Made by a program: the position numbers and the translations under genes. From the NCBI RefSeq assembly GCF_001440405.1, contig NZ_LLXX01000119.1, positions 158,692 to 222,691 on the forward strand: a stretch of DNA of 64,000 nucleotides, read 5' to 3'. The DNA is from Bradyrhizobium valentinum. Its GTDB lineage: Bacteria > Pseudomonadota > Alphaproteobacteria > Rhizobiales > Xanthobacteraceae. This document shows positions 1-64,000 of this stretch, piece after piece (the first letter of the stretch is position 1; the number at the start of each line of letters is the position of its first letter). The notes under the pieces are model-generated. The model saw only the letters and a list, made by a program, of their open reading frames with translations. It was not told the origin of the DNA and did no database searches.

Positions 1-1031
1 AGAACGCCTTCCAGCACGAGCGGATCTATGCGGAGTTGTTTGCCGCGACGCGGCCCGCCGCCGGCGGCGTGGTGGCGCTGGCATTAGGCGCCATCGAAAA
101 CGCGCTGCTCGACGTCAAAGCCAAGGCGCTGGGCGTGCCCTGTTACGAACTGCTCGGCGGCAAGATGCGCGACAGCATCCGGGTCTACTGGTCGCACTGC
201 GCGACCTGGCGCATCAATCATCCCGACTGGTTCAAGCCGGCCATTACCGACCTCGACGGCGTCAAGTCGATCGGCAACGAGGTGCGCGAGAAGGGCTTTA
301 CGGCGATGAAGACCAACATCTTCGTCTATACCGACGGCAAGCCGCAGGGCTGGCGGCCCGGCTTCGGCTCGCCGTTCGAGCCCGAGATCAACGTCGACCG
401 CAAGGTGTTGCGTAACCTCTGCATGCATCTGGAAGCGATCCGCGACGGCGCCGGGCCTGACGTCGACCTGCTGCTCGATCTCAATTTCAACGCCAAGACG
501 GAAGGGTATTTGAAGATACTCCGCGCCATCAAGGACATGGATTTGTTCTGGGTCGAGATCGACACCTTCAACCCGCAGGCGCTGGGTTACATCCGCCGCC
601 AGAGCCCGCACCCGGTCTCCTCCTGCGAGACGCTGCTGGGCCTGCGCGAGTTCCTGCCTTACTTCAACGAACAGGCAATGGATATCGCGATCATTGACAC
701 GCCCTGGAACGGGGTGTGGCAATCGATGAAGATCGCCGCCGCCGCGGAGCACTTTGAGGTCAACGTCGCCCCGCATAATTTCTACGGCCATCTCTGCACC
801 ATGCAGAACGCGCATTTCGCGGCCGCGGTGCCGAACCTGCGCATCATGGAGACCGACATCGATCGTCTCGCATGGGACCACGAACTGTTCACGCACGTGC
901 CCGAGATCGTCGACGGCCACCTGGTGATTCCGGATCGTCCGGGCTGGGGCACCGAACCCAGTGAGCAAGGCCTGCGCGCCCATCCGCCGAAGAGCAAGGG
1001 CGGGCTGTTGAATTACGGGCAGAAGAAGTAG
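1..1031 (+). CDS. Mandelate racemase/muconate lactonizing enzyme-like protein (5' end outside window)
   Basis: An enolase-superfamily enzyme, expected to abstract a proton alpha to a carboxylate in a (sugar) acid using Mg2+. The reading frame is open from base 3, so the true start lies before the window; the TTG at 36 is only an internal codon. Visible features are the N-terminal capping region ending GAIENALLDVKAKALG, a barrel strand carrying TAMKTN (likely Lys region), a metal-ligand strand LLLDLNFN, an acidic strand WVEIDTF, SSCETL, and a late APHNFYGHL segment that would supply the catalytic His. The C-terminal stretch with PGWGTEP is typical of the dehydratase-like branch. The substrate cannot be read from the sequence; sugar-acid dehydratase is the most likely class. 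It ends just before a palindromic repeat. Confidence 0.85.
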   Translation, partial: NAFQHERIYAELFAATRPAAGGVVALALGAIENALLDVKAKALGVPCYELLGGKMRDSIRVYWSHCATWRINHPDWFKPAITDLDGVKSIGNEVREKGFTAMKTNIFVYTDGKPQGWRPGFGSPFEPEINVDRKVLRNLCMHLEAIRDGAGPDVDLLLDLNFNAKTEGYLKILRAIKDMDLFWVEIDTFNPQALGYIRRQSPHPVSSCETLLGLREFLPYFNEQAMDIAIIDTPWNGVWQSMKIAAAAEHFEVNVAPHNFYGHLCTMQNAHFAAAVPNLRIMETDIDRLAWDHELFTHVPEIVDGHLVIPDRPGWGTEPSEQGLRAHPPKSKGGLLNYGQKK

Positions 1032-1042
1032 CGGGATTATGC

Positions 1043-1144
1043 TGTCATACCCCGCGAAGGCGGGGTATCCAGTACGCCGCGGCTTATCCGTCTTATCACC
1101 AACGTCTCGGCGTACTGGATCGCCCGCCTTCGCGGGCGATGACA
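1043..1144. repeat. Palindromic intergenic repeat
   Basis: A long imperfect inverted repeat. The left arm starts TGTCATACCCCGCG and runs into CCAGTACGCCG; the right arm mirrors it with CGGCGTACTGGAT and ends GCGGGCGATGACA. Each arm contains its own small hairpin. It lies between convergent genes and could fold as a transcript-end structure. Elements ending in a GTCAT/ATGAC motif recur at 54.0 kb, so it belongs to a dispersed family (inference). Confidence 0.75.
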
Positions 1145-1178
1145 GTGCTGGTTGTTGGTGGAGTTCGCAAGGCTCCGC

Positions 1179-2408
1179 TCAATTATCATCCGGTCCACTC
1201 GCAAACGCGCTCTCGATTACGTCGCCGATCGGTTGCCAGGAATTGCCGTCGAACTGCACCAGCCGCATCTGCTCGATCGGATGGAAGTCGGCAGGCCCGG
1301 TGGTCATCGCAATTCCCGGAAGCGCTATCGGGCTCTGGTAATTCCTAAGGGACGCCGCCTGCCGCATGATGTTCTCGCGCGACAGATCATCGCCGCACTG
1401 GGTCAACACCTGAACCATGGTGGCCGCCGCCGCATAGCCGAAGATGGCGTTGCCATCTTCCTTGTCACCATCAGGGTAATATTTGTCCATGAACGCCAGC
1501 CAGTCCTTGATGGCGGGATCTTCCTTCCAAGTGGTGTCGCTGGCATCCTTCAGGAACGAGGTCGAGATCACGCCGACGGAATTCTGAAGTCCCGCCGGTC
1601 TTAACGCATTCGCGATCGAAGCTGCCGCATTGACCAGCAACAACTGTGGATGCCAACCCAGTTCGGCCGCTCTGCGGATCGCACGCGCCGAGATCGGCGG
1701 CGCGCAATTGAGCACGAGCACTTCAGCGCCGGAGTTCTTGAGGATGTCGACCTGGGTATCGATTGACATGTCCGCATCAATGGCGATGTCCGCAACGATC
1801 ATATTCGCGGTGAGGCCGAGTCCCTCCTGCAATCCCCGGAACAGATCGCGACCAAACTGGTCGTTCTGCCAGAGCACGGCGATCTTCCTGCTCGGATAGG
1901 CGGCCTGGATGTAATTGGCATAGATCCGTCCTTCGGACCGGAACGTCGGCTGCCAGCCCATCGTCCAGGGAAATCGCTTCGGATGCGCCCACTCCTCGTC
2001 GCCGGAGGCGACAAAGAGCTGCGGGATGCTCCTCTCATTGAGATAGGTTCGCGTCGCTAGATTGCTCGGCGTGCCGAACGATCCGAACATCAGGTGAACG
2101 CGCTCCTGCTCGACCAGTTCATGGGTGTGCTCGACCGCCGTTCTCGGATTGGAGCTGTCGTCGCGCGAGATGAATTTGATCTTGCGCCCGTTGATGCCGC
2201 CGCGCTCGTTGACCATGTCGAAATAGGCGGCTTCAGCCCTGCCGATCGAAGCGAACGCGGCCAATGGCCCCGTATAGGGCATGATGTTGCCGATGCGGAT
2301 TTCGGTATCCGTCACACCGGCAGCGCGGGTTGGCGGGGCGAGCCAAATCGATGCCAGCAACAATGCGGTGAAGAAGGCTGGTGACAGCCATTTTATTCTT
2401 GTTTTCAT
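1179..2408 (-). CDS. ABC transporter periplasmic binding protein, branched-chain amino acid (Peripla_BP_6) type
   Basis: A 409-residue periplasmic ligand-binding protein of the LivK/urea-amide type. The start at 2408 (MKTRIKW) gives a classical signal peptide: a KTRIK basic region, a hydrophobic core and a cleavage site after PPTRAA. The mature protein opens with VTDTEIRIGNIMPYTGPLAAF, the usual first strand of this family, followed by KFISRDDSSNPRTAVEHTHELVEQERVHLMFG and a repeated FGRDL motif region. A longer frame to 2453 adds 15 residues upstream of the signal peptide and is less likely. No permease or ATPase genes lie beside it, so it is an orphan receptor or serves a transporter encoded elsewhere. 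The ligand is unknown. Confidence 0.9.
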   Translation of the reverse strand: MKTRIKWLSPAFFTALLLASIWLAPPTRAAGVTDTEIRIGNIMPYTGPLAAFASIGRAEAAYFDMVNERGGINGRKIKFISRDDSSNPRTAVEHTHELVEQERVHLMFGSFGTPSNLATRTYLNERSIPQLFVASGDEEWAHPKRFPWTMGWQPTFRSEGRIYANYIQAAYPSRKIAVLWQNDQFGRDLFRGLQEGLGLTANMIVADIAIDADMSIDTQVDILKNSGAEVLVLNCAPPISARAIRRAAELGWHPQLLLVNAAASIANALRPAGLQNSVGVISTSFLKDASDTTWKEDPAIKDWLAFMDKYYPDGDKEDGNAIFGYAAAATMVQVLTQCGDDLSRENIMRQAASLRNYQSPIALPGIAMTTGPADFHPIEQMRLVQFDGNSWQPIGDVIESAFASGPDDN

Positions 2409-2669
2409 CAACGCGGCCCTCGAACCCGAGCTGTTCAGAGCTCGTGACGCCACCCAGCGATGACGATGATAGCGCGGGAGTTCAGGTTGTTAAAATGAAA
2501 TGTTGGCGGCGCGGCATTGCCACGCCAAATGGGTCGGCAGTCTTCATAAAATGAGACGTTGCGGTTCAGGCGTGTTTGATGTCCGATATACCCTCAGCAG
2601 CGGCACGAATTCGAACATCGCTGGATATCCGATTTGCATCTAAGCAGTGTGTGGCAAGGAGGTCGAGGC

Positions 2670-3014
2670 ATGAGGATAACGATCGTAGCTTTGGGAACGG
2701 CCCTGGTCCTGTGTAACCTGGGCACGTTTGGTACCGCAGCGCATGCGCAGACGGCCCAAGCCGTTCGTGAACCACGGGAAAGGCCCCTCATCAGGGTGCC
2801 CGTCGTAAGGCCAACTCCCTACTGGGATTACAATATCGTTCCACGATATCGTTATCGCCCTGAGGACGACCGGGTCGATCCATGCGGCGGGCCCGTAGTG
2901 CCGGTGATACGCGAAGGGCCTCAAGAGGCAACGGTTCCGTTGTGGCTGGCGAACGAATTGGGTCTTGGCCGTGTGCATGGTCGAGATTGGCCGTGTAGGG
3001 GTCGAAATCGGTAA
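2670..3014 (+). CDS. Small secreted hypothetical protein
   Basis: A 114-residue protein not recognised as a known family. The start at 2670 is set by a strong AAGGAGG Shine-Dalgarno sequence at 2656-2662 and gives a clear signal peptide (MRITIVALGTALVLC, cleavage near AHAQT). The mature part is short, rich in Pro, Arg and Tyr (PVVRPTPYWDYN, PRYRYRPEDD) and contains two Cys residues (DPCGG and WPCRG) that could form a disulfide. A periplasmic location is likely. It has no operon partner: the gene upstream points away and the one downstream is convergent, with a palindromic repeat between. Confidence 0.6.
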   Translation: MRITIVALGTALVLCNLGTFGTAAHAQTAQAVREPRERPLIRVPVVRPTPYWDYNIVPRYRYRPEDDRVDPCGGPVVPVIREGPQEATVPLWLANELGLGRVHGRDWPCRGRNR

Positions 3015-3041
3015 AGCACCGATTGAGCAGCAACGTAGCCC

Positions 3042-3122
3042 GTAGGATGGGTGGAGCGCAGCGATACCCATCAATGACAACGCACAAAGTTGATGGGTAT
3101 CGCTTCGCTCCGCCCATCCTAC
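3042..3122. repeat. Palindromic element, copy 1 of 3 (GTAGGATGGGT family)
   Basis: About 81 bp with terminal inverted arms: GTAGGATGGGTGGAGCGC on the left and GCTCCGCCCATCCTAC on the right, around a short unpaired centre. It sits 3 bp beyond the hyuA stop codon. Copies 2 and 3 are at 6859 and 8287. The arms are about 30 nt and could form one long hairpin in RNA or DNA. Confidence 0.9.
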
Positions 3123-3125
3123 ATA

Positions 3126-5171
3126 TCAGCGCAGCGAAATATCCAGCCAGCCCAACGCATTGACCGTGAGGCGGTCGCCGGTGTCGACGAGCACGGTCGT
3201 GGTCTCGGCCTCGATGATGGCGGGTCCGGCCAAAGTGTGGCCGGGCCGCAGATCATCGAGCGCATAGACCGGGACTTCGCGCCACCCGCCGAAGAAGGCC
3301 TGCCGCCGGTTGCGTGGCGAGCAGGTGCTGGATGCCGCGGCTTCCCGCGCGTCCTCGCCCTGCCGCTGAACTTCGCCGACGGCGGCGACGCGGGCATTGA
3401 CGAAGACGACCTCCTGGCCGCGCGAGGCGTAGGTATACAATTCCTCGTGCCTGACGTGAAAGCGGTCCTCGATCTGGTCGACAAGGTCAGCAGCGTTCCA
3501 GTCGAGGCCGTCGAGCGATACGTCGATCTCAAAGATCTGTTCGCCGTAGCGCATCTCGGCGGAGCGCTCGATTGAAACGGGGCCGCTGAACCATGAGCGC
3601 AGCCGGCCGGCGGCCTGTTGCTCCAGCCTGGCGAACAGCTCGCGCACTTCATCGGCGGTGATACGCGCGGCCGCGCCGTAATGCGTGCGGCTGACCTCGT
3701 AGCGGAGATCGCTGGTCAGCATGCCCCAGGCCGACAGCACCGAGGCCACCGTCGGCACGATGATGCGCTTGATCTCGAGTTCGCGCGCCACTTCCGCCGC
3801 GTGCAGGCCTGCCGCGCCACCGAAACTGAGCAGCGCAAACTTGCGGGGATCGACGCCGCGGCGCAGCGTCATCAGGCGAATGCCGTCGGCCATGTTCAGA
3901 TTGATCATGCGGTAGATGCCAGCGGCGGCCTCGACGCGCGACAGCTCCATCGTCTTGGCGATGCGGTCGACCGCGGCTTCCGACGCCGCGCGGTCGAGCG
4001 GTCGCTTGCCACCCATGAAGGCGGTGGCATCGAGGTAGCCGAGCACAACATTGGCGTCGGTGACGGTCGCAGCCAAGCCGCCATTGCCGTAACAGGCCGG
4101 GCCCGGCACCGAGCCTGCGCTCTCCGGCCCCACCCGCAGCGTGCGGCTGGCATCGACGCTGGCGATCGAGCCGCCGCCTGCGGCGATGCTCGCAATGTCG
4201 AGGCTGCGCAGCGCGATGCGCTGGCCCGCGAGCATGCCGTCGGCGGAGAGCGACGCCTGCCCGCCCGAGATCAGCGAAATGTCGGTCGAGGTGCCGCCCA
4301 TGTCGAACGGCACGAGGTCGGGAATGCCGACCAGATCAGAACAGCGCCGGCCGCCGGACATGCCGCCCGCGGGTCCCGACAGCACCGTGCCTGCGGCAAG
4401 CCGCGAGGCTTCCTCGACCGGGGCCATGCCGCCATGTGACAGCACGACAAAGAGGCTGCCCTTGAAACCGGCCTCGCTAAGGCGCGCTTCGAGGTTGGTC
4501 AGATAGCGCCGCACGATCGGCTCGACATAAGCGTTCACGATCGTGGTCGAGGCGCGCTCATACTCCTTGATCTGCGGCAGCACGTCGCTGGAGCGCGAGA
4601 TGCTGATGTCAGGTAGCGCCTGCTTCAGCCGTTCGACCGCGGCGAGCTCGTGAACCGGATTGAGATAGGAATGCAGGAAGCACACCGCGACCGAGGTCGC
4701 GCCCGATTTCTTGATACCGGCAATCGCGCCATCGAGCGATTTTGGATCGAGCGGAATAAGCACCTCGCCATTGGCCCTGAGCCGCTCCTTGACGCCGAAG
4801 CGCCGTTCGCGCGGCACCAGCGGCTCCGGCGGCGGCGAACGCAAATCGTAGCGATCCGGCTTGAGACCCTCGCGCATCTCGATGACGTCGCGATGGCCTT
4901 CGGTGGTCAAGAGCGCGACCTTTGCGCCTTTGCGCTCCAGCAGCGCATTGGTGGCAACCGTGGTGCCGTGAACCAACCGGTCGGTCGAGGCCAGCATTTC
5001 CGCGCGCGTGATGTTCAGCCGCCGCGCCAGTTCTTCCAGGCCCGCCATCACGCCGAGCGATTGATCCGCCGGAGTCGATGGCGATTTTGCAAATATCGTC
5101 CGCCCACTCTCGTCCGTCGCCACGAGATCGGTGTAGGTCCCGCCGACGTCAACGCCGATCCTGAACATCAT
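3126..5171 (-). CDS. hyuA: Hydantoinase/oxoprolinase subunit A
   Basis: The ATP-dependent ring-opening subunit of the N-methylhydantoinase/5-oxoprolinase family, 681 residues, close to the usual 680-700. The N-terminal ASKHA-type phosphate loop is GVDVGGTYTDLVA (about residues 6-18); further family motifs are LVHGTTVATNALLERKGA, a DMGGTSTDISLI loop near residue 290, and FGGAAGLHAAEVA. It forms a heteromer with HyuB, encoded immediately upstream; the stop of hyuB and the start of hyuA overlap as ATGA at 5168-5171, which fixes this start and implies coupled translation. The actual substrate (hydantoin, oxoproline, or an acetophenone- or caprolactam-type compound) cannot be told from sequence. 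Confidence 0.9.
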   Translation of the reverse strand: MMFRIGVDVGGTYTDLVATDESGRTIFAKSPSTPADQSLGVMAGLEELARRLNITRAEMLASTDRLVHGTTVATNALLERKGAKVALLTTEGHRDVIEMREGLKPDRYDLRSPPPEPLVPRERRFGVKERLRANGEVLIPLDPKSLDGAIAGIKKSGATSVAVCFLHSYLNPVHELAAVERLKQALPDISISRSSDVLPQIKEYERASTTIVNAYVEPIVRRYLTNLEARLSEAGFKGSLFVVLSHGGMAPVEEASRLAAGTVLSGPAGGMSGGRRCSDLVGIPDLVPFDMGGTSTDISLISGGQASLSADGMLAGQRIALRSLDIASIAAGGGSIASVDASRTLRVGPESAGSVPGPACYGNGGLAATVTDANVVLGYLDATAFMGGKRPLDRAASEAAVDRIAKTMELSRVEAAAGIYRMINLNMADGIRLMTLRRGVDPRKFALLSFGGAAGLHAAEVARELEIKRIIVPTVASVLSAWGMLTSDLRYEVSRTHYGAAARITADEVRELFARLEQQAAGRLRSWFSGPVSIERSAEMRYGEQIFEIDVSLDGLDWNAADLVDQIEDRFHVRHEELYTYASRGQEVVFVNARVAAVGEVQRQGEDAREAAASSTCSPRNRRQAFFGGWREVPVYALDDLRPGHTLAGPAIIEAETTTVLVDTGDRLTVNALGWLDISLR

Positions 5172-6835
5172 GAGGACGCCTGCTCCGCCGCGACGTCCGT
5201 CAGGCCCTGCTCGCGGTCGCGCCGGCGCGCTTCCGCCGATCGCTTGTCAGGCGGTCCCCAGCCGCCGCCGCCGGAGGAACGGATCTCAAGGCAATCGCCG
5301 GGGCGCAGCTCGATGCCAACTTCCTTGGTTCGCAGCACGAGCGGCTCGCGGCCTTCGGAGAGCAGACGATAATGATGCGGCTTGCCGTCCTCGCCGCCGA
5401 GCATCCCGCAAGGACCATGGCGCGCGCCATCGCCCGCCGTGTTACCCTTTGCGATCTTCTCGGTTTCCAGCACCAGATCGAGCGACACGCCAAGGCCTCC
5501 GCGATGCTGGCCGTCGCCGCCGGAGCCGGGGCGGAATTCATGCATGCGGAAATGCAGCGGGAAACGCACTTCGGCGACTTCGAGGCTGCCGAACTTCAGT
5601 CCGCCGACCGAATGCCACTCCCCGATTGAGGACCAGCCGTCGCCGCCGGCCGACGCGCCGCCGCCCGGCCGCGCCTGGAACAGGTGCCAGATGAAATTCT
5701 TTCCCGTGCGCGGGTCCTCGCCTTGGATCGCGATCCGGAAGCGGCGGCTCCAGCCGGCCATCGCGCGTTCCGGGCACGACGCCGACAGCGCCTTCACAAT
5801 GGCTTCTACGATTTCATTCGAGGGATGGCTGGTGCACAGCGTCACCGGCCGGCCCGGATCGGCCCACACCACCGTGCCCTGTTTTGCAATCACCTTCAGC
5901 GGCCGTAGCGCGCCAGTATTTTTTGGGATCTCCGCATCGATCAAATAGGCAAAGGCCATCGCCACCGCCGCCTGCATGTTGGCGTGCGAGGAGTTCACAA
6001 AACTGGTCGACTGTGGATCGGAATCGGAAAGATCGACTTCGACATCGCTGCCCTTCTTGGTCACCTTCGCGGCGATGCGGATATCGGTGCGGCCATGGCC
6101 GTCGTCGTCGAGAAACGCCTCGCCATGGAACACGCCGTCTTTCCAGGTCGAGACGACAGCGCGGGTCTGTTGCTCGGTCGCATCGAGGATCGCTTCCATG
6201 GCGGCTTCCACCACCGGCGCGCCGAATTCGGCAAATAGCCGCGACAGCCGCCGCTCGCCGAGATGCGCCGCGCCGAGCATTGCCGCGAGGTCGCCGCGGA
6301 ACTCGCGGGGGTTGCGAATGTTCAACGCCAATAGATCGAGCAGATCGTCGCGCAGCCTGCCGGCCTCATAAAGCTTGATCGGCGGGACGCGCAGGCCTTC
6401 CTGATAAATCTCGGTCGCGGCTGGATTATAGGCGCCATGGGTGGCGCCGCCGATGTCGCTCTGATGCGCGCGCACGATGGTCCAGAGCAGGCGCTTGTCG
6501 CCGGCGAAGACCGGGACGAAGGCGGTCAGATCGGGCAGATGACTGCCGCCATGATAGGGATCGTTGAGCAGGATGACGTCGCCCCGTTGCACGTCCTTGA
6601 ACCGTTCCTCGACCGCGAGCGTCGCCCATGGCAGCGCGCCGACATGAACCGGCAGATGATCGGCCTGCGCGATCAGGCGGCCACCGGTGTCGCAGATCGC
6701 CAGCGAGAAATCGCGGCTGGAGTTAAGGATCTGCGAATAGGAGGTGCGAAGCATCGCCTCGCCCATCTCTTTCACGATCGAACTGAGCCGGTGCTGGACG
6801 ACGGAACGCGTGATGGGATCGATCTTGGCGAACAT
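5168..6835 (-). CDS. hyuB: Hydantoinase/oxoprolinase subunit B
   Basis: The 555-residue partner of HyuA, needed for ATP-driven hydrolysis of a cyclic amide. It begins MFAKIDPITRSVVQHRLSS, the standard family N-terminus, with SSRDFSLAICD, HVGALPWAT, NDPYHGGSHLPD and GSGGDGQHRGG loops further on, ending in a GGGGWG segment usual for the subunit. The frame stays open to 6937, but the extra 34 residues (GGAKRYPS...) are translated from palindromic element copy 2 and are not homologous, so 6835 is the start. It overlaps hyuA by 4 bp and follows the aminotransferase gene in the same direction. Confidence 0.9.
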   Translation of the reverse strand: MFAKIDPITRSVVQHRLSSIVKEMGEAMLRTSYSQILNSSRDFSLAICDTGGRLIAQADHLPVHVGALPWATLAVEERFKDVQRGDVILLNDPYHGGSHLPDLTAFVPVFAGDKRLLWTIVRAHQSDIGGATHGAYNPAATEIYQEGLRVPPIKLYEAGRLRDDLLDLLALNIRNPREFRGDLAAMLGAAHLGERRLSRLFAEFGAPVVEAAMEAILDATEQQTRAVVSTWKDGVFHGEAFLDDDGHGRTDIRIAAKVTKKGSDVEVDLSDSDPQSTSFVNSSHANMQAAVAMAFAYLIDAEIPKNTGALRPLKVIAKQGTVVWADPGRPVTLCTSHPSNEIVEAIVKALSASCPERAMAGWSRRFRIAIQGEDPRTGKNFIWHLFQARPGGGASAGGDGWSSIGEWHSVGGLKFGSLEVAEVRFPLHFRMHEFRPGSGGDGQHRGGLGVSLDLVLETEKIAKGNTAGDGARHGPCGMLGGEDGKPHHYRLLSEGREPLVLRTKEVGIELRPGDCLEIRSSGGGGWGPPDKRSAEARRRDREQGLTDVAAEQASS

Positions 6836-6858
6836 TCGGTGCCGTTGTTGTTGGTTTC

Positions 6859-6942
6859 GTAGGATGGGTAGAGCGAAGCGAAACCCATCGATTGGTACGG
6901 ATGAACGAAATGATGGGTATCGCTTCGCTCCACCCATCCTAC
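6859..6942. repeat. Palindromic element, copy 2 of 3
   Basis: Same family as 3042-3122: left arm GTAGGATGGGTAGAGCGAAG, right arm GCTTCGCTCCACCCATCCTAC. It occupies the gap between the aminotransferase stop (6956) and the hyuB start (6835), inside an apparent operon. Read on the minus strand it gives a false in-frame N-terminal extension of hyuB. Confidence 0.9.
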
Positions 6943-6955
6943 GAAGCTGCGCTAG

Positions 6956-8272
6956 TCAGAGCGTACGTGCAACCTCCTCAAGCGCGCCCGACGCCGCGTC
7001 AATGATCGCATGTATATCGGCATCCGTCATCGGGGTCGACAATGCCATCAAGCCATTGCCCGCCGCCAGCACGCCGCGATTGAGCAGCGCGCGCGAGAAA
7101 GCCGCCTGGCGCCGTGCCTCTTCCTCGCTCAGATAGGCCGAGCGATAGTCGCGGATCGGGCGATCGGCGAAATGAATCTTGAGCAGCGAACCCAAGCCCA
7201 CCGTGCCGCCGGGCACGCCGTGGCGGCGAAACGCATCGTCGATGCCGGCGCGAACGGCCCGCCCCATCGCATCGAGGCGCGCAAAGGCCGCGTCGTCGAG
7301 CAGCTCCATCGCGGCGATTCCTGCACGCATCGTCACTGGATTGGCGGAGAACGTGCCGCCATGCGGCAGCGCCGGCTTGCCCGGGCGCGGATCGAACACC
7401 GCCATGACGTCCCGGCGGCCGCCGATCGCGCCGACTGGAAAGCCGCCGCCGATGATTTTTCCCAACGTGGTCAGGTCCGGATCGATGTTCCAGATACCCT
7501 GCGCGCCGCGATAGCCGAGGCGAAAGGTGATGACCTCGTCGAAGATCAGGAGTGAGCCGACCTCGCGCGTGACCTTTCGAAGTGTCTCCAGATAAGCGTG
7601 ATCCGCCGGTGCGAGCCCGGCGCGGTTAGGCATGGGATCAACCAGCACGCAGGCGAGCCCCTCGCCATGCTCGCGGATCAGGCTGACGGCCGCTTCCGTA
7701 TCGTTGAAGGGAATGGTGACGACGTCAGCCAGCACATTGTCCGGTGTGCCCCTGGCGTAGGCCACCGACACCGGCGCGTTGCGGCCCCATGCTTCCGGCG
7801 TGGGATCGAGGCTCACCTCGGCGTAGTCATAGGAGCCGTGATAGGCGCCCTCGCATTTCGCGATCTTGGGACGGCCGGTATGCGCGCGCGCCGCCTTCAG
7901 CGCCATCATCACCGCTTCGGTGCCGGAATTGGCGAAACGTATCTGATCGACGGACGGCAGCCGCGAAACCAGGAGCTCGGCGAGGTCAACCTCGGATTCC
8001 GTCGGCAGGCCGAACGCCGAACCCAGCGCGAGCTGCGCTGTCGCTGCCTTGATCAATGCGGGATGCGCGTGGCCGTGAATCTGCGAGGTGAAATTGTTGA
8101 TGCAGTCGATATAGACGTTGCCGTCGAGATCCCAGACCCGGCAGCCCTCGCCGCGCGCGGCGTAGATCGGATAGGGCTTCATGAATACGGTGGTGCGCGT
8201 ATTGCCGCCGGGCAGGCTCGCCAGCGCGCGGTCGTACATTTTCTGCGATGACGAGTCCGGATCCGGGTACAT
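6956..8272 (-). CDS. Class III aminotransferase / glutamate-1-semialdehyde aminomutase-like
   Basis: A PLP enzyme of fold type I, 438 residues. Visible motifs are NSGTEAVMMALKAAR near residue 115 (phosphate-binding Ser-Gly-Thr), an EGAYHGSYDY loop, the FDEV aspartate near 245 and the Schiff-base lysine in TTLGKIIGGGFP near 272. The overall pattern is that of HemL-like proteins, but its place between an MFS transporter and a hydantoinase pair argues for a catabolic transamination (for example of a beta- or omega-amino acid released from a cyclic amide) rather than haem synthesis. It is codirectional with hyuB but separated by palindromic element copy 2. Confidence 0.88.
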   Translation of the reverse strand: MYPDPDSSSQKMYDRALASLPGGNTRTTVFMKPYPIYAARGEGCRVWDLDGNVYIDCINNFTSQIHGHAHPALIKAATAQLALGSAFGLPTESEVDLAELLVSRLPSVDQIRFANSGTEAVMMALKAARAHTGRPKIAKCEGAYHGSYDYAEVSLDPTPEAWGRNAPVSVAYARGTPDNVLADVVTIPFNDTEAAVSLIREHGEGLACVLVDPMPNRAGLAPADHAYLETLRKVTREVGSLLIFDEVITFRLGYRGAQGIWNIDPDLTTLGKIIGGGFPVGAIGGRRDVMAVFDPRPGKPALPHGGTFSANPVTMRAGIAAMELLDDAAFARLDAMGRAVRAGIDDAFRRHGVPGGTVGLGSLLKIHFADRPIRDYRSAYLSEEEARRQAAFSRALLNRGVLAAGNGLMALSTPMTDADIHAIIDAASGALEEVARTL

Positions 8273-8286
8273 GCGGCTGCCTCTTC

Positions 8287-8367
8287 GTAGGATGGGTAGA
8301 GCGTAGCGAAACCCATCACGCTTCGACCGGCAATTGATGGGTATCGCTTACGCTCCACCCATCCTAC
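8287..8367. repeat. Palindromic element, copy 3 of 3
   Basis: Same family as 3042 and 6859: left arm GTAGGATGGGTAGAGCGTAG, right arm CTACGCTCCACCCATCCTAC. The MFS transporter stop codon (8364-8366 read on minus) lies inside the outer end of the element, so insertion appears to have supplied or replaced the gene end. Confidence 0.9.
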
Positions 8368-9596
8368 GTATGCATCAAAAACACAATCGTCCCGACGATC
8401 AAGGTCGCGGCCATGAATAGCAGCACTGCAGGCAGGCCAAAGATGGTTGCCACCACGCCCGTCGTCGATTGCATCAGTGCGGCGCCGAGGAAGAATGCGA
8501 GATTGATCGCCGACAGCGCCTTGCCGGCATTCTGCGGGCCTGCGAGTTGCCGCGTCATGCCGAAGAGCAGCGGCTGCGTCGATATCGCGATGCCGATCAG
8601 GACGAACAGCGCGCCGTCGATCTGTGCCGGCACGGCTTTCACGCCGAGCAGTTCGGACAGCGGATAATGCGGGGCGCCGGCCGCCATCAGGGCGAGTAGC
8701 AACGCGGCAAAGGAATGGGTGGCGGCCAGCACTTCGCGGCGATGGCCGATGGTGCGATCGAGAATCCCCATCAGCACCGGTCCTGCGATCAAGGCGAGCG
8801 TGAACAGGCCAAGCGTATTGCCCGCCTCGATGCGGCCGAGCGCCTTGATCTCCATCAACCACGGGCCGCCCCACAATCCCCGCAGCACCAGCGAGGCCGC
8901 GAGCGACACCAGCGCCAGCGCGATCAGGCCGCGAAGCTGATACGACAGCCCGATGCGCAGCACTTCGGCCATCTGCGACAATGGCGAAGACTGATCGGCG
9001 TGCGTGGCCGGTTGTTTCGGAACCAACGCGAATACAGCGATCGCAACCACAGCGCCGAAGCCGGCGGAGATCCAGAATCCCGCGCGCCATCCCCAGAGCT
9101 CGACCACGAAAGCAAGCGGGCTCGCCGACAGCAGCATGCCGATATTGCCGATCGACAGGATGATCCCGGACCACAGGCCGAACCGCGACGCCGACATCTG
9201 CTTGGCGGCCAGCGTCATCGGGCACATCAGCATGCCCGAGGTAGCGACGCCGAGCAGGAACTGCCCGAACAGAAACCCCTCCGGCCGGGTGGCGAGCCCG
9301 GACGCCAGCGCGCCGACGATGGTTCCGGCCAGGAGGCTCAGTGAAACCGGCCGCACGCCGAAGCGATCCATCGCGGCGCCGACCGGAATCTGCGAGGCGG
9401 CGAAGGCAAAATGATAGATCGAGGTGAGGCTCGCCAGTGTCTGCGGGGCCGTAGCGAAGTCAGCCGCCATCACGTCAAGGCTGATGGCCGGAATGGTCCG
9501 CAGCAGCGTCGACAGCATGTGGCCGCAGGCCAGCGCCAGAAGCGCAAAAATCAAGACGCGGATGTTGATATCAGCGTCACCGGCCTTGCCGTCCAT
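8364..9596 (-). CDS. MFS transporter
   Basis: A 410-residue major facilitator with about 12 hydrophobic segments. The start at 9596 gives MDGKAGDADINIRVLIFALL, leading directly into the first membrane span; the frame extends to 9803 but the extra 69 residues are basic, low complexity and overlap the neighbouring gene end. A MDRFGVRP loop between spans 2 and 3 matches the MFS signature region. The C-terminus ends in the span IVGTIVFLMHT, with the stop codon inside a palindromic element. As first gene of the leftward MFS-aminotransferase-hyuB-hyuA run it probably imports the substrate of that pathway (inference). Confidence 0.85.
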   Translation of the reverse strand: MDGKAGDADINIRVLIFALLALACGHMLSTLLRTIPAISLDVMAADFATAPQTLASLTSIYHFAFAASQIPVGAAMDRFGVRPVSLSLLAGTIVGALASGLATRPEGFLFGQFLLGVATSGMLMCPMTLAAKQMSASRFGLWSGIILSIGNIGMLLSASPLAFVVELWGWRAGFWISAGFGAVVAIAVFALVPKQPATHADQSSPLSQMAEVLRIGLSYQLRGLIALALVSLAASLVLRGLWGGPWLMEIKALGRIEAGNTLGLFTLALIAGPVLMGILDRTIGHRREVLAATHSFAALLLALMAAGAPHYPLSELLGVKAVPAQIDGALFVLIGIAISTQPLLFGMTRQLAGPQNAGKALSAINLAFFLGAALMQSTTGVVATIFGLPAVLLFMAATLIVGTIVFLMHT

Positions 9597-9604
9597 GAGC
9601 CGTC

Positions 9605-9630
9605 TCGCCCCAAAAAACTGTTTGGGGCGA
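9605..9630. terminator. Strong hairpin between the CmcJ-like gene and the MFS gene
   Basis: TCGCCCCAAA and TTTGGGGCGA form a perfect 10-bp stem around a six-base loop, just upstream of the MFS start (9596) and downstream of the oxidoreductase stop (9676). There is no following T-run on the minus strand, so it is either a weak terminator or an mRNA structure at the 5' end of the MFS transcript. Confidence 0.5.
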
Positions 9631-9675
9631 GGTATCACCAATAGAGTGGGAACGCGAATCCGCCTATCGCGTCGT

Positions 9676-10521
9676 TCAGTTCCGGTGGAACACCAGTGTC
9701 CGGAGCTCGATGCTTTCGCGCGGGGCCGCATCGACGGGCGTGGTCGGGTCGGTGAAGGCAGTATGCGGCCCGAACCGCGTGCGGCCGTCGGTTGCAGAAT
9801 CATAGCACTTCAGCAGCAGCGCCTCGTCGGTCCGCATCTCCGGGATATAGTACCAGCGATGGTTCGGATTGTATTTCACGGAATAGGTCTCGCCGCTGCG
9901 GTTCGGATAGATCAGGTCGGACGCGACGAGATCGCTCGCCTCGACGGTCTGGCCGTCACACATCGCAAGCGGTGCATCGCGCAGCGGTCCCCGGATCGGC
10001 CGCCACACATTGATGACCTGCACGCGCCCCTTCAGGAGTTCGTCGGCCTCATCGGGAAGATGTTCGCGAACGCGGTTGGCGCCTGATTTATCCGTCTGGT
10101 CGATATGGACGCGCGTCGCCGGCTGGCGCGGTCCGGCGCCCCTGATATCGGCGGCCCCCTCCACCCGCTTGCGCACGGTATGGTCGAAGATGAACACGCG
10201 ATCCGCTTTCAGGGTCGCCTTCAGGAACGCTTCCACGGCGGGATAGTAGACGTTCTTCACTTCCTTATCGTCATAGAAATTCCTGACGATGGTGGGGTGG
10301 CGGACCAGCGCAAAACCTTCGCGGTCCAGAGAAAGGTTGCCGGCGATCAGGCGCGCATCGAAGATCGGGACGTTGCGCGGCTCCGGCAGCGCGGTCGATT
10401 TGGGTTCGCCCGGCGGCGGATCGAAGGCGTAGGTTCGTGGCTTTCCCGCCGTCGGCGCGAGATAGTTCACCTCGGCCGTGACGAAGGGGAGCGATTCGAG
10501 TTTTGCTTGCTGCAGGCCCAT
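9676..10521 (-). CDS. CmcJ/NvfI-family oxidoreductase (putative hydroxylase/methyltransferase)
   Basis: A 281-residue protein resembling the CmcJ/NvfI/AsaB-type non-haem iron oxygenase-like family: a VRHPTIVRNFYDD segment, a central RVHIDQTDKSG motif whose His and Asp are the usual metal pair, INVWRPIRGPLRDAPLAMCD, YNPNHRWYYIPEM, and the terminal IELRTLVFHRN. The start at 10521 (MGLQQAKLES) is preceded by GGAGACCACC; the longer frame to 10683 adds only intergenic sequence. Its substrate is unknown. It is divergent from an SDR gene with a 199-bp shared control region. Confidence 0.8.
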   Translation of the reverse strand: MGLQQAKLESLPFVTAEVNYLAPTAGKPRTYAFDPPPGEPKSTALPEPRNVPIFDARLIAGNLSLDREGFALVRHPTIVRNFYDDKEVKNVYYPAVEAFLKATLKADRVFIFDHTVRKRVEGAADIRGAGPRQPATRVHIDQTDKSGANRVREHLPDEADELLKGRVQVINVWRPIRGPLRDAPLAMCDGQTVEASDLVASDLIYPNRSGETYSVKYNPNHRWYYIPEMRTDEALLLKCYDSATDGRTRFGPHTAFTDPTTPVDAAPRESIELRTLVFHRN

Positions 10522-10720
10522 GGTGGTCTCCTGGACTCCATTGTTTGTTCTGTTTGATTTTGGCCCGGCCGCAGGGCTCCACAAGACGCTCTCCGAAAAT
10601 AGCAACGATGCCATTCGGACTGGGGCCAAACAGGAAAAATCCTTGTCTAAAGCGCCTTCCGAACCGGATAGTATTTCCGGCATTCACGGGGTCGTCATCG
10701 ACCGCGATCGGGAGAACAAC

Positions 10721-11500
10721 ATGCAAGTCACGATGAAGGACAGAGTGGCCGTCGTCACCGGCGGCAGCAAGGGAATCGGCCTCGCGGTCGCGCGGCGATT
10801 TGCGGCCTCCGGCGCCAAGGTCGCGATCCTCGCGCGCGGCGCGCAGGATCTCAAAGCCGCACGGGAACAACTCGGCAAGGAGGGCCTTGATGTCAGCGAC
10901 TATGTCTGTGACGTCTCGAAGGCATCGGACATTGCGAAGGCGCACGAGAAGATCGTCAGCGATCTCGGCCCGGTCGACATCCTCATCAACAACGCCGGCA
11001 CGGCACGGACGATGGCGTTCGAGAACATCTCCGACGAGGCCTGGCAGGAAGATCTCGACCTCAAACTGTTTGCGGCGATCCGCTTCAGCCGGCTGGTCTG
11101 GCCGGGCATGAAGGCGCGCAAATGGGGGCGCATCATCAACGTGCTCAATACCTACGCCAAGGCGCCGGCAGCGTCCTCGGCCCCGACCTCGGTATCGCGG
11201 GCGGCGGGCATGGCGCTGACCAAGGTGCTGGCGGGTGAAGGCGGCGAGCACAACATCCTGGTCAATGCCATGCTGGTCGGCCTGATCATGAGCGATCAAT
11301 GGGTGAAGCGGCACGCCGCGCAGGCGCCGGACATGGATTTCGAGGTGTTTGCCAACAACCTCGCCAAGGGCACCCCGCTGGGGCGCATCGGCACGGCGGA
11401 GGAATTCGCCAACCTGGCCTGCTTCCTCGCTTCCGATCAGGGCTCGTTCATCACCGGCACCGCCATCAATGTCGACGGCGGCCGTTCGCCGGTGGTGTAG
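10721..11500 (+). CDS. Short-chain dehydrogenase/reductase family protein, catalytic residues degenerate
   Basis: A 259-residue Rossmann protein with the cofactor loop TGGSKGIG near residue 14, a CDVSK segment, NNAG near 92, and a C-terminal GTAINVDGG. The start at 10721 follows GGGAGAACAAC; the frame continues upstream to 10478 but that part overlaps the divergent gene. The usual active site is not intact: where most SDRs have Ser and YxxxK, aligned here are NVLNTYAK and TSVSRAAG, so Tyr becomes Thr and Lys becomes Arg. It may have another activity, bind NAD(P) without classical catalysis, or belong to a divergent SDR branch. Confidence 0.85.
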   Translation: MQVTMKDRVAVVTGGSKGIGLAVARRFAASGAKVAILARGAQDLKAAREQLGKEGLDVSDYVCDVSKASDIAKAHEKIVSDLGPVDILINNAGTARTMAFENISDEAWQEDLDLKLFAAIRFSRLVWPGMKARKWGRIINVLNTYAKAPAASSAPTSVSRAAGMALTKVLAGEGGEHNILVNAMLVGLIMSDQWVKRHAAQAPDMDFEVFANNLAKGTPLGRIGTAEEFANLACFLASDQGSFITGTAINVDGGRSPVV

Positions 11501-11583
11501 GGAGCATTGCGCTGAAGGCGCGACGCGCAGCAACTGCCGCTTCTCCCTCGCCCCACGCTTGCGGGGAGAGGTTAGGCCAAACA

Positions 11584-11611
11584 AAAAGGCCCCCGTCGCC
11601 GGGGGCCTTTT
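11584..11611. terminator. Bidirectional Rho-independent terminator
   Basis: AAAAGGCCCCCG / CGGGGGCCTTTT form a 12-bp perfect stem with a TCGC loop, with a T-run on the plus side and A-run on the other. It sits between the convergent SDR gene (stop 11500) and the HU gene (stop 11620) and can end transcription from both sides. Confidence 0.92.
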
Positions 11612-11619
11612 CGCTTTTC

Positions 11620-11919
11620 TTAAACCGCGTCCTTGGCGGCCTTGACCGGGCGGGCCCGGACGATCTTGCGGGCCGGCTTGGCCTTGAACATCATTTCCTC
11701 GCCCGTGAAGGGGTTGGTGCCCTTCCGAGCCTTGGTCGCGGGCTTCTTGACCACGACGAACTTCGCGAAGCCGGGGACGAGGAATACCCCGTTCTTCTTG
11801 AGCTCCTTGTGGCCAACGTCAACGAGCGTGTCCATCACGTTCTTGACTTCCTTCTTCGAAACTTCGGTGGTGGTCGCGATCTTCTCGATGAGCTGCGACT
11901 TAGACATTTGGGTAGCCAT
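11620..11919 (-). CDS. hup: HU-family DNA-binding protein
   Basis: A 99-residue nucleoid protein. It starts MATQMSKSQLIEKIATTTEVSKKEVKN, the dimerisation helices, followed by VPGFAKFVVVKKPATKARKGTNPFTGEE, the beta-arm region with the Asn-Pro dipeptide that intercalates in DNA (NPFTGEE). The C-terminus is extended by a Lys/Arg/Ala-rich tail (PARKIVRARPVKAAKD), as in several alphaproteobacterial HU proteins. A typical monocistronic gene with a strong terminator behind it. It has no functional link with its neighbours. Confidence 0.95.
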   Translation of the reverse strand: MATQMSKSQLIEKIATTTEVSKKEVKNVMDTLVDVGHKELKKNGVFLVPGFAKFVVVKKPATKARKGTNPFTGEEMMFKAKPARKIVRARPVKAAKDAV

Positions 11920-12345
11920 GGTTGCTCCATTGATTCTGGCACAGGCGACGATATGGCGGAAACCGCCTAAAAAACAGGGTTTCCGACATTCTGCACAGCT
12001 ATCTCGCTAGTCGAGTTGCACTGATTCGTCCAATTTTGGCTGGTTTTTTGGCTTCCGGAGCCGCCGGACCCTGTTTTTAAGGGCTTTGAGACGCCTTATC
12101 CGGGCGCTTTCCCCGCAATCTCAGACTGCGCCCCTGCCTCCGCCTCTATTCTGGCGAGCTCTGATCTTTGCGCCGGTGCACCAAAATGAGCAGGCTGAAC
12201 AGGCGGTGAGCACGTTGTTTTCAGAAAGGATTTTCCGCTTCGCCCCGCGATTAGAAAATGACTCGCGTTCGCCTTCCAGCGTAACATCGGTCTCAAGGCG
12301 GACGTCTGAATGGTCCGCCATCAATATTGTGTTCGGAGACTTCGC
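11920..12345. promoter_or_regulatory. Intergenic region between HU and the ABC operon, with an inverted repeat
   Basis: 426 bp without a convincing gene. It must hold the HU promoter (leftward) and the ABC operon promoter (rightward). Near its right end GGCGGAC at 12297-12303 and GTCCGCC at 12313-12319 form a 7-bp inverted repeat with 9-bp spacer about 27 bp before the binding-protein start; this could be an operator or leader hairpin. Several T-rich stretches around 12035-12080 are otherwise unexplained. Confidence 0.45.
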
Positions 12346-13962
12346 ATGGATTTGACGCGCCTTGAGATCAATCGTCGCACCGCGCTGCTGACGTCGGCGG
12401 CCATCGCGGCCAACGTGATCAATCCAATGCGGGCCTTTGCGCAGGAAACGCCGCGCAAGGGCGGCGTGTTCAATGTCCACTACGCCGCCGAGCAGCGCCA
12501 GCTCAACCCAAGCATTCAGGCTTCCACCGGCGTCTACATCATCGGCGGCAAGATCCAGGAGAACCTCGTCGATCTCGACGCCAACGGCCAACCGGTCGGC
12601 GTGCTCGCCGAAAGCTGGGAAGCCTCGCCTGACGGCAAGACCGTAACCTTCAAGCTGCGCCAGGGCGTCACGTGGCACGATGGCAAGCCGTTCACCTCGG
12701 CCGACGTCGAATTCACCGCCATGAACATGTGGAAGAAGATCCTCAATTACGGATCGACGTTGCAGCTCTTCCTGACCGAGGTCGAGACGCCGGACGCGCA
12801 GACCGCGATCTTCAAGTATGAGCGGCCGATGCCGCTGAACCTCCTGCTCCGCGCCCTGCCCGATCTCGGCTATGTCTCGGCCAAGCACCTCTATGAGAGC
12901 GGCGACATCCGCCAGAACCCGACAAATCTTTCGCCGGTCGGCACCGGCCCCTTCAAGTTCGTCAAATATGAGCGCGGGCAATACATCATCGCCGACCGCA
13001 ATCCAGATTACTGGCGTCCCAATGCGCCCTATCTCGATCGCATCGTCTGGCGCGTGATCACCGATCGCGCATCAGCGGCGGCGCAAATGGAAGCCGGCGA
13101 ACTTCATTACGCTCCATTCTCAAGCCTGACGATCTCGGACCTCGCGCGGCTCGGCAAGGACAAGCGGTTCATCGTTTCCACCAAGGGCAATGAAGGCAAC
13201 GCCCGCACCAACACGCTGGAGTTCAACTTTCGTCGCAAGGAATTGTCCGACATCAAGGTTCGCCGGGCGATCGCGCATGCGATCAACGTGCCGTTCTTCA
13301 TCGACAATTTCCTCGGCGATTTCGCAAAACTCGGCACCGGGCCGATCCCCTCGACCTCGGCCGATTTCTACCCGGGTGCGAACACGCCGCAATATCCTTA
13401 CGACAAGGCCAAGGCGGCCGCGCTGCTCGACGAAGCCGGCTTCAAGGCAGGCCGCGGCGGCACGCGCTTCTCGCTGAAGCTATTGCCCGCCCCCTGGGGC
13501 GAGGACATCTCGCTGTGGTCGACCTTCATCCAGCAATCGCTCGGCGAGATCGGCATTCCCGTCGAGATCGTGCGCAACGATGGCGGCGGCTTCCTCAAGC
13601 AGGTCTATGACGAGCACGCTTTCGATATCGCCACCGGCTGGCACCAGTACCGCAACGATCCCGCCGTCTCGACCACGGTCTGGTACCGCTCCGGCCAGCC
13701 CAAGGGCGCGCCCTGGACCAATCAATGGGGCTGGGAAGACAAGAACGTCGACAAGACCATCGATGATGCCGCGACCGAAGTCGATCCGGCCAAGCGCAAG
13801 GCGCTCTATGCCCAGTTCGTCAAGGAAGTGAACACGGAGCTGCCGGTCTGGATGCCGATCGAGCAGATTTTCGTCACCACCATTACGGCAAAGGCGCGCA
13901 ACCATTCCAATACGCCGCGCTGGGGCTCGGCGAGCTGGCACGATCTTTGGCTTTCGGCTTAG
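12346..13962 (+). CDS. ABC transporter substrate-binding protein, family 5 (peptide/opine/nickel type)
   Basis: A 538-residue periplasmic receptor. The start at 12346 gives MDLTRLEINRRTALL, a twin-arginine-like signal (NRRTALLTSA) ending near AFAQE; an earlier in-frame ATG at 12310 would only add 12 residues. Mature motifs include LAESWEASPDGKTVTFKLRQGVTWHDGKPFTSADVEFT, the SBP_bac_5 signature, and PVGTGPFKFVKYERG. It is the first gene of an operon with two permeases and a double ATPase and determines its specificity, which is not readable; dipeptide-type families also carry glutathione, opines and sugars. Confidence 0.93.
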   Translation: MDLTRLEINRRTALLTSAAIAANVINPMRAFAQETPRKGGVFNVHYAAEQRQLNPSIQASTGVYIIGGKIQENLVDLDANGQPVGVLAESWEASPDGKTVTFKLRQGVTWHDGKPFTSADVEFTAMNMWKKILNYGSTLQLFLTEVETPDAQTAIFKYERPMPLNLLLRALPDLGYVSAKHLYESGDIRQNPTNLSPVGTGPFKFVKYERGQYIIADRNPDYWRPNAPYLDRIVWRVITDRASAAAQMEAGELHYAPFSSLTISDLARLGKDKRFIVSTKGNEGNARTNTLEFNFRRKELSDIKVRRAIAHAINVPFFIDNFLGDFAKLGTGPIPSTSADFYPGANTPQYPYDKAKAAALLDEAGFKAGRGGTRFSLKLLPAPWGEDISLWSTFIQQSLGEIGIPVEIVRNDGGGFLKQVYDEHAFDIATGWHQYRNDPAVSTTVWYRSGQPKGAPWTNQWGWEDKNVDKTIDDAATEVDPAKRKALYAQFVKEVNTELPVWMPIEQIFVTTITAKARNHSNTPRWGSASWHDLWLSA

Positions 13963-14051
13963 AGCATGATCCGAAAAAGGGGGCACCGGTTTTCCGAAGA
14001 GATCATGCTCAGACAAAAACCAGAGCGGGATGACGAAAGTCATCGCGCTCT
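13962..14051. repeat. Two adjacent stem-loops (dispersed intergenic repeat)
   Basis: GAGCATGATC at 13962-13971 pairs with GATCATGCTC at 14001-14010, and a second hairpin spans 14022-14051 (AGAGCGGGATGAC with GTCATCGCGCTCT, one mismatch). The pattern is that of a common intergenic repeat of Bradyrhizobium-type genomes. It stands between the binding protein and the first permease, a position where hairpins commonly stabilise the upstream mRNA so that the receptor is made in excess (inference). Confidence 0.8.
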
Positions 14052-14077
14052 AAATCGATATCCGCCAAGATAGATCT

Positions 14078-15055
14078 ATGCGCATCCTCGGCCTTGCGGG
14101 GCGGCGGCTCGCCGCCTCGATCCCGACCCTTATCCTGATCCTGATCGGCGTGTTTCTGCTGCTGCAGTTCGCGCCGGGCGACACCGTCGACGCCATGATG
14201 GCGCAGATGGGCGGCGGCGACGCCGCAACCGCCAAGGAGCTGCGCAAATTCTACGAGCTCGACCTCTCGATCCCGGTCCAGCTCGGCAACTACCTCTGGC
14301 GCCTGGTGCGGCTCGATCTCGGCTTCTCCTCGATCTACGGCAAGCCGGTGGCGTCAGTTATTCTTGAGCGGCTGCCGCCGACCATCCTGTTGATGACCGC
14401 GTCGCTGTCCTTTGCGTTCTTCTTCGGCCTCGTGTTCGGCGTGATCGCCGCCCGCGGCGTCAACCGCTGGCCGGACACGCTGATCTCCACCCTGGGCCTG
14501 ATCTTCTACGCGACGCCCTCGTTCTGGTTCGGGCTGATGGCCATCGTGGTGTTCTCGGTTTACCTGCAGTGGCTGCCGCCGGGCGGCTTCGAGGATATCG
14601 GCACGGTGCGGACCGGCATCTGGCGCGTCCTCGATATCGCAAGCCATCTGGTCCTGCCGACGCTCACCCTCGGGCTGATCTTCCTCGCCATTTACTTACG
14701 CATCATGCGCGCCTCGATGTTGGAGGTGCTCAATCTTGACTACGTCCGCACCGCGCGCGCCAAGGGACTGGACGAGACCCGCGTGGTGACGCGGCACGTG
14801 CTGCGCAACGCTCTGCTGCCGATGGTGACGCTGATCGGGCTGCAGGCCGGCACCATGCTCGGCGGATCGGTGGTGGTCGAAAGCGTGTTCTCGCTGCCGG
14901 GCCTCGGACGGCTCGCCTATGAATCGGTGGTGCAGCGCGACCTGAATACGCTGCTCGGAATCGTATTCGTCTCGGCGCTGCTCGTGATATCAGTGAACTT
15001 CGTCGTCGATCTCATCTATGCGCGGCTCGATCCGCGCATCACGGCGGGAGGCTGA
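14078..15055 (+). CDS. ABC transporter permease, DppB type
   Basis: A 325-residue inner-membrane permease with an N-terminal span followed by a periplasmic loop carrying FAPGDTVDAM (equivalent of the DppB PGDP region), then five further spans. The cytoplasmic EAA loop that touches the ATPase is recognisable as YVRTARAKGLDETRVVTRHVLRNALLPMV. It pairs with the DppC-type permease that starts 4 bp after its stop. Confidence 0.95.
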   Translation: MRILGLAGRRLAASIPTLILILIGVFLLLQFAPGDTVDAMMAQMGGGDAATAKELRKFYELDLSIPVQLGNYLWRLVRLDLGFSSIYGKPVASVILERLPPTILLMTASLSFAFFFGLVFGVIAARGVNRWPDTLISTLGLIFYATPSFWFGLMAIVVFSVYLQWLPPGGFEDIGTVRTGIWRVLDIASHLVLPTLTLGLIFLAIYLRIMRASMLEVLNLDYVRTARAKGLDETRVVTRHVLRNALLPMVTLIGLQAGTMLGGSVVVESVFSLPGLGRLAYESVVQRDLNTLLGIVFVSALLVISVNFVVDLIYARLDPRITAGG

Positions 15056-15059
15056 CGCC

Positions 15060-15890
15060 ATGGATGCGGTCAAGCGCTATTTCCGAAGCCCCGCCGCCGT
15101 CGCCGGCCTGATTCTGCTGTTGATCGTGATCGCAATGGCGGTCTCGGCCGGCTGGTTCTATCCGCGCGATCCCCTGGCGCTTGCCGGCCGGCCGCTGGTC
15201 TGGCCGTTCTCCAACCCGCGCTTCCTGCTCGGCACCGACAATTCCGGCCGCGACATCGCCGCGCAGATCTTTTATGGCGCGCGGATATCGCTTTTGATCG
15301 GCGGCGTCGCCACCGCGATCGCGATTCTGATCGGCATCCTGGTCGGCGCCTTCGCCGGCTATTACGGCGGCTGGGTCGACAATGTGCTGATGCGGATCAC
15401 CGAGGCGTTTCAGACCCTGCCGAACTTCGTGCTGCTGCTGGTACTGGTCGCGGTGTTCGGCTCGACGCTGACGACCGTCACCATCGCCGTCGGCGTGGTG
15501 TCGTGGCCGGCGCCGGCGCGGCTGACGCGCGCCGAGTTCCTGTCCTTGCGCAACCGCGAATTCGTGCAGGCCGGGCGGACGCTCGGCATGAAAAACATCC
15601 AGCTCATCTTTGGCGAGATCCTGCCCAATGCGCTGCCGCCGGTCATCGTCTATGCCAGCGTCGTGATGGCGGTCGCGATCCTGCTCGAAAGCGCTCTCGC
15701 CTTCCTGCGGCTCTCCGATCCCAACGTGGCGTCATGGGGCAACCTGATCGGCCTCGGCCGCGACGTGCTGCGGGTGCAGTGGTACGTCTCGGCGATCCCT
15801 GGCATCGCCATCCTCGTCACCGTGCTCGCGGTGTCACTGGTCGGCCAGGGTCTCAACGACGCGCTCAACCCGAGGCTCAAGGGCCGATGA
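15060..15890 (+). CDS. ABC transporter permease, DppC type
   Basis: A 276-residue permease. The start at 15060 ([14 protein letters not shown]) is chosen because it follows the upstream stop by 4 bp and leads straight into the N-terminal span; a longer frame begins inside dppB. Family motifs are [24 protein letters not shown] and the EAA loop with [27 protein letters not shown]. The stop overlaps the start of the ATPase gene as ATGA. Confidence 0.95.
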
Positions 15891-17518
15891 GCGGGAAAGA
15901 AACCATCCTCTCGCTCGATCGCCTGAGTGTCCGCCTGCCCCGCGGCGCCGACCGGACGCATGCGCTCAGGGATGTGTCGCTGGAAATCGCTTCCAACGAA
16001 ATCCTCTGCGTGGTCGGCGAATCCGGTTCCGGCAAGTCGATGATGGCGAATGCCGTCATGCGGCTGTTGCCCAATGAAGTGACGATCGACAGCGGGCGGG
16101 TGATGTTCGAGGGCCGCGACCTCTGCGCGGCACCTGTTGCTGAAATGCGCGAAGTGCGCGGAGCCGGCATTGCGATGATCTTCCAGGAGCCGATGACGGC
16201 GCTCAACCCGCTCCGCACCATCGGCGACCAGATCGCCGAGATGTTTTCGATCCACACCGGATTGTCGAAAGCCGAGATCAATACGCGGGTGCTGGCGCTG
16301 CTGGCGGACGTACGCATTCCAGATCCCAAGGTTGCGGCGAAGGCCTATCCGCATGAGCTCTCCGGCGGCCAGCGCCAGCGCGCCATGATCGCGATGGCGC
16401 TGGCGCTCGATCCAAAGCTGCTGATCGCCGACGAGCCGACGACGGCGCTCGACGTCACAACGCAGGCGCAGATATTAAAACTGATCCGCGACCTGCAGCA
16501 GCGCCGCAAGACCGCCGTCATGTTCATCACCCATGATTTCGGCGTGGTCGCCGAGATCGCCGACCGCGTGGTGGTGATGCAGCACGGCGTCATCGTCGAA
16601 CAGGGAACGGCTTCTGACGTGCTGCACCATCCGCAACATGCCTATACCAAACAGCTCATCGCCGCCGTCCCGCCGCTGAAGGCACCGCCACCCCGCGCGC
16701 TCGCGGCCGACAACATCCTGACGATCACGGATGTCTCGAAGACCTACCGCACCGGCGGCTTTCTTGGACGCGGCGCGCGGGTGACGCCGGCCGTCAAGAA
16801 CGTCTCGCTCAACCTGCCGCGCGGCGCCACGCTCGGCATCGTCGGCGAATCCGGCTCCGGCAAGTCGACGCTGGCGCGCTGCATCGTGCGGCTGATCGAT
16901 CCGGATGCCGGATCGATCGTGCTCGACGGCAGCGACTGGGCGAAGATGCCGCGCGAAAAAGTCCGCCGCGAGACGCGCCATATCCAGATGGTGTTTCAGG
17001 ACCCGTTTGCCTCGCTCAATCCGCGCCGCAAGGCGGCCGAGCTGGTGGCGCAAGGCCCGATCGTGCATGGTACGCGGCGGGCGGAGGCGATTGCGGATGC
17101 GAAGGAGCTGTTTTCGCTGGTCGGGCTCGATCCTTCCTCCGCCGACCGCTATCCGCATGAGTTCTCCGGCGGCCAGCGCCAGCGCATCGGGCTGGCGCGG
17201 GCGCTGGCGCTGAAGCCGGACGTGCTGGTGGCGGACGAGCCGGTGTCGGCGCTCGACGTCTCCGTGCAGGCGCAGGTGCTGAAGCTGCTGGCCGAACTGC
17301 GCGCGCGACTGGGACTCTCCATCGTGTTCATCACGCATGACCTGCGCGTTGCCGCGCAGATCTGCGATCTCGTCGCCGTGATGAAGGATGGCGCGGTAGT
17401 GGAGCACGGGCTGGCGGGCGAGGTGTTCGGCAACCCGCAGCATCCGTACACGCAGGCGCTGCTCGATTCCATCCCCGGCGGGGAATTTGCGAGAGAGCAT
17501 GATACGGAGATGGTGTAG
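15887..17518 (+). CDS. ABC transporter double ATP-binding protein (DppD-DppF fusion)
   Basis: A 543-residue protein with two complete nucleotide-binding domains. Domain 1 has Walker [13 protein letters not shown], signature [11 protein letters not shown] and Walker B LLIADEP; domain 2 has [27 protein letters not shown] and [11 protein letters not shown]. The linker (around residues 265-280) contains KAPPPRAL. The start at 15887 overlaps the dppC stop (ATGA). Most peptide importers use two separate ATPases; here both are fused, so one gene completes the transporter. The frame extends far upstream to 15503 but that part is a shadow of the permease. Confidence 0.95.
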
Positions 17519-17529
17519 CTCCCGCGGCG

Positions 17530-17675
17530 GCGGTGCAGCTCCCTCTCCCCGCCCTTCGCGGGGAGAGGGTTGGGGTGAGGGGCTGCCTCAACGCACTCCA
17601 ACTCTCATTCGGATTCGCGGAGAGAGCCCCTCACCCCGACCCTCTCCCCGCAAGAGCGGGGCGAGGGAGAAGTGC
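17530..17675. repeat. Palindromic intergenic repeat
   Basis: Two inverted arms rich in CCCTCTCCCCGC and GCGGGGAGAGGG, each with an internal hairpin (for example CTCCCCGCCCTTCGCGGGGAG), around a non-palindromic centre. It lies between convergent genes. A related fragment (CTCCCTCGCCCCACGCTTG, then CGGGGAGAGG) occurs at about 11541-11572 downstream of the SDR gene. Confidence 0.8.
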
Positions 17676-17692
17676 GCCGCGCGCCGCTCACA

Positions 17693-18997
17693 TCACACCA
17701 TCTCTCTCGCGTCGCGGCGGCGGTAGACGAGCAGCATCAGCGGGGCCAGCTTGCGCAGGATGCCGTGGGCCACGATCGGCACGGGCTCCGTGAACGGCAG
17801 CGCCAGCTCGTTTTCCGGCACACCTCGGACGGCCTTCGCCAGCTCATTGCCGAGCGGGATCGTCAGCGCTACCGCGCGGCCGTTGCAGCCGGTCCATCCA
17901 TAAGCATCGGGACCGAGCTTGTGGATGCGCGGCAAAAAGTCCGTGGTCATGCCGACATAGCCGTTCCAGACATAGTCGAACGAGACCTCGCCAATCTGCG
18001 GCCACAGCCGCTGCAGGCGCTCGGTGACGCGCGCCTTGATCCGCTCCACCTTGTTGCCGGTGCCGATCACCGCGCCACCGGTGACGAGGCGATTTCGCGC
18101 GTCATAGCGCGCGAAATAGAGTTCGCCATGGGTATCCGACATCGCCTGACGGCCGGGGATGATGGTCTTGCGGACATTGTCGGACAAAGGCTGCGTCGCC
18201 ATCTGCCAGGACAGAACCGGCATCACCTCGCGCGCGATGTCAGGCACCAGCGACTTTGAAAATTCGCCGCTATAGGCATTGGTCGCCACAACAAGCGCGC
18301 GGCTGGAAATCTCGCCCTTTGCCGTCTTCACCACCCAGCGATCGTTGCGGCGCTCAAAGCTTTCCGCCGGCGAGCGCGCGTAAATGCGTGCGCCCAGCCC
18401 AAGCACGGTGCGCGCGAGGCCGCGCGCCAGCGCCAGCGGATTGATGTGGCCGCCGGTCTTGTTCCAGAAGCCGCCGAACCACGCATCGGAGCCCAGCATG
18501 TCGCGCGTCTGGTCGCGCGACAGCAATTCGACCGGCGCGCCGAATTTCGACCACTGCCGCACCCGCCGTTCGGCGATCTTGATACGGCCCGGAGAATGCA
18601 CGGGCTGAACCCAACCGGCCTGTTCCGCCTCGGCTTCGATATTGTAGCGCCTGACGACGTCGAAGAGATCAGCGGCACTGTCGCGCAGCATGCCGACAAA
18701 ACGTTCCCCCGCCTCACCGTGTTTCGCAACAATGTCCTCCGGATCGGGCCGCGACAGCGTCGGGATCACCTGGCCGTTGTTGCGCCCCGACGCGCCCCAG
18801 CCCGGCTCTGCTGCCTCGACGATCGCGACATCGACGCCGGTCTCGCGCAGATGCAGCGCAGTGGAAAGGCCGGTGAAGCCGCCGCCGATCACGATCACGT
18901 CAGCCTGCTGCGTGCCGGTCAGTTCGGGCAAACCAGGCCCTGATGGCGTCACGGCCGCCCACAGCGAATTAGGCCAGCGGACGTTACTCGTATTCAT
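17693..18997 (-). CDS. FAD-dependent amine/amino-acid oxidoreductase (DAO family, PuuB-like)
   Basis: A 434-residue flavoprotein. The N-terminus carries a short tail (NVRWPNSLWAAVTP) followed by the dinucleotide-binding fold ADVIVIGGGFTGLSTALHLRE and the EAAEPGWGASGRNNGQV motif typical of gamma-glutamylputrescine oxidase-like DAO enzymes; WTGCNGRAVALTIPLGNELA near the C-terminus is the second FAD contact. It should oxidise an amine or N-substituted amino acid to an imine with release of aldehyde. It is divergent from a VOC-family gene with a 90-bp gap, and convergent with the ABC operon; the reducible substrate is unknown. Confidence 0.88.
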   Translation of the reverse strand: MNTSNVRWPNSLWAAVTPSGPGLPELTGTQQADVIVIGGGFTGLSTALHLRETGVDVAIVEAAEPGWGASGRNNGQVIPTLSRPDPEDIVAKHGEAGERFVGMLRDSAADLFDVVRRYNIEAEAEQAGWVQPVHSPGRIKIAERRVRQWSKFGAPVELLSRDQTRDMLGSDAWFGGFWNKTGGHINPLALARGLARTVLGLGARIYARSPAESFERRNDRWVVKTAKGEISSRALVVATNAYSGEFSKSLVPDIAREVMPVLSWQMATQPLSDNVRKTIIPGRQAMSDTHGELYFARYDARNRLVTGGAVIGTGNKVERIKARVTERLQRLWPQIGEVSFDYVWNGYVGMTTDFLPRIHKLGPDAYGWTGCNGRAVALTIPLGNELAKAVRGVPENELALPFTEPVPIVAHGILRKLAPLMLLVYRRRDAREMV

Positions 18998-19087
18998 CGG
19001 TATCCTTTCTTGCGGACGCCTTATCCTTGCGGGCGCCCAGTCGTTCTGCTTAGTTTAGCCCGCTAGCGAAGCCCAAGGAAACAAGAA

Positions 19088-19942
19088 GTGGCACTCAAAA
19101 ACGTCATCGGAATCGATCACGCCGTGGTCATGGTGAAGGACCTCGACAAATCAGCCGAAAACTACAAGCGGCTTGGCTTCACGGTGTCGCCGCGCGGCAC
19201 CCACAGCGCGCATATGGGATCGGGCAACTACACCATCATGTTCGATCCTGATTATATGGAATTGCTCGGCGTGCTCAGGCCGACGGAACATAATGAGCCA
19301 GCGCGGGCGTTTCTCGAAAAGAGCGGTGAAGGCATCGAGCGTATCGCCTTCACCGCCGTGGATTCGGCGCAGGGCGCGGAAGAAATTCTCGCGCGCGGTT
19401 ATACGCCTGTTGGCCCGACGGATTTCGAGCGGCCGGTGATGCTGCCGGATGGTACGGAATCCTCTGCCAGGTTCCGGACCTTTCAATGGCCGACGGTGGA
19501 AGCGCCAGGCGGCGTGCGCATCTTTGCCTGCCAGCACAAGACGCGCGAGACGGTCTGGATTCCCGAACTGATGAAGCATGCCAATGGCGCGAAGCGCCTG
19601 AAGCAGGTGATAATCGTCGCGCCGGAACCGGCGAAGGAAGCCGCGCATATGTCCAAGCTGATCGACCGCGAGGTACGCAATGAGGCGGACGGTGCGGTCG
19701 CCGTGCCCTCGGGTGGGGATCGCGCCGATTTTCTGTTCCTGACCAAGGACCAACTCGGCAAGCGCTATCCGGGCGTATCGTTGGCCGGCCTACCCGAGCG
19801 CGGCGGCGCGGGACTCGTGATCGTGGCCGATGTCACGGCGGCAGAGAAGGTGCTGGGTTCTGTCAGCGTGAAAAGCGCGGGCGGCATTGTCGTGCCGCCG
19901 GCTGAAGGCAACGGCACGATGCTGGCGTTTGTGAAGGGGTAG
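19088..19942 (+). CDS. VOC family protein (glyoxalase-like)
   Basis: A 284-residue vicinal-oxygen-chelate fold protein starting with GTG at 19088, preceded by an AAGGAAAC box at 19075-19082. The first module starts VIGIDHAVVMVKDLDKSAENYKRLGF, a metal-chelating His at the expected place, and FDPDYMELLGV carries the usual Glu ligand. The second half has the same general beta-alpha pattern but weaker motifs. It resembles the Glyoxalase_3-like branch, for which no firm reaction is known. It is divergently oriented from the FAD oxidase. Confidence 0.8.
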   Translation: MALKNVIGIDHAVVMVKDLDKSAENYKRLGFTVSPRGTHSAHMGSGNYTIMFDPDYMELLGVLRPTEHNEPARAFLEKSGEGIERIAFTAVDSAQGAEEILARGYTPVGPTDFERPVMLPDGTESSARFRTFQWPTVEAPGGVRIFACQHKTRETVWIPELMKHANGAKRLKQVIIVAPEPAKEAAHMSKLIDREVRNEADGAVAVPSGGDRADFLFLTKDQLGKRYPGVSLAGLPERGGAGLVIVADVTAAEKVLGSVSVKSAGGIVVPPAEGNGTMLAFVKG

Positions 19943-19954
19943 GAGCCCTCCTGC

Positions 19955-20056
19955 TCCTCATCCTGAGGAGCGCGGAACGCGCGTCTCGAAGGATGAGGCC
20001 ACTAGCGGGGCCTCATGGTTCGAGACGGCGCTGCGCGCCTCCTCACCATGAGGGGC
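19955..20056. repeat. Palindromic intergenic repeat
   Basis: An imperfect inverted repeat between convergent genes: left part TCCTCATCCTGAGGAGCGCG, with CGTCTCGAAGGATGAGG; right part CTCATGGTTCGAGACGGCGC and CTCCTCACCATGAGG. Each half folds by itself. It is a different family from those at 1.0, 3.0, 14.0 and 17.5 kb. Confidence 0.75.
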
Positions 20057-20060
20057 ATGA

Positions 20061-21719
20061 TCACTCCGCTGGTGCCGCCGCCGGCACCTCCGCATGCGCA
20101 CTATAATCCACGCCCGAACTGGTCTTCGCCAGCGCGAACAGGCCGGCCGCCATAACGGCATAGGCCAGCGCCACGCCGGGCGTGACACCGAGGCCGCCGC
20201 CGATGCCGACGGCTTCACCGTGCATGAAGCCGAAATAGGTCATGACGGCGCCGGCCAATGCGAAGGCTGATGCCTTGAGGAAATCACGTTCGATCACGAA
20301 CACGCCGATGGCGCCGAGCACGAGGCCGGCGAGGATCGAGCCGCCGCCCATCACTTCCAGTCCGCGATAGAGCACGCCCTGCTGCGGCAGCGCGGCGATG
20401 GCCGCGGTCTTGACGGCGTCGACCTTGTCGGCAGCGAGACCGCCGACGGTCTGAGCGGCGGTCACCGTCGCACCCAGCATGGTGTCCACCTGAAGCTTGG
20501 CCCACGCCGCGAGATGCGGTGTCAACGCCAGCACGATGGCCGGCGCGTGCTTGACCGGCGTGGTCTGGAACGCCTGCGCGCCGATCAGCATGCCGATATA
20601 GAGCAGGATCGGCGAGATCGCGACCACGGGCACCAGCGCCAGCAAGACCGAGATGATGCCGAACCACGACAACAGCACCACCATGATGCCGGTTGCCGCC
20701 GAATAGCCGATCCGGCCGCCCATCGCCTTCCAGCCGGGATGGCCGATATAGACCGCGTTGATGAAGGGATTGCCCATCAGGCAGCCGATCAGGCTGACGA
20801 CGCCGTCTGCCGTCAGCACGCGCGTGGTCGGAAATTCGTCGCCGGCGGCTTCCGCGCTCTCGACATTATCCATGGCTTCGACCAGATCGTAGATGCCAAA
20901 CGGGATCGCGGTCACCAGGATGATGCCGAGGAATTCGAAGCCGGAGAACACATGACCGATGGCAGGTAACGGCACCGAGAAGCCGAAATTGGCAAAGGCA
21001 TCGCCAACGCCCTTCAGGCTCAACCCGCCGAGCCCGAGACCGAACAGGTTCGATCCCCAGGCGATGATCATGCCGGCCGCAATGGCGACGAGGCCTGCGG
21101 GAATCCCTCTCGGATATTTCACACCGCCGAACCAACTCACCAGGATGATGGCAAAGCAGATGAGCCCGATCTGCGGCGTCATGTACATCTCCAGCGCTGG
21201 GCGCATCGAGATGAAGGTGACGGAGACGCCGGCGAGCGTGCCGAGCAGCGCGGCGCGAGGAGTGATCTTCCGGATGTAAGGCGCGATGAAGCCGCCGATC
21301 ATCAGGATAAAGCTCTGAAAGAACACCCAGACGAGGCCAGCCGACCAGCCTTTGATGGGGTCGCCGGTCTTGAGCGTGATCGGCAGCATGATCACGAAGG
21401 TGACGATGAACATGTGCGGCACGCTGACGCCCGACGGCAGCGCGCAGACATCGTTGCGGCCGGTTTTCTGCGCCAGCCTGTAGGCGAGGTATGCGTAGTA
21501 CAAGGTGGAGAGGCACATCATCAGGCCGAGCGCGGGCAGGATGCGGCCGAACACGATCGAATCAGGCATCTCCAGCACGAAGCGCAACAGGCCGGTCAGC
21601 ACCAGCATGTTGACGAGAATGTTGGTGCCGAAACCGAACAGGGCGTTCCAGTCGCCCGGCGTCCACAATACCGGCTTGAATCCCGAAGTGCCCGATGTCC
21701 CCGTCGCGCCCGTGCTCAT
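20061..21719 (-). CDS. NCS2/AzgA-type nucleobase permease family protein
   Basis: A 552-residue membrane protein with 12-14 hydrophobic segments, similar in layout to purine/xanthine permeases. Conserved-looking sections include [20 protein letters not shown] near the start, [38 protein letters not shown] (acidic substrate-site region) and [23 protein letters not shown]. Transport of a nucleobase or related ureide-like compound is inferred. Its start codon overlaps the stop of the upstream cysteine hydrolase (ATGA, 21716-21719), so the two are translated together and the hydrolase probably acts on what this protein imports. Confidence 0.85.
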
Positions 21720-22426
21720 CGTGATGCCCCCGCTACTGCCGTTGTTGGAATCTCCGGTAAAAGTGCGTCCAGCACCGCGGCCGAGTCGGAGACCCAGCCG
21801 AAAATGCCGCCCTGAGCCTTGATCATCTTCAGGCCCATCTCGTGAAACTCTGGAAAATAGGATGCGCAGCCATCAGCCAGCACCACGCAGCGATAGCCGC
21901 GGTCATTGGCCTCGCGCACCGTGGTGTTGACGCAGACCTCGGTGGTGACGCCGCAGACCAGCAAATTGTCGATGCCGTAGCGCTGCAAGACGTCGCCGAG
22001 CTCGGTGGCGTAGAACGCGCCTTTGCCGGGCTTGTCGATCACGATCTCGCTGTCGAGCGGATAGAGTTCGGAAATGATGTCGTGGCCGGCCTCGCCGCGA
22101 ATGAGGATGCGCCCCATCGGCCCGGGATCGCCGATGCGCAAGGACGGCGCGCCGCGCTCGACCTTGGCCGGCGGCGCGTCGGAAAGATCGGGCAGATGAC
22201 CCTCGCGGGTATGAATGACCAGCATGCCGGCCGCACGCGCCGCATCCAGCACCGCTGATATCGGCTTCACCGCCCGCGCAAGCTGGCTGACGTCATTGCC
22301 GAGCGTCTCGCCAAAACCGCCCGGCTCCATGAAATCGCGCTGCATGTCGATGATGAGAAGCGCAGTCGCCGCCCAGTCGAGCTCGATCGGCCCCGGCTCC
22401 GCTGCGAGCTTTGCTGAGTTCGCCAT
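21716..22426 (-). CDS. Cysteine hydrolase (isochorismatase-like family)
   Basis: A 236-residue amidohydrolase of the isochorismatase-like fold. The catalytic triad is visible: Asp in [11 protein letters not shown], Lys in DKPGKGAFY, Cys in [17 protein letters not shown] with the preceding cis-peptide-type turn. The start at 22426 ([11 protein letters not shown]) is chosen; the frame to 22492 adds 22 residues that resemble intergenic sequence. Family members hydrolyse N-carbamoyl compounds, biuret, ureidoacrylate or nicotinamide. Coupling to a nucleobase-type permease suggests a nitrogen-scavenging pair; biuret or ureidoacrylate hydrolase are candidates (inference). Confidence 0.87.
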
Positions 22427-22603
22427 GACGTACGCCCCGAACGAGAGAACTCTTAAGGCGAAGTCAAGCAAGGCGCGTGCCATTGTGTACAATGGTGTCA
22501 GGCGGTCGGCCTGGAGAAAATCAATCGTATTGTCAGTCCGTTACTTGCCGATGCTGATCTCGGCGGGCCTTTATCGAGCGCATCACAAGCGAGCAATTGC
22601 TCA

Positions 22604-23602
22604 TTAGCTGTGCATGCTGCGATTGCGCTTTCCCGATCGAAGATCGAACGCTCTGTCATTTCCGATCCGCAACTGCCCCAACAACCGGACGAGCCAGGCG
22701 AGTCCGGCATCCATCATCGCCACCTTCGGAAGGACGACATTGATCGAGAAGCGTGGCAGTGGCAGCGGCGCCTTGACGGCAACGACATTGAAGCGGGCGC
22801 CATGGATCTCCACGAACCGTCTCGGCAGCGCGGAGACCATCTCGGTTTCGGCCAGCACAGAAAGTGCAAAAATGAAGTTTGGCACGGTCAGGGCTACCCG
22901 CCGCGTCAAGCTTTTCTTGGCGAGTTCAACATCCACGAATCCCAGGACATCACCGGTGTGCGAAACGACGAGATGCTCCATCTCGCAGTAGCGCTTCAGA
23001 GTCGGGTTACGCTGGAACGAATGCCCCTTTCTAACCGCGATGACGAACGCTTCCTCGTAAAGCTTCTGCTTATGGAAACGGACCGGAACATCGTCGAGGG
23101 GAATGATCGCGATGTCCGTCGTCCGGTCTTCGAGCTCCTTCAATGCATCCTTCCACGCCAAATGAGGATCAGTGAAGCCTTGCACCGGCAAGAGCTGCCG
23201 GATGCCCAGATCGACGCCCGGCGCCGCCCCACGCAACGTCTCCAGCAGCGAAGGCAGGATGACTGACGACACGCCATCCGGCGCGCCAATGACGAAACGG
23301 CGCTTCGAATCTCGCGGATCAAACGGAGTAGCGGTCGAAACGACCCCGCGGATACGCACGAGAATTTCAGCCACTGATGTCGCGAGCTGAAGGGCGCGCT
23401 CCGTCGGAACGACGCCTTTCGGGGTTTTCAGAAACAACGGGTCGCCAAGCAGCGCGCGCAGGCGGCCAAGTCCATGGCTGATGGCGGACGGCGAAAGGTG
23501 CAGCCGCTCCGCCGACCGGCCGACGTGCCGCTCCTGAAAGACGATCTCGAACAGCACGAGCAGGTTGAGATCAATCCGGGAAAGGTCAATTTGATTCAGC
23601 AT
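22604..23602 (-). CDS. LysR-family transcriptional regulator
   Basis: A 332-residue LTTR: N-terminal winged helix (DLNLLVLFEIVFQERHVGRSAERLHLSPSAISHGLGRLR, with FLKTPKGVVPTERALQLA) and a C-terminal periplasmic-protein-like effector domain from about residue 90. The overall N-terminus resembles the NodD/NahR/LinR-like branch. It is transcribed away from a SnoaL-like gene; palindrome TTCAGCATAGTGCTGAA covers its own start codon, suggesting autoregulation and control of the neighbour. Confidence 0.93.
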   Translation of the reverse strand: MLNQIDLSRIDLNLLVLFEIVFQERHVGRSAERLHLSPSAISHGLGRLRALLGDPLFLKTPKGVVPTERALQLATSVAEILVRIRGVVSTATPFDPRDSKRRFVIGAPDGVSSVILPSLLETLRGAAPGVDLGIRQLLPVQGFTDPHLAWKDALKELEDRTTDIAIIPLDDVPVRFHKQKLYEEAFVIAVRKGHSFQRNPTLKRYCEMEHLVVSHTGDVLGFVDVELAKKSLTRRVALTVPNFIFALSVLAETEMVSALPRRFVEIHGARFNVVAVKAPLPLPRFSINVVLPKVAMMDAGLAWLVRLLGQLRIGNDRAFDLRSGKRNRSMHS

Positions 23603-23640
23603 AGTGCTGAAATCATATCACTGGATTCAGCACGACTGAA
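23595..23640. promoter_or_regulatory. Putative LysR operators in the divergent promoter
   Basis: Two similar inverted repeats: TTCAGCATAGTGCTGAA at 23595-23611 and TTCAGCACGACTGAA at 23626-23640. They share TTCAGCA/CTGAA half-sites 31 bp apart (three helical turns), as expected for the paired recognition and activation sites of LysR-type regulators. The first overlaps the start codon of the regulator gene. Confidence 0.7.
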
Positions 23641-23699
23641 ATGGGATTTGGGTAGCGCCGCCGGCCAGTGCCGGCCCAACCCGAATGGAAGGCAGCAAA

Positions 23700-24248
23700 A
23701 TGTTCAAACCGAACATCTGGAGACGTTTGGCGCTGAAGGCGGCACTCGCCATGCCGCTGTCGGCCAGCGCCGCACAAGAGCCAACGACGGCACGTTCGGA
23801 GCAGGAACTTGCCGATCTCGTCAGAAAGACTGAGGCCCAGGCTTCAGCTTTCATGCGTGGCGATATGGACAGATGGTCCGGTCTGGTGCGGATCGCAGAA
23901 GACTTTACGCTGATGCAGCCGTTTGGCGGTGAAGCCAGCCGGGGCTTCGACATGAGTGCCGAGCGGCTGGCGCGGCTCGCCAGCTACTTTCGGAATGGCG
24001 ACGCCAAGCTCGAACTCGTCCAATGCTATGCGTCGGACGATCTGGTCGTTCTTGCGGTGATTGAACGTCAACACGGCGAAGTCGGCGGTTTGCCGAACCA
24101 GGATTGGTCACTTCGTGTGACGCAAGTCTATCGCAGGCAGGGCGGACAGTGGTGGCTGGTTCACCGCCATGCCGACCCGCTCGTGCGCCACGTCGGGCTT
24201 GAGACCGCAGCCGCGCTGGCCCGCGGCGCAAATCTCGGCAAGAGATAA
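23700..24248 (+). CDS. Secreted SnoaL-like/NTF2-fold protein
   Basis: A 182-residue protein starting at 23700 behind GGAAGGCAGC. The N-terminus (MFKPNIWRRLALKAALAMPLSASA) is a signal peptide with an Arg-Arg pair. The rest has the DUF4440/SnoaL pattern: ELADLVRKTEAQASAFMRGDMDRWSGL, a central beta sheet, and RVTQVYRRQGGQWWLVHRHADPL at the end. Small-molecule isomerase, hydrolase or binding roles are all possible; the family name alone does not decide. The LysR gene upstream is divergent and likely controls it. Confidence 0.75.
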   Translation: MFKPNIWRRLALKAALAMPLSASAAQEPTTARSEQELADLVRKTEAQASAFMRGDMDRWSGLVRIAEDFTLMQPFGGEASRGFDMSAERLARLASYFRNGDAKLELVQCYASDDLVVLAVIERQHGEVGGLPNQDWSLRVTQVYRRQGGQWWLVHRHADPLVRHVGLETAAALARGANLGKR

Positions 24249-24254
24249 GGCGGT

Positions 24255-25625
24255 CTAATTCCCGTTGAGCAGCGCAGTCCCGAATGCCCGCCGCCATACC
24301 GACAGAAAACGCGGAAACCAGGAGTGAGCGACGGCGCCCTGATAGGCCCACGTGCGATATTTGAGACCTTTTTCCGACAGCAGTTCCTGGTACCCGCCGT
24401 GCGTTTCGGTCGCGGTACGAATGTCACGCAAAATGTCCTGCGCGCAGGATCTGTATCTGTCGGCGCCTGAGTGTTCATCGTACTCCAGCATGCGATCGGC
24501 GAATTCGACGTTAAACGTCGGCCAGGACGAACGGCCCTGGTAGGCGGGCGCTGCAATCTTGTGGATCATCTTGTTCAGCGGGTTATCCGCGGACACCAGG
24601 AAGTGAGACGTACCCGGTATTCGAAACCGCGGTTCTGCGAGTATCAAATCCGTCGTTGCCGCGAACAACGCGCGTTCACCCGCGTCGCTCAAATCCCAAA
24701 ATCCCCGGTGCACGTTGACGAAATCGAGCGCAATGGAGGACGCCGGCGGCTCGCTGCTGGAATGCAAAGCATGCCTGATGTAGCCCGGTTTTCCGAACAA
24801 CCGGAGCAGCTCCTTCTTGTATTTCGAGAGTTCGCGTCCGAGCACGGCTTCCAATTCGATCCGGTCGATCACCCCGAGTTCTATCCCGCGCATGAAAGTT
24901 GCGTAGACGCATGCATTGGTGACAAACCGCTGGCGTTCGGCGCGGGTATCGGTTGCTGCGGAACGCGGTGCGGTGACGTCACACAGCAAAGCGCCGACGC
25001 CGCCGTCTTCGAACGGCTCCAACGCTTCCGCAAGTTGACATATCGCCTTCTTCAGTTCCTCGCGATACTCGGCAAGCAGCAAACGGCCGGCATGCGCGCC
25101 TTGCGACATCGCCAGATACGGAGATGACCTTTGGTCCGCCCGGATGATTTGCTCCAGGCCTGCGAGGATGCCCAACAGCGTATCCGAAGGCAGCGAAAAG
25201 TAGTTGATGCCGATGTAGCGGTCGCGGCCGGCCGGAATAATCGTGGTCGTGACGACATTGGAACGAACGGCCTCCAACATCAGCCGGACGCTTTTTTCCA
25301 GCAAGCGAACCCTGCGGATTGCATCGTCGGAATCCATGATGGTCTCGGGATCGAGAACATCGGGATAAAACCAGGCGAAGTCCCGCGGATAATAGGCGGT
25401 TGCGTGCGGCGCCCCCGTGACGAGAAAGGCTTCCTGCGGCGAAAATGCGCTGTCGACCGCGTGCCGGTACAGCTCATCGATTCCCAGCGACAGGCGATGC
25501 GCTCTTCTCAGGAACCGGTCGCTGAGAAAATTGACAGCCTGAATGCCGTTAGCGACGAGGCTCGCAAACTGTCCCTGATAAAATCGATATTCGCGAGGTG
25601 ACGGAAATGAAATATCACTATTCAT
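24255..25625 (-). CDS. Six-hairpin (alpha/alpha-toroid) glycosidase-like protein
   Basis: A 456-residue protein, not firmly recognised, with features of (alpha/alpha)6-barrel glycosidases: YYPRDFAWFYPDVLD near residue 90, GINYFSLPSDTLLG, SSWPTFNVEFADRMLEYDE and THGGYQELLSEKG followed by RTWAYQGAVAHSWF, resembling the substrate-loop order of glucoamylase/debranching/invertase-type enzymes. No signal peptide is evident from the start at 25625 (MNSDISFPSPREY); earlier starts at 25721 or 25769 would add low-complexity residues. It is convergent with the SnoaL-like gene, 6 bp apart. Neighbouring genes give no substrate hint. Confidence 0.6.
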   Translation of the reverse strand: MNSDISFPSPREYRFYQGQFASLVANGIQAVNFLSDRFLRRAHRLSLGIDELYRHAVDSAFSPQEAFLVTGAPHATAYYPRDFAWFYPDVLDPETIMDSDDAIRRVRLLEKSVRLMLEAVRSNVVTTTIIPAGRDRYIGINYFSLPSDTLLGILAGLEQIIRADQRSSPYLAMSQGAHAGRLLLAEYREELKKAICQLAEALEPFEDGGVGALLCDVTAPRSAATDTRAERQRFVTNACVYATFMRGIELGVIDRIELEAVLGRELSKYKKELLRLFGKPGYIRHALHSSSEPPASSIALDFVNVHRGFWDLSDAGERALFAATTDLILAEPRFRIPGTSHFLVSADNPLNKMIHKIAAPAYQGRSSWPTFNVEFADRMLEYDEHSGADRYRSCAQDILRDIRTATETHGGYQELLSEKGLKYRTWAYQGAVAHSWFPRFLSVWRRAFGTALLNGN

Positions 25626-25804
25626 AGGCTTGGATGATCGATGTCCGAGGGCTTCGAGGTCACGCGTTGGTAGCGAAACGCGATTGATTCGTCTCTCCGC
25701 CAAAGCACGGTGACCTGTCATCGAATTGTCATTTTGTTCGATCTTGGCATTGAGCATGATCCGCTGCAAGCCAGCAGCTACACTGCCCCGCCCGCTTCCG
25801 TTGT

Positions 25805-27073
25805 TTAACTCCTTGGCCGGAAATTCTCGATGAACCGCAGCATCACGCGCGCGCCGGCATCGGCGTCGGCGGCTTCGACATGCTCGGCTGGATTATGGCT
25901 GACGCCGCCGCGGCAGCGCACAAACAGCATGGCGACATCGGCAATGTCGATCATCGCCATGCCGTCATGCCCGGCCCCGCTCGGCAGTTCGAACACGCCA
26001 TAGCCTTCGGCCGCAACAGCTTCCGCCACCTGCGCTTTCAGCCATGGCGCGCAGGGCACGGTGCGGTTCTCGTGGGTGACGTCGATCTGCAGCGACAGCT
26101 CACGCCGTTTCGCGATCGCCTCGATCCGCTGCACGATTTCCGCGACGGCGTGTTTGCGGTGCGGATCGTCCGGCGCGCGAATGTCGAGCGTAAACGATAC
26201 CCGTCCCGGAATGACATTGGTCGCGCCGGGCATCGCCGTGATGACGCCGACGGTGCCGACCAGGCCTGCGCTATCCGCCTTGCAGAACTGCTCGACCGCC
26301 ACGATGCATTCGGCAGCGCCCGCCAGCGCGTCACGGCGCAGCGCCATCGGCACCGTGCCCGCATGGCCGGCCATGCCGGAGAGGTTTGCGGCCAGCCGCG
26401 TGGCGCCTGATATTGCCGTCACCACGCCGACCGGAAGGTTCTGTTGCTCGAGCACCGGCCCCTGCTCGATGTGCAGTTCGACATAGGCATGCAGCTCGCG
26501 CCGCGCCCGCGCCGCTGCGCCGATTTGTTCGGGATCGAGCCCGAACTGCACCATCGCCTCGCGCATGGTGAGGCCGCTCGCATCGCGTACGTTGAGCACG
26601 CTTTCATCAAAAGTTCCGGCGATGGCCCGGCTGCCGAGCAGCGTGGAGGCAAAACGCACGCCCTCTTCGTCGGCAAAGCCTATCACTTCGATCGCAAACG
26701 GCGGCCGCATGCCGCGCCGGTTCAGATCGGCGACGCAGGCAATCGCCGTGATCACACCGAGCGGCCCGTCCCATTTGCCGGCGTCGCGCACGGTGTCGTA
26801 ATGCGAGCCGAGCATCAGGCACGGCAGCCCCGGACGGTCGCCCTCATAGCGGCCGCTGACATTGCCGATGGCGTCGAGATGCGCGGCCATGCCAGCGTCG
26901 CGCATCCACGACAGAATGAGATCCGCGGCAATGCGATGTTCGGGTGAAAGGAAGATCCGAGCCAGATGCTCGCCAGTCTCGGAAATCGCCCCGAGCTGAT
27001 TGATCCGGCTTACGATTTCGTCGCCAAGCCGTGATCGTGTCGTCGCGCCGATGGCCGCCTCCGTCCTGCTCAT
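25805..27073 (-). CDS. allC: Allantoate amidohydrolase / Zn-dependent carbamoylase family
   Basis: A 422-residue M20-family metalloenzyme. Metal and catalytic motifs are all visible: GSHYDTVRDAGKWDG, FADEEGVRF, HIEQGPVLEQ, a dimerisation-domain GMAGHAGTVPM, and PSGAGHDGMAMIDI with the last His. The start at 27073 (MSRTEAAIG) removes a 102-residue shadow extension. The family includes N-carbamoyl-L-amino-acid hydrolases, beta-ureidopropionase and allantoate amidohydrolase; its place 52 bp downstream of the uricase gene makes allantoate (giving ureidoglycine/ureidoglycolate, ammonia and CO2) the likely substrate. Confidence 0.88.
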   Translation of the reverse strand: MSRTEAAIGATTRSRLGDEIVSRINQLGAISETGEHLARIFLSPEHRIAADLILSWMRDAGMAAHLDAIGNVSGRYEGDRPGLPCLMLGSHYDTVRDAGKWDGPLGVITAIACVADLNRRGMRPPFAIEVIGFADEEGVRFASTLLGSRAIAGTFDESVLNVRDASGLTMREAMVQFGLDPEQIGAAARARRELHAYVELHIEQGPVLEQQNLPVGVVTAISGATRLAANLSGMAGHAGTVPMALRRDALAGAAECIVAVEQFCKADSAGLVGTVGVITAMPGATNVIPGRVSFTLDIRAPDDPHRKHAVAEIVQRIEAIAKRRELSLQIDVTHENRTVPCAPWLKAQVAEAVAAEGYGVFELPSGAGHDGMAMIDIADVAMLFVRCRGGVSHNPAEHVEAADADAGARVMLRFIENFRPRS

Positions 27074-27125
27074 GCCGTTCCAGTAAGCGCACTTCGATCG
27101 GCGCTTCGACGTGTGGGGGTGCCTT

Positions 27126-27968
27126 TTAGCCCCTTCCCACGGTGCACTCAATCTGGCCGTGGGGCTCGTCGGTCGGCAGGAAAACGTCATTATTGTTATC
27201 CAGCCCGAACGCCGAAAGATTAATCGGAATGAAGTGCATGTTTGGGCAGGCCATGCTGATTTCCGCAATCTCCGGCACTGACGCCAGGGCCGCCTCGCCC
27301 ATCCGGTACAGGCTGTCCTGCACGCTCTTGCTGTAGGTCGTACCGAACACTTCGAGCAGGGTGTCGAGAATCCTCGCATTGGCCGCGGGATAGCTCGACG
27401 GCTTCGCCGACCATTTCCAGGACGCCACCATGCTGGTTGCGCACATCCGGTCGGCGGTCGGCGGCAGCGTCGTGTAGCGATCCCTCGGATAATTCTCCCA
27501 TCCGGACTGCGTCGACTTCATGAAAGCAAAACCATCGATGCCCGACGTCAATGCCGGCGGTCCCCCGCGGGTGGCGGCAACGTCGACGAACGGCTCGCCG
27601 TTGCTGTCGAGCACGAAGCTATGGGGATGCGGCTTGCCGCCAAAATTCAGGCGGCGCCATTTGGTCTCATGCGCTGATATCGCAACCGAGGCGATTTGCG
27701 GATAGGTGTCGAGATATCTATTCGCCAGCACCTGGCAGAATTCCTCGGCGCACAGCGCGGTGTTTTCGCGGGCGACGACATTGACGATGTTCTTGATCGT
27801 ATCCGTCGCCACCGAGGTGGAATTGTCGGCATGGGTATAGGCGCGGGCAAAGTCGCCCTCGATCATCGCCTTGACGCTGAGCTGGCTGACTTCGTGTTGC
27901 TCGCCGTCCCGGTGAATCCGCATGACCCGGACGCGACCCTTACCATATCTGTTCCTGATCAGCGGCAT
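27126..27968 (-). CDS. uox: Urate oxidase (uricase, cofactor-independent)
   Basis: A 280-residue uricase, close to the normal ~290-300. It oxidises urate to 5-hydroxyisourate. Recognisable: N-terminal NRYGKGRVRVMRIHRDG, the active-site strand NSTSVATDTIKNIVNVVA (Thr-Asp plus Lys), SHEF-like YRVDR pattern replaced by ALTSGIDGFAFMKSTQSGWENYPRDRYTTLP, and the C-terminal NNNDVFLPTDEPHGQIE. The start at 27968 (MPLIRNRYGKG) is used; an ATG 18 bp upstream is possible. First gene of a short leftward unit with allC; divergent from a purine permease with a 185-bp control region. Confidence 0.96.
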   Translation of the reverse strand: MPLIRNRYGKGRVRVMRIHRDGEQHEVSQLSVKAMIEGDFARAYTHADNSTSVATDTIKNIVNVVARENTALCAEEFCQVLANRYLDTYPQIASVAISAHETKWRRLNFGGKPHPHSFVLDSNGEPFVDVAATRGGPPALTSGIDGFAFMKSTQSGWENYPRDRYTTLPPTADRMCATSMVASWKWSAKPSSYPAANARILDTLLEVFGTTYSKSVQDSLYRMGEAALASVPEIAEISMACPNMHFIPINLSAFGLDNNNDVFLPTDEPHGQIECTVGRG

Positions 27969-28153
27969 CCGAGGCCTCCCGTTCAACCTGCAATTTGCGG
28001 GGATTACGACCGCCCGCTATGGTTCAATATTGAGCAACCTTCGTGCCACAGGGCAAGGCTTGCGGGGATGAGCATCTGGCACGAGCCTTGTATCGGTTCA
28101 AAACAGGTATCGGCTCAAACAGGCTTGGGGCCTGCAGCAGGGGGAATCCGAAT

Positions 28154-29548
28154 ATGAGCAGCGAAATCCATCCGGTCGACCAGATTTTGCCGACGCCGCG
28201 GTTGCTGGCGCTCGGTCTGCAGCATGTGCTGGTGATGTACGCCGGCGCGGTTGCCGTGCCCCTGATCATCGGCCGGGCGCTGAAGCTGCCGCCCGAGGAC
28301 GTCGCCTTCCTGATCAGCGCGGATTTGTTCGCGTGCGGGATCGCCACACTGGTGCAGTGTATCGGTTTCCCCGGGGTCGGTATCAGGCTGCCGGTGATGA
28401 TGGGGGTCACCTTTGCCTCCGTCGGCCCGATGCTGTCGATGGCAGCAGTGCCCGACATCGGCCTGCTCGGCATCTACGGCTCGGTGATATCGGCGGGCTT
28501 ATTTGCGATCCTGGCTGCACCTTTCGTGAGCCGATTACTGCCGCTGTTTCCTCCCGTCGTGACTGGGACCATTATCCTGGTGATCGGCATTTCCTTGATG
28601 CGGGTCGGCATCAACTGGGCCGGCGGGGGCCTGCCGACCTTGACCAAGATCGTCGACGGCGTACCGGGCGCCTTTCCCAATCCCGGCTACGGCCAGTTGC
28701 AGGGCCTTGGGCTTGCGCTGTTCGTGCTGCTGGTGATCCTTGGCCTGATCAAATGGGGCTCCGGCTTCGTCGCCAATGTCGCCGTGCTGCTCGGCATCGT
28801 CGCAGGCGCCGTCCTGGCCGCCGCGCTTGGTGTCATGCATTTCGAGAAGGTCGCCGCAGCGCCGTGGGCTGCGATCGTGCTGCCGCTGCATTTCGGGCTG
28901 CCGAAATTTCAACTCATCCCGATCCTCACCATGTGCATCGTGATGATCGTGGTGATGATCGAATCGCTTGGCATGTTCCTCGCGCTGGGCGAGATCACCG
29001 GCAAGACCGTCAGCCGCGACGCGCTGACCCGCGGCTTGCGGGCCGACGGTGTCGGCACGTTTCTGGGCGGCCTGTTCAACACCTTTCCCTATACGTCGTT
29101 CTCGCAGAATGTCGGCCTCGTCGGTGTCACCGGCGTGCGATCACGCTGGGTCACAATCGCCGGCGGCGGCATCCTGTTGCTGCTCGGGCTCATGCCCAAG
29201 ATGGCGGCACTGGTCGAGGCCGTGCCGCTGGTGGTGCTCGGCGGCGCCGGCCTCGTGATGTTCGGCATGGTGGCAGCCACCGGCGCGCGGATCCTTACCG
29301 CGGTGGACTTCAAGAACAACCGCTACAATCTGTTCATCGTCGCGATATCCGTCGGCTTCGGCATGATCCCGCTGGTATCTCCGAACTTCTTCAAGAACCT
29401 GCCGCATGACCTGCACCCGTTGCTCGAGTCCGGTATCCTGCTCAGCGCGCTCGTTGCCGTCGCGCTGAACGCCTTCTTCAACGGTGTCGGCAGCAAGGCC
29501 GCCGCCGAAGCCGGCGCAGCGACGGCCGCGGCATCGGCGACGCACTAG
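28154..29548 (+). CDS. NCS2 purine/uric acid permease
   Basis: A 464-residue nucleobase:cation symporter. It carries the family layout with about 14 spans: QHVLVMYAGAVAVPLIIG in span 1, the LPVMMGVTF segment, and a signature region PYTSFSQNVGLVGVTGVRSR near residue 317 whose Gln-Asn are substrate contacts in UraA/UapA-like proteins. The start at 28154 (MSSEIHPVDQ) follows a GGGGAATCC box. Divergent from uricase, so xanthine or uric acid import for the purine pathway is the best reading. Confidence 0.93.
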   Translation: MSSEIHPVDQILPTPRLLALGLQHVLVMYAGAVAVPLIIGRALKLPPEDVAFLISADLFACGIATLVQCIGFPGVGIRLPVMMGVTFASVGPMLSMAAVPDIGLLGIYGSVISAGLFAILAAPFVSRLLPLFPPVVTGTIILVIGISLMRVGINWAGGGLPTLTKIVDGVPGAFPNPGYGQLQGLGLALFVLLVILGLIKWGSGFVANVAVLLGIVAGAVLAAALGVMHFEKVAAAPWAAIVLPLHFGLPKFQLIPILTMCIVMIVVMIESLGMFLALGEITGKTVSRDALTRGLRADGVGTFLGGLFNTFPYTSFSQNVGLVGVTGVRSRWVTIAGGGILLLLGLMPKMAALVEAVPLVVLGGAGLVMFGMVAATGARILTAVDFKNNRYNLFIVAISVGFGMIPLVSPNFFKNLPHDLHPLLESGILLSALVAVALNAFFNGVGSKAAAEAGAATAAASATH

Positions 29549-29571
29549 CCTTGGCGGGCTCGGCTTGGCGA

Positions 29572-30453
29572 TCAACTCCCGCGGTAGGTCGCGTAGCCCC
29601 AGGGCGTGACCAATAGCGGCACATGTAGATGGCCTTCGGGATCGCTTACCGAAAAGCGCAGGGGAATTCGATCGAGAAACGGCGGATCGGACATCGGCAC
29701 GCCGCGATCGGCAAAATAGGCGCCGACGTTAAACGTCAGCTCGTAGCGGCCGATCGGCACCGGCCGGCCGCCGATCAGCGGCTGATCGGTGCGGCCGTCC
29801 TGGTTCGTCGTCGCGCGCGCCACCACGCGGGGCTCGCCGAGATCGGACAGTTCGGTTAGTTCAACCGATATTCCCGCGGCGGGTCGGCCGCTATGGGTGT
29901 CGAGTACATGGGTCGACAGACGGCCATGCACGGGCAGCTTGTCGTCGGAGGCGACGAGCTGATCGAGCCGCAACGCAGCAATCCGGCAGATCTCTACAAT
30001 CGACGCCTGCGCCTCGGTCTTGGCATCGTTCGGCAAACGGCGTTCGAAATCACGCAGAACGGAATCGCGGGTGTGGCGGCGAACGCAGACAATATAGGGA
30101 AAGCCGAACTTGGAACGGTAGGCGCTGTTGGCGCGCTCGAACGCTTCGTATTCGGCGTCCGACAGCCGATCGAGGCCGGCGCTGTTTTGCTCGGCGCCAG
30201 ATTCCGCGGTGAGACTTGCAGCGCGCTGGGTCTTGCTGGCGAGATCGGGATGCGCCCTGATCAACGCCAGCCGCAATTCGTCGGGAGCGCGCTCGACCGC
30301 CGCCGTCATCGCCGCCAATAGCTGCCCGGCCCCCGCAAACGGTCGCAATGCGGCCGCTTGCCCGGCAACCCAGGGTGAATACTCGAACACATTTGCCAGC
30401 GCGGCGACGAAATCATCCTTGCTGCAAACGTTTAAGTCGGAAAGCTTCAACAT
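29572..30453 (-). CDS. uraD-uraH: Bifunctional OHCU decarboxylase - HIU hydrolase (UraD-UraH fusion)
   Basis: A 293-residue two-domain protein. Residues 1-165 match 2-oxo-4-hydroxy-4-carboxy-5-ureidoimidazoline decarboxylase (IRAHPDLASKTQ with the catalytic His, TAESGAEQNSAGLDRLS with the Glu, SKFGFPYIVCVRRH). Residues 175-293 match 5-hydroxyisourate hydrolase (GRLSTHVLDTHSGRPA, QDGRTDQPL, and the diagnostic YRGS C-terminus). Together they convert the uricase product to S-allantoin. The physical order is opposite to the reaction order. It is convergent with the permease and upstream neighbour puuE is in the same direction (12 bp). Confidence 0.95.
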   Translation of the reverse strand: MLKLSDLNVCSKDDFVAALANVFEYSPWVAGQAAALRPFAGAGQLLAAMTAAVERAPDELRLALIRAHPDLASKTQRAASLTAESGAEQNSAGLDRLSDAEYEAFERANSAYRSKFGFPYIVCVRRHTRDSVLRDFERRLPNDAKTEAQASIVEICRIAALRLDQLVASDDKLPVHGRLSTHVLDTHSGRPAAGISVELTELSDLGEPRVVARATTNQDGRTDQPLIGGRPVPIGRYELTFNVGAYFADRGVPMSDPPFLDRIPLRFSVSDPEGHLHVPLLVTPWGYATYRGS

Positions 30454-30465
30454 CGCTTTCGCGCC

Positions 30466-31404
30466 TCACCCGATATCGAAGGCGTTTTCGGCGAGATGCG
30501 CCAGATTGGCGTGCCAGTGCTGCGCGATCTGCAGCCGTGTCGGCACCCAGACGCGCTCGTGCTGTCCGATATAGTCGAGGAAGCGGATCAGCGCCGCCGC
30601 CCGACCGGGCCGGCCCACGACCCGGCAATGCAGCCCGACCGACATCATCTTCGGCGCGGTCTCGCCTTCCTTGTAAAGGACGTCAAAGCTGTCCTTGAGG
30701 TAGGTGAAGAATTCATCCCCGCCGCCAAAGCCCTGCGCGTTGACAAAACGCATGTCGTTGGCATCGAGCGTATAGGGAATGACCAGATGCGGCTTTGAGC
30801 CGCGCGACTTGATCCAGTACGGCAGGTCGTCGGCATAGGAGTCGCAGAGATAAAGCAATCCGCCGGCTTCCATCAGCAGCCGCAACGTATTGATCGAGGA
30901 GCGTCCGGTGTACCAGCCGAGCGGACGCTGCCCCGTCGCCTCGGTGTGGACGCGGATCGCCGCTGCGATCTCGGTCCGCTCCTCGTTCTCCGACATATCC
31001 TTGTGCTCGATCCATCGGAGGCTGTGGCTGGCGATGTCCCAGCCGGCCTCCTTCATGGCGGCGACCACATCGGGATTTCGCTTCAACGCCTTCGCGACGC
31101 CAAACACGGTGGCCGGCAGATTGCGTTCGGTGAAGACCCTCCACAGCCGCCAGAAGCCGGCGCGCGACCCATATTCGAACATTGACTCGATATTGGCGTG
31201 GCGCTGTCCGGGCCAGGGCTGCGCGCCCAGCACGTCGGACAAAAAAGCTTCCGAGGCACGGTCGCCGTCGAGAATATTGTTCTCGCCGCCTTCCTCGAAA
31301 TTCACCACGAACTGGACGGCAACACGTGCGTCGCCGGGCCACTTGGGATCGGGCGGGTTGCGCCCGTAGCCACGAAAGTCGCGCGGGTAGACCGGCGCCG
31401 CCAT
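30466..31404 (-). CDS. puuE: Allantoinase PuuE (polysaccharide-deacetylase fold)
   Basis: A 312-residue NodB-like barrel protein. It starts MAAPVYPRDFRGYGRNPPDPKWP, a strongly conserved opening of PuuE, followed by NFEEGGENNILDGD, ESMFEYGSRAGFWRLWRVF, ASHSLRWIEH and GWYTGRSSINTLRLL. This metal-independent type hydrolyses allantoin to allantoate. Start 31404 is preferred to 31446. The downstream uraD-uraH follows after 12 bp and the DUF3830 gene ends 2 bp before it, so the three form one leftward transcript. Confidence 0.95.
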   Translation of the reverse strand: MAAPVYPRDFRGYGRNPPDPKWPGDARVAVQFVVNFEEGGENNILDGDRASEAFLSDVLGAQPWPGQRHANIESMFEYGSRAGFWRLWRVFTERNLPATVFGVAKALKRNPDVVAAMKEAGWDIASHSLRWIEHKDMSENEERTEIAAAIRVHTEATGQRPLGWYTGRSSINTLRLLMEAGGLLYLCDSYADDLPYWIKSRGSKPHLVIPYTLDANDMRFVNAQGFGGGDEFFTYLKDSFDVLYKEGETAPKMMSVGLHCRVVGRPGRAAALIRFLDYIGQHERVWVPTRLQIAQHWHANLAHLAENAFDIG

Positions 31405-31406
31405 GC

Positions 31407-31820
31407 TCACACTTCCTCGAAGCGGATCTTCTGCGCGCCCTTCCACAGCACGGCCTTGCCGAATGCAGTCAGGTTCTCCAGCCCCGAGGTCAGGGTGATG
31501 AAATGATTACCGGCAAGCTGGCCCATCTTACTCGCGAAATGCACGCCGCCATAGGCGAGCAGGATTTCGGTTTCGCTGATGCCGCCGGGATAGAGAATAA
31601 TCTGGCCGGGCGCGGGATAACTGGTGTGGTTCTCGTAGGAGACGCCGAAATCGAGATCGCCGAGCGGCATCCAGACACCCTCGCCGCTCCAGCGGACATG
31701 GATCGCCTGGCTCTCGAACGGCATCGCCTTGCGAAACGCTGCTACCGTTTTGGGCGCCAGTTGCTCCTCGAAACGGGCCTGGAAGGTGAATTCACCGGCA
31801 CGGACAATCAGTTGGCTCAT
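31407..31820 (-). CDS. DUF3830 family protein
   Basis: A 137-residue cytosolic protein of the cyclophilin-like DUF3830 family, recognisable from FQARFEEQLAPKTVAAFRKAMPFESQAIHVRWSGEGVWMPLG, ENHTSYPAPGQIILYPGG and EILLAYGGVHFASKMGQLAGNHF. It has no signal peptide or membrane span. It leads the operon DUF3830-puuE-uraD/uraH with a 2-bp gap to puuE, so it very likely participates in allantoin metabolism or handling, but its reaction is unknown. Confidence 0.85.
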   Translation of the reverse strand: MSQLIVRAGEFTFQARFEEQLAPKTVAAFRKAMPFESQAIHVRWSGEGVWMPLGDLDFGVSYENHTSYPAPGQIILYPGGISETEILLAYGGVHFASKMGQLAGNHFITLTSGLENLTAFGKAVLWKGAQKIRFEEV

Positions 31821-31952
31821 CGATCTCTTCTTCTGGATGTAGGCAAGGACGTGGTTCAGCCGTATCCATTACAGCCGGAACAAGCGGAAGCAAGGCCGAT
31901 TCCGGCCTTGCGAGAGGTTTCAGCGGGGGTTGGTCCACCTCCTGCGCCTACC

Positions 31953-33083
31953 TTAATTGTGAGCTCTCGCAGGAATCTGTTGTGACGGCGCTTTGCCATG
32001 CTCGAACGCGCCGAGCGGCGGCGATATCAGGGCGCGTTCGCGCGGGAACGCTTCGGGCATCTCCTCGCGAATGAAAGCCAGCAGCTTCTCCCTGATCTCG
32101 CAGCGGAGGTCCCAGGATTGCGGCGCGGACCTCGCGCTGACCAGCGCACGAAGCTCGATCGCCCGCGGGCTGGCCTCGATCACCTGGAGATTGACCACCG
32201 CGCCGTCCCACAATTTGGACTCGCGCACGGCCTCCTCAAGCCGCTGCCTGATCCGCGAGACATCGGTGCAGTAATCGACATGGAAGGCGATGGCGCCGAT
32301 CAGCGACTGGGTATCACGGGTCCAGTTCTGAAACGGACGCTCGATGAAGTAGGACAGTGGAACCACCATCCGCCGCCAGTCCCAGAGACGGATCACGACA
32401 TAGGTCGAGGCGATGTCCTCGACCCAGCCCCACTCGTTCTCGACGATGACGGCATCCTCGATCCGGATCGGCTGGGTGATCGCGATCTGAACGCCGGCGA
32501 TGAGGTTGCTGAGCAACGGCCTTGCGGCGAGGCCGACGATCAGACCGGCGGCGCCGGCCGACGCGAACAGGCTGACACCGTATTGCTTGACGGATTCAAA
32601 GGTCATCAAGGCGGTGGCAACCGCAATGATGACGATCAAGGTATCGGTCACGCGCTTGAAGACACGAACCTGGGTGACGTGCTTGCGGGCAAGAAAATTC
32701 TCATCGGTATCGAGGCGGAAGCGCTGTAGGTAGCGCACGGCGCCCATGTCCACGGCGCGGACCGTGATCCACCCGATCAGCGCGATGACGGCCACGACGA
32801 AAAAGTGCCGGAGCTGTTCACGAAGCACATCGTTCAGCGGTGCCAGCGGCAGCACCAGCGCCACCGCCACGAGACAAAGCGCCAGCCGCGCTGGACCGGC
32901 GATCCTTTGCAGGAGCAAGGGCACAGCGGGCCAGCGTGCGCCGAGCCCGCGTTTGATGATCCGTGCGGCAATACCGTGCATGAATAGCGCAACGATAATG
33001 GCGCCGACGACAAGGCCAAGGCCCACCAGCCATTGCGGCACCCAGCCAAATATCTGTTCCAACCTCGACTGAAGATCGTCCAT
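31953..33083 (-). CDS. Mechanosensitive channel, MscS family
   Basis: A 376-residue protein with four to five N-terminal membrane segments, a pore helix region GVSLFASAGAAGLIVGLAARPLLSNLIAGVQIAITQPIRIEDAVIV, the beta domain EWGWVEDIASTYVVIRLWDWRRMVVP, and a C-terminal cytosolic alpha-beta domain. The pore helix has the Ala/Gly packing pattern of MscS. The start at 33083 (MDDLQSRLEQIF) is taken in place of a slightly longer frame. Monocistronic; it would release osmolytes at hypo-osmotic shock. Confidence 0.92.
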   Translation of the reverse strand: MDDLQSRLEQIFGWVPQWLVGLGLVVGAIIVALFMHGIAARIIKRGLGARWPAVPLLLQRIAGPARLALCLVAVALVLPLAPLNDVLREQLRHFFVVAVIALIGWITVRAVDMGAVRYLQRFRLDTDENFLARKHVTQVRVFKRVTDTLIVIIAVATALMTFESVKQYGVSLFASAGAAGLIVGLAARPLLSNLIAGVQIAITQPIRIEDAVIVENEWGWVEDIASTYVVIRLWDWRRMVVPLSYFIERPFQNWTRDTQSLIGAIAFHVDYCTDVSRIRQRLEEAVRESKLWDGAVVNLQVIEASPRAIELRALVSARSAPQSWDLRCEIREKLLAFIREEMPEAFPRERALISPPLGAFEHGKAPSQQIPARAHN

Positions 33084-33219
33084 GTAAATCCCCGCTGCGC
33101 AGCGCACGATCCGCCGCTAACGCGGGGCTTCAGCGCATGGGTCCCTCATTTCATGCAGCGCAGCAATTCACCGAATGCATCCCGGATTGATTAGGAACTC
33201 GGTTCCCGCTCGACCCAAC

Positions 33220-34011
33220 TCACGCTTCACCACGCCAGAACGCAGTCTGCAAGGGAAGCTGGTGTTTGATCATCGCGACGCCATCCACGACCTTCAGGCC
33301 GCGCGCGGCGCAGGCTTGCATGAACTCGGTCCGGCGAGCGGCGATGATGTCGAACACGGCGCAATCATCTGGCAACCGCGCGGGATTCATCGGCAGGGCG
33401 TCCGTCTCGCGAAGCCCGAGCGAGGTGGCGTTGACCAGGAGGCCGGCATCGTCGAATCTTTCGTCCAGGCTGATTTCGAGATCGGCGAAACGGCTGCGGA
33501 GTTTTGCGGCCAGGATTTCGACCGGGCCGGCCGCTTCATTCAGGATCCGCAGCCGCTTTAGGCCAGAGGCAGCGAGCGCATGACAGATCGCCCGGCCCGC
33601 TCCGCCCGCCCCGATCACGACGCAGCGACGGTCCGGATCGAAAACCTTTTCCTCGCGTGCTGCATTCAGAAAACCGCCGCCATCGAAGGACTCGCCGACC
33701 AGCCGTCCGCCGGCCTCAATCCGGATTGTGTTGACCACGCCTTCGAATTCAGCGGCAGGGCCGACCGCGTCGCACAATTCGAACGCCGCCGGCTTGTGCG
33801 GCATGGTGAGGTTGAAGCCGGCGACACTCGGCGATTTCGCCAGCGTGCGGATTGTCTCTGCCAGATGCTCCGGCGCGATATCGAGCGGCACCATGTGCCA
33901 GTCCAGTCCGTTGCCCTGGAAATAGGGCGTATAGTGGCGCGGCGCGCCGACATGGCCGGCCGGATGGGCAAAGATGAATACAAATCGTGAAGCACCGGTC
34001 GGAAGCCGCAT
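33220..34011 (-). CDS. Shikimate dehydrogenase-like oxidoreductase, altered substrate pocket
   Basis: A 263-residue AroE-fold protein. Present are NLTMPHKP (equivalents of E. coli Asn59, Thr61 and catalytic Lys65), VVNTIRI (Asn86), FDGGGFLNA (Asp102), the NADP loop VIGAGGAGRAICHAL and HQLPLQTAFWRG (Gln244). The N-terminal Ser-x-Ser that binds the shikimate carboxylate (HSLSP in AroE) reads HVGAPR here, so both serines are missing. Its start lies 5 bp after the stop of an ABC permease in a sugar-type transport operon, so oxidation of a neutral polyol-like compound is more likely than a role in aromatic amino-acid synthesis. Confidence 0.88.
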   Translation of the reverse strand: MRLPTGASRFVFIFAHPAGHVGAPRHYTPYFQGNGLDWHMVPLDIAPEHLAETIRTLAKSPSVAGFNLTMPHKPAAFELCDAVGPAAEFEGVVNTIRIEAGGRLVGESFDGGGFLNAAREEKVFDPDRRCVVIGAGGAGRAICHALAASGLKRLRILNEAAGPVEILAAKLRSRFADLEISLDERFDDAGLLVNATSLGLRETDALPMNPARLPDDCAVFDIIAARRTEFMQACAARGLKVVDGVAMIKHQLPLQTAFWRGEA

Positions 34012-34016
34012 CACCC

Positions 34017-34856
34017 TCACCCCTTCACGGCGCCCGCCGTCAGCCCGCTCACCAGATAGCGGCGCACGGCGAGCGAGAAAATCAGGACCGGCGCCATCAC
34101 CAGCGAGCCGCCCGCGGCGATCTTGCCCCACTCCCACCCCTCGTAGTTCATGAAGTTGACCACGGCGACCGGCGCGGTGCGCGCATTGGTCCGCGTCAGG
34201 ATCAGCGCAAAGAAAAAGTCGTTCCAGGCGTAGAGGAAGCACAGGATCGCGGTGGCGGCGACGCCGGGCGTGACCATCGGCAGCACGATCTGGAGGAAGA
34301 CGACCCGTGTCGACGCGCCGTCGACCAGCGCCGCCTCTTCCAGCGATGGCGGCACCGTCTCGAAGAACGGCTGCATCATCCAGATCACGAGCGGCAGGTT
34401 GAAGCTGGTATAGACCAGCACCAGCCCGGTGACGGTGTCGAGCAGTCCGATCCAGCGATAGAACAGGAAGAATGGAATCGTGAATGCGATCGGCGGCGCC
34501 ATCCGCGTCACCAGGATCGCAAAGCTCAGCGCGTGCTTGCCCCGGCCTGCCCATCGCGACAGCGCGTAGGCCGCGGGTACGCCTAGAATGAGCGCCAGCG
34601 CGGTGGAGAACGAGGCGCTCATCAGGCTGTTGACGAAGGAGGCCGGGAACGCGCCCTGCCAGAGCGAGGCGTAATTTTGCAGCGTCGGCGTGAAGATCAA
34701 AGGCGGCGGAAACTGCAGGATCAGGTCGTTGGATTTGAAGCTCATCTGCAAGAGCCAGAGGAACGGCGACAGCAGCACGATCAGCGTCACGCCGATCGCC
34801 ACAAGCCGGCGAACGCTGGCCGAACGGCGGATAGGTCCGCTCATGCCGCCACTCAT
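34017..34856 (-). CDS. ABC sugar transporter permease, MalG type
   Basis: A 279-residue permease of the carbohydrate uptake family 1. Start 34856 overlaps the stop of the preceding permease gene (ATGA) and a second ATG 12 bp on is also possible. It has an N-terminal span, QMSFKSNDLILQFPPPLIFTPTLQNYASLW in the periplasmic loop and the EAA loop LEEAALVDGASTRVVFLQIVLPMVTPG, which contacts the ATPase. C-terminal residues AVRRYLVSGLTAGAVKG are the standard MalG-like ending. Confidence 0.95.
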   Translation of the reverse strand: MSGGMSGPIRRSASVRRLVAIGVTLIVLLSPFLWLLQMSFKSNDLILQFPPPLIFTPTLQNYASLWQGAFPASFVNSLMSASFSTALALILGVPAAYALSRWAGRGKHALSFAILVTRMAPPIAFTIPFFLFYRWIGLLDTVTGLVLVYTSFNLPLVIWMMQPFFETVPPSLEEAALVDGASTRVVFLQIVLPMVTPGVAATAILCFLYAWNDFFFALILTRTNARTAPVAVVNFMNYEGWEWGKIAAGGSLVMAPVLIFSLAVRRYLVSGLTAGAVKG

Positions 34857-35752
34857 GCCATGGCCTCCCGGCGGCGGCCCATCCACACCACGCCGAGACT
34901 GACGGCGACGACGAGCAACAGCATCACGATGGTGACCGAACTGGAATAGCCGATCTCGTTGAAATCGAAGGCCAGCAAATAAGCATAATAGTTCGTCACC
35001 TCGGTGACGCTGCCCGGCCCGCCGCCGGTCAAGAGGAATACCAGCGGAAACGCCTTGACGCTGTCGATCAGGCGAAACATGCCCGAGATCACCAGGATCG
35101 GCGTTATGAAAGGCAGCGTGATGTAGAAGAAGATCTGCAGTCGGTTGGCGCCGTCGACCAGCGCCGCTTCGGAAAACTCGTCCGGAATGGTCTGCAGCGC
35201 GGCCAGCACCATCAGGAAGGTGAAGGGAAGCCATTCCCAGGTGTCGGCGATGATGATCGCAGTCAGGGCAAAATCGACGCTGGAGGTCAACGACGGCATC
35301 GCGATGTTGAGCAGGCCCGCGGCGTAATAGAGCGGGCTGATGTCGGGCGTATAGATCAGCTTCCAGATGATCGCCACGACGATCGGCGGCAGCACCATCG
35401 GGATCAGGAAAAAGGTGCGGGCGAATTCGACAACGCGCGACTGCGTGTGCAGCAGGAGCGCCAGCAGCATGCCGAGCAGAACCTGAAACAACACGCCCCA
35501 GAACGACAGCTTGGCCTGCACCCACAGCGAATTGACAAAGCGCGGGTCGCCCGGCAGCAGGCGATAGTTGCGCAAGGGCGAGCTGAAATCGGTCGACGAG
35601 CCGGGATTGACCAACTGAAACGGCGTCAGGCTGGTCATGACCAGATAGATCGCGGGCAGACCCGCGATCATGAACAGCACGATCAGGCTCGGCGCCAGCG
35701 CGAAAGCGTTGAAGCGGCGGCGCTCGGCGTCAACCAGTCCTTTTCCGCTCAA
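34853..35752 (-). CDS. ABC sugar transporter permease, MalF type
   Basis: A 299-residue permease. The start is uncertain: no ATG or GTG lies near the beginning; the TTG at 35752 overlaps the binding-protein stop as TTGA and yields SGKGLVDAERRRFNAFALAPSL leading into span 1. Typical content is LPAIYLVMTSLTPFQL, FSEAALVDGANRLQIFFYITLPFITPI (EAA loop) and FLLTGGGPGSVTEVTNYYAY. The frame stays open to 36100, but that part is the shadow of the binding protein. Confidence 0.93.
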   Translation of the reverse strand: MSGKGLVDAERRRFNAFALAPSLIVLFMIAGLPAIYLVMTSLTPFQLVNPGSSTDFSSPLRNYRLLPGDPRFVNSLWVQAKLSFWGVLFQVLLGMLLALLLHTQSRVVEFARTFFLIPMVLPPIVVAIIWKLIYTPDISPLYYAAGLLNIAMPSLTSSVDFALTAIIIADTWEWLPFTFLMVLAALQTIPDEFSEAALVDGANRLQIFFYITLPFITPILVISGMFRLIDSVKAFPLVFLLTGGGPGSVTEVTNYYAYLLAFDFNEIGYSSSVTIVMLLLVVAVSLGVVWMGRRREAMA

Positions 35753-37113
35753 AGCGCAGTCCCGGCCCGGCGCATATTGGCAATCGCCTGCTCCTGCGCG
35801 GCGTTCATCGCCGCCGGCGCGGCGAGTTGCCCGGTCGCCACCTGTTCGAACGCCTTGTTGAGGACATCGCCGACGATCGGGAATTCCTTCACGGTGCGAT
35901 AGGCCATGTAGTTCTCGCCCTTGGCCGGCAGCCCCAGCACTTCGAGATAGAGCGCGCCGAGGTCCTGGCCATTCACCGTGTTGAGCTTGCGATATTCCTC
36001 GCTCTCGATAACGGATTTGCGGCAGACCGAGGAATGGCCGTGCTCCTTGACCAGCCGCATCGAGATTTCCGGGCTGAGCGCCCATTTGATAAACTCCCAC
36101 GCCGCCTTCTTGTTCTTGGCGTTCTTGGGAATGCCGAGCCCCTGGCTGTTGGCGGCCGGGAAATCACGCACCGGGCCGGCTGGCATCCGCACGACGCGCG
36201 AGGTGTTTTTCACCTTGCTATCGCCGGACATCAGGATCGGCGTGATCCACGCGCTGGAATGGATGAAGATGTTGGAGCGGCCGGTCAGCAGCGCCTGGCG
36301 CGCCTGATCCTCGGTATAGGTCACCACGCCCTTCGGCGCGTAATTCTTCAACAGGTTCGCGTAGAATTCGATCGCCTGGATCGCTTCCGGCGAATTCAGC
36401 GCCGGCATGATGTCGGTGGGCGGATTGCGGAAGATGTTGCCGCCAAAACCCTGGATGTAAGGCGGCAGGCACCAGTGATGGAGCTGGAAGCTCACGATGC
36501 CGGTGACGTTCTCGACGCCGTTGATCTCGGCGCAGACCTGTTGCAGTTCGGCAAAAGTCTTCGGAATCTTGAGGCCTTTTTTCTCCATCAGATCCATGCG
36601 GGACAGGCCCATCACCATGGCGCCGCCTTCCCATGAATAGCCGTAGGTGGCGCCCTTGGCGTCGCGGTAAGGCACTTGCGCGCCTTCGACGAAATCCTTC
36701 GGATTCCATTGCGCCGGCGTCAGGCTGGGATCGCCGGTGAATTCATCGAGGTTGGCGAGCAGTCCGGCCGCGACCCAGCGCGCGGCGAGAATGAAGGTGA
36801 CGTTGACGAAGTCGAAGGCCGAGCCGCCCGACGACAGTTCGAGATTGGCCTGCTGGTTGTAGACCGGAAACGCCGAGAGCTGCAGATCGACCTTCATGCC
36901 GGTCTGCGCCTCGAACTCCGGAATGTAGTTCTGCAGCAGGGTGAAGAAGCGGTGCTGGAAGGACGCGCCGCGCAACGTGACGCCGGCAAAGGGTTTGGTC
37001 TGTGCGATGACCGGCATCGGGAAGGCCGCCGCGCCGAGCGTGGCGGCGCCTGCCTGAAGCAGCTTCCGGCGGCTGACGGCTGCAGATTTATCGCTCGAAT
37101 TCTTCTTGATCAT
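35749..37113 (-). CDS. ABC sugar transporter substrate-binding protein
   Basis: A 454-residue family 1 solute receptor. The N-terminus has a twin-arginine signal (SRRKLLQAGAATLG) with cleavage near VIAQT. The mature protein begins KPFAGVTLRGASFQHRFFTLLQNYIPEFEAQTG and contains the usual FDFVNVTFILAARW and FIKWALSPE segments. First gene of the operon receptor-MalF-MalG-AroE-like; no ATP-binding gene is adjacent. The divergent GntR gene starts about 150 bp upstream. Confidence 0.94.
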   Translation of the reverse strand: MIKKNSSDKSAAVSRRKLLQAGAATLGAAAFPMPVIAQTKPFAGVTLRGASFQHRFFTLLQNYIPEFEAQTGMKVDLQLSAFPVYNQQANLELSSGGSAFDFVNVTFILAARWVAAGLLANLDEFTGDPSLTPAQWNPKDFVEGAQVPYRDAKGATYGYSWEGGAMVMGLSRMDLMEKKGLKIPKTFAELQQVCAEINGVENVTGIVSFQLHHWCLPPYIQGFGGNIFRNPPTDIMPALNSPEAIQAIEFYANLLKNYAPKGVVTYTEDQARQALLTGRSNIFIHSSAWITPILMSGDSKVKNTSRVVRMPAGPVRDFPAANSQGLGIPKNAKNKKAAWEFIKWALSPEISMRLVKEHGHSSVCRKSVIESEEYRKLNTVNGQDLGALYLEVLGLPAKGENYMAYRTVKEFPIVGDVLNKAFEQVATGQLAAPAAMNAAQEQAIANMRRAGTAL

Positions 37114-37199
37114 GGCGCCCTCCCTGACGAGCTTTTCGACAATATGACCGACATAAAATAGACTGTCAAAAGGAGGCTTCTCTCAGATCGGCTATTTTT

Positions 37200-37215
37200 A
37201 TGGTACCAATTGACA
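37200..37215. promoter_or_regulatory. Putative GntR operator overlapping a -35-like box
   Basis: ATGGTACCAAT (37200-37210) contains the perfect palindrome TGGTACCA and half-sites of the GGT/ACC type used by FadR-subfamily regulators. A -35-like TTGACA follows at 37210-37215. It lies between the divergent binding-protein gene and the GntR gene. The 11-mer TACCAATTGAC (37204-37214) reappears at 56007-56017 in the other GntR-controlled region of this window. Confidence 0.55.
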
Positions 37216-37266
37216 TCGCATCGCAATAAAGCAGACAATATTATTTCAAGGCTTGAGGGTCGCGAT

Positions 37267-38025
37267 TTGCCCAGGGACGTCGAACTCCGCCAACCCAACA
37301 CCCACGTTGCGCGCGAAATCGCAAAACTCATCGTCTCCGGCGTATGGCACGAAGGTCGGACGCTGCCGCGGGAGATCGAACTGGCCTCGCAATTTGGAGT
37401 CAGCCGCACCTCGATCCGGGAATCGCTGTCCGTCCTCAAGGCGAAAGGCCTGATCGCGGCGCGGCAGAAGGCCGGCACGCATGTGCGCGAGCGGATCAAC
37501 TGGAACATGCTGGATGCTGAGCTTCTGGAGTGGACATGGGCGGAACGTCCCACGGAAGAGTTCGCCCGGCAGCTCACGCAGGTGCGGCGCATCGTCGAGC
37601 CGGAGGCCTGCGCGATCTGCGCCGAGCGCGGCTCCGATGCCGACCTCGCCCGCATCGAACGGGCCTATCGCGAGATGGACGCCGCCGGCATGGACAGCCG
37701 CGCTTATTCCGAGCCTGATCTGCGCTTCCACCGCGGCATCCTGACGGCGACCGGCAATGATTTTCTGGTCGCCTTCGGCGCCACCGTCGAAGCGGCGCTG
37801 CGGATGTCGTTCGATCTCTCGACGCTGAACCCGGGTGCGCCGCGCAAGAGCCTGCCCTATCACCGTGCCATCCTCGACGAGATCTGGGCGCGCAATCCCG
37901 ATGGCGCGCGGCGCGCGATGCATCGCCTGATGGACCTGACCGAGCGCAATATCACCTCGGCGCTGTCACGCCGGCATGGCGAAGCGATGGCGGCAGCGGA
38001 TGCCAGCCGTGAGCACGACGCGTAA
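37267..38025 (+). CDS. GntR-family (FadR subfamily) regulator
   Basis: About 252 residues. N-terminal winged helix: HVAREIAKLIVSGVWHEGRTLPREIELASQFGVSRTSIRESLSVLKAKGLI; C-terminal FCD domain with RRIVEPEACAICAER, FHRGILTATGN and YHRAILDEIWARNPDGA (metal-ligand type Asp/His residues). The frame is open from a TTG at 37210, but that TTG overlaps a TTGACA -35-like box; the TTG at 37267 follows GAGGG with 7-bp spacing and gives a normal family N-terminus. It probably represses the divergent sugar transport operon, released by the imported ligand. Confidence 0.9.
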   Translation: MPRDVELRQPNTHVAREIAKLIVSGVWHEGRTLPREIELASQFGVSRTSIRESLSVLKAKGLIAARQKAGTHVRERINWNMLDAELLEWTWAERPTEEFARQLTQVRRIVEPEACAICAERGSDADLARIERAYREMDAAGMDSRAYSEPDLRFHRGILTATGNDFLVAFGATVEAALRMSFDLSTLNPGAPRKSLPYHRAILDEIWARNPDGARRAMHRLMDLTERNITSALSRRHGEAMAAADASREHDA

Positions 38026-38105
38026 CGGGACGGCCCTAAACGCTTGCTTTCCCTTGATGTTGTGCGTTTCATTCCGGTCAAGCGTCCACGACCGGGGAAA
38101 CACCC

Positions 38106-39179
38106 ATGCCCGCAAGAATCATTGGAATGATCGGCACCCAGCAGGAAGGCGTCGCGGTTCATCTCATCAAGGGACAGATATCCCGTGAATGGGTGATCGA
38201 CTTCACCCGCCTGCACGAGCAGTGGAACTATGATTCTGTTCTCGTGGGATATTACGCGTCCGCCGCCGAAGGTTTTGCGATCGCGCTCTATGCCGCCAAC
38301 CATACCGAGCTGATCAAGTTCCTGATCGCGCACCGGCCGGGCTCGGTGGCGCCGGCGCTGGCGGCGCGGCAGGTCGCGACCTTCGACCAGCTCACGCAGG
38401 GGCGGATGTCGCTGCATATCATCGCCGGTACCAGCGACCAGGATCAGGCCAGCGAAGGCGATTTCCTGCCCAAGAATGACCGCTATCGCCGCGCCGGCGA
38501 ATATCTGGAGGTGATGCGGAAGCTCTGGACCAGCGACAGCCCGATCGATCACAGGGGCGAGTTCTACCGGGTTGAGGGTGGTTTCTCCGACATCAAGCCG
38601 TATCAGCAGCCTTACCCCTCCCTCTTCTTCGGCGGCTCATCCGAGGGTGCGCTGGAGATGGGCGCGAAGCATTGCGACGTGTTTGCGATCTTCGGCGAGC
38701 CGCTCAAGGAGACACGGGAGCGGGTCCAGGATTTCCGCCGGCGCGCGGCGGCCTTCGGGCGCAATATCGGCTTCAACATGTCGCTGCGGCCTATCATGGC
38801 GGACAGCGAAGGCGCGGCATGGGACAAAGCGAACGCCCTGCTGGCGGATGTCGAGCGCAAGACCGGCGCCGCGCCGCAGCCGACCAACCATTCCGCCGAA
38901 CGGCTGCTCGGATACGCCGCACGCGGCGACGTTCACGACGAGCGGCTGTGGATGGGCATCGCGCGCGCCACCGGCGCACCCGGCAATACGTCATGCCTGG
39001 TCGGAACGCCCGAGCAGATCGCGGCGGCGGTGCTGGAATATTACCGGCTCGGCATTCATTCCTTCCTGCTGCGCGGTTTCGAAAATCCGCATGACACCAT
39101 GGCGATCGGCCGCGACTTGATTCCGCTCATCAAGCAAGGCGCGCTTGCGATCGACCGGCAGGCCGAAGCGGCCGAATAG
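38106..39179 (+). CDS. LLM-class flavin-dependent monooxygenase (SsuD-like)
   Basis: A 357-residue F420/FMN TIM-barrel enzyme. It resembles alkanesulfonate monooxygenase in WNYDSVLVGYYASAAEG, HRPGSVAPALAARQVATFDQLTQGRMSLHIIAGTSDQDQASEGD, RAGEYLEVMRKLWTSDSPIDHRGEFY and PSLFFGGSSEGALEMG. FMNH2 must come from a separate reductase, which is not adjacent. Co-directional with an MDR-type oxidoreductase 71 bp downstream. Desulfonation or oxidation of an organosulfur or related compound is a family-based guess. Confidence 0.88.
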   Translation: MPARIIGMIGTQQEGVAVHLIKGQISREWVIDFTRLHEQWNYDSVLVGYYASAAEGFAIALYAANHTELIKFLIAHRPGSVAPALAARQVATFDQLTQGRMSLHIIAGTSDQDQASEGDFLPKNDRYRRAGEYLEVMRKLWTSDSPIDHRGEFYRVEGGFSDIKPYQQPYPSLFFGGSSEGALEMGAKHCDVFAIFGEPLKETRERVQDFRRRAAAFGRNIGFNMSLRPIMADSEGAAWDKANALLADVERKTGAAPQPTNHSAERLLGYAARGDVHDERLWMGIARATGAPGNTSCLVGTPEQIAAAVLEYYRLGIHSFLLRGFENPHDTMAIGRDLIPLIKQGALAIDRQAEAAE

Positions 39180-39250
39180 AATTTGCAAGCACCTCAAGAC
39201 GCCGGCGCAAGCCTTTGGCGCAGGATGAGAAAACGCATGAGAGAATTTGC

Positions 39251-40228
39251 ATGAAGGCCGTTGTTGTCGACAACTACGATTCAATCGACGGCATCTCGAT
39301 CAAGGAGATCGAAACGCCCGGCATTTCCAAAGGCGACGTCCGCGTCAAGGTCGGCGCCGCGGCGGTCGGCTTCGTCGACGGATTGAAAGTGCAAGGGCTC
39401 TATCAGACCAAGGATCCCCTGCCGTTCGTGCCGGGAACGGAGTTTGCCGGCATCGTCGATGCCGTTGCCGACGACGTCACCGCGTTCAAGCCGGGTATTT
39501 CAGTGATTGGAATGGCCCGTTCCGGCGCGCTGGCCGAATATATCTCGGTGCCATCTGCGGCACTCAAGCACCTGCCGCCGCAGGTTCCCTTCGAGGCCGG
39601 CGCATCGTTTCAGGCCAACTATCTCACCGGGCTTTACGCACTCGATGCCCGCGCCTCACTTCAGGCCGGCGAAATATTGCTGGTGCTGGGCGCGGCAGGC
39701 GGCGTCGGTATCGCCGCCATTCAGATCGGCAAGCTGATGGGCGCGCGGGTGATCGCCGCAGCATCGACGGCAGAAAAGCGCGACTTCGCGGTGCGGTTCG
39801 GCGCCGATCAGACCATCGACTACACCAAGGCGGACTGGCGGGACACGCTTAGGGAATTGACTGGCGGGCATGGGCCGGACGTGATCTTCGATCCTGTCGG
39901 CGGCGACGTCGCCCTGCAGGCGTTTCGCTCGATCGCATGGCGCGGGCGGCACCTCGTGGTCGGATTCGCCTCGGGCACTATTCCAGCGCTTGCGTTCAAC
40001 CTGCCGCTGCTCAAGGGCGGCGCACTGCTCGGCGTCGATCTCGCCCAGATCCAGAAGCGCGAGCCGGAAACCCACGCCCGCCTGATCGCGCAATTGTTCG
40101 ATTGGCTCGCATCAGGCAAATTGCGGCCGGTGGTCGGCAAGATCGTGCCGTTCGAGAATTTCCGCGAGGCGTTCAAGACCATGCAGTCCAGGTCGGCGCT
40201 CGGCAAGATGATCGTTAAATTCAATTGA
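39251..40228 (+). CDS. NADPH:quinone oxidoreductase-like protein (medium-chain dehydrogenase family)
   Basis: A 325-residue zinc-free MDR protein. It opens MKAVVVDNYDSIDGISIKEIETP, with the GroES-like domain including LPFVPGTEFAGIVDAV, and the Rossmann domain LLVLGAAGGVGIAAIQIGKLMGARVIAAAST. The start at 39251 is preferred over a 12-residue longer frame. No Cys/His zinc ligands are in place, which separates it from alcohol dehydrogenases. It follows the LLM monooxygenase and may be part of the same unit. Confidence 0.9.
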   Translation: MKAVVVDNYDSIDGISIKEIETPGISKGDVRVKVGAAAVGFVDGLKVQGLYQTKDPLPFVPGTEFAGIVDAVADDVTAFKPGISVIGMARSGALAEYISVPSAALKHLPPQVPFEAGASFQANYLTGLYALDARASLQAGEILLVLGAAGGVGIAAIQIGKLMGARVIAAASTAEKRDFAVRFGADQTIDYTKADWRDTLRELTGGHGPDVIFDPVGGDVALQAFRSIAWRGRHLVVGFASGTIPALAFNLPLLKGGALLGVDLAQIQKREPETHARLIAQLFDWLASGKLRPVVGKIVPFENFREAFKTMQSRSALGKMIVKFN

Positions 40229-40273
40229 ACTCAGGCGGTGTTGGCAGCCTCGGCGTCGAAACAGGACAAACTG

Positions 40274-40861
40274 ATGCCTTCAGCAAATGACGGTAACGCG
40301 ACACGCCGCCGCCTGATGCATACGCGGTCGGTTACATGCGAAGGCTTTCTACGCGACGACGGGCTCTGGGAAGTCGAGGCCTGGCTGCGCGACACAAAGC
40401 CCTTCGTCCAGCGCGCCGATCGTTTCCGCGGCGAACTGAAGCCGGGCGATCCCGTGCACGATATCGGCCTGCGGCTCGCGATCGACGAGGACATGACCAT
40501 CCGTGAGGCGGAAGCGATGATGCGCGCCACGCCCTATCCGACCTGTGTCGAGGTGGAGCCGATCTTGCAGCGCCTGATCGGCGAGCGCATCGGCCCCGGC
40601 TGGCGCGAAACGGTGCGGCGCAAGATCAGCCGGCTGGAAACCTGCACGCATCTGGCGGAACTGCTCGGCCCCGCCGTGACCACGCTGTATCAGACTATGT
40701 CCTATGGCAAGAATCCGGAAGGCCGCGACACGCTGGAGAACCAGCAGAACTCCGGCAAGCGCCCGTTCTTCATCGGCGGCTGCCATTCCTGGCGCACCGA
40801 CGGGCCTGTCGTGGCTGCGATGTTTCCGCAGTTCGCGACCAAGCCGGTCGCAAAGGATTAG
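40274..40861 (+). CDS. DUF2889 family protein
   Basis: A 195-residue protein of unknown function. Its DUF2889 pattern is MHTRSVTCEGFLRDDGLWEVEAWLRDTKPF, VHDIGLRLAIDEDMTIREAEAMM, KISRLETCTHLAELLGPAVTTLYQTM, and two cysteines (CTHL, GGCHSW). The start is at 40274 (MPSANDGN) behind AGGACA, or possibly 40238. Its stop codon overlaps that of the convergent SulP gene (TTAG at 40858-40861). Family members are often beside acyl-CoA or MDR-type enzymes, as here; no reaction is known. Confidence 0.82.
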   Translation: MPSANDGNATRRRLMHTRSVTCEGFLRDDGLWEVEAWLRDTKPFVQRADRFRGELKPGDPVHDIGLRLAIDEDMTIREAEAMMRATPYPTCVEVEPILQRLIGERIGPGWRETVRRKISRLETCTHLAELLGPAVTTLYQTMSYGKNPEGRDTLENQQNSGKRPFFIGGCHSWRTDGPVVAAMFPQFATKPVAKD

Positions 40862-42132
40862 GTGCGAGAGCGAACGCGATCGTAGATCGCAAACGCCGCC
40901 GCGAGCGCGCATCCGGCGATGATACCGACTGTCAGGTCTTCGATCAGCGTCAGGCCGAAGGTCGCGATCAGCACGCAAGCCGGGCGCCAGTCATGAAGCA
41001 GGCGAGAAAATTCTTCCTTCTCGGCCATGTTCCAGCACACCACAACGAGCACGCCGGCCAGCGCCGGCAGCGGAACAAAGCTTGCCAGCGGGGCGGCGAC
41101 CACCATGAACACCAGCACGAACAACGCGTGCGCCATGCCGGAGACCGGGCTGCATGCGCCCGCGCGAATATTGGTTGCCGTACGCGCGATCGTACCGGTT
41201 ATGCTGATGCCGCCGAAGATGGCAGACGCGACGTTGGCAATGCCTTGCGCCACCACCTCCATATTGTAGCGATGCTTGCGCCCGGTCATACCGTCGGCGA
41301 CCTTGGCGGACAGCAGGCTTTCGACCGCACCGAGGAGCGTAAAAGAAAGCGCCGCCGGCAACACTTCGAGAATGGTTGCGTAAGAGATATCAGGCAGACG
41401 CGGCCCCGGCAGGCCGTCCGGAAGTTGGCCAAAACGGCTACCGATCGTCTCCACCGGCAGATGGAACAGCCACGCGGCGACCGAGGCCAGGATGACCGCG
41501 ATCAGCATTCCCGGCCAGTTCGGCGCCAGACGTCGCAGCAGAAAGATCAAGGCGGCCGAGCCGACGCCAACGCCGAGCGCATCAGGATTGAGCGTCGGCA
41601 ATGCATGGCCGAGTGCGGCGAGCTTTGGCAGCAACCGTCCCGGTTCGGCAGCGGCGAGCTTCAGGCCGCCGAGATCCCTGAGCTGGCTGGCAAAGATCGT
41701 GACCGCGATGCCGCAAGTGAAGCCTATGGTCACCGCATGGGGAATGTAACGGATCAACGTGCCGAGCCTCAAAAGGCCGATCAGCGTCAGCATGAAGCCG
41801 GAGATGAAAACCGTCAGCAACAGCCCTTCGAGGCCAAACCTCGCCACCGTCGCCGATACGAGAACGATGAACGCGCCGGCGGGACCGCCGATCTGATAGC
41901 GGCTGCCGCCGAGCGCCGACACTAAAAAGCCGCCGATGACGGCGGCGTATAATCCCCGCTCGGGCGATACGCCCGAGGCGACGGCGATCGCCATCGAGAG
42001 CGGGAGAGCGACAATCGCAACCGTCAGGGCCGCCAGCATATCCTTTCGAAAGCTGGCGAGGCCGTAGCCCTCGGTCAGGACGGTAACGAGCTTTGGGCGG
42101 TAATGATGAGCGGTGGCGGAGCCGTCAGGCAT
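40858..42132 (-). CDS. SulP-family anion transporter lacking a STAS domain
   Basis: A 424-residue membrane protein with about 12-14 spans and the SulP signature MAIAVASGVSPERGLYAAVIGGFLVSALGGSRYQIGGPAGAFIV near residues 47-90. It ends at IYDRVRSRT, directly after the last span, whereas most SulP proteins have a ~100-residue C-terminal STAS domain. No separate STAS gene lies downstream because the next gene is convergent and overlaps by 4 bp. Sulfate, bicarbonate or dicarboxylate transport is possible. Confidence 0.92.
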   Translation of the reverse strand: MPDGSATAHHYRPKLVTVLTEGYGLASFRKDMLAALTVAIVALPLSMAIAVASGVSPERGLYAAVIGGFLVSALGGSRYQIGGPAGAFIVLVSATVARFGLEGLLLTVFISGFMLTLIGLLRLGTLIRYIPHAVTIGFTCGIAVTIFASQLRDLGGLKLAAAEPGRLLPKLAALGHALPTLNPDALGVGVGSAALIFLLRRLAPNWPGMLIAVILASVAAWLFHLPVETIGSRFGQLPDGLPGPRLPDISYATILEVLPAALSFTLLGAVESLLSAKVADGMTGRKHRYNMEVVAQGIANVASAIFGGISITGTIARTATNIRAGACSPVSGMAHALFVLVFMVVAAPLASFVPLPALAGVLVVVCWNMAEKEEFSRLLHDWRPACVLIATFGLTLIEDLTVGIIAGCALAAAFAIYDRVRSRT

Positions 42133-42639
42133 TGCGGGTTAACCAATCAAGGATTCGCAGATTATAGCCAAGGGCCAAACGCGGGACCAGAAAAACCCTC
42201 CATAGGCCGCGATGGCGCGGAAGCGTGCACCCCGTAAAATAGCGGGGCATCGGCAGGCTCAAGCGTACCTGAGGTTGTGATGAATCTCTATCGCGTCATC
42301 CAGCAACGCGCCCGACGGCGATAGGCCGACAGCGGCTTGTTGCGTTGGCGGTGATCTGCAGCCAGCGATGATCGGCATCCTTCGCACGCGCCATCAGCGC
42401 AAAGCCACGAGCGCTTGTTTTCGTGAGACGAAATTCTCGCATTGCGAAATGTCATCGCGCAAAGGGACGCAGTCGAAGCGAACTGGCAGATTGGACGTGA
42501 CGCCGCCTCTCGCAGGTGTCAGTATCCAAGCATAGTCAAAAGCCGCGCACGTCGGACGAAGCGCGGCTGCCGAGGGGGAAATAAAAGCGTCAACATCGGC
42601 GCGTGAGTTCCTTTTGGCCAACCCGTCCGTTGGCGTCGC
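42133..42639. other. Gene-poor region upstream of the second peptide ABC operon
   Basis: 507 bp with no convincing protein gene. It must contain the promoter for the operon starting at 42640. At 42280-42324 an ATG preceded by GAGG opens a 14-codon frame ending in Arg-Arg-Arg (MNLYRVIQQRARRR), a possible leader peptide. Around 42425-42450 is an AT-richer stretch GAAATTCTCGCATTGCGAAATG with partial inverted symmetry (GAAATTC/GCGAAATG) that could be a regulator site. The rest appears non-coding. Confidence 0.4.
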
Positions 42640-43578
42640 ATGGGACAACAGATCGTCCATCGTCTGCTGATTTCGTTCCCCGCCTTGCTCGGGGTTCTCT
42701 TCCTCTGCTTTTGTCTGTTGCAGGTCGTGCCCGCTGATCCGGCGATGATCATCGCGGGACCTGATGCCAAGGCCGAGACCATCGCCGCGATCCGCCAGGA
42801 ACTCGGCCTCGACAGATCCATTCCGATCCAGTTCTTCGAATACATCCTGCGCGTGCTGCGTGGTGATCTCGGCCGCTCCATCATTTCCAATCGGATGGTG
42901 AGCGAGGAACTGGCGATGACCATCGGGCCTACGATCGAGTTGATGCTGGGCGCGATGCTGATCGCAGTGCCGAGCGGGCTCGCGCTGGGCACGCTGGCGG
43001 CAGTCAATCGCGGTCGCCTCGCCGATCGCGTCATCATGGCCTGCTCGGTCGCGGGCGTATCAATGCCGGTGTTCTTCATCGGCCTGATCCTGATCCAGTA
43101 TGTCGGGTTCAAGTGGGCGCTGCTGCCGTTCACCGGCCGCACCGGCCCGGTATGGGACGGCGGATTACCAAGCCTGATCCTGCCGGCACTGACCTTGGGC
43201 GCAGTACTGATCGGCCCGATCGCGCGGTTGACGCGCACCGCCGTTCTTGAGGTGCTCGGCGCCGATTTCGTGCGCACGGCGCGCGCCAAGGGATTGCGTG
43301 AGTCGGTCGTGATCATCCACCACGCGCTGCGTAACGCCATGATCCCCGTCGTCACCCTGATCGGGCTGCAGGCGGCGTTCCTGCTTGGCGGCGCTGTGGT
43401 CACTGAAACCATGTTCTCGTGGCCCGGCGTCGGCCGGCTCGCGGTCGGCGCCATCGTCTCCAGCGATTTTCCGACCGCGCAGGGCGCCATCATGATCCTC
43501 GCCGTCGCCTTTCTGTCGATCAACCTGCTGGTCGATGTGCTCTACGTCTATCTCGATCCGAGGGTGCAGCGCAGATGA
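42640..43578 (+). CDS. ABC transporter permease, DppB type (second peptide operon)
   Basis: A 312-residue permease beginning MGQQIVHRLLISFPALLGVLFLCF. It carries VVPADPAMII in the first periplasmic loop, LDRSIPIQFFEYILRVLRGDLGRSI and the EAA loop FVRTARAKGLRESVVIIHHALRNAMIPVV. First gene of the operon permease-permease-receptor-receptor-ATPase-ATPase. The stop overlaps the next start (ATGA, 43575-43578). Confidence 0.95.
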   Translation: MGQQIVHRLLISFPALLGVLFLCFCLLQVVPADPAMIIAGPDAKAETIAAIRQELGLDRSIPIQFFEYILRVLRGDLGRSIISNRMVSEELAMTIGPTIELMLGAMLIAVPSGLALGTLAAVNRGRLADRVIMACSVAGVSMPVFFIGLILIQYVGFKWALLPFTGRTGPVWDGGLPSLILPALTLGAVLIGPIARLTRTAVLEVLGADFVRTARAKGLRESVVIIHHALRNAMIPVVTLIGLQAAFLLGGAVVTETMFSWPGVGRLAVGAIVSSDFPTAQGAIMILAVAFLSINLLVDVLYVYLDPRVQRR

Positions 43579-44462
43579 CCGTCGAGGCTCTCGAGCAAGG
43601 ATTTGCACAGGAGCGCGAAATCGCCGCGTTTGCCCGCGCCGGGGTGCTGCGCCGCCTGGCGCGCGACCGCGTGGCGGCCACGGCCGGGCTGGTGCTCACG
43701 GTGATCGTGTTCGCAGCGCTGTTTGCGCCGTGGATCACGCCGTACGATCCCTACTTCACCGACCTTACCAAGGTGATGCAGCCACCCGACGCCGAGCACT
43801 GGTTCGGCACCGACAACACAGGCCGCGACATCTTAACCCGCGTTATCTACGGCACGCGCAACACGCTCATGCTCGGGCTGGTCGGCGTGATCGTCGGCGG
43901 TTTCATCGGCGGCGTTCTCGGCATCCTCGCTGCCTACTACCGGCGGCTGGACGGCTGGATCATGCGGCTGGTCGACGTGATGCTCGCCTTTCCCGCGATC
44001 CTGATCGGGCTGGCGGTCGCTGCGATCTTCGGCGCCGGGCTGACGGCCGTGGTGATTGCGCTCGTCGTCGCCACCGTGCCCGACGTCGCGCGGGTCGCGC
44101 GGGGCGCAGCGATCGGCGTGATGGGCCAGGAGTTCATGGAGGCCGGCCGCGCTGTCGGCGTATCCGACGGCGAACTGATCTGGCGCTACCTGACGCTCAA
44201 CTGCATTTCGACGATCTTCGTGTTCCTGACGCTGCGCTTCGGCCAGATCATCCTGATCGGCGCCGCGCTCGGCTTCCTCGGCATGGGCGCGCAGCCGCCT
44301 ACTGCCGAGCTCGGCATGATGGCGGCACAGGGGCGCGACTTCCTGTTCATGGCGCCGCACATCGCGACGATCCCGAGCTGTGCCATCTTCGTAATCGTGC
44401 TGGCCGCCAACCTTCTGGGCGACGCATTCCGCGACGTCCTCGATCCGAGGTTACAGACATGA
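43575..44462 (+). CDS. ABC transporter permease, DppC type (second peptide operon)
   Basis: A 295-residue permease starting at 43575 within ATGA. An acidic, amphipathic N-terminal tail (TVEALEQGFAQEREIAAFARAG) precedes span 1. Then EHWFGTDNTGRDILTRVIYGTRNTLMLG (family signature) and an EAA loop in EFMEAGRAVGVSDGELIWRYLTLNCIST. Its stop overlaps the start of the first receptor gene (ATGA, 44459-44462), an unusual coupling of a permease with a receptor. Confidence 0.95.
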   Translation: MTVEALEQGFAQEREIAAFARAGVLRRLARDRVAATAGLVLTVIVFAALFAPWITPYDPYFTDLTKVMQPPDAEHWFGTDNTGRDILTRVIYGTRNTLMLGLVGVIVGGFIGGVLGILAAYYRRLDGWIMRLVDVMLAFPAILIGLAVAAIFGAGLTAVVIALVVATVPDVARVARGAAIGVMGQEFMEAGRAVGVSDGELIWRYLTLNCISTIFVFLTLRFGQIILIGAALGFLGMGAQPPTAELGMMAAQGRDFLFMAPHIATIPSCAIFVIVLAANLLGDAFRDVLDPRLQT

Positions 44463-46027
44463 TCAGGATCGCATTGGGAGTGTCATTGGCATTGGGCATC
44501 GCGGGTCCGGCATCGGCCCAGACGCTCAACCTGATGAAGGGAATCGACGCGCCGCATTACGATGCGCAACGCACGACCTGGGGGCCGACCTCCGATATCG
44601 TCAACATGTTCCAGGACACGCTGGTGGCGCTCGACTGGGACGGCCGCACGCCGGTTCCCTATCTCGCCAAGTCATGGACGATCAGCGAGGACGGCAGGAC
44701 CTATACGTTCAAGCTGCGCGACGACGTGTCGTTCTGCAGCGGCAAGAAATTCACCGCCGATGACGTCGTCTACAGCTTCAAGCGGCTCAAGGATCCCGCG
44801 ATCAAGGCGCCCTATGCCTGGCGCGCCGGCAACATCAAGGAGCTGCGCGCGACTGATCCCTACACCGTCGAATATGAGCTCGACGAGCCCTACTCCGAAC
44901 TGCTGCTGCAGCTCACCATGTTCACCAACGTCATCCACAACAAGGAGAGCGTCGAAGCGCTTGGCAAGGATTACGGCATCAAGGGCGCCGACGGCACCGG
45001 ACCCTGGTGTTTCGAGAGCTGGCAGCCGCGCACCGAAATCGTGCTCAAGCGCCACGACGCCTACCGATGGGGCCCCTCGATGTACAAGAACAAGGGCCCG
45101 GTAAAATTCGAAAAGCTCAGCGTCAAGATCATGCCCGAAGAGTCCAGCCGCGTCGCGGCGATGATGGCCGGGCAGTTCGATATCACCCATCAGTTCCCGC
45201 CGCAGTTCATCGCCCAGGCCAAGACTGCGCCGATGCTGCATGTCACCGAAGCGAAGCCGAATTTTCAGTTGCTCTATTTCGGCTTCAAGACGACGCGGCC
45301 GATGGTGGCGGACCGGCGCGTGCGCGAGGCGATGAGCATCGCCATCAACCGCGCGGAGATCGCCAAGGGCGTCCTGCTCGGCAATGCCGATCCGGCTTTC
45401 ACCATCGTCGATTCCGACGCGCTCGATTTCGACGCCAACACCAAGGGAATCGTGAAGGAGGACATCGAACGTGCCAAGTCGCTGCTCGATGAAGCCGGCT
45501 GGAAGATGGGCAGCGACGGCGTCCGTGAGAAGGACGGCATCAAGCTGCAGCCCAAGGTCTACTACACCCAGGCCGGCAACACGCCACGCGTCGCCGAAGC
45601 GATCCAGGGTTATCTGCGCCGCATCGGCGTGCAGTGGCAGCTCCAGCCCTGGGACTCCACGATTGCCTCAGCGAAGATGGCCGAGCAGGACTACGAAATC
45701 TGGTCGGTGACGGTGCCATATCTGTCGGCCGGCGACCTCATGAACATTTACTTCGACTCGCGCAACATCCCGACCCCCAACCGGATGAACTGGAAGGACG
45801 CCGAGACCGACGAGTGGCTCAAGCAAGGCCGCTCGGCGCTGACCGAGGCCGAGCGCGCCAAATATTACGCGATGGTGCAGCAAAAGGTGATGCGCGAACA
45901 CCTCTGGATGCCCGTGCTCAACATCAACATGAACCAGGTGGCCAACAAGAAGATCACCGATGCCAGGCCGCACATGATCTACCAGAACACCTTCTACAAA
46001 GGCCTGGACGTGTCGCGCCAGAAATAA
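44459..46027 (+). CDS. ABC transporter substrate-binding protein, family 5 (paralog 1)
   Basis: A 522-residue periplasmic receptor. The start at 44459 overlaps the permease stop and gives a signal peptide (MIRIALGVSLALGIAGPASAQ). Signature region: [45 protein letters not shown]; also [25 protein letters not shown], in which a Cys pair (SFCSG and PWCFE) may form a disulfide. It is highly similar along its whole length to the next gene (roughly three quarters identical by eye), so the pair arose by tandem duplication. Confidence 0.94.
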   Translation: MIRIALGVSLALGIAGPASAQTLNLMKGIDAPHYDAQRTTWGPTSDIVNMFQDTLVALDWDGRTPVPYLAKSWTISEDGRTYTFKLRDDVSFCSGKKFTADDVVYSFKRLKDPAIKAPYAWRAGNIKELRATDPYTVEYELDEPYSELLLQLTMFTNVIHNKESVEALGKDYGIKGADGTGPWCFESWQPRTEIVLKRHDAYRWGPSMYKNKGPVKFEKLSVKIMPEESSRVAAMMAGQFDITHQFPPQFIAQAKTAPMLHVTEAKPNFQLLYFGFKTTRPMVADRRVREAMSIAINRAEIAKGVLLGNADPAFTIVDSDALDFDANTKGIVKEDIERAKSLLDEAGWKMGSDGVREKDGIKLQPKVYYTQAGNTPRVAEAIQGYLRRIGVQWQLQPWDSTIASAKMAEQDYEIWSVTVPYLSAGDLMNIYFDSRNIPTPNRMNWKDAETDEWLKQGRSALTEAERAKYYAMVQQKVMREHLWMPVLNINMNQVANKKITDARPHMIYQNTFYKGLDVSRQK

Positions 46028-46043
46028 CAAAAGGAGGAACATA

Positions 46044-47615
46044 ATGCGCAGCATTTTGACGGGCATTGCAGCGCTGCTCGGAGCGGTCGGAATAGGGACG
46101 GCCGCCGAGGCGCAGACCTTACGGGTGATGAAGTCGCTGGACGCGCCGCATTACGACGGCCAGCGCACGACCTGGTCGCCGACGTCTGACATCGTCAACA
46201 TGTTCCAGGATACGCTGGTGGCGCTCGACTGGGACGGCAAGACGGCGATCCCCTACCTCGCCAAGTCGTGGACGATCAGCGAGGACGGCAGAACCTATAC
46301 CTTCAAGCTGCGCGACGACGTCACGTTCTGCAGCGGCAAGAAGTTCACCGCCGCCGACGTCATCTACAGCTTCAAGCGGCTGAAGGATCCCGAAACCAAG
46401 GCGCCCTATGCCTGGCGCGCCGGCGACATCAAGGAGCTGCGTGCGCCCGATCCGTATACCGTCGAGTACGAGCTCAACGAGCCCTACTCCGAACTGCTGC
46501 TGCAGCTCACCATGTATACCAACGCGATCCACAACAAGGAGAGCGTGGAGACGCTGGGCAAGGATTACGGCATCAAGGGAATCGACGGCACCGGGCCATG
46601 GTGCTTCGAGAGCTGGCAGCCGCGCACGGAAATCGTGCTGAAGCGCCACGACGCCTACAAATGGGGCCCCTCGATGTACAAGAACAAGGGCCCGGTGAAA
46701 TTCGAGAAGCTCAGCATCAAGATCGTGCCGGAGGACGCCAGCCGCGTCGCCGCCATCATGGGCGGTCAGTTCGACCTCACCCACCAGGTTCCGCTGCAGT
46801 TCATCCAGCAGGTCAAAGCTGCGCCCAACCTGACCGTCCAGGAAGCCAAGCCGAACTTCCAGCTCATGTATTACGGCTACAAGATCACGCGTCCGATGGT
46901 ATCAGACAAGCGCGTGCGCGAGGCGATGAACATCGCCATCAACCGCGCTGACATCGTGAAGGGCGTCATGCTGGGCAACGCCGAGCCGGCGCTCACCTTC
47001 GTCGATCCCAAGGCGCTCGACTTCGCCGAGAAAACCAAGGGCGTCATCAAGGAAGACGTCGAACGCGCCAAAAAGCTCTTGGACGAAGCCGGCTGGAAGG
47101 TCGGGGCCGACGGCATCCGTGAGAAGGACGGCGTCAAGCTGGCACCGCGTGTCCTGTTCACGCAGGTCACCTACTTCCCGCGCGTTTCTGAGGCCATTCA
47201 AGGCTACATGCGCAAGATCGGCGTCGACTGGAAGATCGTGGGCTTCGACTCCACGATTGCGCCTGCCGAGATGGGCAAGCAGGACTACGAGTTGTGGACC
47301 GTGACGGTGCCTTACCTGTCGGCAGGCGAGTTGATGAACATCTATTTCAACTCGAAGAACGTTCCCACCCCCAACCGCATGAACTGGAAGGACGACGAGA
47401 CCGATGAATGGCTGCGCGCCGGCCGCGCCGCGTTGACGGATGCCGAGCGTGCGCTCAACTACGCCCGCGTGCAGGAGAAGGTGATGAACGAGCATCTGTG
47501 GATGCCGGTGATGAACGTCGCCATGTACACGACGAGTTCGAAGAAGCTGAAGGATGTGCGGCCGCATATGCTCTATCAAAACACCTTCTACAAGGGCTTG
47601 GATTACTCGTTCTAA
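46044..47615 (+). CDS. ABC transporter substrate-binding protein, family 5 (paralog 2)
   Basis: A 523-residue receptor with a signal peptide ([24 protein letters not shown]) and its own strong AAGGAGG site at 46031-46037, which suggests higher translation than paralog 1. The mature sequence follows paralog 1 closely (same Cys pair, same [34 protein letters not shown] architecture); differences cluster in [40 protein letters not shown] and the region after EKDGVKL, where ligand specificity may have shifted. The stop overlaps the start of the ATPase gene by one base. Confidence 0.94.
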
Positions 47616-48595
47616 TGGACAATCTTCTCGAGGTTCGCGGCCTGAAGACCCACTTCGCGACGGATCGCGGACTGTTCCGCGCCGTTGACGGCATCAGCTT
47701 CAGCGTTCCCCGGGGACGCACGATCGGCCTGGTCGGCGAGTCCGGCTGTGGCAAGAGCGTGACGTCGCTGTCGGTGATGGGCCTGGTGCCGAGCCCGCCG
47801 GGCAAGGTCGAGGCCGAGGCGGTGCTGTTCGGCAACCGCGACGTGCTGCGGCTTTCGGCCGATGAGCGCCGCAGGCTGCGCGGCGGCAAGATGTCGATGA
47901 TCTTCCAGGAGCCGATGACCTCGCTCAACCCGGTCCACACCGTGGGCCAGCAGATCATCGAGGCGATCCTGGCCCACACCACGATGTCGCCGCGCGCCGC
48001 CAAGGCGCGCGCGATCGAAATGCTCGAGCTGGTGCGGATCCCCTCGCCAGCGCAGCGCATCGATGATTATCCGCACAACATGTCGGGCGGCATGCGCCAG
48101 CGCGTCATGATTGCGATGGCGCTGAGTTGCGAGCCGGCGCTGTTGATCGCCGACGAACCGACGACGGCGCTCGACGTCACCATTCAGGCCCAGATCCTCG
48201 ACCTCCTGAGCGACCTGCAGCAGCGGCTCGGCATGGCCATCCTGATCATCACCCATGATCTTGGCGTCATCGCCGAGGTCGCCGACCAGGTGCTGGTGAT
48301 GTATGCCGGCCGCATCGTCGAGAGCGCCGACGTCAAGGACCTGTTCGCCGACCCGCAGCATCCCTATACGATCGGCCTGCTCGGTTCGATCCCGCGCATC
48401 GACGTCGACCGCAAGCGTCTCGCCACCATCGAAGGCACGGTGCCCAGTCCGAACAACCAGCCGGCGGGCTGTCGCTTCGCGCCGCGCTGTCCGTTCGCGG
48501 ACCAGCGCTGCAGGCTTGATCCGCCGCCGTTGCGCGATATTGCGCCGGGCCACCAGGTGGCGTGCTGGAAGGCGCCGGTCGAGGTGACGTCATGA
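47615..48595 (+). CDS. ABC transporter ATP-binding protein, DppD type
   Basis: A 326-residue ATPase with Walker [13 protein letters not shown], signature [16 protein letters not shown] and Walker [13 protein letters not shown], followed by the C-terminal oligopeptide-family extension carrying a Cys cluster ([16 protein letters not shown]) that in some homologues binds an Fe-S cluster. It starts at 47615, TAATG overlapping the receptor stop. A longer upstream frame is a shadow of the receptor gene. Confidence 0.95.
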
Positions 48596-49671
48596 GCGAT
48601 GCCCCGGTTCTTCAGGTCGACCGCCTGGTCAAGCATTTCGCGGTCACGCGCGGGCTCATCCGCCGCAAGGTGATCGGGCTCGTGCGCGCCGTCGAAGATG
48701 TGACTTTCGAGATCGCCCGCGGCGAGACGCTGGCGCTGGTGGGTGAATCAGGCTGCGGCAAGTCGACCACCGGACGTCTGATATTGCGTTTGATGGACCC
48801 GACGTCTGGCTCGGTGCGTTTCAAGGGCCAGGAGATCGCGAATCTCGACAAGAATTCGCTGCGCCGGATGCGCCGGCACATGCAGATCATCTTCCAGGAT
48901 CCCTACGCCTCCCTCAATCCGCGCATGACGGTCGGCGAGATCCTGGCCGAGCCGCTGCGGGTCCACGAGATCGGCGACGACGCATCGCGCGAGGCGCGCG
49001 GCCGCGAGCTCCTGGAAATCGTCGGCCTACTGCCCGAACATGCGAGGCGCTATCCGCACCAGTTCTCGGGCGGGCAACGGCAGCGCATCGGCATTGCGCG
49101 TGCGCTCGCCGCCAATCCCGACCTGATCGTCTGCGACGAGCCGGTGTCGGCGCTGGACGTCTCGATCCAGGCGCAAATCGTCAACCTCTTGCAGAATCTA
49201 CAGCAGCGCTTCGGCCTCTCCTATTTGTTCATTGCCCATGATCTTGCCGTGGTGAAGCACATCAGCGATCGCGTCGCGGTGATGTATTTGGGCAAGCTGG
49301 TCGAGATCGCGGACAAGAAAACGCTCTACGACCGGCCGTTGCACCCGTATACCCAGGCGCTGCTGGCGGCGATCCCAAAACCTGATCCTGCCTTGCGCAC
49401 CAAACGCGTCATGCTGCAGGGCGACGTGCCGAGCCCGTTCAGGCCACCGACCGGCTGCCGCTTCCACACCCGCTGCCCACATGCGCAGCCACGCTGCTCG
49501 GCCGAGGAGCCGGCGCTGCGCGAGGCTGCACCCGGCCACCGCGTGGCCTGTCATTTTTTTGAATCGCTGCCCATCCCCACCATCATCGCGCGGGCCGGCC
49601 TCGCCAACGGCAAATTCGCGGAGCGGCTGGCGGCCTTTGAGGCCGCCAAGCAGGCGCGAGTGCCGGGCTGA
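48592..49671 (+). CDS. ABC transporter ATP-binding protein, DppF type
   Basis: A 359-residue ATPase with Walker [14 protein letters not shown], signature [16 protein letters not shown], Walker [13 protein letters not shown] and the [16 protein letters not shown] cysteine cluster. The start at 48592 overlaps the stop of the previous ATPase gene. The C-terminal ~30 residues after the CHFFE motif ([26 protein letters not shown]) are an extra tail not usual in DppF, predicted helical. Last gene of the operon. Confidence 0.95.
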
Positions 49672-49761
49672 GCCGGAGCGGGTTGGGAAGGCCCAGGCAC
49701 AAAATTGCGAAAACAACCCCATGCAAAGTAGAATGGGGCCCTGCGCGCAGCACTTCCCGCC

Positions 49762-50955
49762 CTACCCGATGTGTTCGATGGCGCGGATGGCGCCGCGCAG
49801 TTCGGCGAGCCCGCGCAGCCGGCCGATCGCGGTGTAGCCGGGATTGGTGCGCTTGGTTTCCGCGAGATCATCGAGCATGCGATGGCCATGATCGGGCCGG
49901 AACACGATTCTGTCGCTCGACGAACGCTTGCGGTTCTCGGCAAGCAACGCCTTGAGCACTGCGATCATGTCGACGTCGCCGTCGAGATGATCGGATTCGA
50001 AGAACGACAGGCCGTCGGCTTCGCGCTTGGTGGCGCGTAAGTGCGCAAAACCGATCCGCGGCGCGAAGCGTTTTGCCATCGCCGGCAGATCGTTCTCCGC
50101 GCGCACGCCGAGCGATCCCGTGCAGAAACAGATGCCGTTGGCCTTCGATGGAACCGCATCGAACAGCGCCTGATAATCCTCCGCCGATGAGGCGATGCGC
50201 GGCAGGCCGAACAGCGGGCGCGGCGGGTCGTCCGGGTGCAGCGTCAGCGTCACGCCGAGTTGCTCGGCGACCGGTGTCACTCGCGCGAGGAATTCGCTGA
50301 GGTGCTGGCGCAGCACCGCGGAATCGATGCCGCGATATTGCTGCAAGCGGTCGCGGAACTGCGGGATCGTCAGCGGATCAGTCGTGGAGCCCGGCAGCGC
50401 GCTGGCAATATTGGTGACGAGGACATCGATATCGGCCTGCGTCATTCTCGAATAGACCTCTTTGGCGCGGCGCTGCGCGGCCTCGGAATATTCAGCCGGC
50501 GCTTCCGGCCGCTGCAGGACATGCAGATCAAATGCCGCGAACCGTTCCTGGTCGAAGCGCATCGCCTTCGCGCCGTTCGGCAGCTCCCATTCCAGATTGG
50601 TGCGGCACCAGTCCACAACCGGCATGAAATTGTAGCAGATGATCTTGATGCCGGCGGCAGCCACCGCCTCGAGGCTCGCGATCCACGCTTCGATCGAGCG
50701 CGTCGCGCCACCCCCGAGCCGCTTGACGTCGTCGGGGATCGGAATCGATTCCACCACCGACCAGGTCAGCGGCGAGCGGCCGGGCTGGCTGTTCTCGATC
50801 AGGTTCTTGCGCTCTTCGACAGCCGCACGGGTCCAGGCTTCGCCGATCGGCACCTGATGCAGCGCCGTCACCACGTCGGTCGCGCCAGCCTGACGGATAT
50901 CGTCGAGCGATACGGGATCATTCGGCCCGTACCACCGCCATCCCTGCAGCATCAT
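49762..50955 (-). CDS. uxuA: Mannonate dehydratase
   Basis: A 397-residue TIM-barrel enzyme that dehydrates D-mannonate to 2-keto-3-deoxygluconate. Start 50955 (MMLQGWRWYGPNDPVSLDDIRQAGA) follows GAGGAGGTCTCGC. Other UxuA landmarks are ALHQVPIGEAW, WSVVESIPI, IICYNFMPVVDW, LTLHPDDPP (His ligand), CFCTGSLGVRAEND and HLRATKREADGLSFFESDHLDGD, ending RPDHGHRMLDD. It is the last gene of the leftward hexuronate operon, 28 bp after the idonate-dehydrogenase-like gene. Confidence 0.96.
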   Translation of the reverse strand: MMLQGWRWYGPNDPVSLDDIRQAGATDVVTALHQVPIGEAWTRAAVEERKNLIENSQPGRSPLTWSVVESIPIPDDVKRLGGGATRSIEAWIASLEAVAAAGIKIICYNFMPVVDWCRTNLEWELPNGAKAMRFDQERFAAFDLHVLQRPEAPAEYSEAAQRRAKEVYSRMTQADIDVLVTNIASALPGSTTDPLTIPQFRDRLQQYRGIDSAVLRQHLSEFLARVTPVAEQLGVTLTLHPDDPPRPLFGLPRIASSAEDYQALFDAVPSKANGICFCTGSLGVRAENDLPAMAKRFAPRIGFAHLRATKREADGLSFFESDHLDGDVDMIAVLKALLAENRKRSSSDRIVFRPDHGHRMLDDLAETKRTNPGYTAIGRLRGLAELRGAIRAIEHIG

Positions 50956-50983
50956 GCGAGACCTCCTCAAATGAGCACGGCAA

Positions 50984-52030
50984 TCAAGCCGTCAGCACGA
51001 CCTTGACGCTCTGCGAACGGTCAAGCGCCAGCCGCACCGCGTCGGGCGCGACCGCGAGCGGCCGTTGCGCCGTCACCAGCGACAGCACGTCGACACTGCC
51101 ATCGGCGATCAGTTCGACCGCGGTGAAGAATTCCGCCCCGAAGCGGAACGAGCCACGGAGGTCAATCTCCTTGGCCATCACCGCATTCGCCGGCACCGGG
51201 ATCTGCCCGCCCGGCAGGTTGCCGACCTGAACTACGATACCGCCGCGCCTGACGACGCCGATGGCGCTGGCAAGGCCAGCGGCCGTTCCAGATACTTCGA
51301 ACGCAACGTCGAACGGACGCGCTGCAGCCTCGGCCTTCAGCGCCTGTTCGCCGCCGGAGATATCGACGACATGGTTGGCGCCGAGCCTCGTGGCAAACGC
51401 CAGCGGCGCCGCTGCGATATCGACGACGGTCGTCTCCGCGATTCCTGCGCGCTGCGCCGCCAGCATGGTCAATAGACCAATCGGGCCGGCACCGAACAGC
51501 ACCGCGCGCTTGCCGGTGACGTCCCCCGCGCGGGCGACCGCGTGCAGGCAGACTGCGAGCGGCTCGGCCAACGCCGCCGCCTGATAGGTCACGTGGTCCG
51601 GAATCTTCACGCATTGCGCCGGGATGGCGTCGAAGTAAGACGCAAATCCGCCCTGCATATGCGGTGTCTTCGAGGCGGAACCCATGAAGAAGATGTTCTC
51701 GCAGAGATTGAGCCGGTTCTCGCGGCACGGCTTGCAGTGGCCGCACCAGCGCGACGGATTGACGGCGACGCGATCGCCGACTTTTACGCCGGGCGCGGAA
51801 CCTGCGATCTCGACCACCTCACCCGCAATCTCATGGCCGAGCACCAGCGGCGAGGTCACGACGAAATCGCCGGTGCGGGCATGGCGATAATAATGCATGT
51901 CGGATCCGCAAATGCCGCCGGCGCCGAAGCGAATGCGCACCATGCCTGAGACCAGCGGATCGAGCGGCCGCTCGACCATGCGCAGATCTTCCGGGCCAAA
52001 CAGCGTTGCAGCCAGAGCCATCGATGTCAT
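50984..52030 (-). CDS. idnD: L-idonate 5-dehydrogenase-like zinc alcohol dehydrogenase
   Basis: A 348-residue Zn-MDR. Catalytic zinc ligands lie in GICGSDMHYY and LGHEIAGEV; the structural zinc site is WCGHCKPCRENRLNLC (four Cys). The Rossmann loop is VLFGAGPIGLLTML. It should oxidise a sugar acid such as L-idonate/D-gulonate to a keto acid feeding the same operon. The start overlaps the stop of dctM as ATGA (52027-52030). Confidence 0.88.
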   Translation of the reverse strand: MTSMALAATLFGPEDLRMVERPLDPLVSGMVRIRFGAGGICGSDMHYYRHARTGDFVVTSPLVLGHEIAGEVVEIAGSAPGVKVGDRVAVNPSRWCGHCKPCRENRLNLCENIFFMGSASKTPHMQGGFASYFDAIPAQCVKIPDHVTYQAAALAEPLAVCLHAVARAGDVTGKRAVLFGAGPIGLLTMLAAQRAGIAETTVVDIAAAPLAFATRLGANHVVDISGGEQALKAEAAARPFDVAFEVSGTAAGLASAIGVVRRGGIVVQVGNLPGGQIPVPANAVMAKEIDLRGSFRFGAEFFTAVELIADGSVDVLSLVTAQRPLAVAPDAVRLALDRSQSVKVVLTA

Positions 52031-53433
52031 TTTGAGAGTCCCATGTATTTAGGCAGCCAGAGCGTTAGCTCCGGGATGTAGGTGATGGCGACGAGCGCCA
52101 ACAGAAGCGGCACCAGCCAGGGCAGGATCGCCATGGTCGTGCGCTCGACGGACAGCTTTGCTACCCGCGCCAGCACGAAAAGCACCATGCCGAGCGGCGG
52201 ATGCAGGAGACCGATCATCAGGTTCAGTGTCATGATCAGGCCGAAATGGATCGGGTCAATGCCGAGCTTGAGCACGATCGGCAGCAGGATGGGCACCAGG
52301 ATAGTGATCGCAGCGATGGTGTCGATGAAGCAGCCGACGAACAAGATCAGGATATTCGCCAGCAGCAGGAACACCCATTTGTTCTGGGTGATCCCGAGCA
52401 TCGCATCCGTCAGCGTCTGCGCTGCCTGCGACACCGTCAAGAGCCATGCAAAGATCGAGGCCGCGGTCACGATGAACAGCACCGATGCCGTGGTCTCGAT
52501 GGTGTCGAAGGTCGCCTTGGCAACGGTCTGCAGCGTCATCGAGCGGTAACGCACGAGGCCGAGGAACAGCGACCAGATCACCGCGGCGACCGCGGCTTCG
52601 GTCGGCGTGAACCATCCGAGCGTCATGCCGCCGATCAGGATCACGGGAGCCATCAGCGCCATCACCGCGGAGAAATCGAAATACCAGTCGAGCGCCAAAA
52701 GCGCCACGAGACCGATTCCGACCGCCATGTTCACCGAAAGCCCGGCGACGACCAGCAGCCAAACGACGACCGGGAACGCCAGCACGATCAGGATTTCGAT
52801 CGCGGCCGAACCGATCTGCGGCCAGGAGAACGGCGTATCGCTGCCCCAGCCGTTCTTGTGGGCGAAATAAGCCACGGTCGCCATCATGGCCAACGTCATG
52901 AACACGCCCGGAATCACGCCGCCCAGAAACAACGCGCCGATCGAGACGTTCGCCATCATGCCGTAGATCACGAACGGCAGCGACGGCGGAATGATCGGCC
53001 CGAGCGTCGCGGACGCCGCGGTGACGCCGACGGCAAACTCGGTCGAGTAGCCGTGATCCTTCATCGCCTTGATCTCGATGGTGCCGAGTCCCGCGGCATC
53101 AGCAATGGCGGTGCCGGACATCCCGGAAAAGATCACGGAGCCGACGATATTGACGTGGCCGAGGCCGCCGCGCATCCAGCCCACCAGCGCGACCGCGAAT
53201 TTGTAGATGCGCCCCGTCACGCCCGCGATGTTCATGAGATTGCCGGCCAGAATGAAGAACGGCACCGCGAGCAGCGGAAAGCTTTCGACACCGGCAATCA
53301 TGCGCTGCGCCAGCGTGACATCCGGCGTGATGCCGGTGACGAGAATGTAGACCAGCGACGATACCGCCATCGAAAGCGCGACCGGCAGGCCGACCAGCAT
53401 CAGCAGCAGAAATCCCCCAAGCAGCAGCAGCAT
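52027..53433 (-). CDS. dctM: TRAP transporter large permease (DctM)
   Basis: A 468-residue membrane protein with about 12 spans, beginning MLLLLGGFLLLMLVGLPVALSMAVSSLVYIL. Family segments include FPLLAVPFFILAGNLMNIAG, VIFSGMSGTAIADAAGLG, GVTAASATLGPIIPPSLPFVIYG and LIGLLHPPLGMVLFV. Some members are 420-430 residues; the larger size reflects an inserted hydrophobic segment about residues 200-260. It works with dctQ and dctP and uses the sodium/proton gradient. Confidence 0.95.
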   Translation of the reverse strand: MLLLLGGFLLLMLVGLPVALSMAVSSLVYILVTGITPDVTLAQRMIAGVESFPLLAVPFFILAGNLMNIAGVTGRIYKFAVALVGWMRGGLGHVNIVGSVIFSGMSGTAIADAAGLGTIEIKAMKDHGYSTEFAVGVTAASATLGPIIPPSLPFVIYGMMANVSIGALFLGGVIPGVFMTLAMMATVAYFAHKNGWGSDTPFSWPQIGSAAIEILIVLAFPVVVWLLVVAGLSVNMAVGIGLVALLALDWYFDFSAVMALMAPVILIGGMTLGWFTPTEAAVAAVIWSLFLGLVRYRSMTLQTVAKATFDTIETTASVLFIVTAASIFAWLLTVSQAAQTLTDAMLGITQNKWVFLLLANILILFVGCFIDTIAAITILVPILLPIVLKLGIDPIHFGLIMTLNLMIGLLHPPLGMVLFVLARVAKLSVERTTMAILPWLVPLLLALVAITYIPELTLWLPKYMGLSK

Positions 53434-53437
53434 CGCG

Positions 53438-54016
53438 TCAGCCTTCCGTTCCGTCGAATGCGCCGGGTCGCTCCAGGATCGAATAGCCCCGCCGCCAGTT
53501 TTCGACCGCGATCTGGATCGAGCGTGCGAACATCAGCGCGAAGCCGAGCAGCACGGCGTAGTAGACGAAGCCCTTTTGAAACTTGATCGTCGTCATCCGC
53601 TCATCACCAATGATCTGGATGAATTGCCAGACCAGCTTGATCGCGTAACCAAAGAACGCGATCCGGATGAGATCGATCACGCTCGAAAGCGCGCGCGCCG
53701 GCAAATGCGGCAAGTAACGGAACAGGAGATCGACCTGGATGTGCCGCGACAGCCGCACGCACATCGCCGAGCCGATGAAGACAACGCCGATCAGGCAGTA
53801 GGTCGCAATCTCCTCGGTCCAGGCATAGCTGTCGTTGAGGACATAGCGGGTGAAGAACTGCAGGAAGACGGACAGCGCCATGATCCAGAAGATCACAAGC
53901 GCCAGCCAGTCCTCGGCGGCGTATTGCCCGAGATCGGCACCCTTGGGGACCTCGTCCTCGAAGGTATGGGCGATCTCGTCCGCCGTGATTTGCTTGTGAA
54001 CTTCAACCGTCGACAT
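53438..54016 (-). CDS. dctQ: TRAP transporter small permease (DctQ)
   Basis: A 192-residue protein with four spans (WLALVIFWIMALSVFLQFFTRYVL, ATYCLIGVVFIGSAMCVR, and two near 110-175), the DctQ core DSYAWTEEIATY. An unusually long hydrophilic N-terminus of about 33 residues precedes span 1. It is separated from dctM by 4 bp. Confidence 0.93.
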   Translation of the reverse strand: MSTVEVHKQITADEIAHTFEDEVPKGADLGQYAAEDWLALVIFWIMALSVFLQFFTRYVLNDSYAWTEEIATYCLIGVVFIGSAMCVRLSRHIQVDLLFRYLPHLPARALSSVIDLIRIAFFGYAIKLVWQFIQIIGDERMTTIKFQKGFVYYAVLLGFALMFARSIQIAVENWRRGYSILERPGAFDGTEG

Positions 54017-54038
54017 GCGCTTATTCCCCCGGCTCTCA

Positions 54039-54122
54039 CGTCATTCCGGGGCGGCTCGGAGAGCCGAACCCGGAATCTCGAGATCCCGGGTTCGACGCCG
54101 ACGCGTCGCCCCGGGATGACGA
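54039..54122. repeat. Palindromic intergenic repeat
   Basis: CGTCATTCCGGGGCGGCTC on the left is mirrored by CGCGTCGCCCCGGGATGACG on the right; inside are the second pair GAACCCGGAATCTCGAG and GATCCCGGGTTCG. It sits between dctP and dctQ in the operon and is likely to form an RNA hairpin that keeps dctP mRNA abundant relative to the permeases (inference). Confidence 0.85.
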
Positions 54123-54130
54123 CTTCGTCG

Positions 54131-55108
54131 TCACTTCACCGCCTGGATGCGTTCCCAGTCGGCCTTGCGGTAGTCGAAGCTTTCGAAGCTGACGGTCTTG
54201 AGCACGGTGTCGCGGAACTCAGACTTATTGACCTCGGTTACCGTCAGGCCCTTCTGCTTGAAGAAATCGACCAGCTTGGCTTCGTTGGTCTTGATCTCGG
54301 CGGTCGCCTTCGCCGCCGCTTCCTGCGCGACGTCGGTGAAGATCTTGCGGTCTTCCTCGGACAACTTTTTCCAGAGCGCGCCGGACACCACGGTGTTGAG
54401 ATGATCGACGATGTGGCCGGTCAGCACGATGTGCTTCTGCACTTCGTAGAATTTCTTGGCCTCGATGGTCGTGAGCGGATTTTCCTGGGCTTCAACGGTA
54501 CCGTTCTGCAGGGCGAGATAGACCTCGGCAAACGCAATCGGCGCGGTATTGGCGCCGCAGGCGCGCGGCATCGCGAGATAGGCCGGCACATCAGGCACGC
54601 GAATCTTGAGGCCCTTCATATCGGCGCAGGTCTTGATCGGCTTGTTCGACGAGGTGTGACGAACGCCGTAATAAGTTACCGCCACGATGCGATGGCCGCT
54701 CTTGTCCTCGTAGCCCTTCGTAAGCTCCTTGAAGACGTCGCTCTTGGTATAGGCCAAGAGATGGTCGGCATCGCGGAAAGTATAGGGATAATAGGTCACG
54801 CCGATTGGCGGAAAGCTCTTGGCCGCAAAGCTCGAGCCCGAGATGATCATGTCGACCGAGCCCAGCGCGAGCCCCTGATTGATGTCGGTTTCCTTGCCGA
54901 GCTGCGAGGCCGGATAGACGTCGATCTGGTAACGGCCATTGGTGCGCTTGTTGATTTCACCGGCGGCCCACACGGAAGCGGTATGGAACGGCTCCGAGGT
55001 CTCGTAAACATGGGCCCATTTGAGCTTGGCCTGCGCCACGCTCGACGTGGTCGCGGCCAACAGCGCAGCGGCAGACGCCGCGAATGCAATCGTCAATTTC
55101 TTCAACAC
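54131..55108 (-). CDS. dctP: TRAP transporter solute receptor (DctP)
   Basis: A 325-residue periplasmic receptor. Signal peptide MLKKLTIAFAASAAALLAA with cleavage near VAQA. The mature part begins KLKWAHVYETSEPFHTASVWAAGEINKRTNGRYQIDVYP; the invariant Arg of the family that binds the substrate carboxylate lies in GLKIRVPDVPAYLAM, and NGTVEAQENPLTTIEAKKFYEVQKHI follows. The operon around it (uxuA, idnD, uxuB) points to a sugar-acid ligand such as a hexuronate or idonate. Confidence 0.95.
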   Translation of the reverse strand: MLKKLTIAFAASAAALLAATTSSVAQAKLKWAHVYETSEPFHTASVWAAGEINKRTNGRYQIDVYPASQLGKETDINQGLALGSVDMIISGSSFAAKSFPPIGVTYYPYTFRDADHLLAYTKSDVFKELTKGYEDKSGHRIVAVTYYGVRHTSSNKPIKTCADMKGLKIRVPDVPAYLAMPRACGANTAPIAFAEVYLALQNGTVEAQENPLTTIEAKKFYEVQKHIVLTGHIVDHLNTVVSGALWKKLSEEDRKIFTDVAQEAAAKATAEIKTNEAKLVDFFKQKGLTVTEVNKSEFRDTVLKTVSFESFDYRKADWERIQAVK

Positions 55109-55189
55109 GTGAATTTCCTCCGTTGCTACAATTTGCTTTTGTTACTCAACCGGCCCGGCATTTCCCCGAACCGTTCGAATTCTTCCCGC

Positions 55190-55918
55190 TCAGCCGCTCC
55201 TTGCGCGGACGCCGGAAGCTTCGGCTCCGAAATTTTGCGCAAAGCGGGCCTGCGAACGCGCCAGGTGCTCGCGCATCGTCACGCGGGCCGCGTCCGGATC
55301 ATGTGCGGCAATGGCATCGCGGATCGCCCGGTGCTCGGCCAGCGCCGCATTCCAGGATTCCGGATTCTCGAAATAGTGCGCGAGCTTGGCGAAGTAGGGA
55401 TTGAGCCGCTGGTCGAACAGCTCGCCGACCACACGGACCAGCACCGCGTTGTCGAGACAGCCGGCCACCGCGACATGAAACGCGCGGTCATGGATCATCG
55501 AGGCTTCGCCGGGATGCTGCACGGTGGCCATCGCATCCAGCGAAGCGTCGATGCGCGCGATGTCTTCAGGTGTCGCTACCCGCGCCGCCTGTTCGGCGAT
55601 GGCGCCTTCGAGGAATTCGCGCGCACGCAGCAGTTCGAACGGGCCTTCGATCTCGGCCGCCGCCGGCAAGGGAGGCGCGAGCGCCGCGGGTTCACTGACA
55701 TAAATTCCAGAACCGACGCGAATCCGGACCCGGCCCTCGACTTCCAGGGCAATCAGCGCTTCGCGTACCGTCGGCCGCGACACCTTCAACTGTTCGGCTA
55801 GATCGCGTTCGGTCGGAAGCCGGCTGCCCACGCGGTATTCGCCGCTGTCGATCAATGCGCGGAGCTGATCGGCAACCTGGCGATAAAGGCGTCGCGCTTC
55901 CACGGCTTCGAGCGGCAC
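55190..55918 (-). CDS. GntR-family (FadR subfamily) regulator, UxuR/ExuR-like
   Basis: A 242-residue regulator. The winged helix is RLYRQVADQLRALIDSGEYRVGSRLPTERDLAEQLKVSRPTVREALIALEVEGRVRIRVGSG, close to UxuR/ExuR-type proteins; the FCD domain has FELLRAREFLEGAIAEQAAR and FHVAVAGCLDN. It is the first gene of the leftward hexuronate operon (81 bp before dctP) and divergent from uxuB, so it likely represses both sides. Confidence 0.93.
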   Translation of the reverse strand: MPLEAVEARRLYRQVADQLRALIDSGEYRVGSRLPTERDLAEQLKVSRPTVREALIALEVEGRVRIRVGSGIYVSEPAALAPPLPAAAEIEGPFELLRAREFLEGAIAEQAARVATPEDIARIDASLDAMATVQHPGEASMIHDRAFHVAVAGCLDNAVLVRVVGELFDQRLNPYFAKLAHYFENPESWNAALAEHRAIRDAIAAHDPDAARVTMREHLARSQARFAQNFGAEASGVRARSG

Positions 55919-55978
55919 GCTCGGCTCCTCCCTGACGATCCCCTTAAGTGAATCGATTTTTCTTGCTTTGGTCGGGCC

Positions 55979-56017
55979 AAGGCCAATAAATCCGGAACAT
56001 TGGCCTTACCAATTGAC
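55979..56017. promoter_or_regulatory. Putative UxuR-like operators in the divergent hexuronate promoter
   Basis: Two overlapping inverted repeats: AAGGCCAAT (55979-55987) with ATTGGCCTT (55999-56007), a perfect 9-bp pair with 11-bp spacer; and ATTGG (55999-56003) with CCAAT (56009-56013), a FadR-type pattern. It lies between GntR (leftward) and uxuB (rightward), 26 bp before the uxuB start, so binding would block the uxuB promoter. Confidence 0.7.
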
Positions 56018-56042
56018 CAAAGATTGATAGATTGGGCTCCTC

Positions 56043-57563
56043 ATGTCAAGCGACCCGGCCAAAGTCCCGGTTTCCGGCACGAAAGACGGCGATTTCCGTC
56101 TCTCGAATGCCACCCTGCATCGGCTTCCGGACCAGATCCGGCGTCCGGCCTATGACCGCTCGCGCGTCACGCCGGGCATCGTTCATCTCGGAATTGGCGC
56201 GTTCCACCGAGCACATCAGGCGGTGGTTATCGACGACCTCCTTGCAGGCGGCGCGACGGATTGGGGAATCGTCGGGGCCAGCCTGCGCAGTCCGGAAACG
56301 CACGACGCCCTCGCCCCGCAGGATGGCCTCTACACGCTCGCCGTTCGCTCCGGCGCAGGTACCAATCACCGGATCGTCGGCTCGGTCCTCGCCACAGAAG
56401 TCGCCAAGGAGAAGCCCGGACAGTTGGTCGCGCGCCTGGCTAACCCGGCCACGCGCATCGTCTCGCTGACGGTTACCGAGAAAGGCTACTGTCATACGCC
56501 GCAAACCGGCGATCTGGATGAGAGCCATCCCGACATCGTTCATGACCTGCAGAATCCGGGCACGCCGCGCTCGGCCGTCGGATTCCTGGTGGCCGCGCTC
56601 GCGCGCAGACGGATTGCAGGCGCAGCCCCCTTCACCGTTTTGTCCTGCGACAATCTCTCCGCCAACGGTCATACCGTCGGGCGCATCGTGACGCAGTTCG
56701 CAGCCTTACGATCGCGAAATCTCGCCAAATGGATTGAAGCCGAAGTGGCCTTCCCGTCGACGATGGTCGACCGGATCGTGCCGGAGACGACGGAGGCCGA
56801 CCGTGCCGCGGTTTCGTCCGCGCTCGGCATGACCGACGCATGGCCCGTGGTCACAGAGCCGTTCACGCAATGGATCGTCGAAGATCGCTTTCCGGCCGGA
56901 CGGCCGGACTTCGCGGCTGCAGGCGTGCAACTGGTTTCCGACGTGACGCCATTCGAACACATGAAGCTGCGGCTGCTCAACGCCAGCCACTCGGCGCTGG
57001 CCTATCTCGGCTATCTCGCAGGCTTTGAGACCATCGCGGCCGCGATGACCGACGAGCGCTTTGCGGCATTTGCGCTGCAGGTGATGCAAGACGCGGCGCC
57101 GACGCTCGCGATGCCCGAAGGGACGGATCTGGCAGCCTATAGCGCATCGCTGCTGCAACGCTTTTCCAACCCGGCCCTGCATCATCGCACCTGGCAGATC
57201 GCGATGGACGGGTCGCAGAAACTGCCGCAACGGCTGCTCGCCACCATGCAGGACCGGCTGCGGCTGGGACTGCCGATCGATACCCATTCGCTCGCGGTTG
57301 CCGGCTGGATGCGCTACGTGACCGGGACCGACGAGCAGGGACGCACGATCGACGTGCGCGATCCGCTTGCAGCGAAGCTGAAGGCCATTGCCGAGAGCAC
57401 CGGTCCGGTCGCGGAACGGCTTGCGCCGGCGTTGCTGGAAGTCGAGCCCATCTTTGGCGTGTTAGGTGCTGATCCTCGCCTGCGTAGCGCGGTCACCGGG
57501 GCGCTCACTAAACTCTACGCACTCGGTGCACGTCAGGCGGTGCAGACGTTTCAGGCAGCATGA
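56043..57563 (+). CDS. uxuB: Fructuronate reductase / mannitol dehydrogenase family
   Basis: A 506-residue long-chain polyol dehydrogenase. N-terminal Rossmann motif IVHLGIGAFHRAHQAVVID near residue 45; SLTVTEKGYCHTP; catalytic Lys-Asn-His cluster in FEHMKLRLLNASHSALAYLGYLAG near residue 305. It reduces D-fructuronate to D-mannonate, the substrate of UxuA in the divergent operon. The start at 56043 is 26 bp after the operator. Confidence 0.93.
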   Translation: MSSDPAKVPVSGTKDGDFRLSNATLHRLPDQIRRPAYDRSRVTPGIVHLGIGAFHRAHQAVVIDDLLAGGATDWGIVGASLRSPETHDALAPQDGLYTLAVRSGAGTNHRIVGSVLATEVAKEKPGQLVARLANPATRIVSLTVTEKGYCHTPQTGDLDESHPDIVHDLQNPGTPRSAVGFLVAALARRRIAGAAPFTVLSCDNLSANGHTVGRIVTQFAALRSRNLAKWIEAEVAFPSTMVDRIVPETTEADRAAVSSALGMTDAWPVVTEPFTQWIVEDRFPAGRPDFAAAGVQLVSDVTPFEHMKLRLLNASHSALAYLGYLAGFETIAAAMTDERFAAFALQVMQDAAPTLAMPEGTDLAAYSASLLQRFSNPALHHRTWQIAMDGSQKLPQRLLATMQDRLRLGLPIDTHSLAVAGWMRYVTGTDEQGRTIDVRDPLAAKLKAIAESTGPVAERLAPALLEVEPIFGVLGADPRLRSAVTGALTKLYALGARQAVQTFQAA

Positions 57564-57632
57564 TTGGTAGGTCAGAACCATCTGGTGGCAAGGCCACATC
57601 GCGACCGCCGTTCATTTCGGAACGTCAGCAGG

Positions 57633-58484
57633 CTACGGCGACAACAAGATCCTGGTGAGTTGGTGACGGGGATCGGCGAGCCCGTCGATGACATCAAAAT
57701 GATGCCGGCCGGGTTCTTCAATCAGGCAGGTTTTCGCGCCGAGCCCGGTCCAGATGTTGGCGAGGAGCGCGTTCTGGCGGACGAATTCCGGGCGCTCGGC
57801 GCTGCCGACCCAGCACGTCACACGTGCATTCTGCATCGGCTCCAGCAATGCGGGGCTTTCCACGAGCGCCTCGGCCTCGTCGATCCGAAGGTCCGTGTTC
57901 ATGGCTGCCTTCATCAGCGGACGAAGGTCATGAACGCCGGAAATGGAGACGGTGTGGCTGATGCGCGCCCGGACATTGTCCGCGAGCGGCGACGTCGCCG
58001 AAATCATGCGTGTCACCAGATGCCCGCCGGCGGAGTGGCCGGCCAGAAAAAGCGGGCCTTCGACCATCGCGGCGGCGCGCTCGACGGCCGCGGCAATTTC
58101 GCGCGTGATCTCGGAGATGCGCACAGCCGGGCACAGCGTGTAAGAGGGCATCGCCACCGCATAGCCGCTTTCAACCGATCCGCGCGCGAGATGCGACCAA
58201 AAGCTCTTGTCGAGCGCCTTCCAGAATCCGCCATGGACGAAGACGACCAGGCCCTTTGGCCGGCCTTCCGGTCCAAAGAGATCGAAGCGGTTTCGTGCGC
58301 GCTCACCATAGTGGACGTCGAGCGTCGCGCGGCCGCTGCCATGGAGTGCGTCGCGATAGGCCTGCGCGGGTTGCACCCATGCGGCCGGCCAGCGTTCGCC
58401 GCCCGGAATGTTCGGAGCATTCGCATAGGCGTCGTTCCAGTCGGAAATCTGATGAAAAATCACGCGCTTCGGTTTCCATTCCAT
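57633..58484 (-). CDS. Kynurenine formamidase-like alpha/beta hydrolase
   Basis: A 283-residue hydrolase of the AFMID-like family. The start at 58484 gives MEWKPKRVIFHQISDWNDAYANAPNIPGGERWP; the oxyanion motif is HGGFWKALDKSFWSHLA, the nucleophile is Ser in GHSAGGHL, and a late HHFDVIDGL supplies His. Hydrolyses N-formylkynurenine to kynurenine. It is not the metal-dependent KynB type. Divergent from kynU-kynA with a shared control region, so it fills the middle step of the same pathway. Confidence 0.85.
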   Translation of the reverse strand: MEWKPKRVIFHQISDWNDAYANAPNIPGGERWPAAWVQPAQAYRDALHGSGRATLDVHYGERARNRFDLFGPEGRPKGLVVFVHGGFWKALDKSFWSHLARGSVESGYAVAMPSYTLCPAVRISEITREIAAAVERAAAMVEGPLFLAGHSAGGHLVTRMISATSPLADNVRARISHTVSISGVHDLRPLMKAAMNTDLRIDEAEALVESPALLEPMQNARVTCWVGSAERPEFVRQNALLANIWTGLGAKTCLIEEPGRHHFDVIDGLADPRHQLTRILLSP

Positions 58485-58561
58485 CCTGTGGGCCGGGCCG
58501 ATGTCCGATCGATGCCCGCAGGCAACCAGTCTATACCGAGAAGAGCAACTCCCGCCCATAA

Positions 58562-58577
58562 ATTTCAAGCTTGAAAT
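58562..58577. promoter_or_regulatory. Perfect 16-bp palindrome in the kynurenine divergent promoter
   Basis: ATTTCAAGCTTGAAAT is fully self-complementary. It lies 78 bp upstream of the formamidase start and 50 bp before the kynU start. It shares the core TTTxAAGCTTxAAA with the palindrome upstream of the CoA ligase at 62925-62936. Confidence 0.75.
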
Positions 58578-58626
58578 AATCGATGGCCATGCGAATAATT
58601 CCAGGGGGCGTGGACCAGGGAAAGAC

Positions 58627-59820
58627 ATGACCGATTTCACGCGAACAAAATCCCTGTTCGCCATCCCGGATGGCGTGATCTATCTGGACGGCAATTCGCT
58701 CGGTCCCCTGCCGGTTGCAGCCGCCGATCGCGTCGGCCGCATGATGTCGGAGGAATGGGGCAAGCATCTCATCAAGGGCTGGAACGTCGCCGGGTGGATG
58801 ACGCAGCCGCGGCGTGTCGGCGACCGTATCGGCCGATTGATCGGCGCTGCCCACGGGACGGTGGTGGTGGGCGATACGCTGTCCATCAAAGTCTACCAGG
58901 CGCTGGCCTCGGCGCTCGAGCTCAATCCGTCGCGGCGCGTGGTCCTGTCGGACACCGGCAACTTTCCTTCCGATCTCTACATCGCCGGCGGTCTGCTTGA
59001 ATCGCTCGACCGTGGCTACGAGTTGAAGGTCGTGGCCCCCGAAGACGTCGAAGCCGCCATCGACAAGACGATCGCGGTGCTGATGCTGACCGAGGTCGAC
59101 TATCGCACCGGCCGGCTGCACGACATGGGCGCGCTGACGCGCAGGGCGCATGCCGCCGGCGCGTTGACGGTCTGGGATCTGGCGCATTCCGCGGGCGCGA
59201 TTCCGGTCGAATTGGAAGGTGCCGAAGCCGATTTCGCGGTCGGCTGCACCTACAAATATCTCAATGCCGGTCCTGGCGCGCCGGCCTTCATCTATGTAGC
59301 GCCGAAGCACGCCGATACGGCGCGGCCGGCGCTTTCCGGTTGGATGGGTCATCACGCGCCCTTTGCCTTTGACCTCGACTATCGGGCCGGTCCGGGCATT
59401 GAGCGAATGCGGGTGGGTACGCCTCCGATCATTGCGATGGCCGCGCTCGACGCCGCCCTCGACGTCTGGGACGGCGTCAGCATGACCGACGTGCGTCATG
59501 CATCGATCGCGCTCGCCGACCTGTTCATCCGCGAAGTCGAAGCACGCTGTCCCGAACTGACGCTGGCTTCGCCGCGGGACGCAAAGCGGCGCGGCAGCCA
59601 GGTTTCATTTCGTCACCCGGACGGCTACGCGATCATGCAGGCGCTGATCGCGCGCGACGTGATAGGCGACTTCCGCACGCCGGACATGATGCGCTTCGGC
59701 TTTACGCCGCTCTACATCGGAGCAGCCGAGGTTCGCGCGGCAGTCGACGTCATCGCCGACGTCTTGACCAATCGCCGCTGGGATACCGCGGACTACCGCA
59801 AAAAGGCGCTTGTGACATGA
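58627..59820 (+). CDS. kynU: Kynureninase
   Basis: A 397-residue PLP enzyme cleaving kynurenine to anthranilate and alanine. Visible: [11 protein letters not shown] at the N-terminus, [17 protein letters not shown], the phosphate loop, [15 protein letters not shown] with the Asp, and the Schiff-base Lys in [13 protein letters not shown]; the later [12 protein letters not shown] and [10 protein letters not shown] are also conserved. Start at 58627 (MTDFTRTK) is used in place of an earlier frame start at 58501. Its stop overlaps the tryptophan dioxygenase start (ATGA, 59817-59820). Confidence 0.96.
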
Positions 59821-60656
59821 CTGGCAAGCCCGACGAATCTTCGCGTGAGGGAGCCCAGATGTCGTTCGAAGGGCGCATGTCCTACAGCGATTATCTGCAT
59901 CTGGAACGTGTTCTGGACGCGCAAGAGCCGCTTTCGGACGCGCATGACGAACTGCTGTTCATCATCCAGCACCAGACTTCCGAACTCTGGATGAAGCTGG
60001 CCATCCACGAAATCCGTTCCGCCATCAAGGCGATCTGCCACGACCAGTTGCATCCCGCCTTCAAGATGCTGTCGCGCATAGCCCGGATCTTCGAGCAGCT
60101 CAATACCGCCTGGGACGTGTTGCGGACGATGACACCCAGCGAATACACCGAGTTTCGCGATCAACTCGGGCAGTCCTCGGGTTTCCAGTCATACCAGTAC
60201 CGCGCGATCGAGTTCCTCGCCGGCAATCGCAATTTGGCGCTGCTTGGCCCGCACGCCCACCGCGCCGACATCATGGCGAAGCTCGAGGAAATTCTCGCTG
60301 AGCCGAGCCTCTATGACGAGGCGCTACTGCTGCTGGCGCGCAATGGTTTTGACATCGGCGAAGACGCACGCCGAACCGACTGGCGCGTCAACCGCACGCC
60401 AAACGACGAGGTTTTGGAGGCCTGGAAGACCGTCTATGCGTCGCCGGCGAAACACTGGATGCTCTACGAGCTTGCGGAAAAGCTGGTCGATTTCGAAGAC
60501 TATTTCCGCCGCTGGCGCTTCAACCACGTCACGACGGTCGAGCGCATCATCGGCCTGAAGCGCGGAACCGGCGGCACGTCGGGCGTCTCCTACTTGCGCA
60601 AGATGCTCGAGGTCGAACTTTTTCCGGAACTCTGGAAGTTGAGAACAGAGCTCTAA
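59817..60656 (+). CDS. kynA: Tryptophan 2,3-dioxygenase
   Basis: A 279-residue haem enzyme that opens the indole ring to N-formylkynurenine. Motifs: [18 protein letters not shown] with the distal His, [17 protein letters not shown] with Tyr and Arg at the substrate carboxylate, and [27 protein letters not shown] with the proximal haem His. It starts at 59817 within the kynU stop; a second in-frame ATG at residue 15 ([19 protein letters not shown]) gives the more usual N-terminus. Second gene of the kynU-kynA pair. Confidence 0.97.
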
Positions 60657-60678
60657 GACGATACCCGATAAGCGGGTT

Positions 60679-61137
60679 TCAGCGCGGCACCACGGCGGTC
60701 GCCTCGATCTCGACGCGGGCCGCCTTCTCGACCAGGCGCACCACCTGCACCAGCGCCATCGCCGGATAATGCGCGCCAAAAATCTCGCGATAGGCGCGGC
60801 CGAGCTCTTTCAGGCTCGCGAGATATTCCTCGATGTCGATGACATACCAGGTTAGCCGCACGAGATGCTCGGGCCTGGCGCCGCCCACGGCGAGAATCTC
60901 TGAGATGTTGGAGAGCGTCTGCCGCGCCTGCGCGACGAAGTCCGGCGCCAGATGCCCTTGCGTATCCCAGCCGATGACGCCGCCGGTCACGACAAGACGG
61001 CCTTCGGCTGCCATGCCATTGGCGTATCCTTTCGGCATCGGCCAGCCGCTCGGCTGCAGCACTTGCGGGCCCGATGACGAAGTATCGGTCTTGGGATGAG
61101 GCACCACGCTCAACGTGGGGCCTTTGGGGGCGGTCAC
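60679..61137 (-). CDS. RidA/YjgF-family protein, catalytic Arg not conserved
   Basis: A 152-residue protein with an N-terminal extension of about 25 residues, then LQPSGWPMPKGYANGMAAEGRLVVTGGVIGWDT and RQTLSNISEILAVGGARPEHLVRLTWYVID. At the position where RidA has the essential Arg105 (PARS in E. coli), this protein reads YPAMALVQVVRL, so the Arg is a Met. It is probably not a standard 2-aminoacrylate deaminase. 2-Aminomuconate deaminases belong to the same fold, but no partner enzymes of that route are visible here. Co-directional with the CoA ligase (25 bp). Confidence 0.88.
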   Translation of the reverse strand: MTAPKGPTLSVVPHPKTDTSSSGPQVLQPSGWPMPKGYANGMAAEGRLVVTGGVIGWDTQGHLAPDFVAQARQTLSNISEILAVGGARPEHLVRLTWYVIDIEEYLASLKELGRAYREIFGAHYPAMALVQVVRLVEKAARVEIEATAVVPR

Positions 61138-61162
61138 CGGCTTTTCTCCATCAGGTTAGACG

Positions 61163-62854
61163 TTATTCCGCGGCGACGCTTGGCGACGCCGGGCCGGCCG
61201 CAGCCATCTGCCTCAGCGCAAAGCGCCTTAGCTTGCCGGTTTCGGTCTTCGGCAGTTGCGCGACATACTCGATCGCACGAGGATATTTATACGGCGCAAT
61301 CGTCTGCTTGACGTGATCCTGCAACGCCTGCGTCAGCGCCGCGTCGCCCAGGGCGCCACCCGCCAGAACCACATAGGCCTTGACGATCATGCCGCGCGCC
61401 TCGTCGGGCGCGCCGACCACGCCGCATTCGGCGACCGCAGGATGCGACAGCAGCGCCGCTTCGACCTCGGGGCCTGCGATGTTGTACCCGGAGGAGACGA
61501 TCATGTCGTCCGAACGCGCGACAAAGGACAGCCGGCCGCTCGCATCGCTGACAAAGGTATCGCCGGTCAGATTCCAGCCGTCGCGCACATAGTTCGACTG
61601 CCTCTTGTCGGCGAGATAGCGGCATCCGGTCGGTCCGCGCACCGCAAGCTTGCCGACGGTATCAGGCGGCAATTCGTTCATGTCGTCGTCGACGATTTTT
61701 GCCTCGTAGCCCGTCACGGGATGTCCCGTCGTGCCCGGGACCGCATCGCCGACGCGGTTGGTAATGAAAATGTGCAGCAATTCCGTCGAGCCGATGCCAT
61801 CGAGAATGGTCTTGCCGGTCTTGCGGGTCCAGCCTTCGAACACCGGCGCCGGCAATGTCTCGCCGGCGGAAACCGCCAGCCGCAGCGACGACAGGTCGGC
61901 GCCATTATCCATCGCCGCCATCATCGCGCGATACGCGGTCGGCGAGGTGAAGCAGATCGTCGCCTTGTAGGTCTCGATGATCTTGACCATCTCGGGCGGC
62001 GACGCGTTTTCCAATAGCGTCGCCGTTGCGCCGAAGCGCAGGGGGAAGATTGCCAGCCCTCCGAGCCCGAAGGTAAAGGCCAGCGGCGGTGAGCCGACGA
62101 AAACGTCGTCCTCTGTAACGTTGAGCACTTCCCTGGCATAGCCGTCCGCAATGATCATGAGGTCGCGATGGAAATGCATCGTCGCCTTTGGCTCGCCCGT
62201 GGTGCCCGAGGTAAATCCCAGCAAGGCGACGTCGTCGCGCCCCGTCTTCACCGCGTCGAACCGGACCGGCTTGTTGAGCGCCACCCTGTCGAGCTCGGCA
62301 TCATGGTTGGACGTGCCGTCGAAATTCACCACCTGCTTCAGGAAGCGGCTGGTCTTCGCGCACGCGACCAGTTCATCGGCAATGCGGCTATCGGTCAGCG
62401 CCAGCGCAATCTCCGCCTTGTCGACGATCTTGCTCAGTTCGCCGGCGCGCAGCATCGGCATGGTGTTGACGACGACGGCACCCGCTTTTGTCGCCGCAAG
62501 CCATGCCGCGACCAGCGCCGGGTTGTTGCCGGAACGGATCAGGACGCGGTTGCCGGGCTTGACGCCGTAGTTCTCCACCAGCGCATGCGCGAGGCGGTTG
62601 GACCAGTCGGCCAGTTCCTTATAGGTGCGCTGGCGGCCGTTGCCGATCAGTGCGACCCGGTCGCCCCAGCCCTTTTCGACGATACGGTCGGTCAACTCGA
62701 CGGCAGCATTGAGATATTCCGGATATTGAAACTCGGACCGGTCGAGCAGCAGGTCCGGCCATTGCTCGAACGGCGGCAGATTGCGCCGCGTAAAATCATC
62801 GACATGGCCTGATGGGCCAAGAGACGGGGACGGGCTGGGAGTTCTATCTGACAT
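61163..62854 (-). CDS. Benzoate/2-aminobenzoate-CoA ligase-like acyl-CoA synthetase
   Basis: A 563-residue AMP-forming ligase. Motifs: TSGTTGEPKATMHFHRD (P-loop), GIGSTELLH, GWNLTGDTFVSDASGR and the C-terminal Lys in LPKTETGKLRRF. The N-terminus (FTRRNLPPFEQWPDLL) and length are those of the benzoate-CoA ligase branch. Because kynureninase next door makes anthranilate, 2-aminobenzoate is the likely substrate. It is followed by a RidA-like gene in the same transcript. The start codon is 62854. Confidence 0.87.
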   Translation of the reverse strand: MSDRTPSPSPSLGPSGHVDDFTRRNLPPFEQWPDLLLDRSEFQYPEYLNAAVELTDRIVEKGWGDRVALIGNGRQRTYKELADWSNRLAHALVENYGVKPGNRVLIRSGNNPALVAAWLAATKAGAVVVNTMPMLRAGELSKIVDKAEIALALTDSRIADELVACAKTSRFLKQVVNFDGTSNHDAELDRVALNKPVRFDAVKTGRDDVALLGFTSGTTGEPKATMHFHRDLMIIADGYAREVLNVTEDDVFVGSPPLAFTFGLGGLAIFPLRFGATATLLENASPPEMVKIIETYKATICFTSPTAYRAMMAAMDNGADLSSLRLAVSAGETLPAPVFEGWTRKTGKTILDGIGSTELLHIFITNRVGDAVPGTTGHPVTGYEAKIVDDDMNELPPDTVGKLAVRGPTGCRYLADKRQSNYVRDGWNLTGDTFVSDASGRLSFVARSDDMIVSSGYNIAGPEVEAALLSHPAVAECGVVGAPDEARGMIVKAYVVLAGGALGDAALTQALQDHVKQTIAPYKYPRAIEYVAQLPKTETGKLRRFALRQMAAAGPASPSVAAE

Positions 62855-62924
62855 TTCATCGCCTCATCAATGGAAGGCTCGAGTTCAATATCGAAGACAC
62901 CCGGCAGCTTAGCTTGCCAATCAT

Positions 62925-62936
62925 TTTAAGCTTAAA
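62925..62936. promoter_or_regulatory. Palindrome upstream of the CoA ligase
   Basis: TTTAAGCTTAAA is a perfect 12-bp palindrome extended to TTTTAAGCTTAAAG, 71 bp upstream of the ligase start, inside a 168-bp gap between the monooxygenase and ligase genes. It shares the AAGCTT core and TTT/AAA flanks with the palindrome in the kynurenine promoter (58562-58577). Confidence 0.65.
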
Positions 62937-63022
62937 GTATTTTTTCGCAAGTGCAGAATCGAGCCTGCCCCCAATAGAATGGCCGGGCGTCGCTCGCCCG
63001 GCCCGGGGAACCCGTCTTTGCC

Positions 63023-64000
63023 CTAAACGGCTGCGCGGTAGGCCGGGGCCGAGGCCAGGAAGCGGCCATAGGCCGCGGCATCGGGCGGGGTAAATTTCTC
63101 CACCAGCGGATTGCGTCTTCGTCCGGCCACGCCGATATCGGCCAGCAATTCGTCAAAGTGCTTGAAGTGGTAGGGCGCGACGCACAGCCCGCCATAGACG
63201 CCGGCCGCGGGCCGCTCGACGCGCCTGAAATGCAGCATCATCTCGATGTTGTCCTGCATCTCCTTGGGCGTCGGCTGACGGGCGAGCTGGCCATCGGCGT
63301 AGCGCACCAGCCAGTTCGCCGCGAGTTCTGCGCACAACACCGTGCAGAAGCTCGAATTGAAACCGACGAATCCCATCTCGGGCAGGTCCGGATTGGCGAT
63401 CAGCCGATAGAGCCGGTATTGCCCGTCGGAATCGACAAGCTTGTCGCGGTAGGCCTGCGGCAGGAAGGGCACGCCCAGTTTGTAGCCGATCGCGAGCACG
63501 GCCACATCGGCCTGGACGCGCTGACCTCCGGTCATCACGATGGAATTGCCATCGTAACGATCAAAGCTGCCTCTGATAGCCTTGATGCGCTTGTCTGCGA
63601 CCATCGGGAAGAATCCGGGCGTGGCGATCGGCACTGAGCAATTGACGCCGTCTTCGATTCTCTCGTTCGGCACCATGTCGCACTTGCCGAGCTTGAGCTG
63701 CAGCTTCAGCAGGCTCTCCAGCCCGCGCCAGTTGGCCCAAACGAGCGGCTTTGCCACGGCATGCGCGAACCGCGACAGCGCGCCGATGCCCCAACTCCGG
63801 AACATCTCCTCCTGCGCGCGGATGTAGAGAATGCGTTTGAAATTGACCAGGCCGCCGATGAAATAGGGAATCCGCCACACCGGCTCGCGGTACACCAGCG
63901 TCACTTCGGCGGCGCCGGAATTGACCGCGTTGACCGCGATGTCCGTCGCCGATTTCGAACCGCCGAGCACGACAATCCTTCGGCCTTTGGCGATCATCGG
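63023..64000 (-). CDS. Flavin-containing monooxygenase-like protein (5' end outside window)
   Basis: At least 325 residues of the C-terminal part of an NAD(P)H/FAD monooxygenase. The NADPH-binding loop VVLGGSKSATDIAVNAVNSGAAEVTLVYRE is the first visible motif; VAVLAIGYKLGVPFLP resembles the ATG region of FMO/BVMO enzymes. The frame is open at the window edge, so the FAD-binding N-terminus is missing. It reads in the same direction as the CoA ligase, 168 bp upstream of it. The substrate is unknown; N- or ring oxygenation of an aromatic amine is only a guess. Confidence 0.85.
   Translation of the reverse strand, partial: PMIAKGRRIVVLGGSKSATDIAVNAVNSGAAEVTLVYREPVWRIPYFIGGLVNFKRILYIRAQEEMFRSWGIGALSRFAHAVAKPLVWANWRGLESLLKLQLKLGKCDMVPNERIEDGVNCSVPIATPGFFPMVADKRIKAIRGSFDRYDGNSIVMTGGQRVQADVAVLAIGYKLGVPFLPQAYRDKLVDSDGQYRLYRLIANPDLPEMGFVGFNSSFCTVLCAELAANWLVRYADGQLARQPTPKEMQDNIEMMLHFRRVERPAAGVYGGLCVAPYHFKHFDELLADIGVAGRRRNPLVEKFTPPDAAAYGRFLASAPAYRAAV

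Follow-up and report, generated by a model that had tools for sequence, protein, structure and literature searches.

A shikimate dehydrogenase-family protein with altered recognition sites in a sugar-type importer operon of Bradyrhizobium valentinum

Which compound is acted on by a protein that resembles shikimate dehydrogenase (AroE) and is encoded at the end of a sugar-type ABC transporter operon in Bradyrhizobium valentinum? The window, which is the whole stretch of 64,000 nucleotides that was analysed, contains this operon at 33220-37113, the exact span of its four genes from the stop of the aroE-like gene to the start of the gene of the extracellular solute-binding protein (SBP). All four genes are on the minus strand in the order SBP-MalF-MalG-AroE-like. 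The SBP (35749..37113, minus strand) has a Tat-like RRKLL leader and is recognised by PF01547 (107 vs 26 bits), and its nearest solved structures are 5iai, MalE3, and the sorbitol binder 4rya (E about 1e-12 to 1e-15). The MalF-type permease (34853..35752, minus strand, 299 aa) is an open frame named from its operon position, and its TTG start overlaps the SBP stop. The MalG-type permease (34017..34856, minus strand) has an ATG that overlaps the malF stop and is best matched by NF040932 GlcU (106 bits) and next by MalG (101 bits), both under their own cut-offs. The AroE-like oxidoreductase (33220..34011, minus strand, 263 aa) comes last. Its mechanical open reading frame (33220-34554) is over-long, and homology places the probable start at ATG 34011, 5 bp past the malG stop. 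The GntR/FCD regulator (37210..38025, plus strand; PF00392 and PF07729) is divergent. These coordinates bear out the preliminary description, where the gene had been read as the last of a receptor-MalF-MalG operon with a divergent GntR. The operon contains no ATPase gene; five UgpC-type ATPases encoded elsewhere in the same genome exceed the curated cut-off and could energise the importer in trans.

The preliminary description had also stated that HSLSP of AroE has become HVGAP with the catalytic Lys/Asp and the amide residues kept, and this was reproduced in a 62-row family alignment. HVGAP stands in place of HSxSP with no Ser anywhere in the block, and the equivalents of Asn59, Thr61, Lys65, Asn86, Asp102, and Gln244 are present. 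No Ser is restored nearby by the alignment, and V-x-A is found in 38/38 orthologs of the genus (HVGAP in 29, HVAAP in 8, and HVSAP in 1). The Lys is likewise kept in 38/38, the Asp and Gln are kept in the nine clade rows and are invariant in a 57-row alignment, and the Asn59 equivalent is retained in 37/38 with Ser in the remaining ortholog. The combination of V-x-A-P and a retained Asn59 is specific to the clade, being absent from the other 53 of the 62 rows. A relative at 76% identity outside the set of 38 orthologs (L018) has an HVVAP block and Asp at the cofactor site; it adjoins another permease pair and a UgpC-type ATPase.

The NADP motif NRTxxR (NR[TS]xx[RK]) has become NEAAGP, where the NADP Arg is replaced by Glu, and NE is found in 38/38 genus orthologs. 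Arg150, Thr151, and Arg154 of E. coli AroE are associated with NADPH preference in the cited part of PMC7144000, therefore Glu at this position predicts NAD. The DxxYxP motif has become DIIAARR through a one-residue deletion and replacement of the conserved Tyr. FDIIA is present in 37/38 orthologs (35/36 and 2/2), the exception being the ortholog of genome G099 (L200), whose end is out of frame. The Arg pair is found in 34/36 orthologs, with His-Arg in one and one out of frame, and Arg-Arg is found in both further loci. This pair sits at the position of the cofactor-site Tyr of AroE and may bind an anionic group. Three predicted recognition features (Ser-x-Ser, the NADP motif, and the Tyr) are changed jointly and fixed across the clade, which makes the case stronger than it was in the preliminary description. 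Since dN/dS is 0.04-0.14 between the AroE-like gene and seven orthologs, the gene is conserved under purifying selection and is not decaying; the out-of-frame end in G099 (1/38 genomes) counts against conservation.

The protein belongs to the shikimate dehydrogenase family by its fold and by the PF08501 substrate-binding domain profile (58.7 vs 27 bits), with the C-terminal PF01488 at 21.3, under the 24.3 cut-off. None of the NCBIfam shikimate dehydrogenase cut-offs is passed (best NF001312 at 149 vs 295 bits; TIGR00507 at 128 vs 200), and those of the YdiB and QsuD quinate dehydrogenases are failed as well (61 vs 349 and 57 vs 515 bits). The host genome (8.8 Mb) has three PF08501 genes. A second aroE, the absence of which would have mattered for the preliminary description, is present: both other family members pass shikimate dehydrogenase cut-offs, L002 that of NF001312 (368 vs 295 bits) and L001 that of NF001319 (407 vs 252). 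The view that the window gene is not the housekeeping shikimate dehydrogenase is supported.

In an unrooted tree of 51 rows, seven orthologs are united in a clade of their own (100/100), whose branch is long at 1.1 changes per column. This clade stands between the RifI-like and xFKAP rows (98/95) and the canonical AroE and 5-ketofructose reductase (KFR)-like rows (100/99), so it is inside neither group. The position of the root would determine which of the two is the sister group. The rows exclude RifI2, KFR, YdiB, SdhL, and Ael1 themselves, and proxies were used for RifI2 (L145 and L088, which have RifI2 as best solved match) and for KFR (L101, which matches the 5-ketofructose reductase 7cok at 4e-106). 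The AroE-like protein represents a novel branch within a family already known, and not a new kind of system. No paper on the operon or the clade is among the literature matches listed.

The predicted structure of the AroE-like protein (pLDDT 95.3, pTM 0.91) has RifI2 of Pseudomonas putida (PDB 4k28) as its nearest fold (Z 33.4, rmsd 2.1, 259 aligned, 29% identity), which is also the top match in Foldseek. The following folds are 3tnl (Z 31.8) and then a tied group that includes KFR 7cok (Z 31.1). Within the shikimate dehydrogenase family, RifI2 represents the RifI class, which prefers NAD and has low shikimate activity. The protein could be a RifI2-like enzyme that uses NAD on a ring with a carboxylate (shikimate, quinate, aminoshikimate, or hydroxycyclohexane-carboxylate), with the transporter misjudged as sugar-specific. 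RifI2 is alike in fold, in its QVKSP block, where Val replaces the first Ser, and in its acidic cofactor residue, and, as the tree is unrooted, the RifI-like group could be the sister of the clade. However, RifI2 keeps the second Ser, whereas both Ser positions are lost in the AroE-like clade; RifI2 and the RifI-like rows are without the Asn59 equivalent that the clade keeps (37/38); and the RifI-like proxies and xFKAP form a group that leaves the clade out (98/95). The transporter type and the mutarotase and sulfatase genes described below also suggest a carbohydrate. We consider the carboxylated ring unlikely.

The loss of Ser-x-Ser by itself does not decide the substrate. Ser-x-Ser is also missing in the RifI-like, xFKAP, and KFR-like members of the 62-row alignment, and in one member of the canonical clade (L100) the first Ser is replaced by Val in an HVRSP block. 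The genome from which L100 comes (G054) carries a second family member. Going by these rows, the loss is widespread in the family and not special. RifI2 is said to have weak shikimate activity in work of 2013 by Peek. Since RifI2 lacks the first Ser and reportedly still acts on shikimate, the loss is no proof of a carboxylate-free substrate. The preliminary description was right on the lost Ser-x-Ser, but the carboxylate-free substrate that it derived from this does not follow from the loss alone.

A sugar-active member of the family is already known, namely KFR. In the cited part of PMC7954740, KFR reduces 5-ketofructose, a neutral keto-sugar, and this enzyme without Ser-x-Ser is a precedent for a sugar-active family member. 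The same part of that source gives KFR as using NADPH only and a KFR-similar protein of C. pasteurianum as inactive with 5-ketofructose. KFR (7cok/7col) resembles the AroE-like protein in its family fold (Z 31.1) and in lacking Ser-x-Ser, but differs in its xNPT block, its basic NR at the cofactor site, and its use of NADPH, and the KFR-like rows belong to the other clade (100/99). AroE shares the fold, the Lys/Asp catalytic pair, Asn86, Thr61, and Gln244 with the AroE-like protein, in which Ser-x-Ser, NRTxxR, and DxxYxP are all lost. YdiB and QsuD share the fold (Z about 28-31) and NAD use, which is predicted for the AroE-like protein, but their NCBIfam cut-offs are far above its scores. Promiscuous iminosugar formation by AroE and YdiB is described in the cited part of PMC9881201.

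AroE-like orthologs were identified in 38/265 genomes of the genus. Among 397 genomes of the order searched at 1e-35, orthologs occur only in five genomes of this genus, and no intermediate was found outside the genus, where the next best match is at 39% and all others are at or below this value. One contig scan for relatives favoured proteins that contain peptides like FNLTMPHK. A search with the SBP at 1e-110 matched 3/239 genomes of the order, all of this genus. Among the genus genomes the SBP is present in 51/265 (50 at 80% identity or more, and one, G087, at 51%). The cassette of transporter and GntR is present in 50/265 genus genomes, 38 of which have the dehydrogenase. Two layouts were identified. 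Layout A (22 loci including the window) has a divergent GntR, and 21 of its loci keep the aroE-like gene. Layout B (28 loci) has GntR first on the transporter strand and a divergent sulfatase, and 17 of its loci keep the gene.

The aroE-like gene is directly after malG in all 38 genomes that hold it, the window included, so the earlier proposal that the enzyme is tied to the transporter stands. The gene is missing from 12/50 cassettes (11/28 in layout B and 1/22 in layout A), so the transporter can do without the enzyme. In one such genome (G189, locus L241) a frame of nine codons lies after malG, ahead of the following gene, and ends in AFWRGRP, compared with AFWRGEA near the end of the AroE-like protein; this frame is likely an aroE deletion scar. 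Genome G115 (L209) has a match to only the first 53 AroE-like residues. No consistent replacement enzyme was found after malG in the aroE-less loci L201-L210 (10/11 of the layout-B cases) or in L242. One of these layout-B loci (L204) has an SDR-like open reading frame on the opposite strand. The missing genes without a consistent replacement, together with the reductive direction of KFR, would fit an enzyme with a dispensable side role, in which a keto- or dehydro-sugar by-product is reduced in the manner of KFR, outside the main catabolic step. However, the gene is under strong purifying selection where present and the predicted NAD preference fits oxidation, and we regard a side role as quite improbable.

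An operator-like site, TATGTCGGTCATA, is located near the SBP promoter (37143..37155, minus strand) and is identical in 22/22 layout-A loci. In the window it stands just past TTTTGACA in the gntR-SBP intergenic region, where it may coincide with part of a -10 element. A second operator-like site, TGTCTGCTTTATT (37225..37237, minus strand), is also identical in 22/22 layout-A loci. As this site falls within the listed gntR frame, the true GntR start is probably downstream of 37237. Layout B has the palindromic TATGTCTGACATA in 28/28 loci and a second, related site in 24/28. An operator-like site is common to both layouts, and GntR control of both is therefore suggested.

Two further genes travel with the cassette. 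The sulfatase is present at 28/50 cassette loci. A search at 1e-120 matched 31/265 genus genomes, and all 28 orthologs, defined by at least 87% identity, adjoin the cassette. The sulfatase has a CVPSR motif, no signal peptide was seen, and it reaches none of the curated cut-offs (as arylsulfatase, 309 vs 481 bits). Choline-sulfatase and phosphonate monoester hydrolase are among its relatives of solved structure, and the family is close to the latter. An aldose 1-epimerase (mutarotase) gene is present at 3/50 loci; in G091 and G030 it follows the aroE-like gene, and in G189 it follows malG. PF01263 was shown for the genes of G091 and G189, and that of G030 is 67% identical to that of G091. The mutarotase start overlaps the aroE-like stop as ATGA in G091 and lies two bases after it in G030. 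A search of the host genome at 1e-10, run without a positive control, gave no mutarotase match.

The sulfatase and the mutarotase point to a sugar, which may be sulfated in some strains. Since the mutarotase follows the cassette genes (3/50 loci), a reducing sugar is more likely than the cyclitol of the preliminary description. A cyclitol or polyol dehydrogenase, by which an inositol-type compound or an acyclic sugar alcohol is imported and then oxidised with NAD, would agree with the lost carboxylate site and with the weak similarity of the SBP to the sorbitol binder 4rya. However, a cyclitol or alditol needs no mutarotase, the gene that ends the operon at those three loci, and no inositol-catabolism gene was noticed among the neighbours read, which was not a systematic search. 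A cyclitol or polyol is rather unlikely, and a sugar substrate is better supported. Only the sulfatase (28/50) and the mutarotase (3/50) were found to travel with the cassette; no kinase, isomerase, or aldolase was seen to do so among the compared neighbours, so no full pathway is visible.

Our preferred reading, which we hold at about even confidence, is that this shikimate dehydrogenase branch, seen in this analysis only in Bradyrhizobium-like genomes, is an NAD(H) oxidoreductase of a neutral carbohydrate, most likely a pyranose or its keto form, that is imported by SBP-MalF-MalG with an ATPase in trans and is controlled by GntR. Lys73 and Asp110 would carry out the acid-base hydride-transfer chemistry of the family. 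Val and Ala in place of Ser-x-Ser would remove the carboxylate contact and line the pocket, and Glu in place of Arg150 would select NAD. Hydride would pass between NAD(H) and the imported sugar, at a secondary alcohol or a ketone of its ring. Some strains may import a sulfated form and desulfate it in the cytoplasm. More tentatively, the AroE fold may have been recruited separately in this clade to act on a neutral pyranose, as an NAD-dependent ring-alcohol or lactol dehydrogenase with CUT1-type import, with sulfated uptake and cytoplasmic desulfation in one lineage and a mutarotase-presented anomer in another.

The clade clearly illustrates a joint change of the substrate and cofactor recognition sites, with a dedicated importer and regulator alongside, and because these accompany the enzyme, the substrate should be findable by screening the binding protein. 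A sugar branch would be added to a family of biocatalytic interest, with an annotation guide for 38 genomes.

Two other neighbours were considered and rejected as indicators of the substrate. A gene of the mandelate-racemase family (at least 85% identity) is inside the fetched stretch in 23/28 layout-B loci and gave the idea of a sugar-acid dehydratase. This racemase-like gene is closest to mandelate racemase, is present in 114/233 genus genomes sampled, and belongs to the flanking chromosome. The gene past GntR (38106-39179) is SsuD-like (198 vs the 518 bits cut-off) and is found in the window and in 19 other layout-A loci. It had raised the idea of a sulfonate, and it occurs in 48/265 genus genomes, 28 of them without the aroE-like gene. 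It is directly by mscS or puuE in 10/10 cassette-less loci fetched (L211-L220) and is thus chromosomal flank; its place beside mscS or puuE where the cassette is absent shows the site of insertion.

The relative of the aroE-like protein in Bradyrhizobium LHD-71 (L018:1-16780) is 76% identical to it, and its gene is divergent from a neighbouring permease pair. This permease pair differs from that of the cassette and comes with a UgpC-type ATPase. Judging by the permeases and the ATPase, the locus is a second transporter pairing. The cassette in a record titled Frankia sp. RB7 (L015), which is probably misnamed or contaminated, encodes an aroE-like protein that is 82% identical. The ortholog of genome G099 (L200) is out of frame beyond approximately residue 213. 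A transporter that is ~50-58% identical to that of the cassette was identified at L243:8373-13794, where malG is followed at its 3' side by an ATPase-like frame and then by a Dak1-domain kinase gene that is split into two ORFs.

The cassette adjoins urate/allantoin degradation genes (window 25805-31446) that, as named by ORF reading, are allantoate amidohydrolase-like, uricase-like, xanthine/uracil permease-like, OHCU decarboxylase/HIUase-like, and PuuE-like.

The second aroE paralog of the same genome (L001:1342-2337) adjoins a LysR-like ORF. It keeps HSASP and has an acidic cofactor-site residue (FDTD); judging from its sequence, the enzyme is perhaps NAD-dependent. Other variants were identified in the SDH family. 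The group of L143, L088, L144, L150, L161, and L153 has x-F-K-A-P together with Leu in place of Asn59 (E. coli AroE numbering), and L088, the one member tested, is nearest to RifI2 of Pseudomonas putida. The AroE-like protein L100, which belongs to the canonical clade, exhibits HVRSP with Val in place of the first Ser, and its genome holds another SDH-family member.
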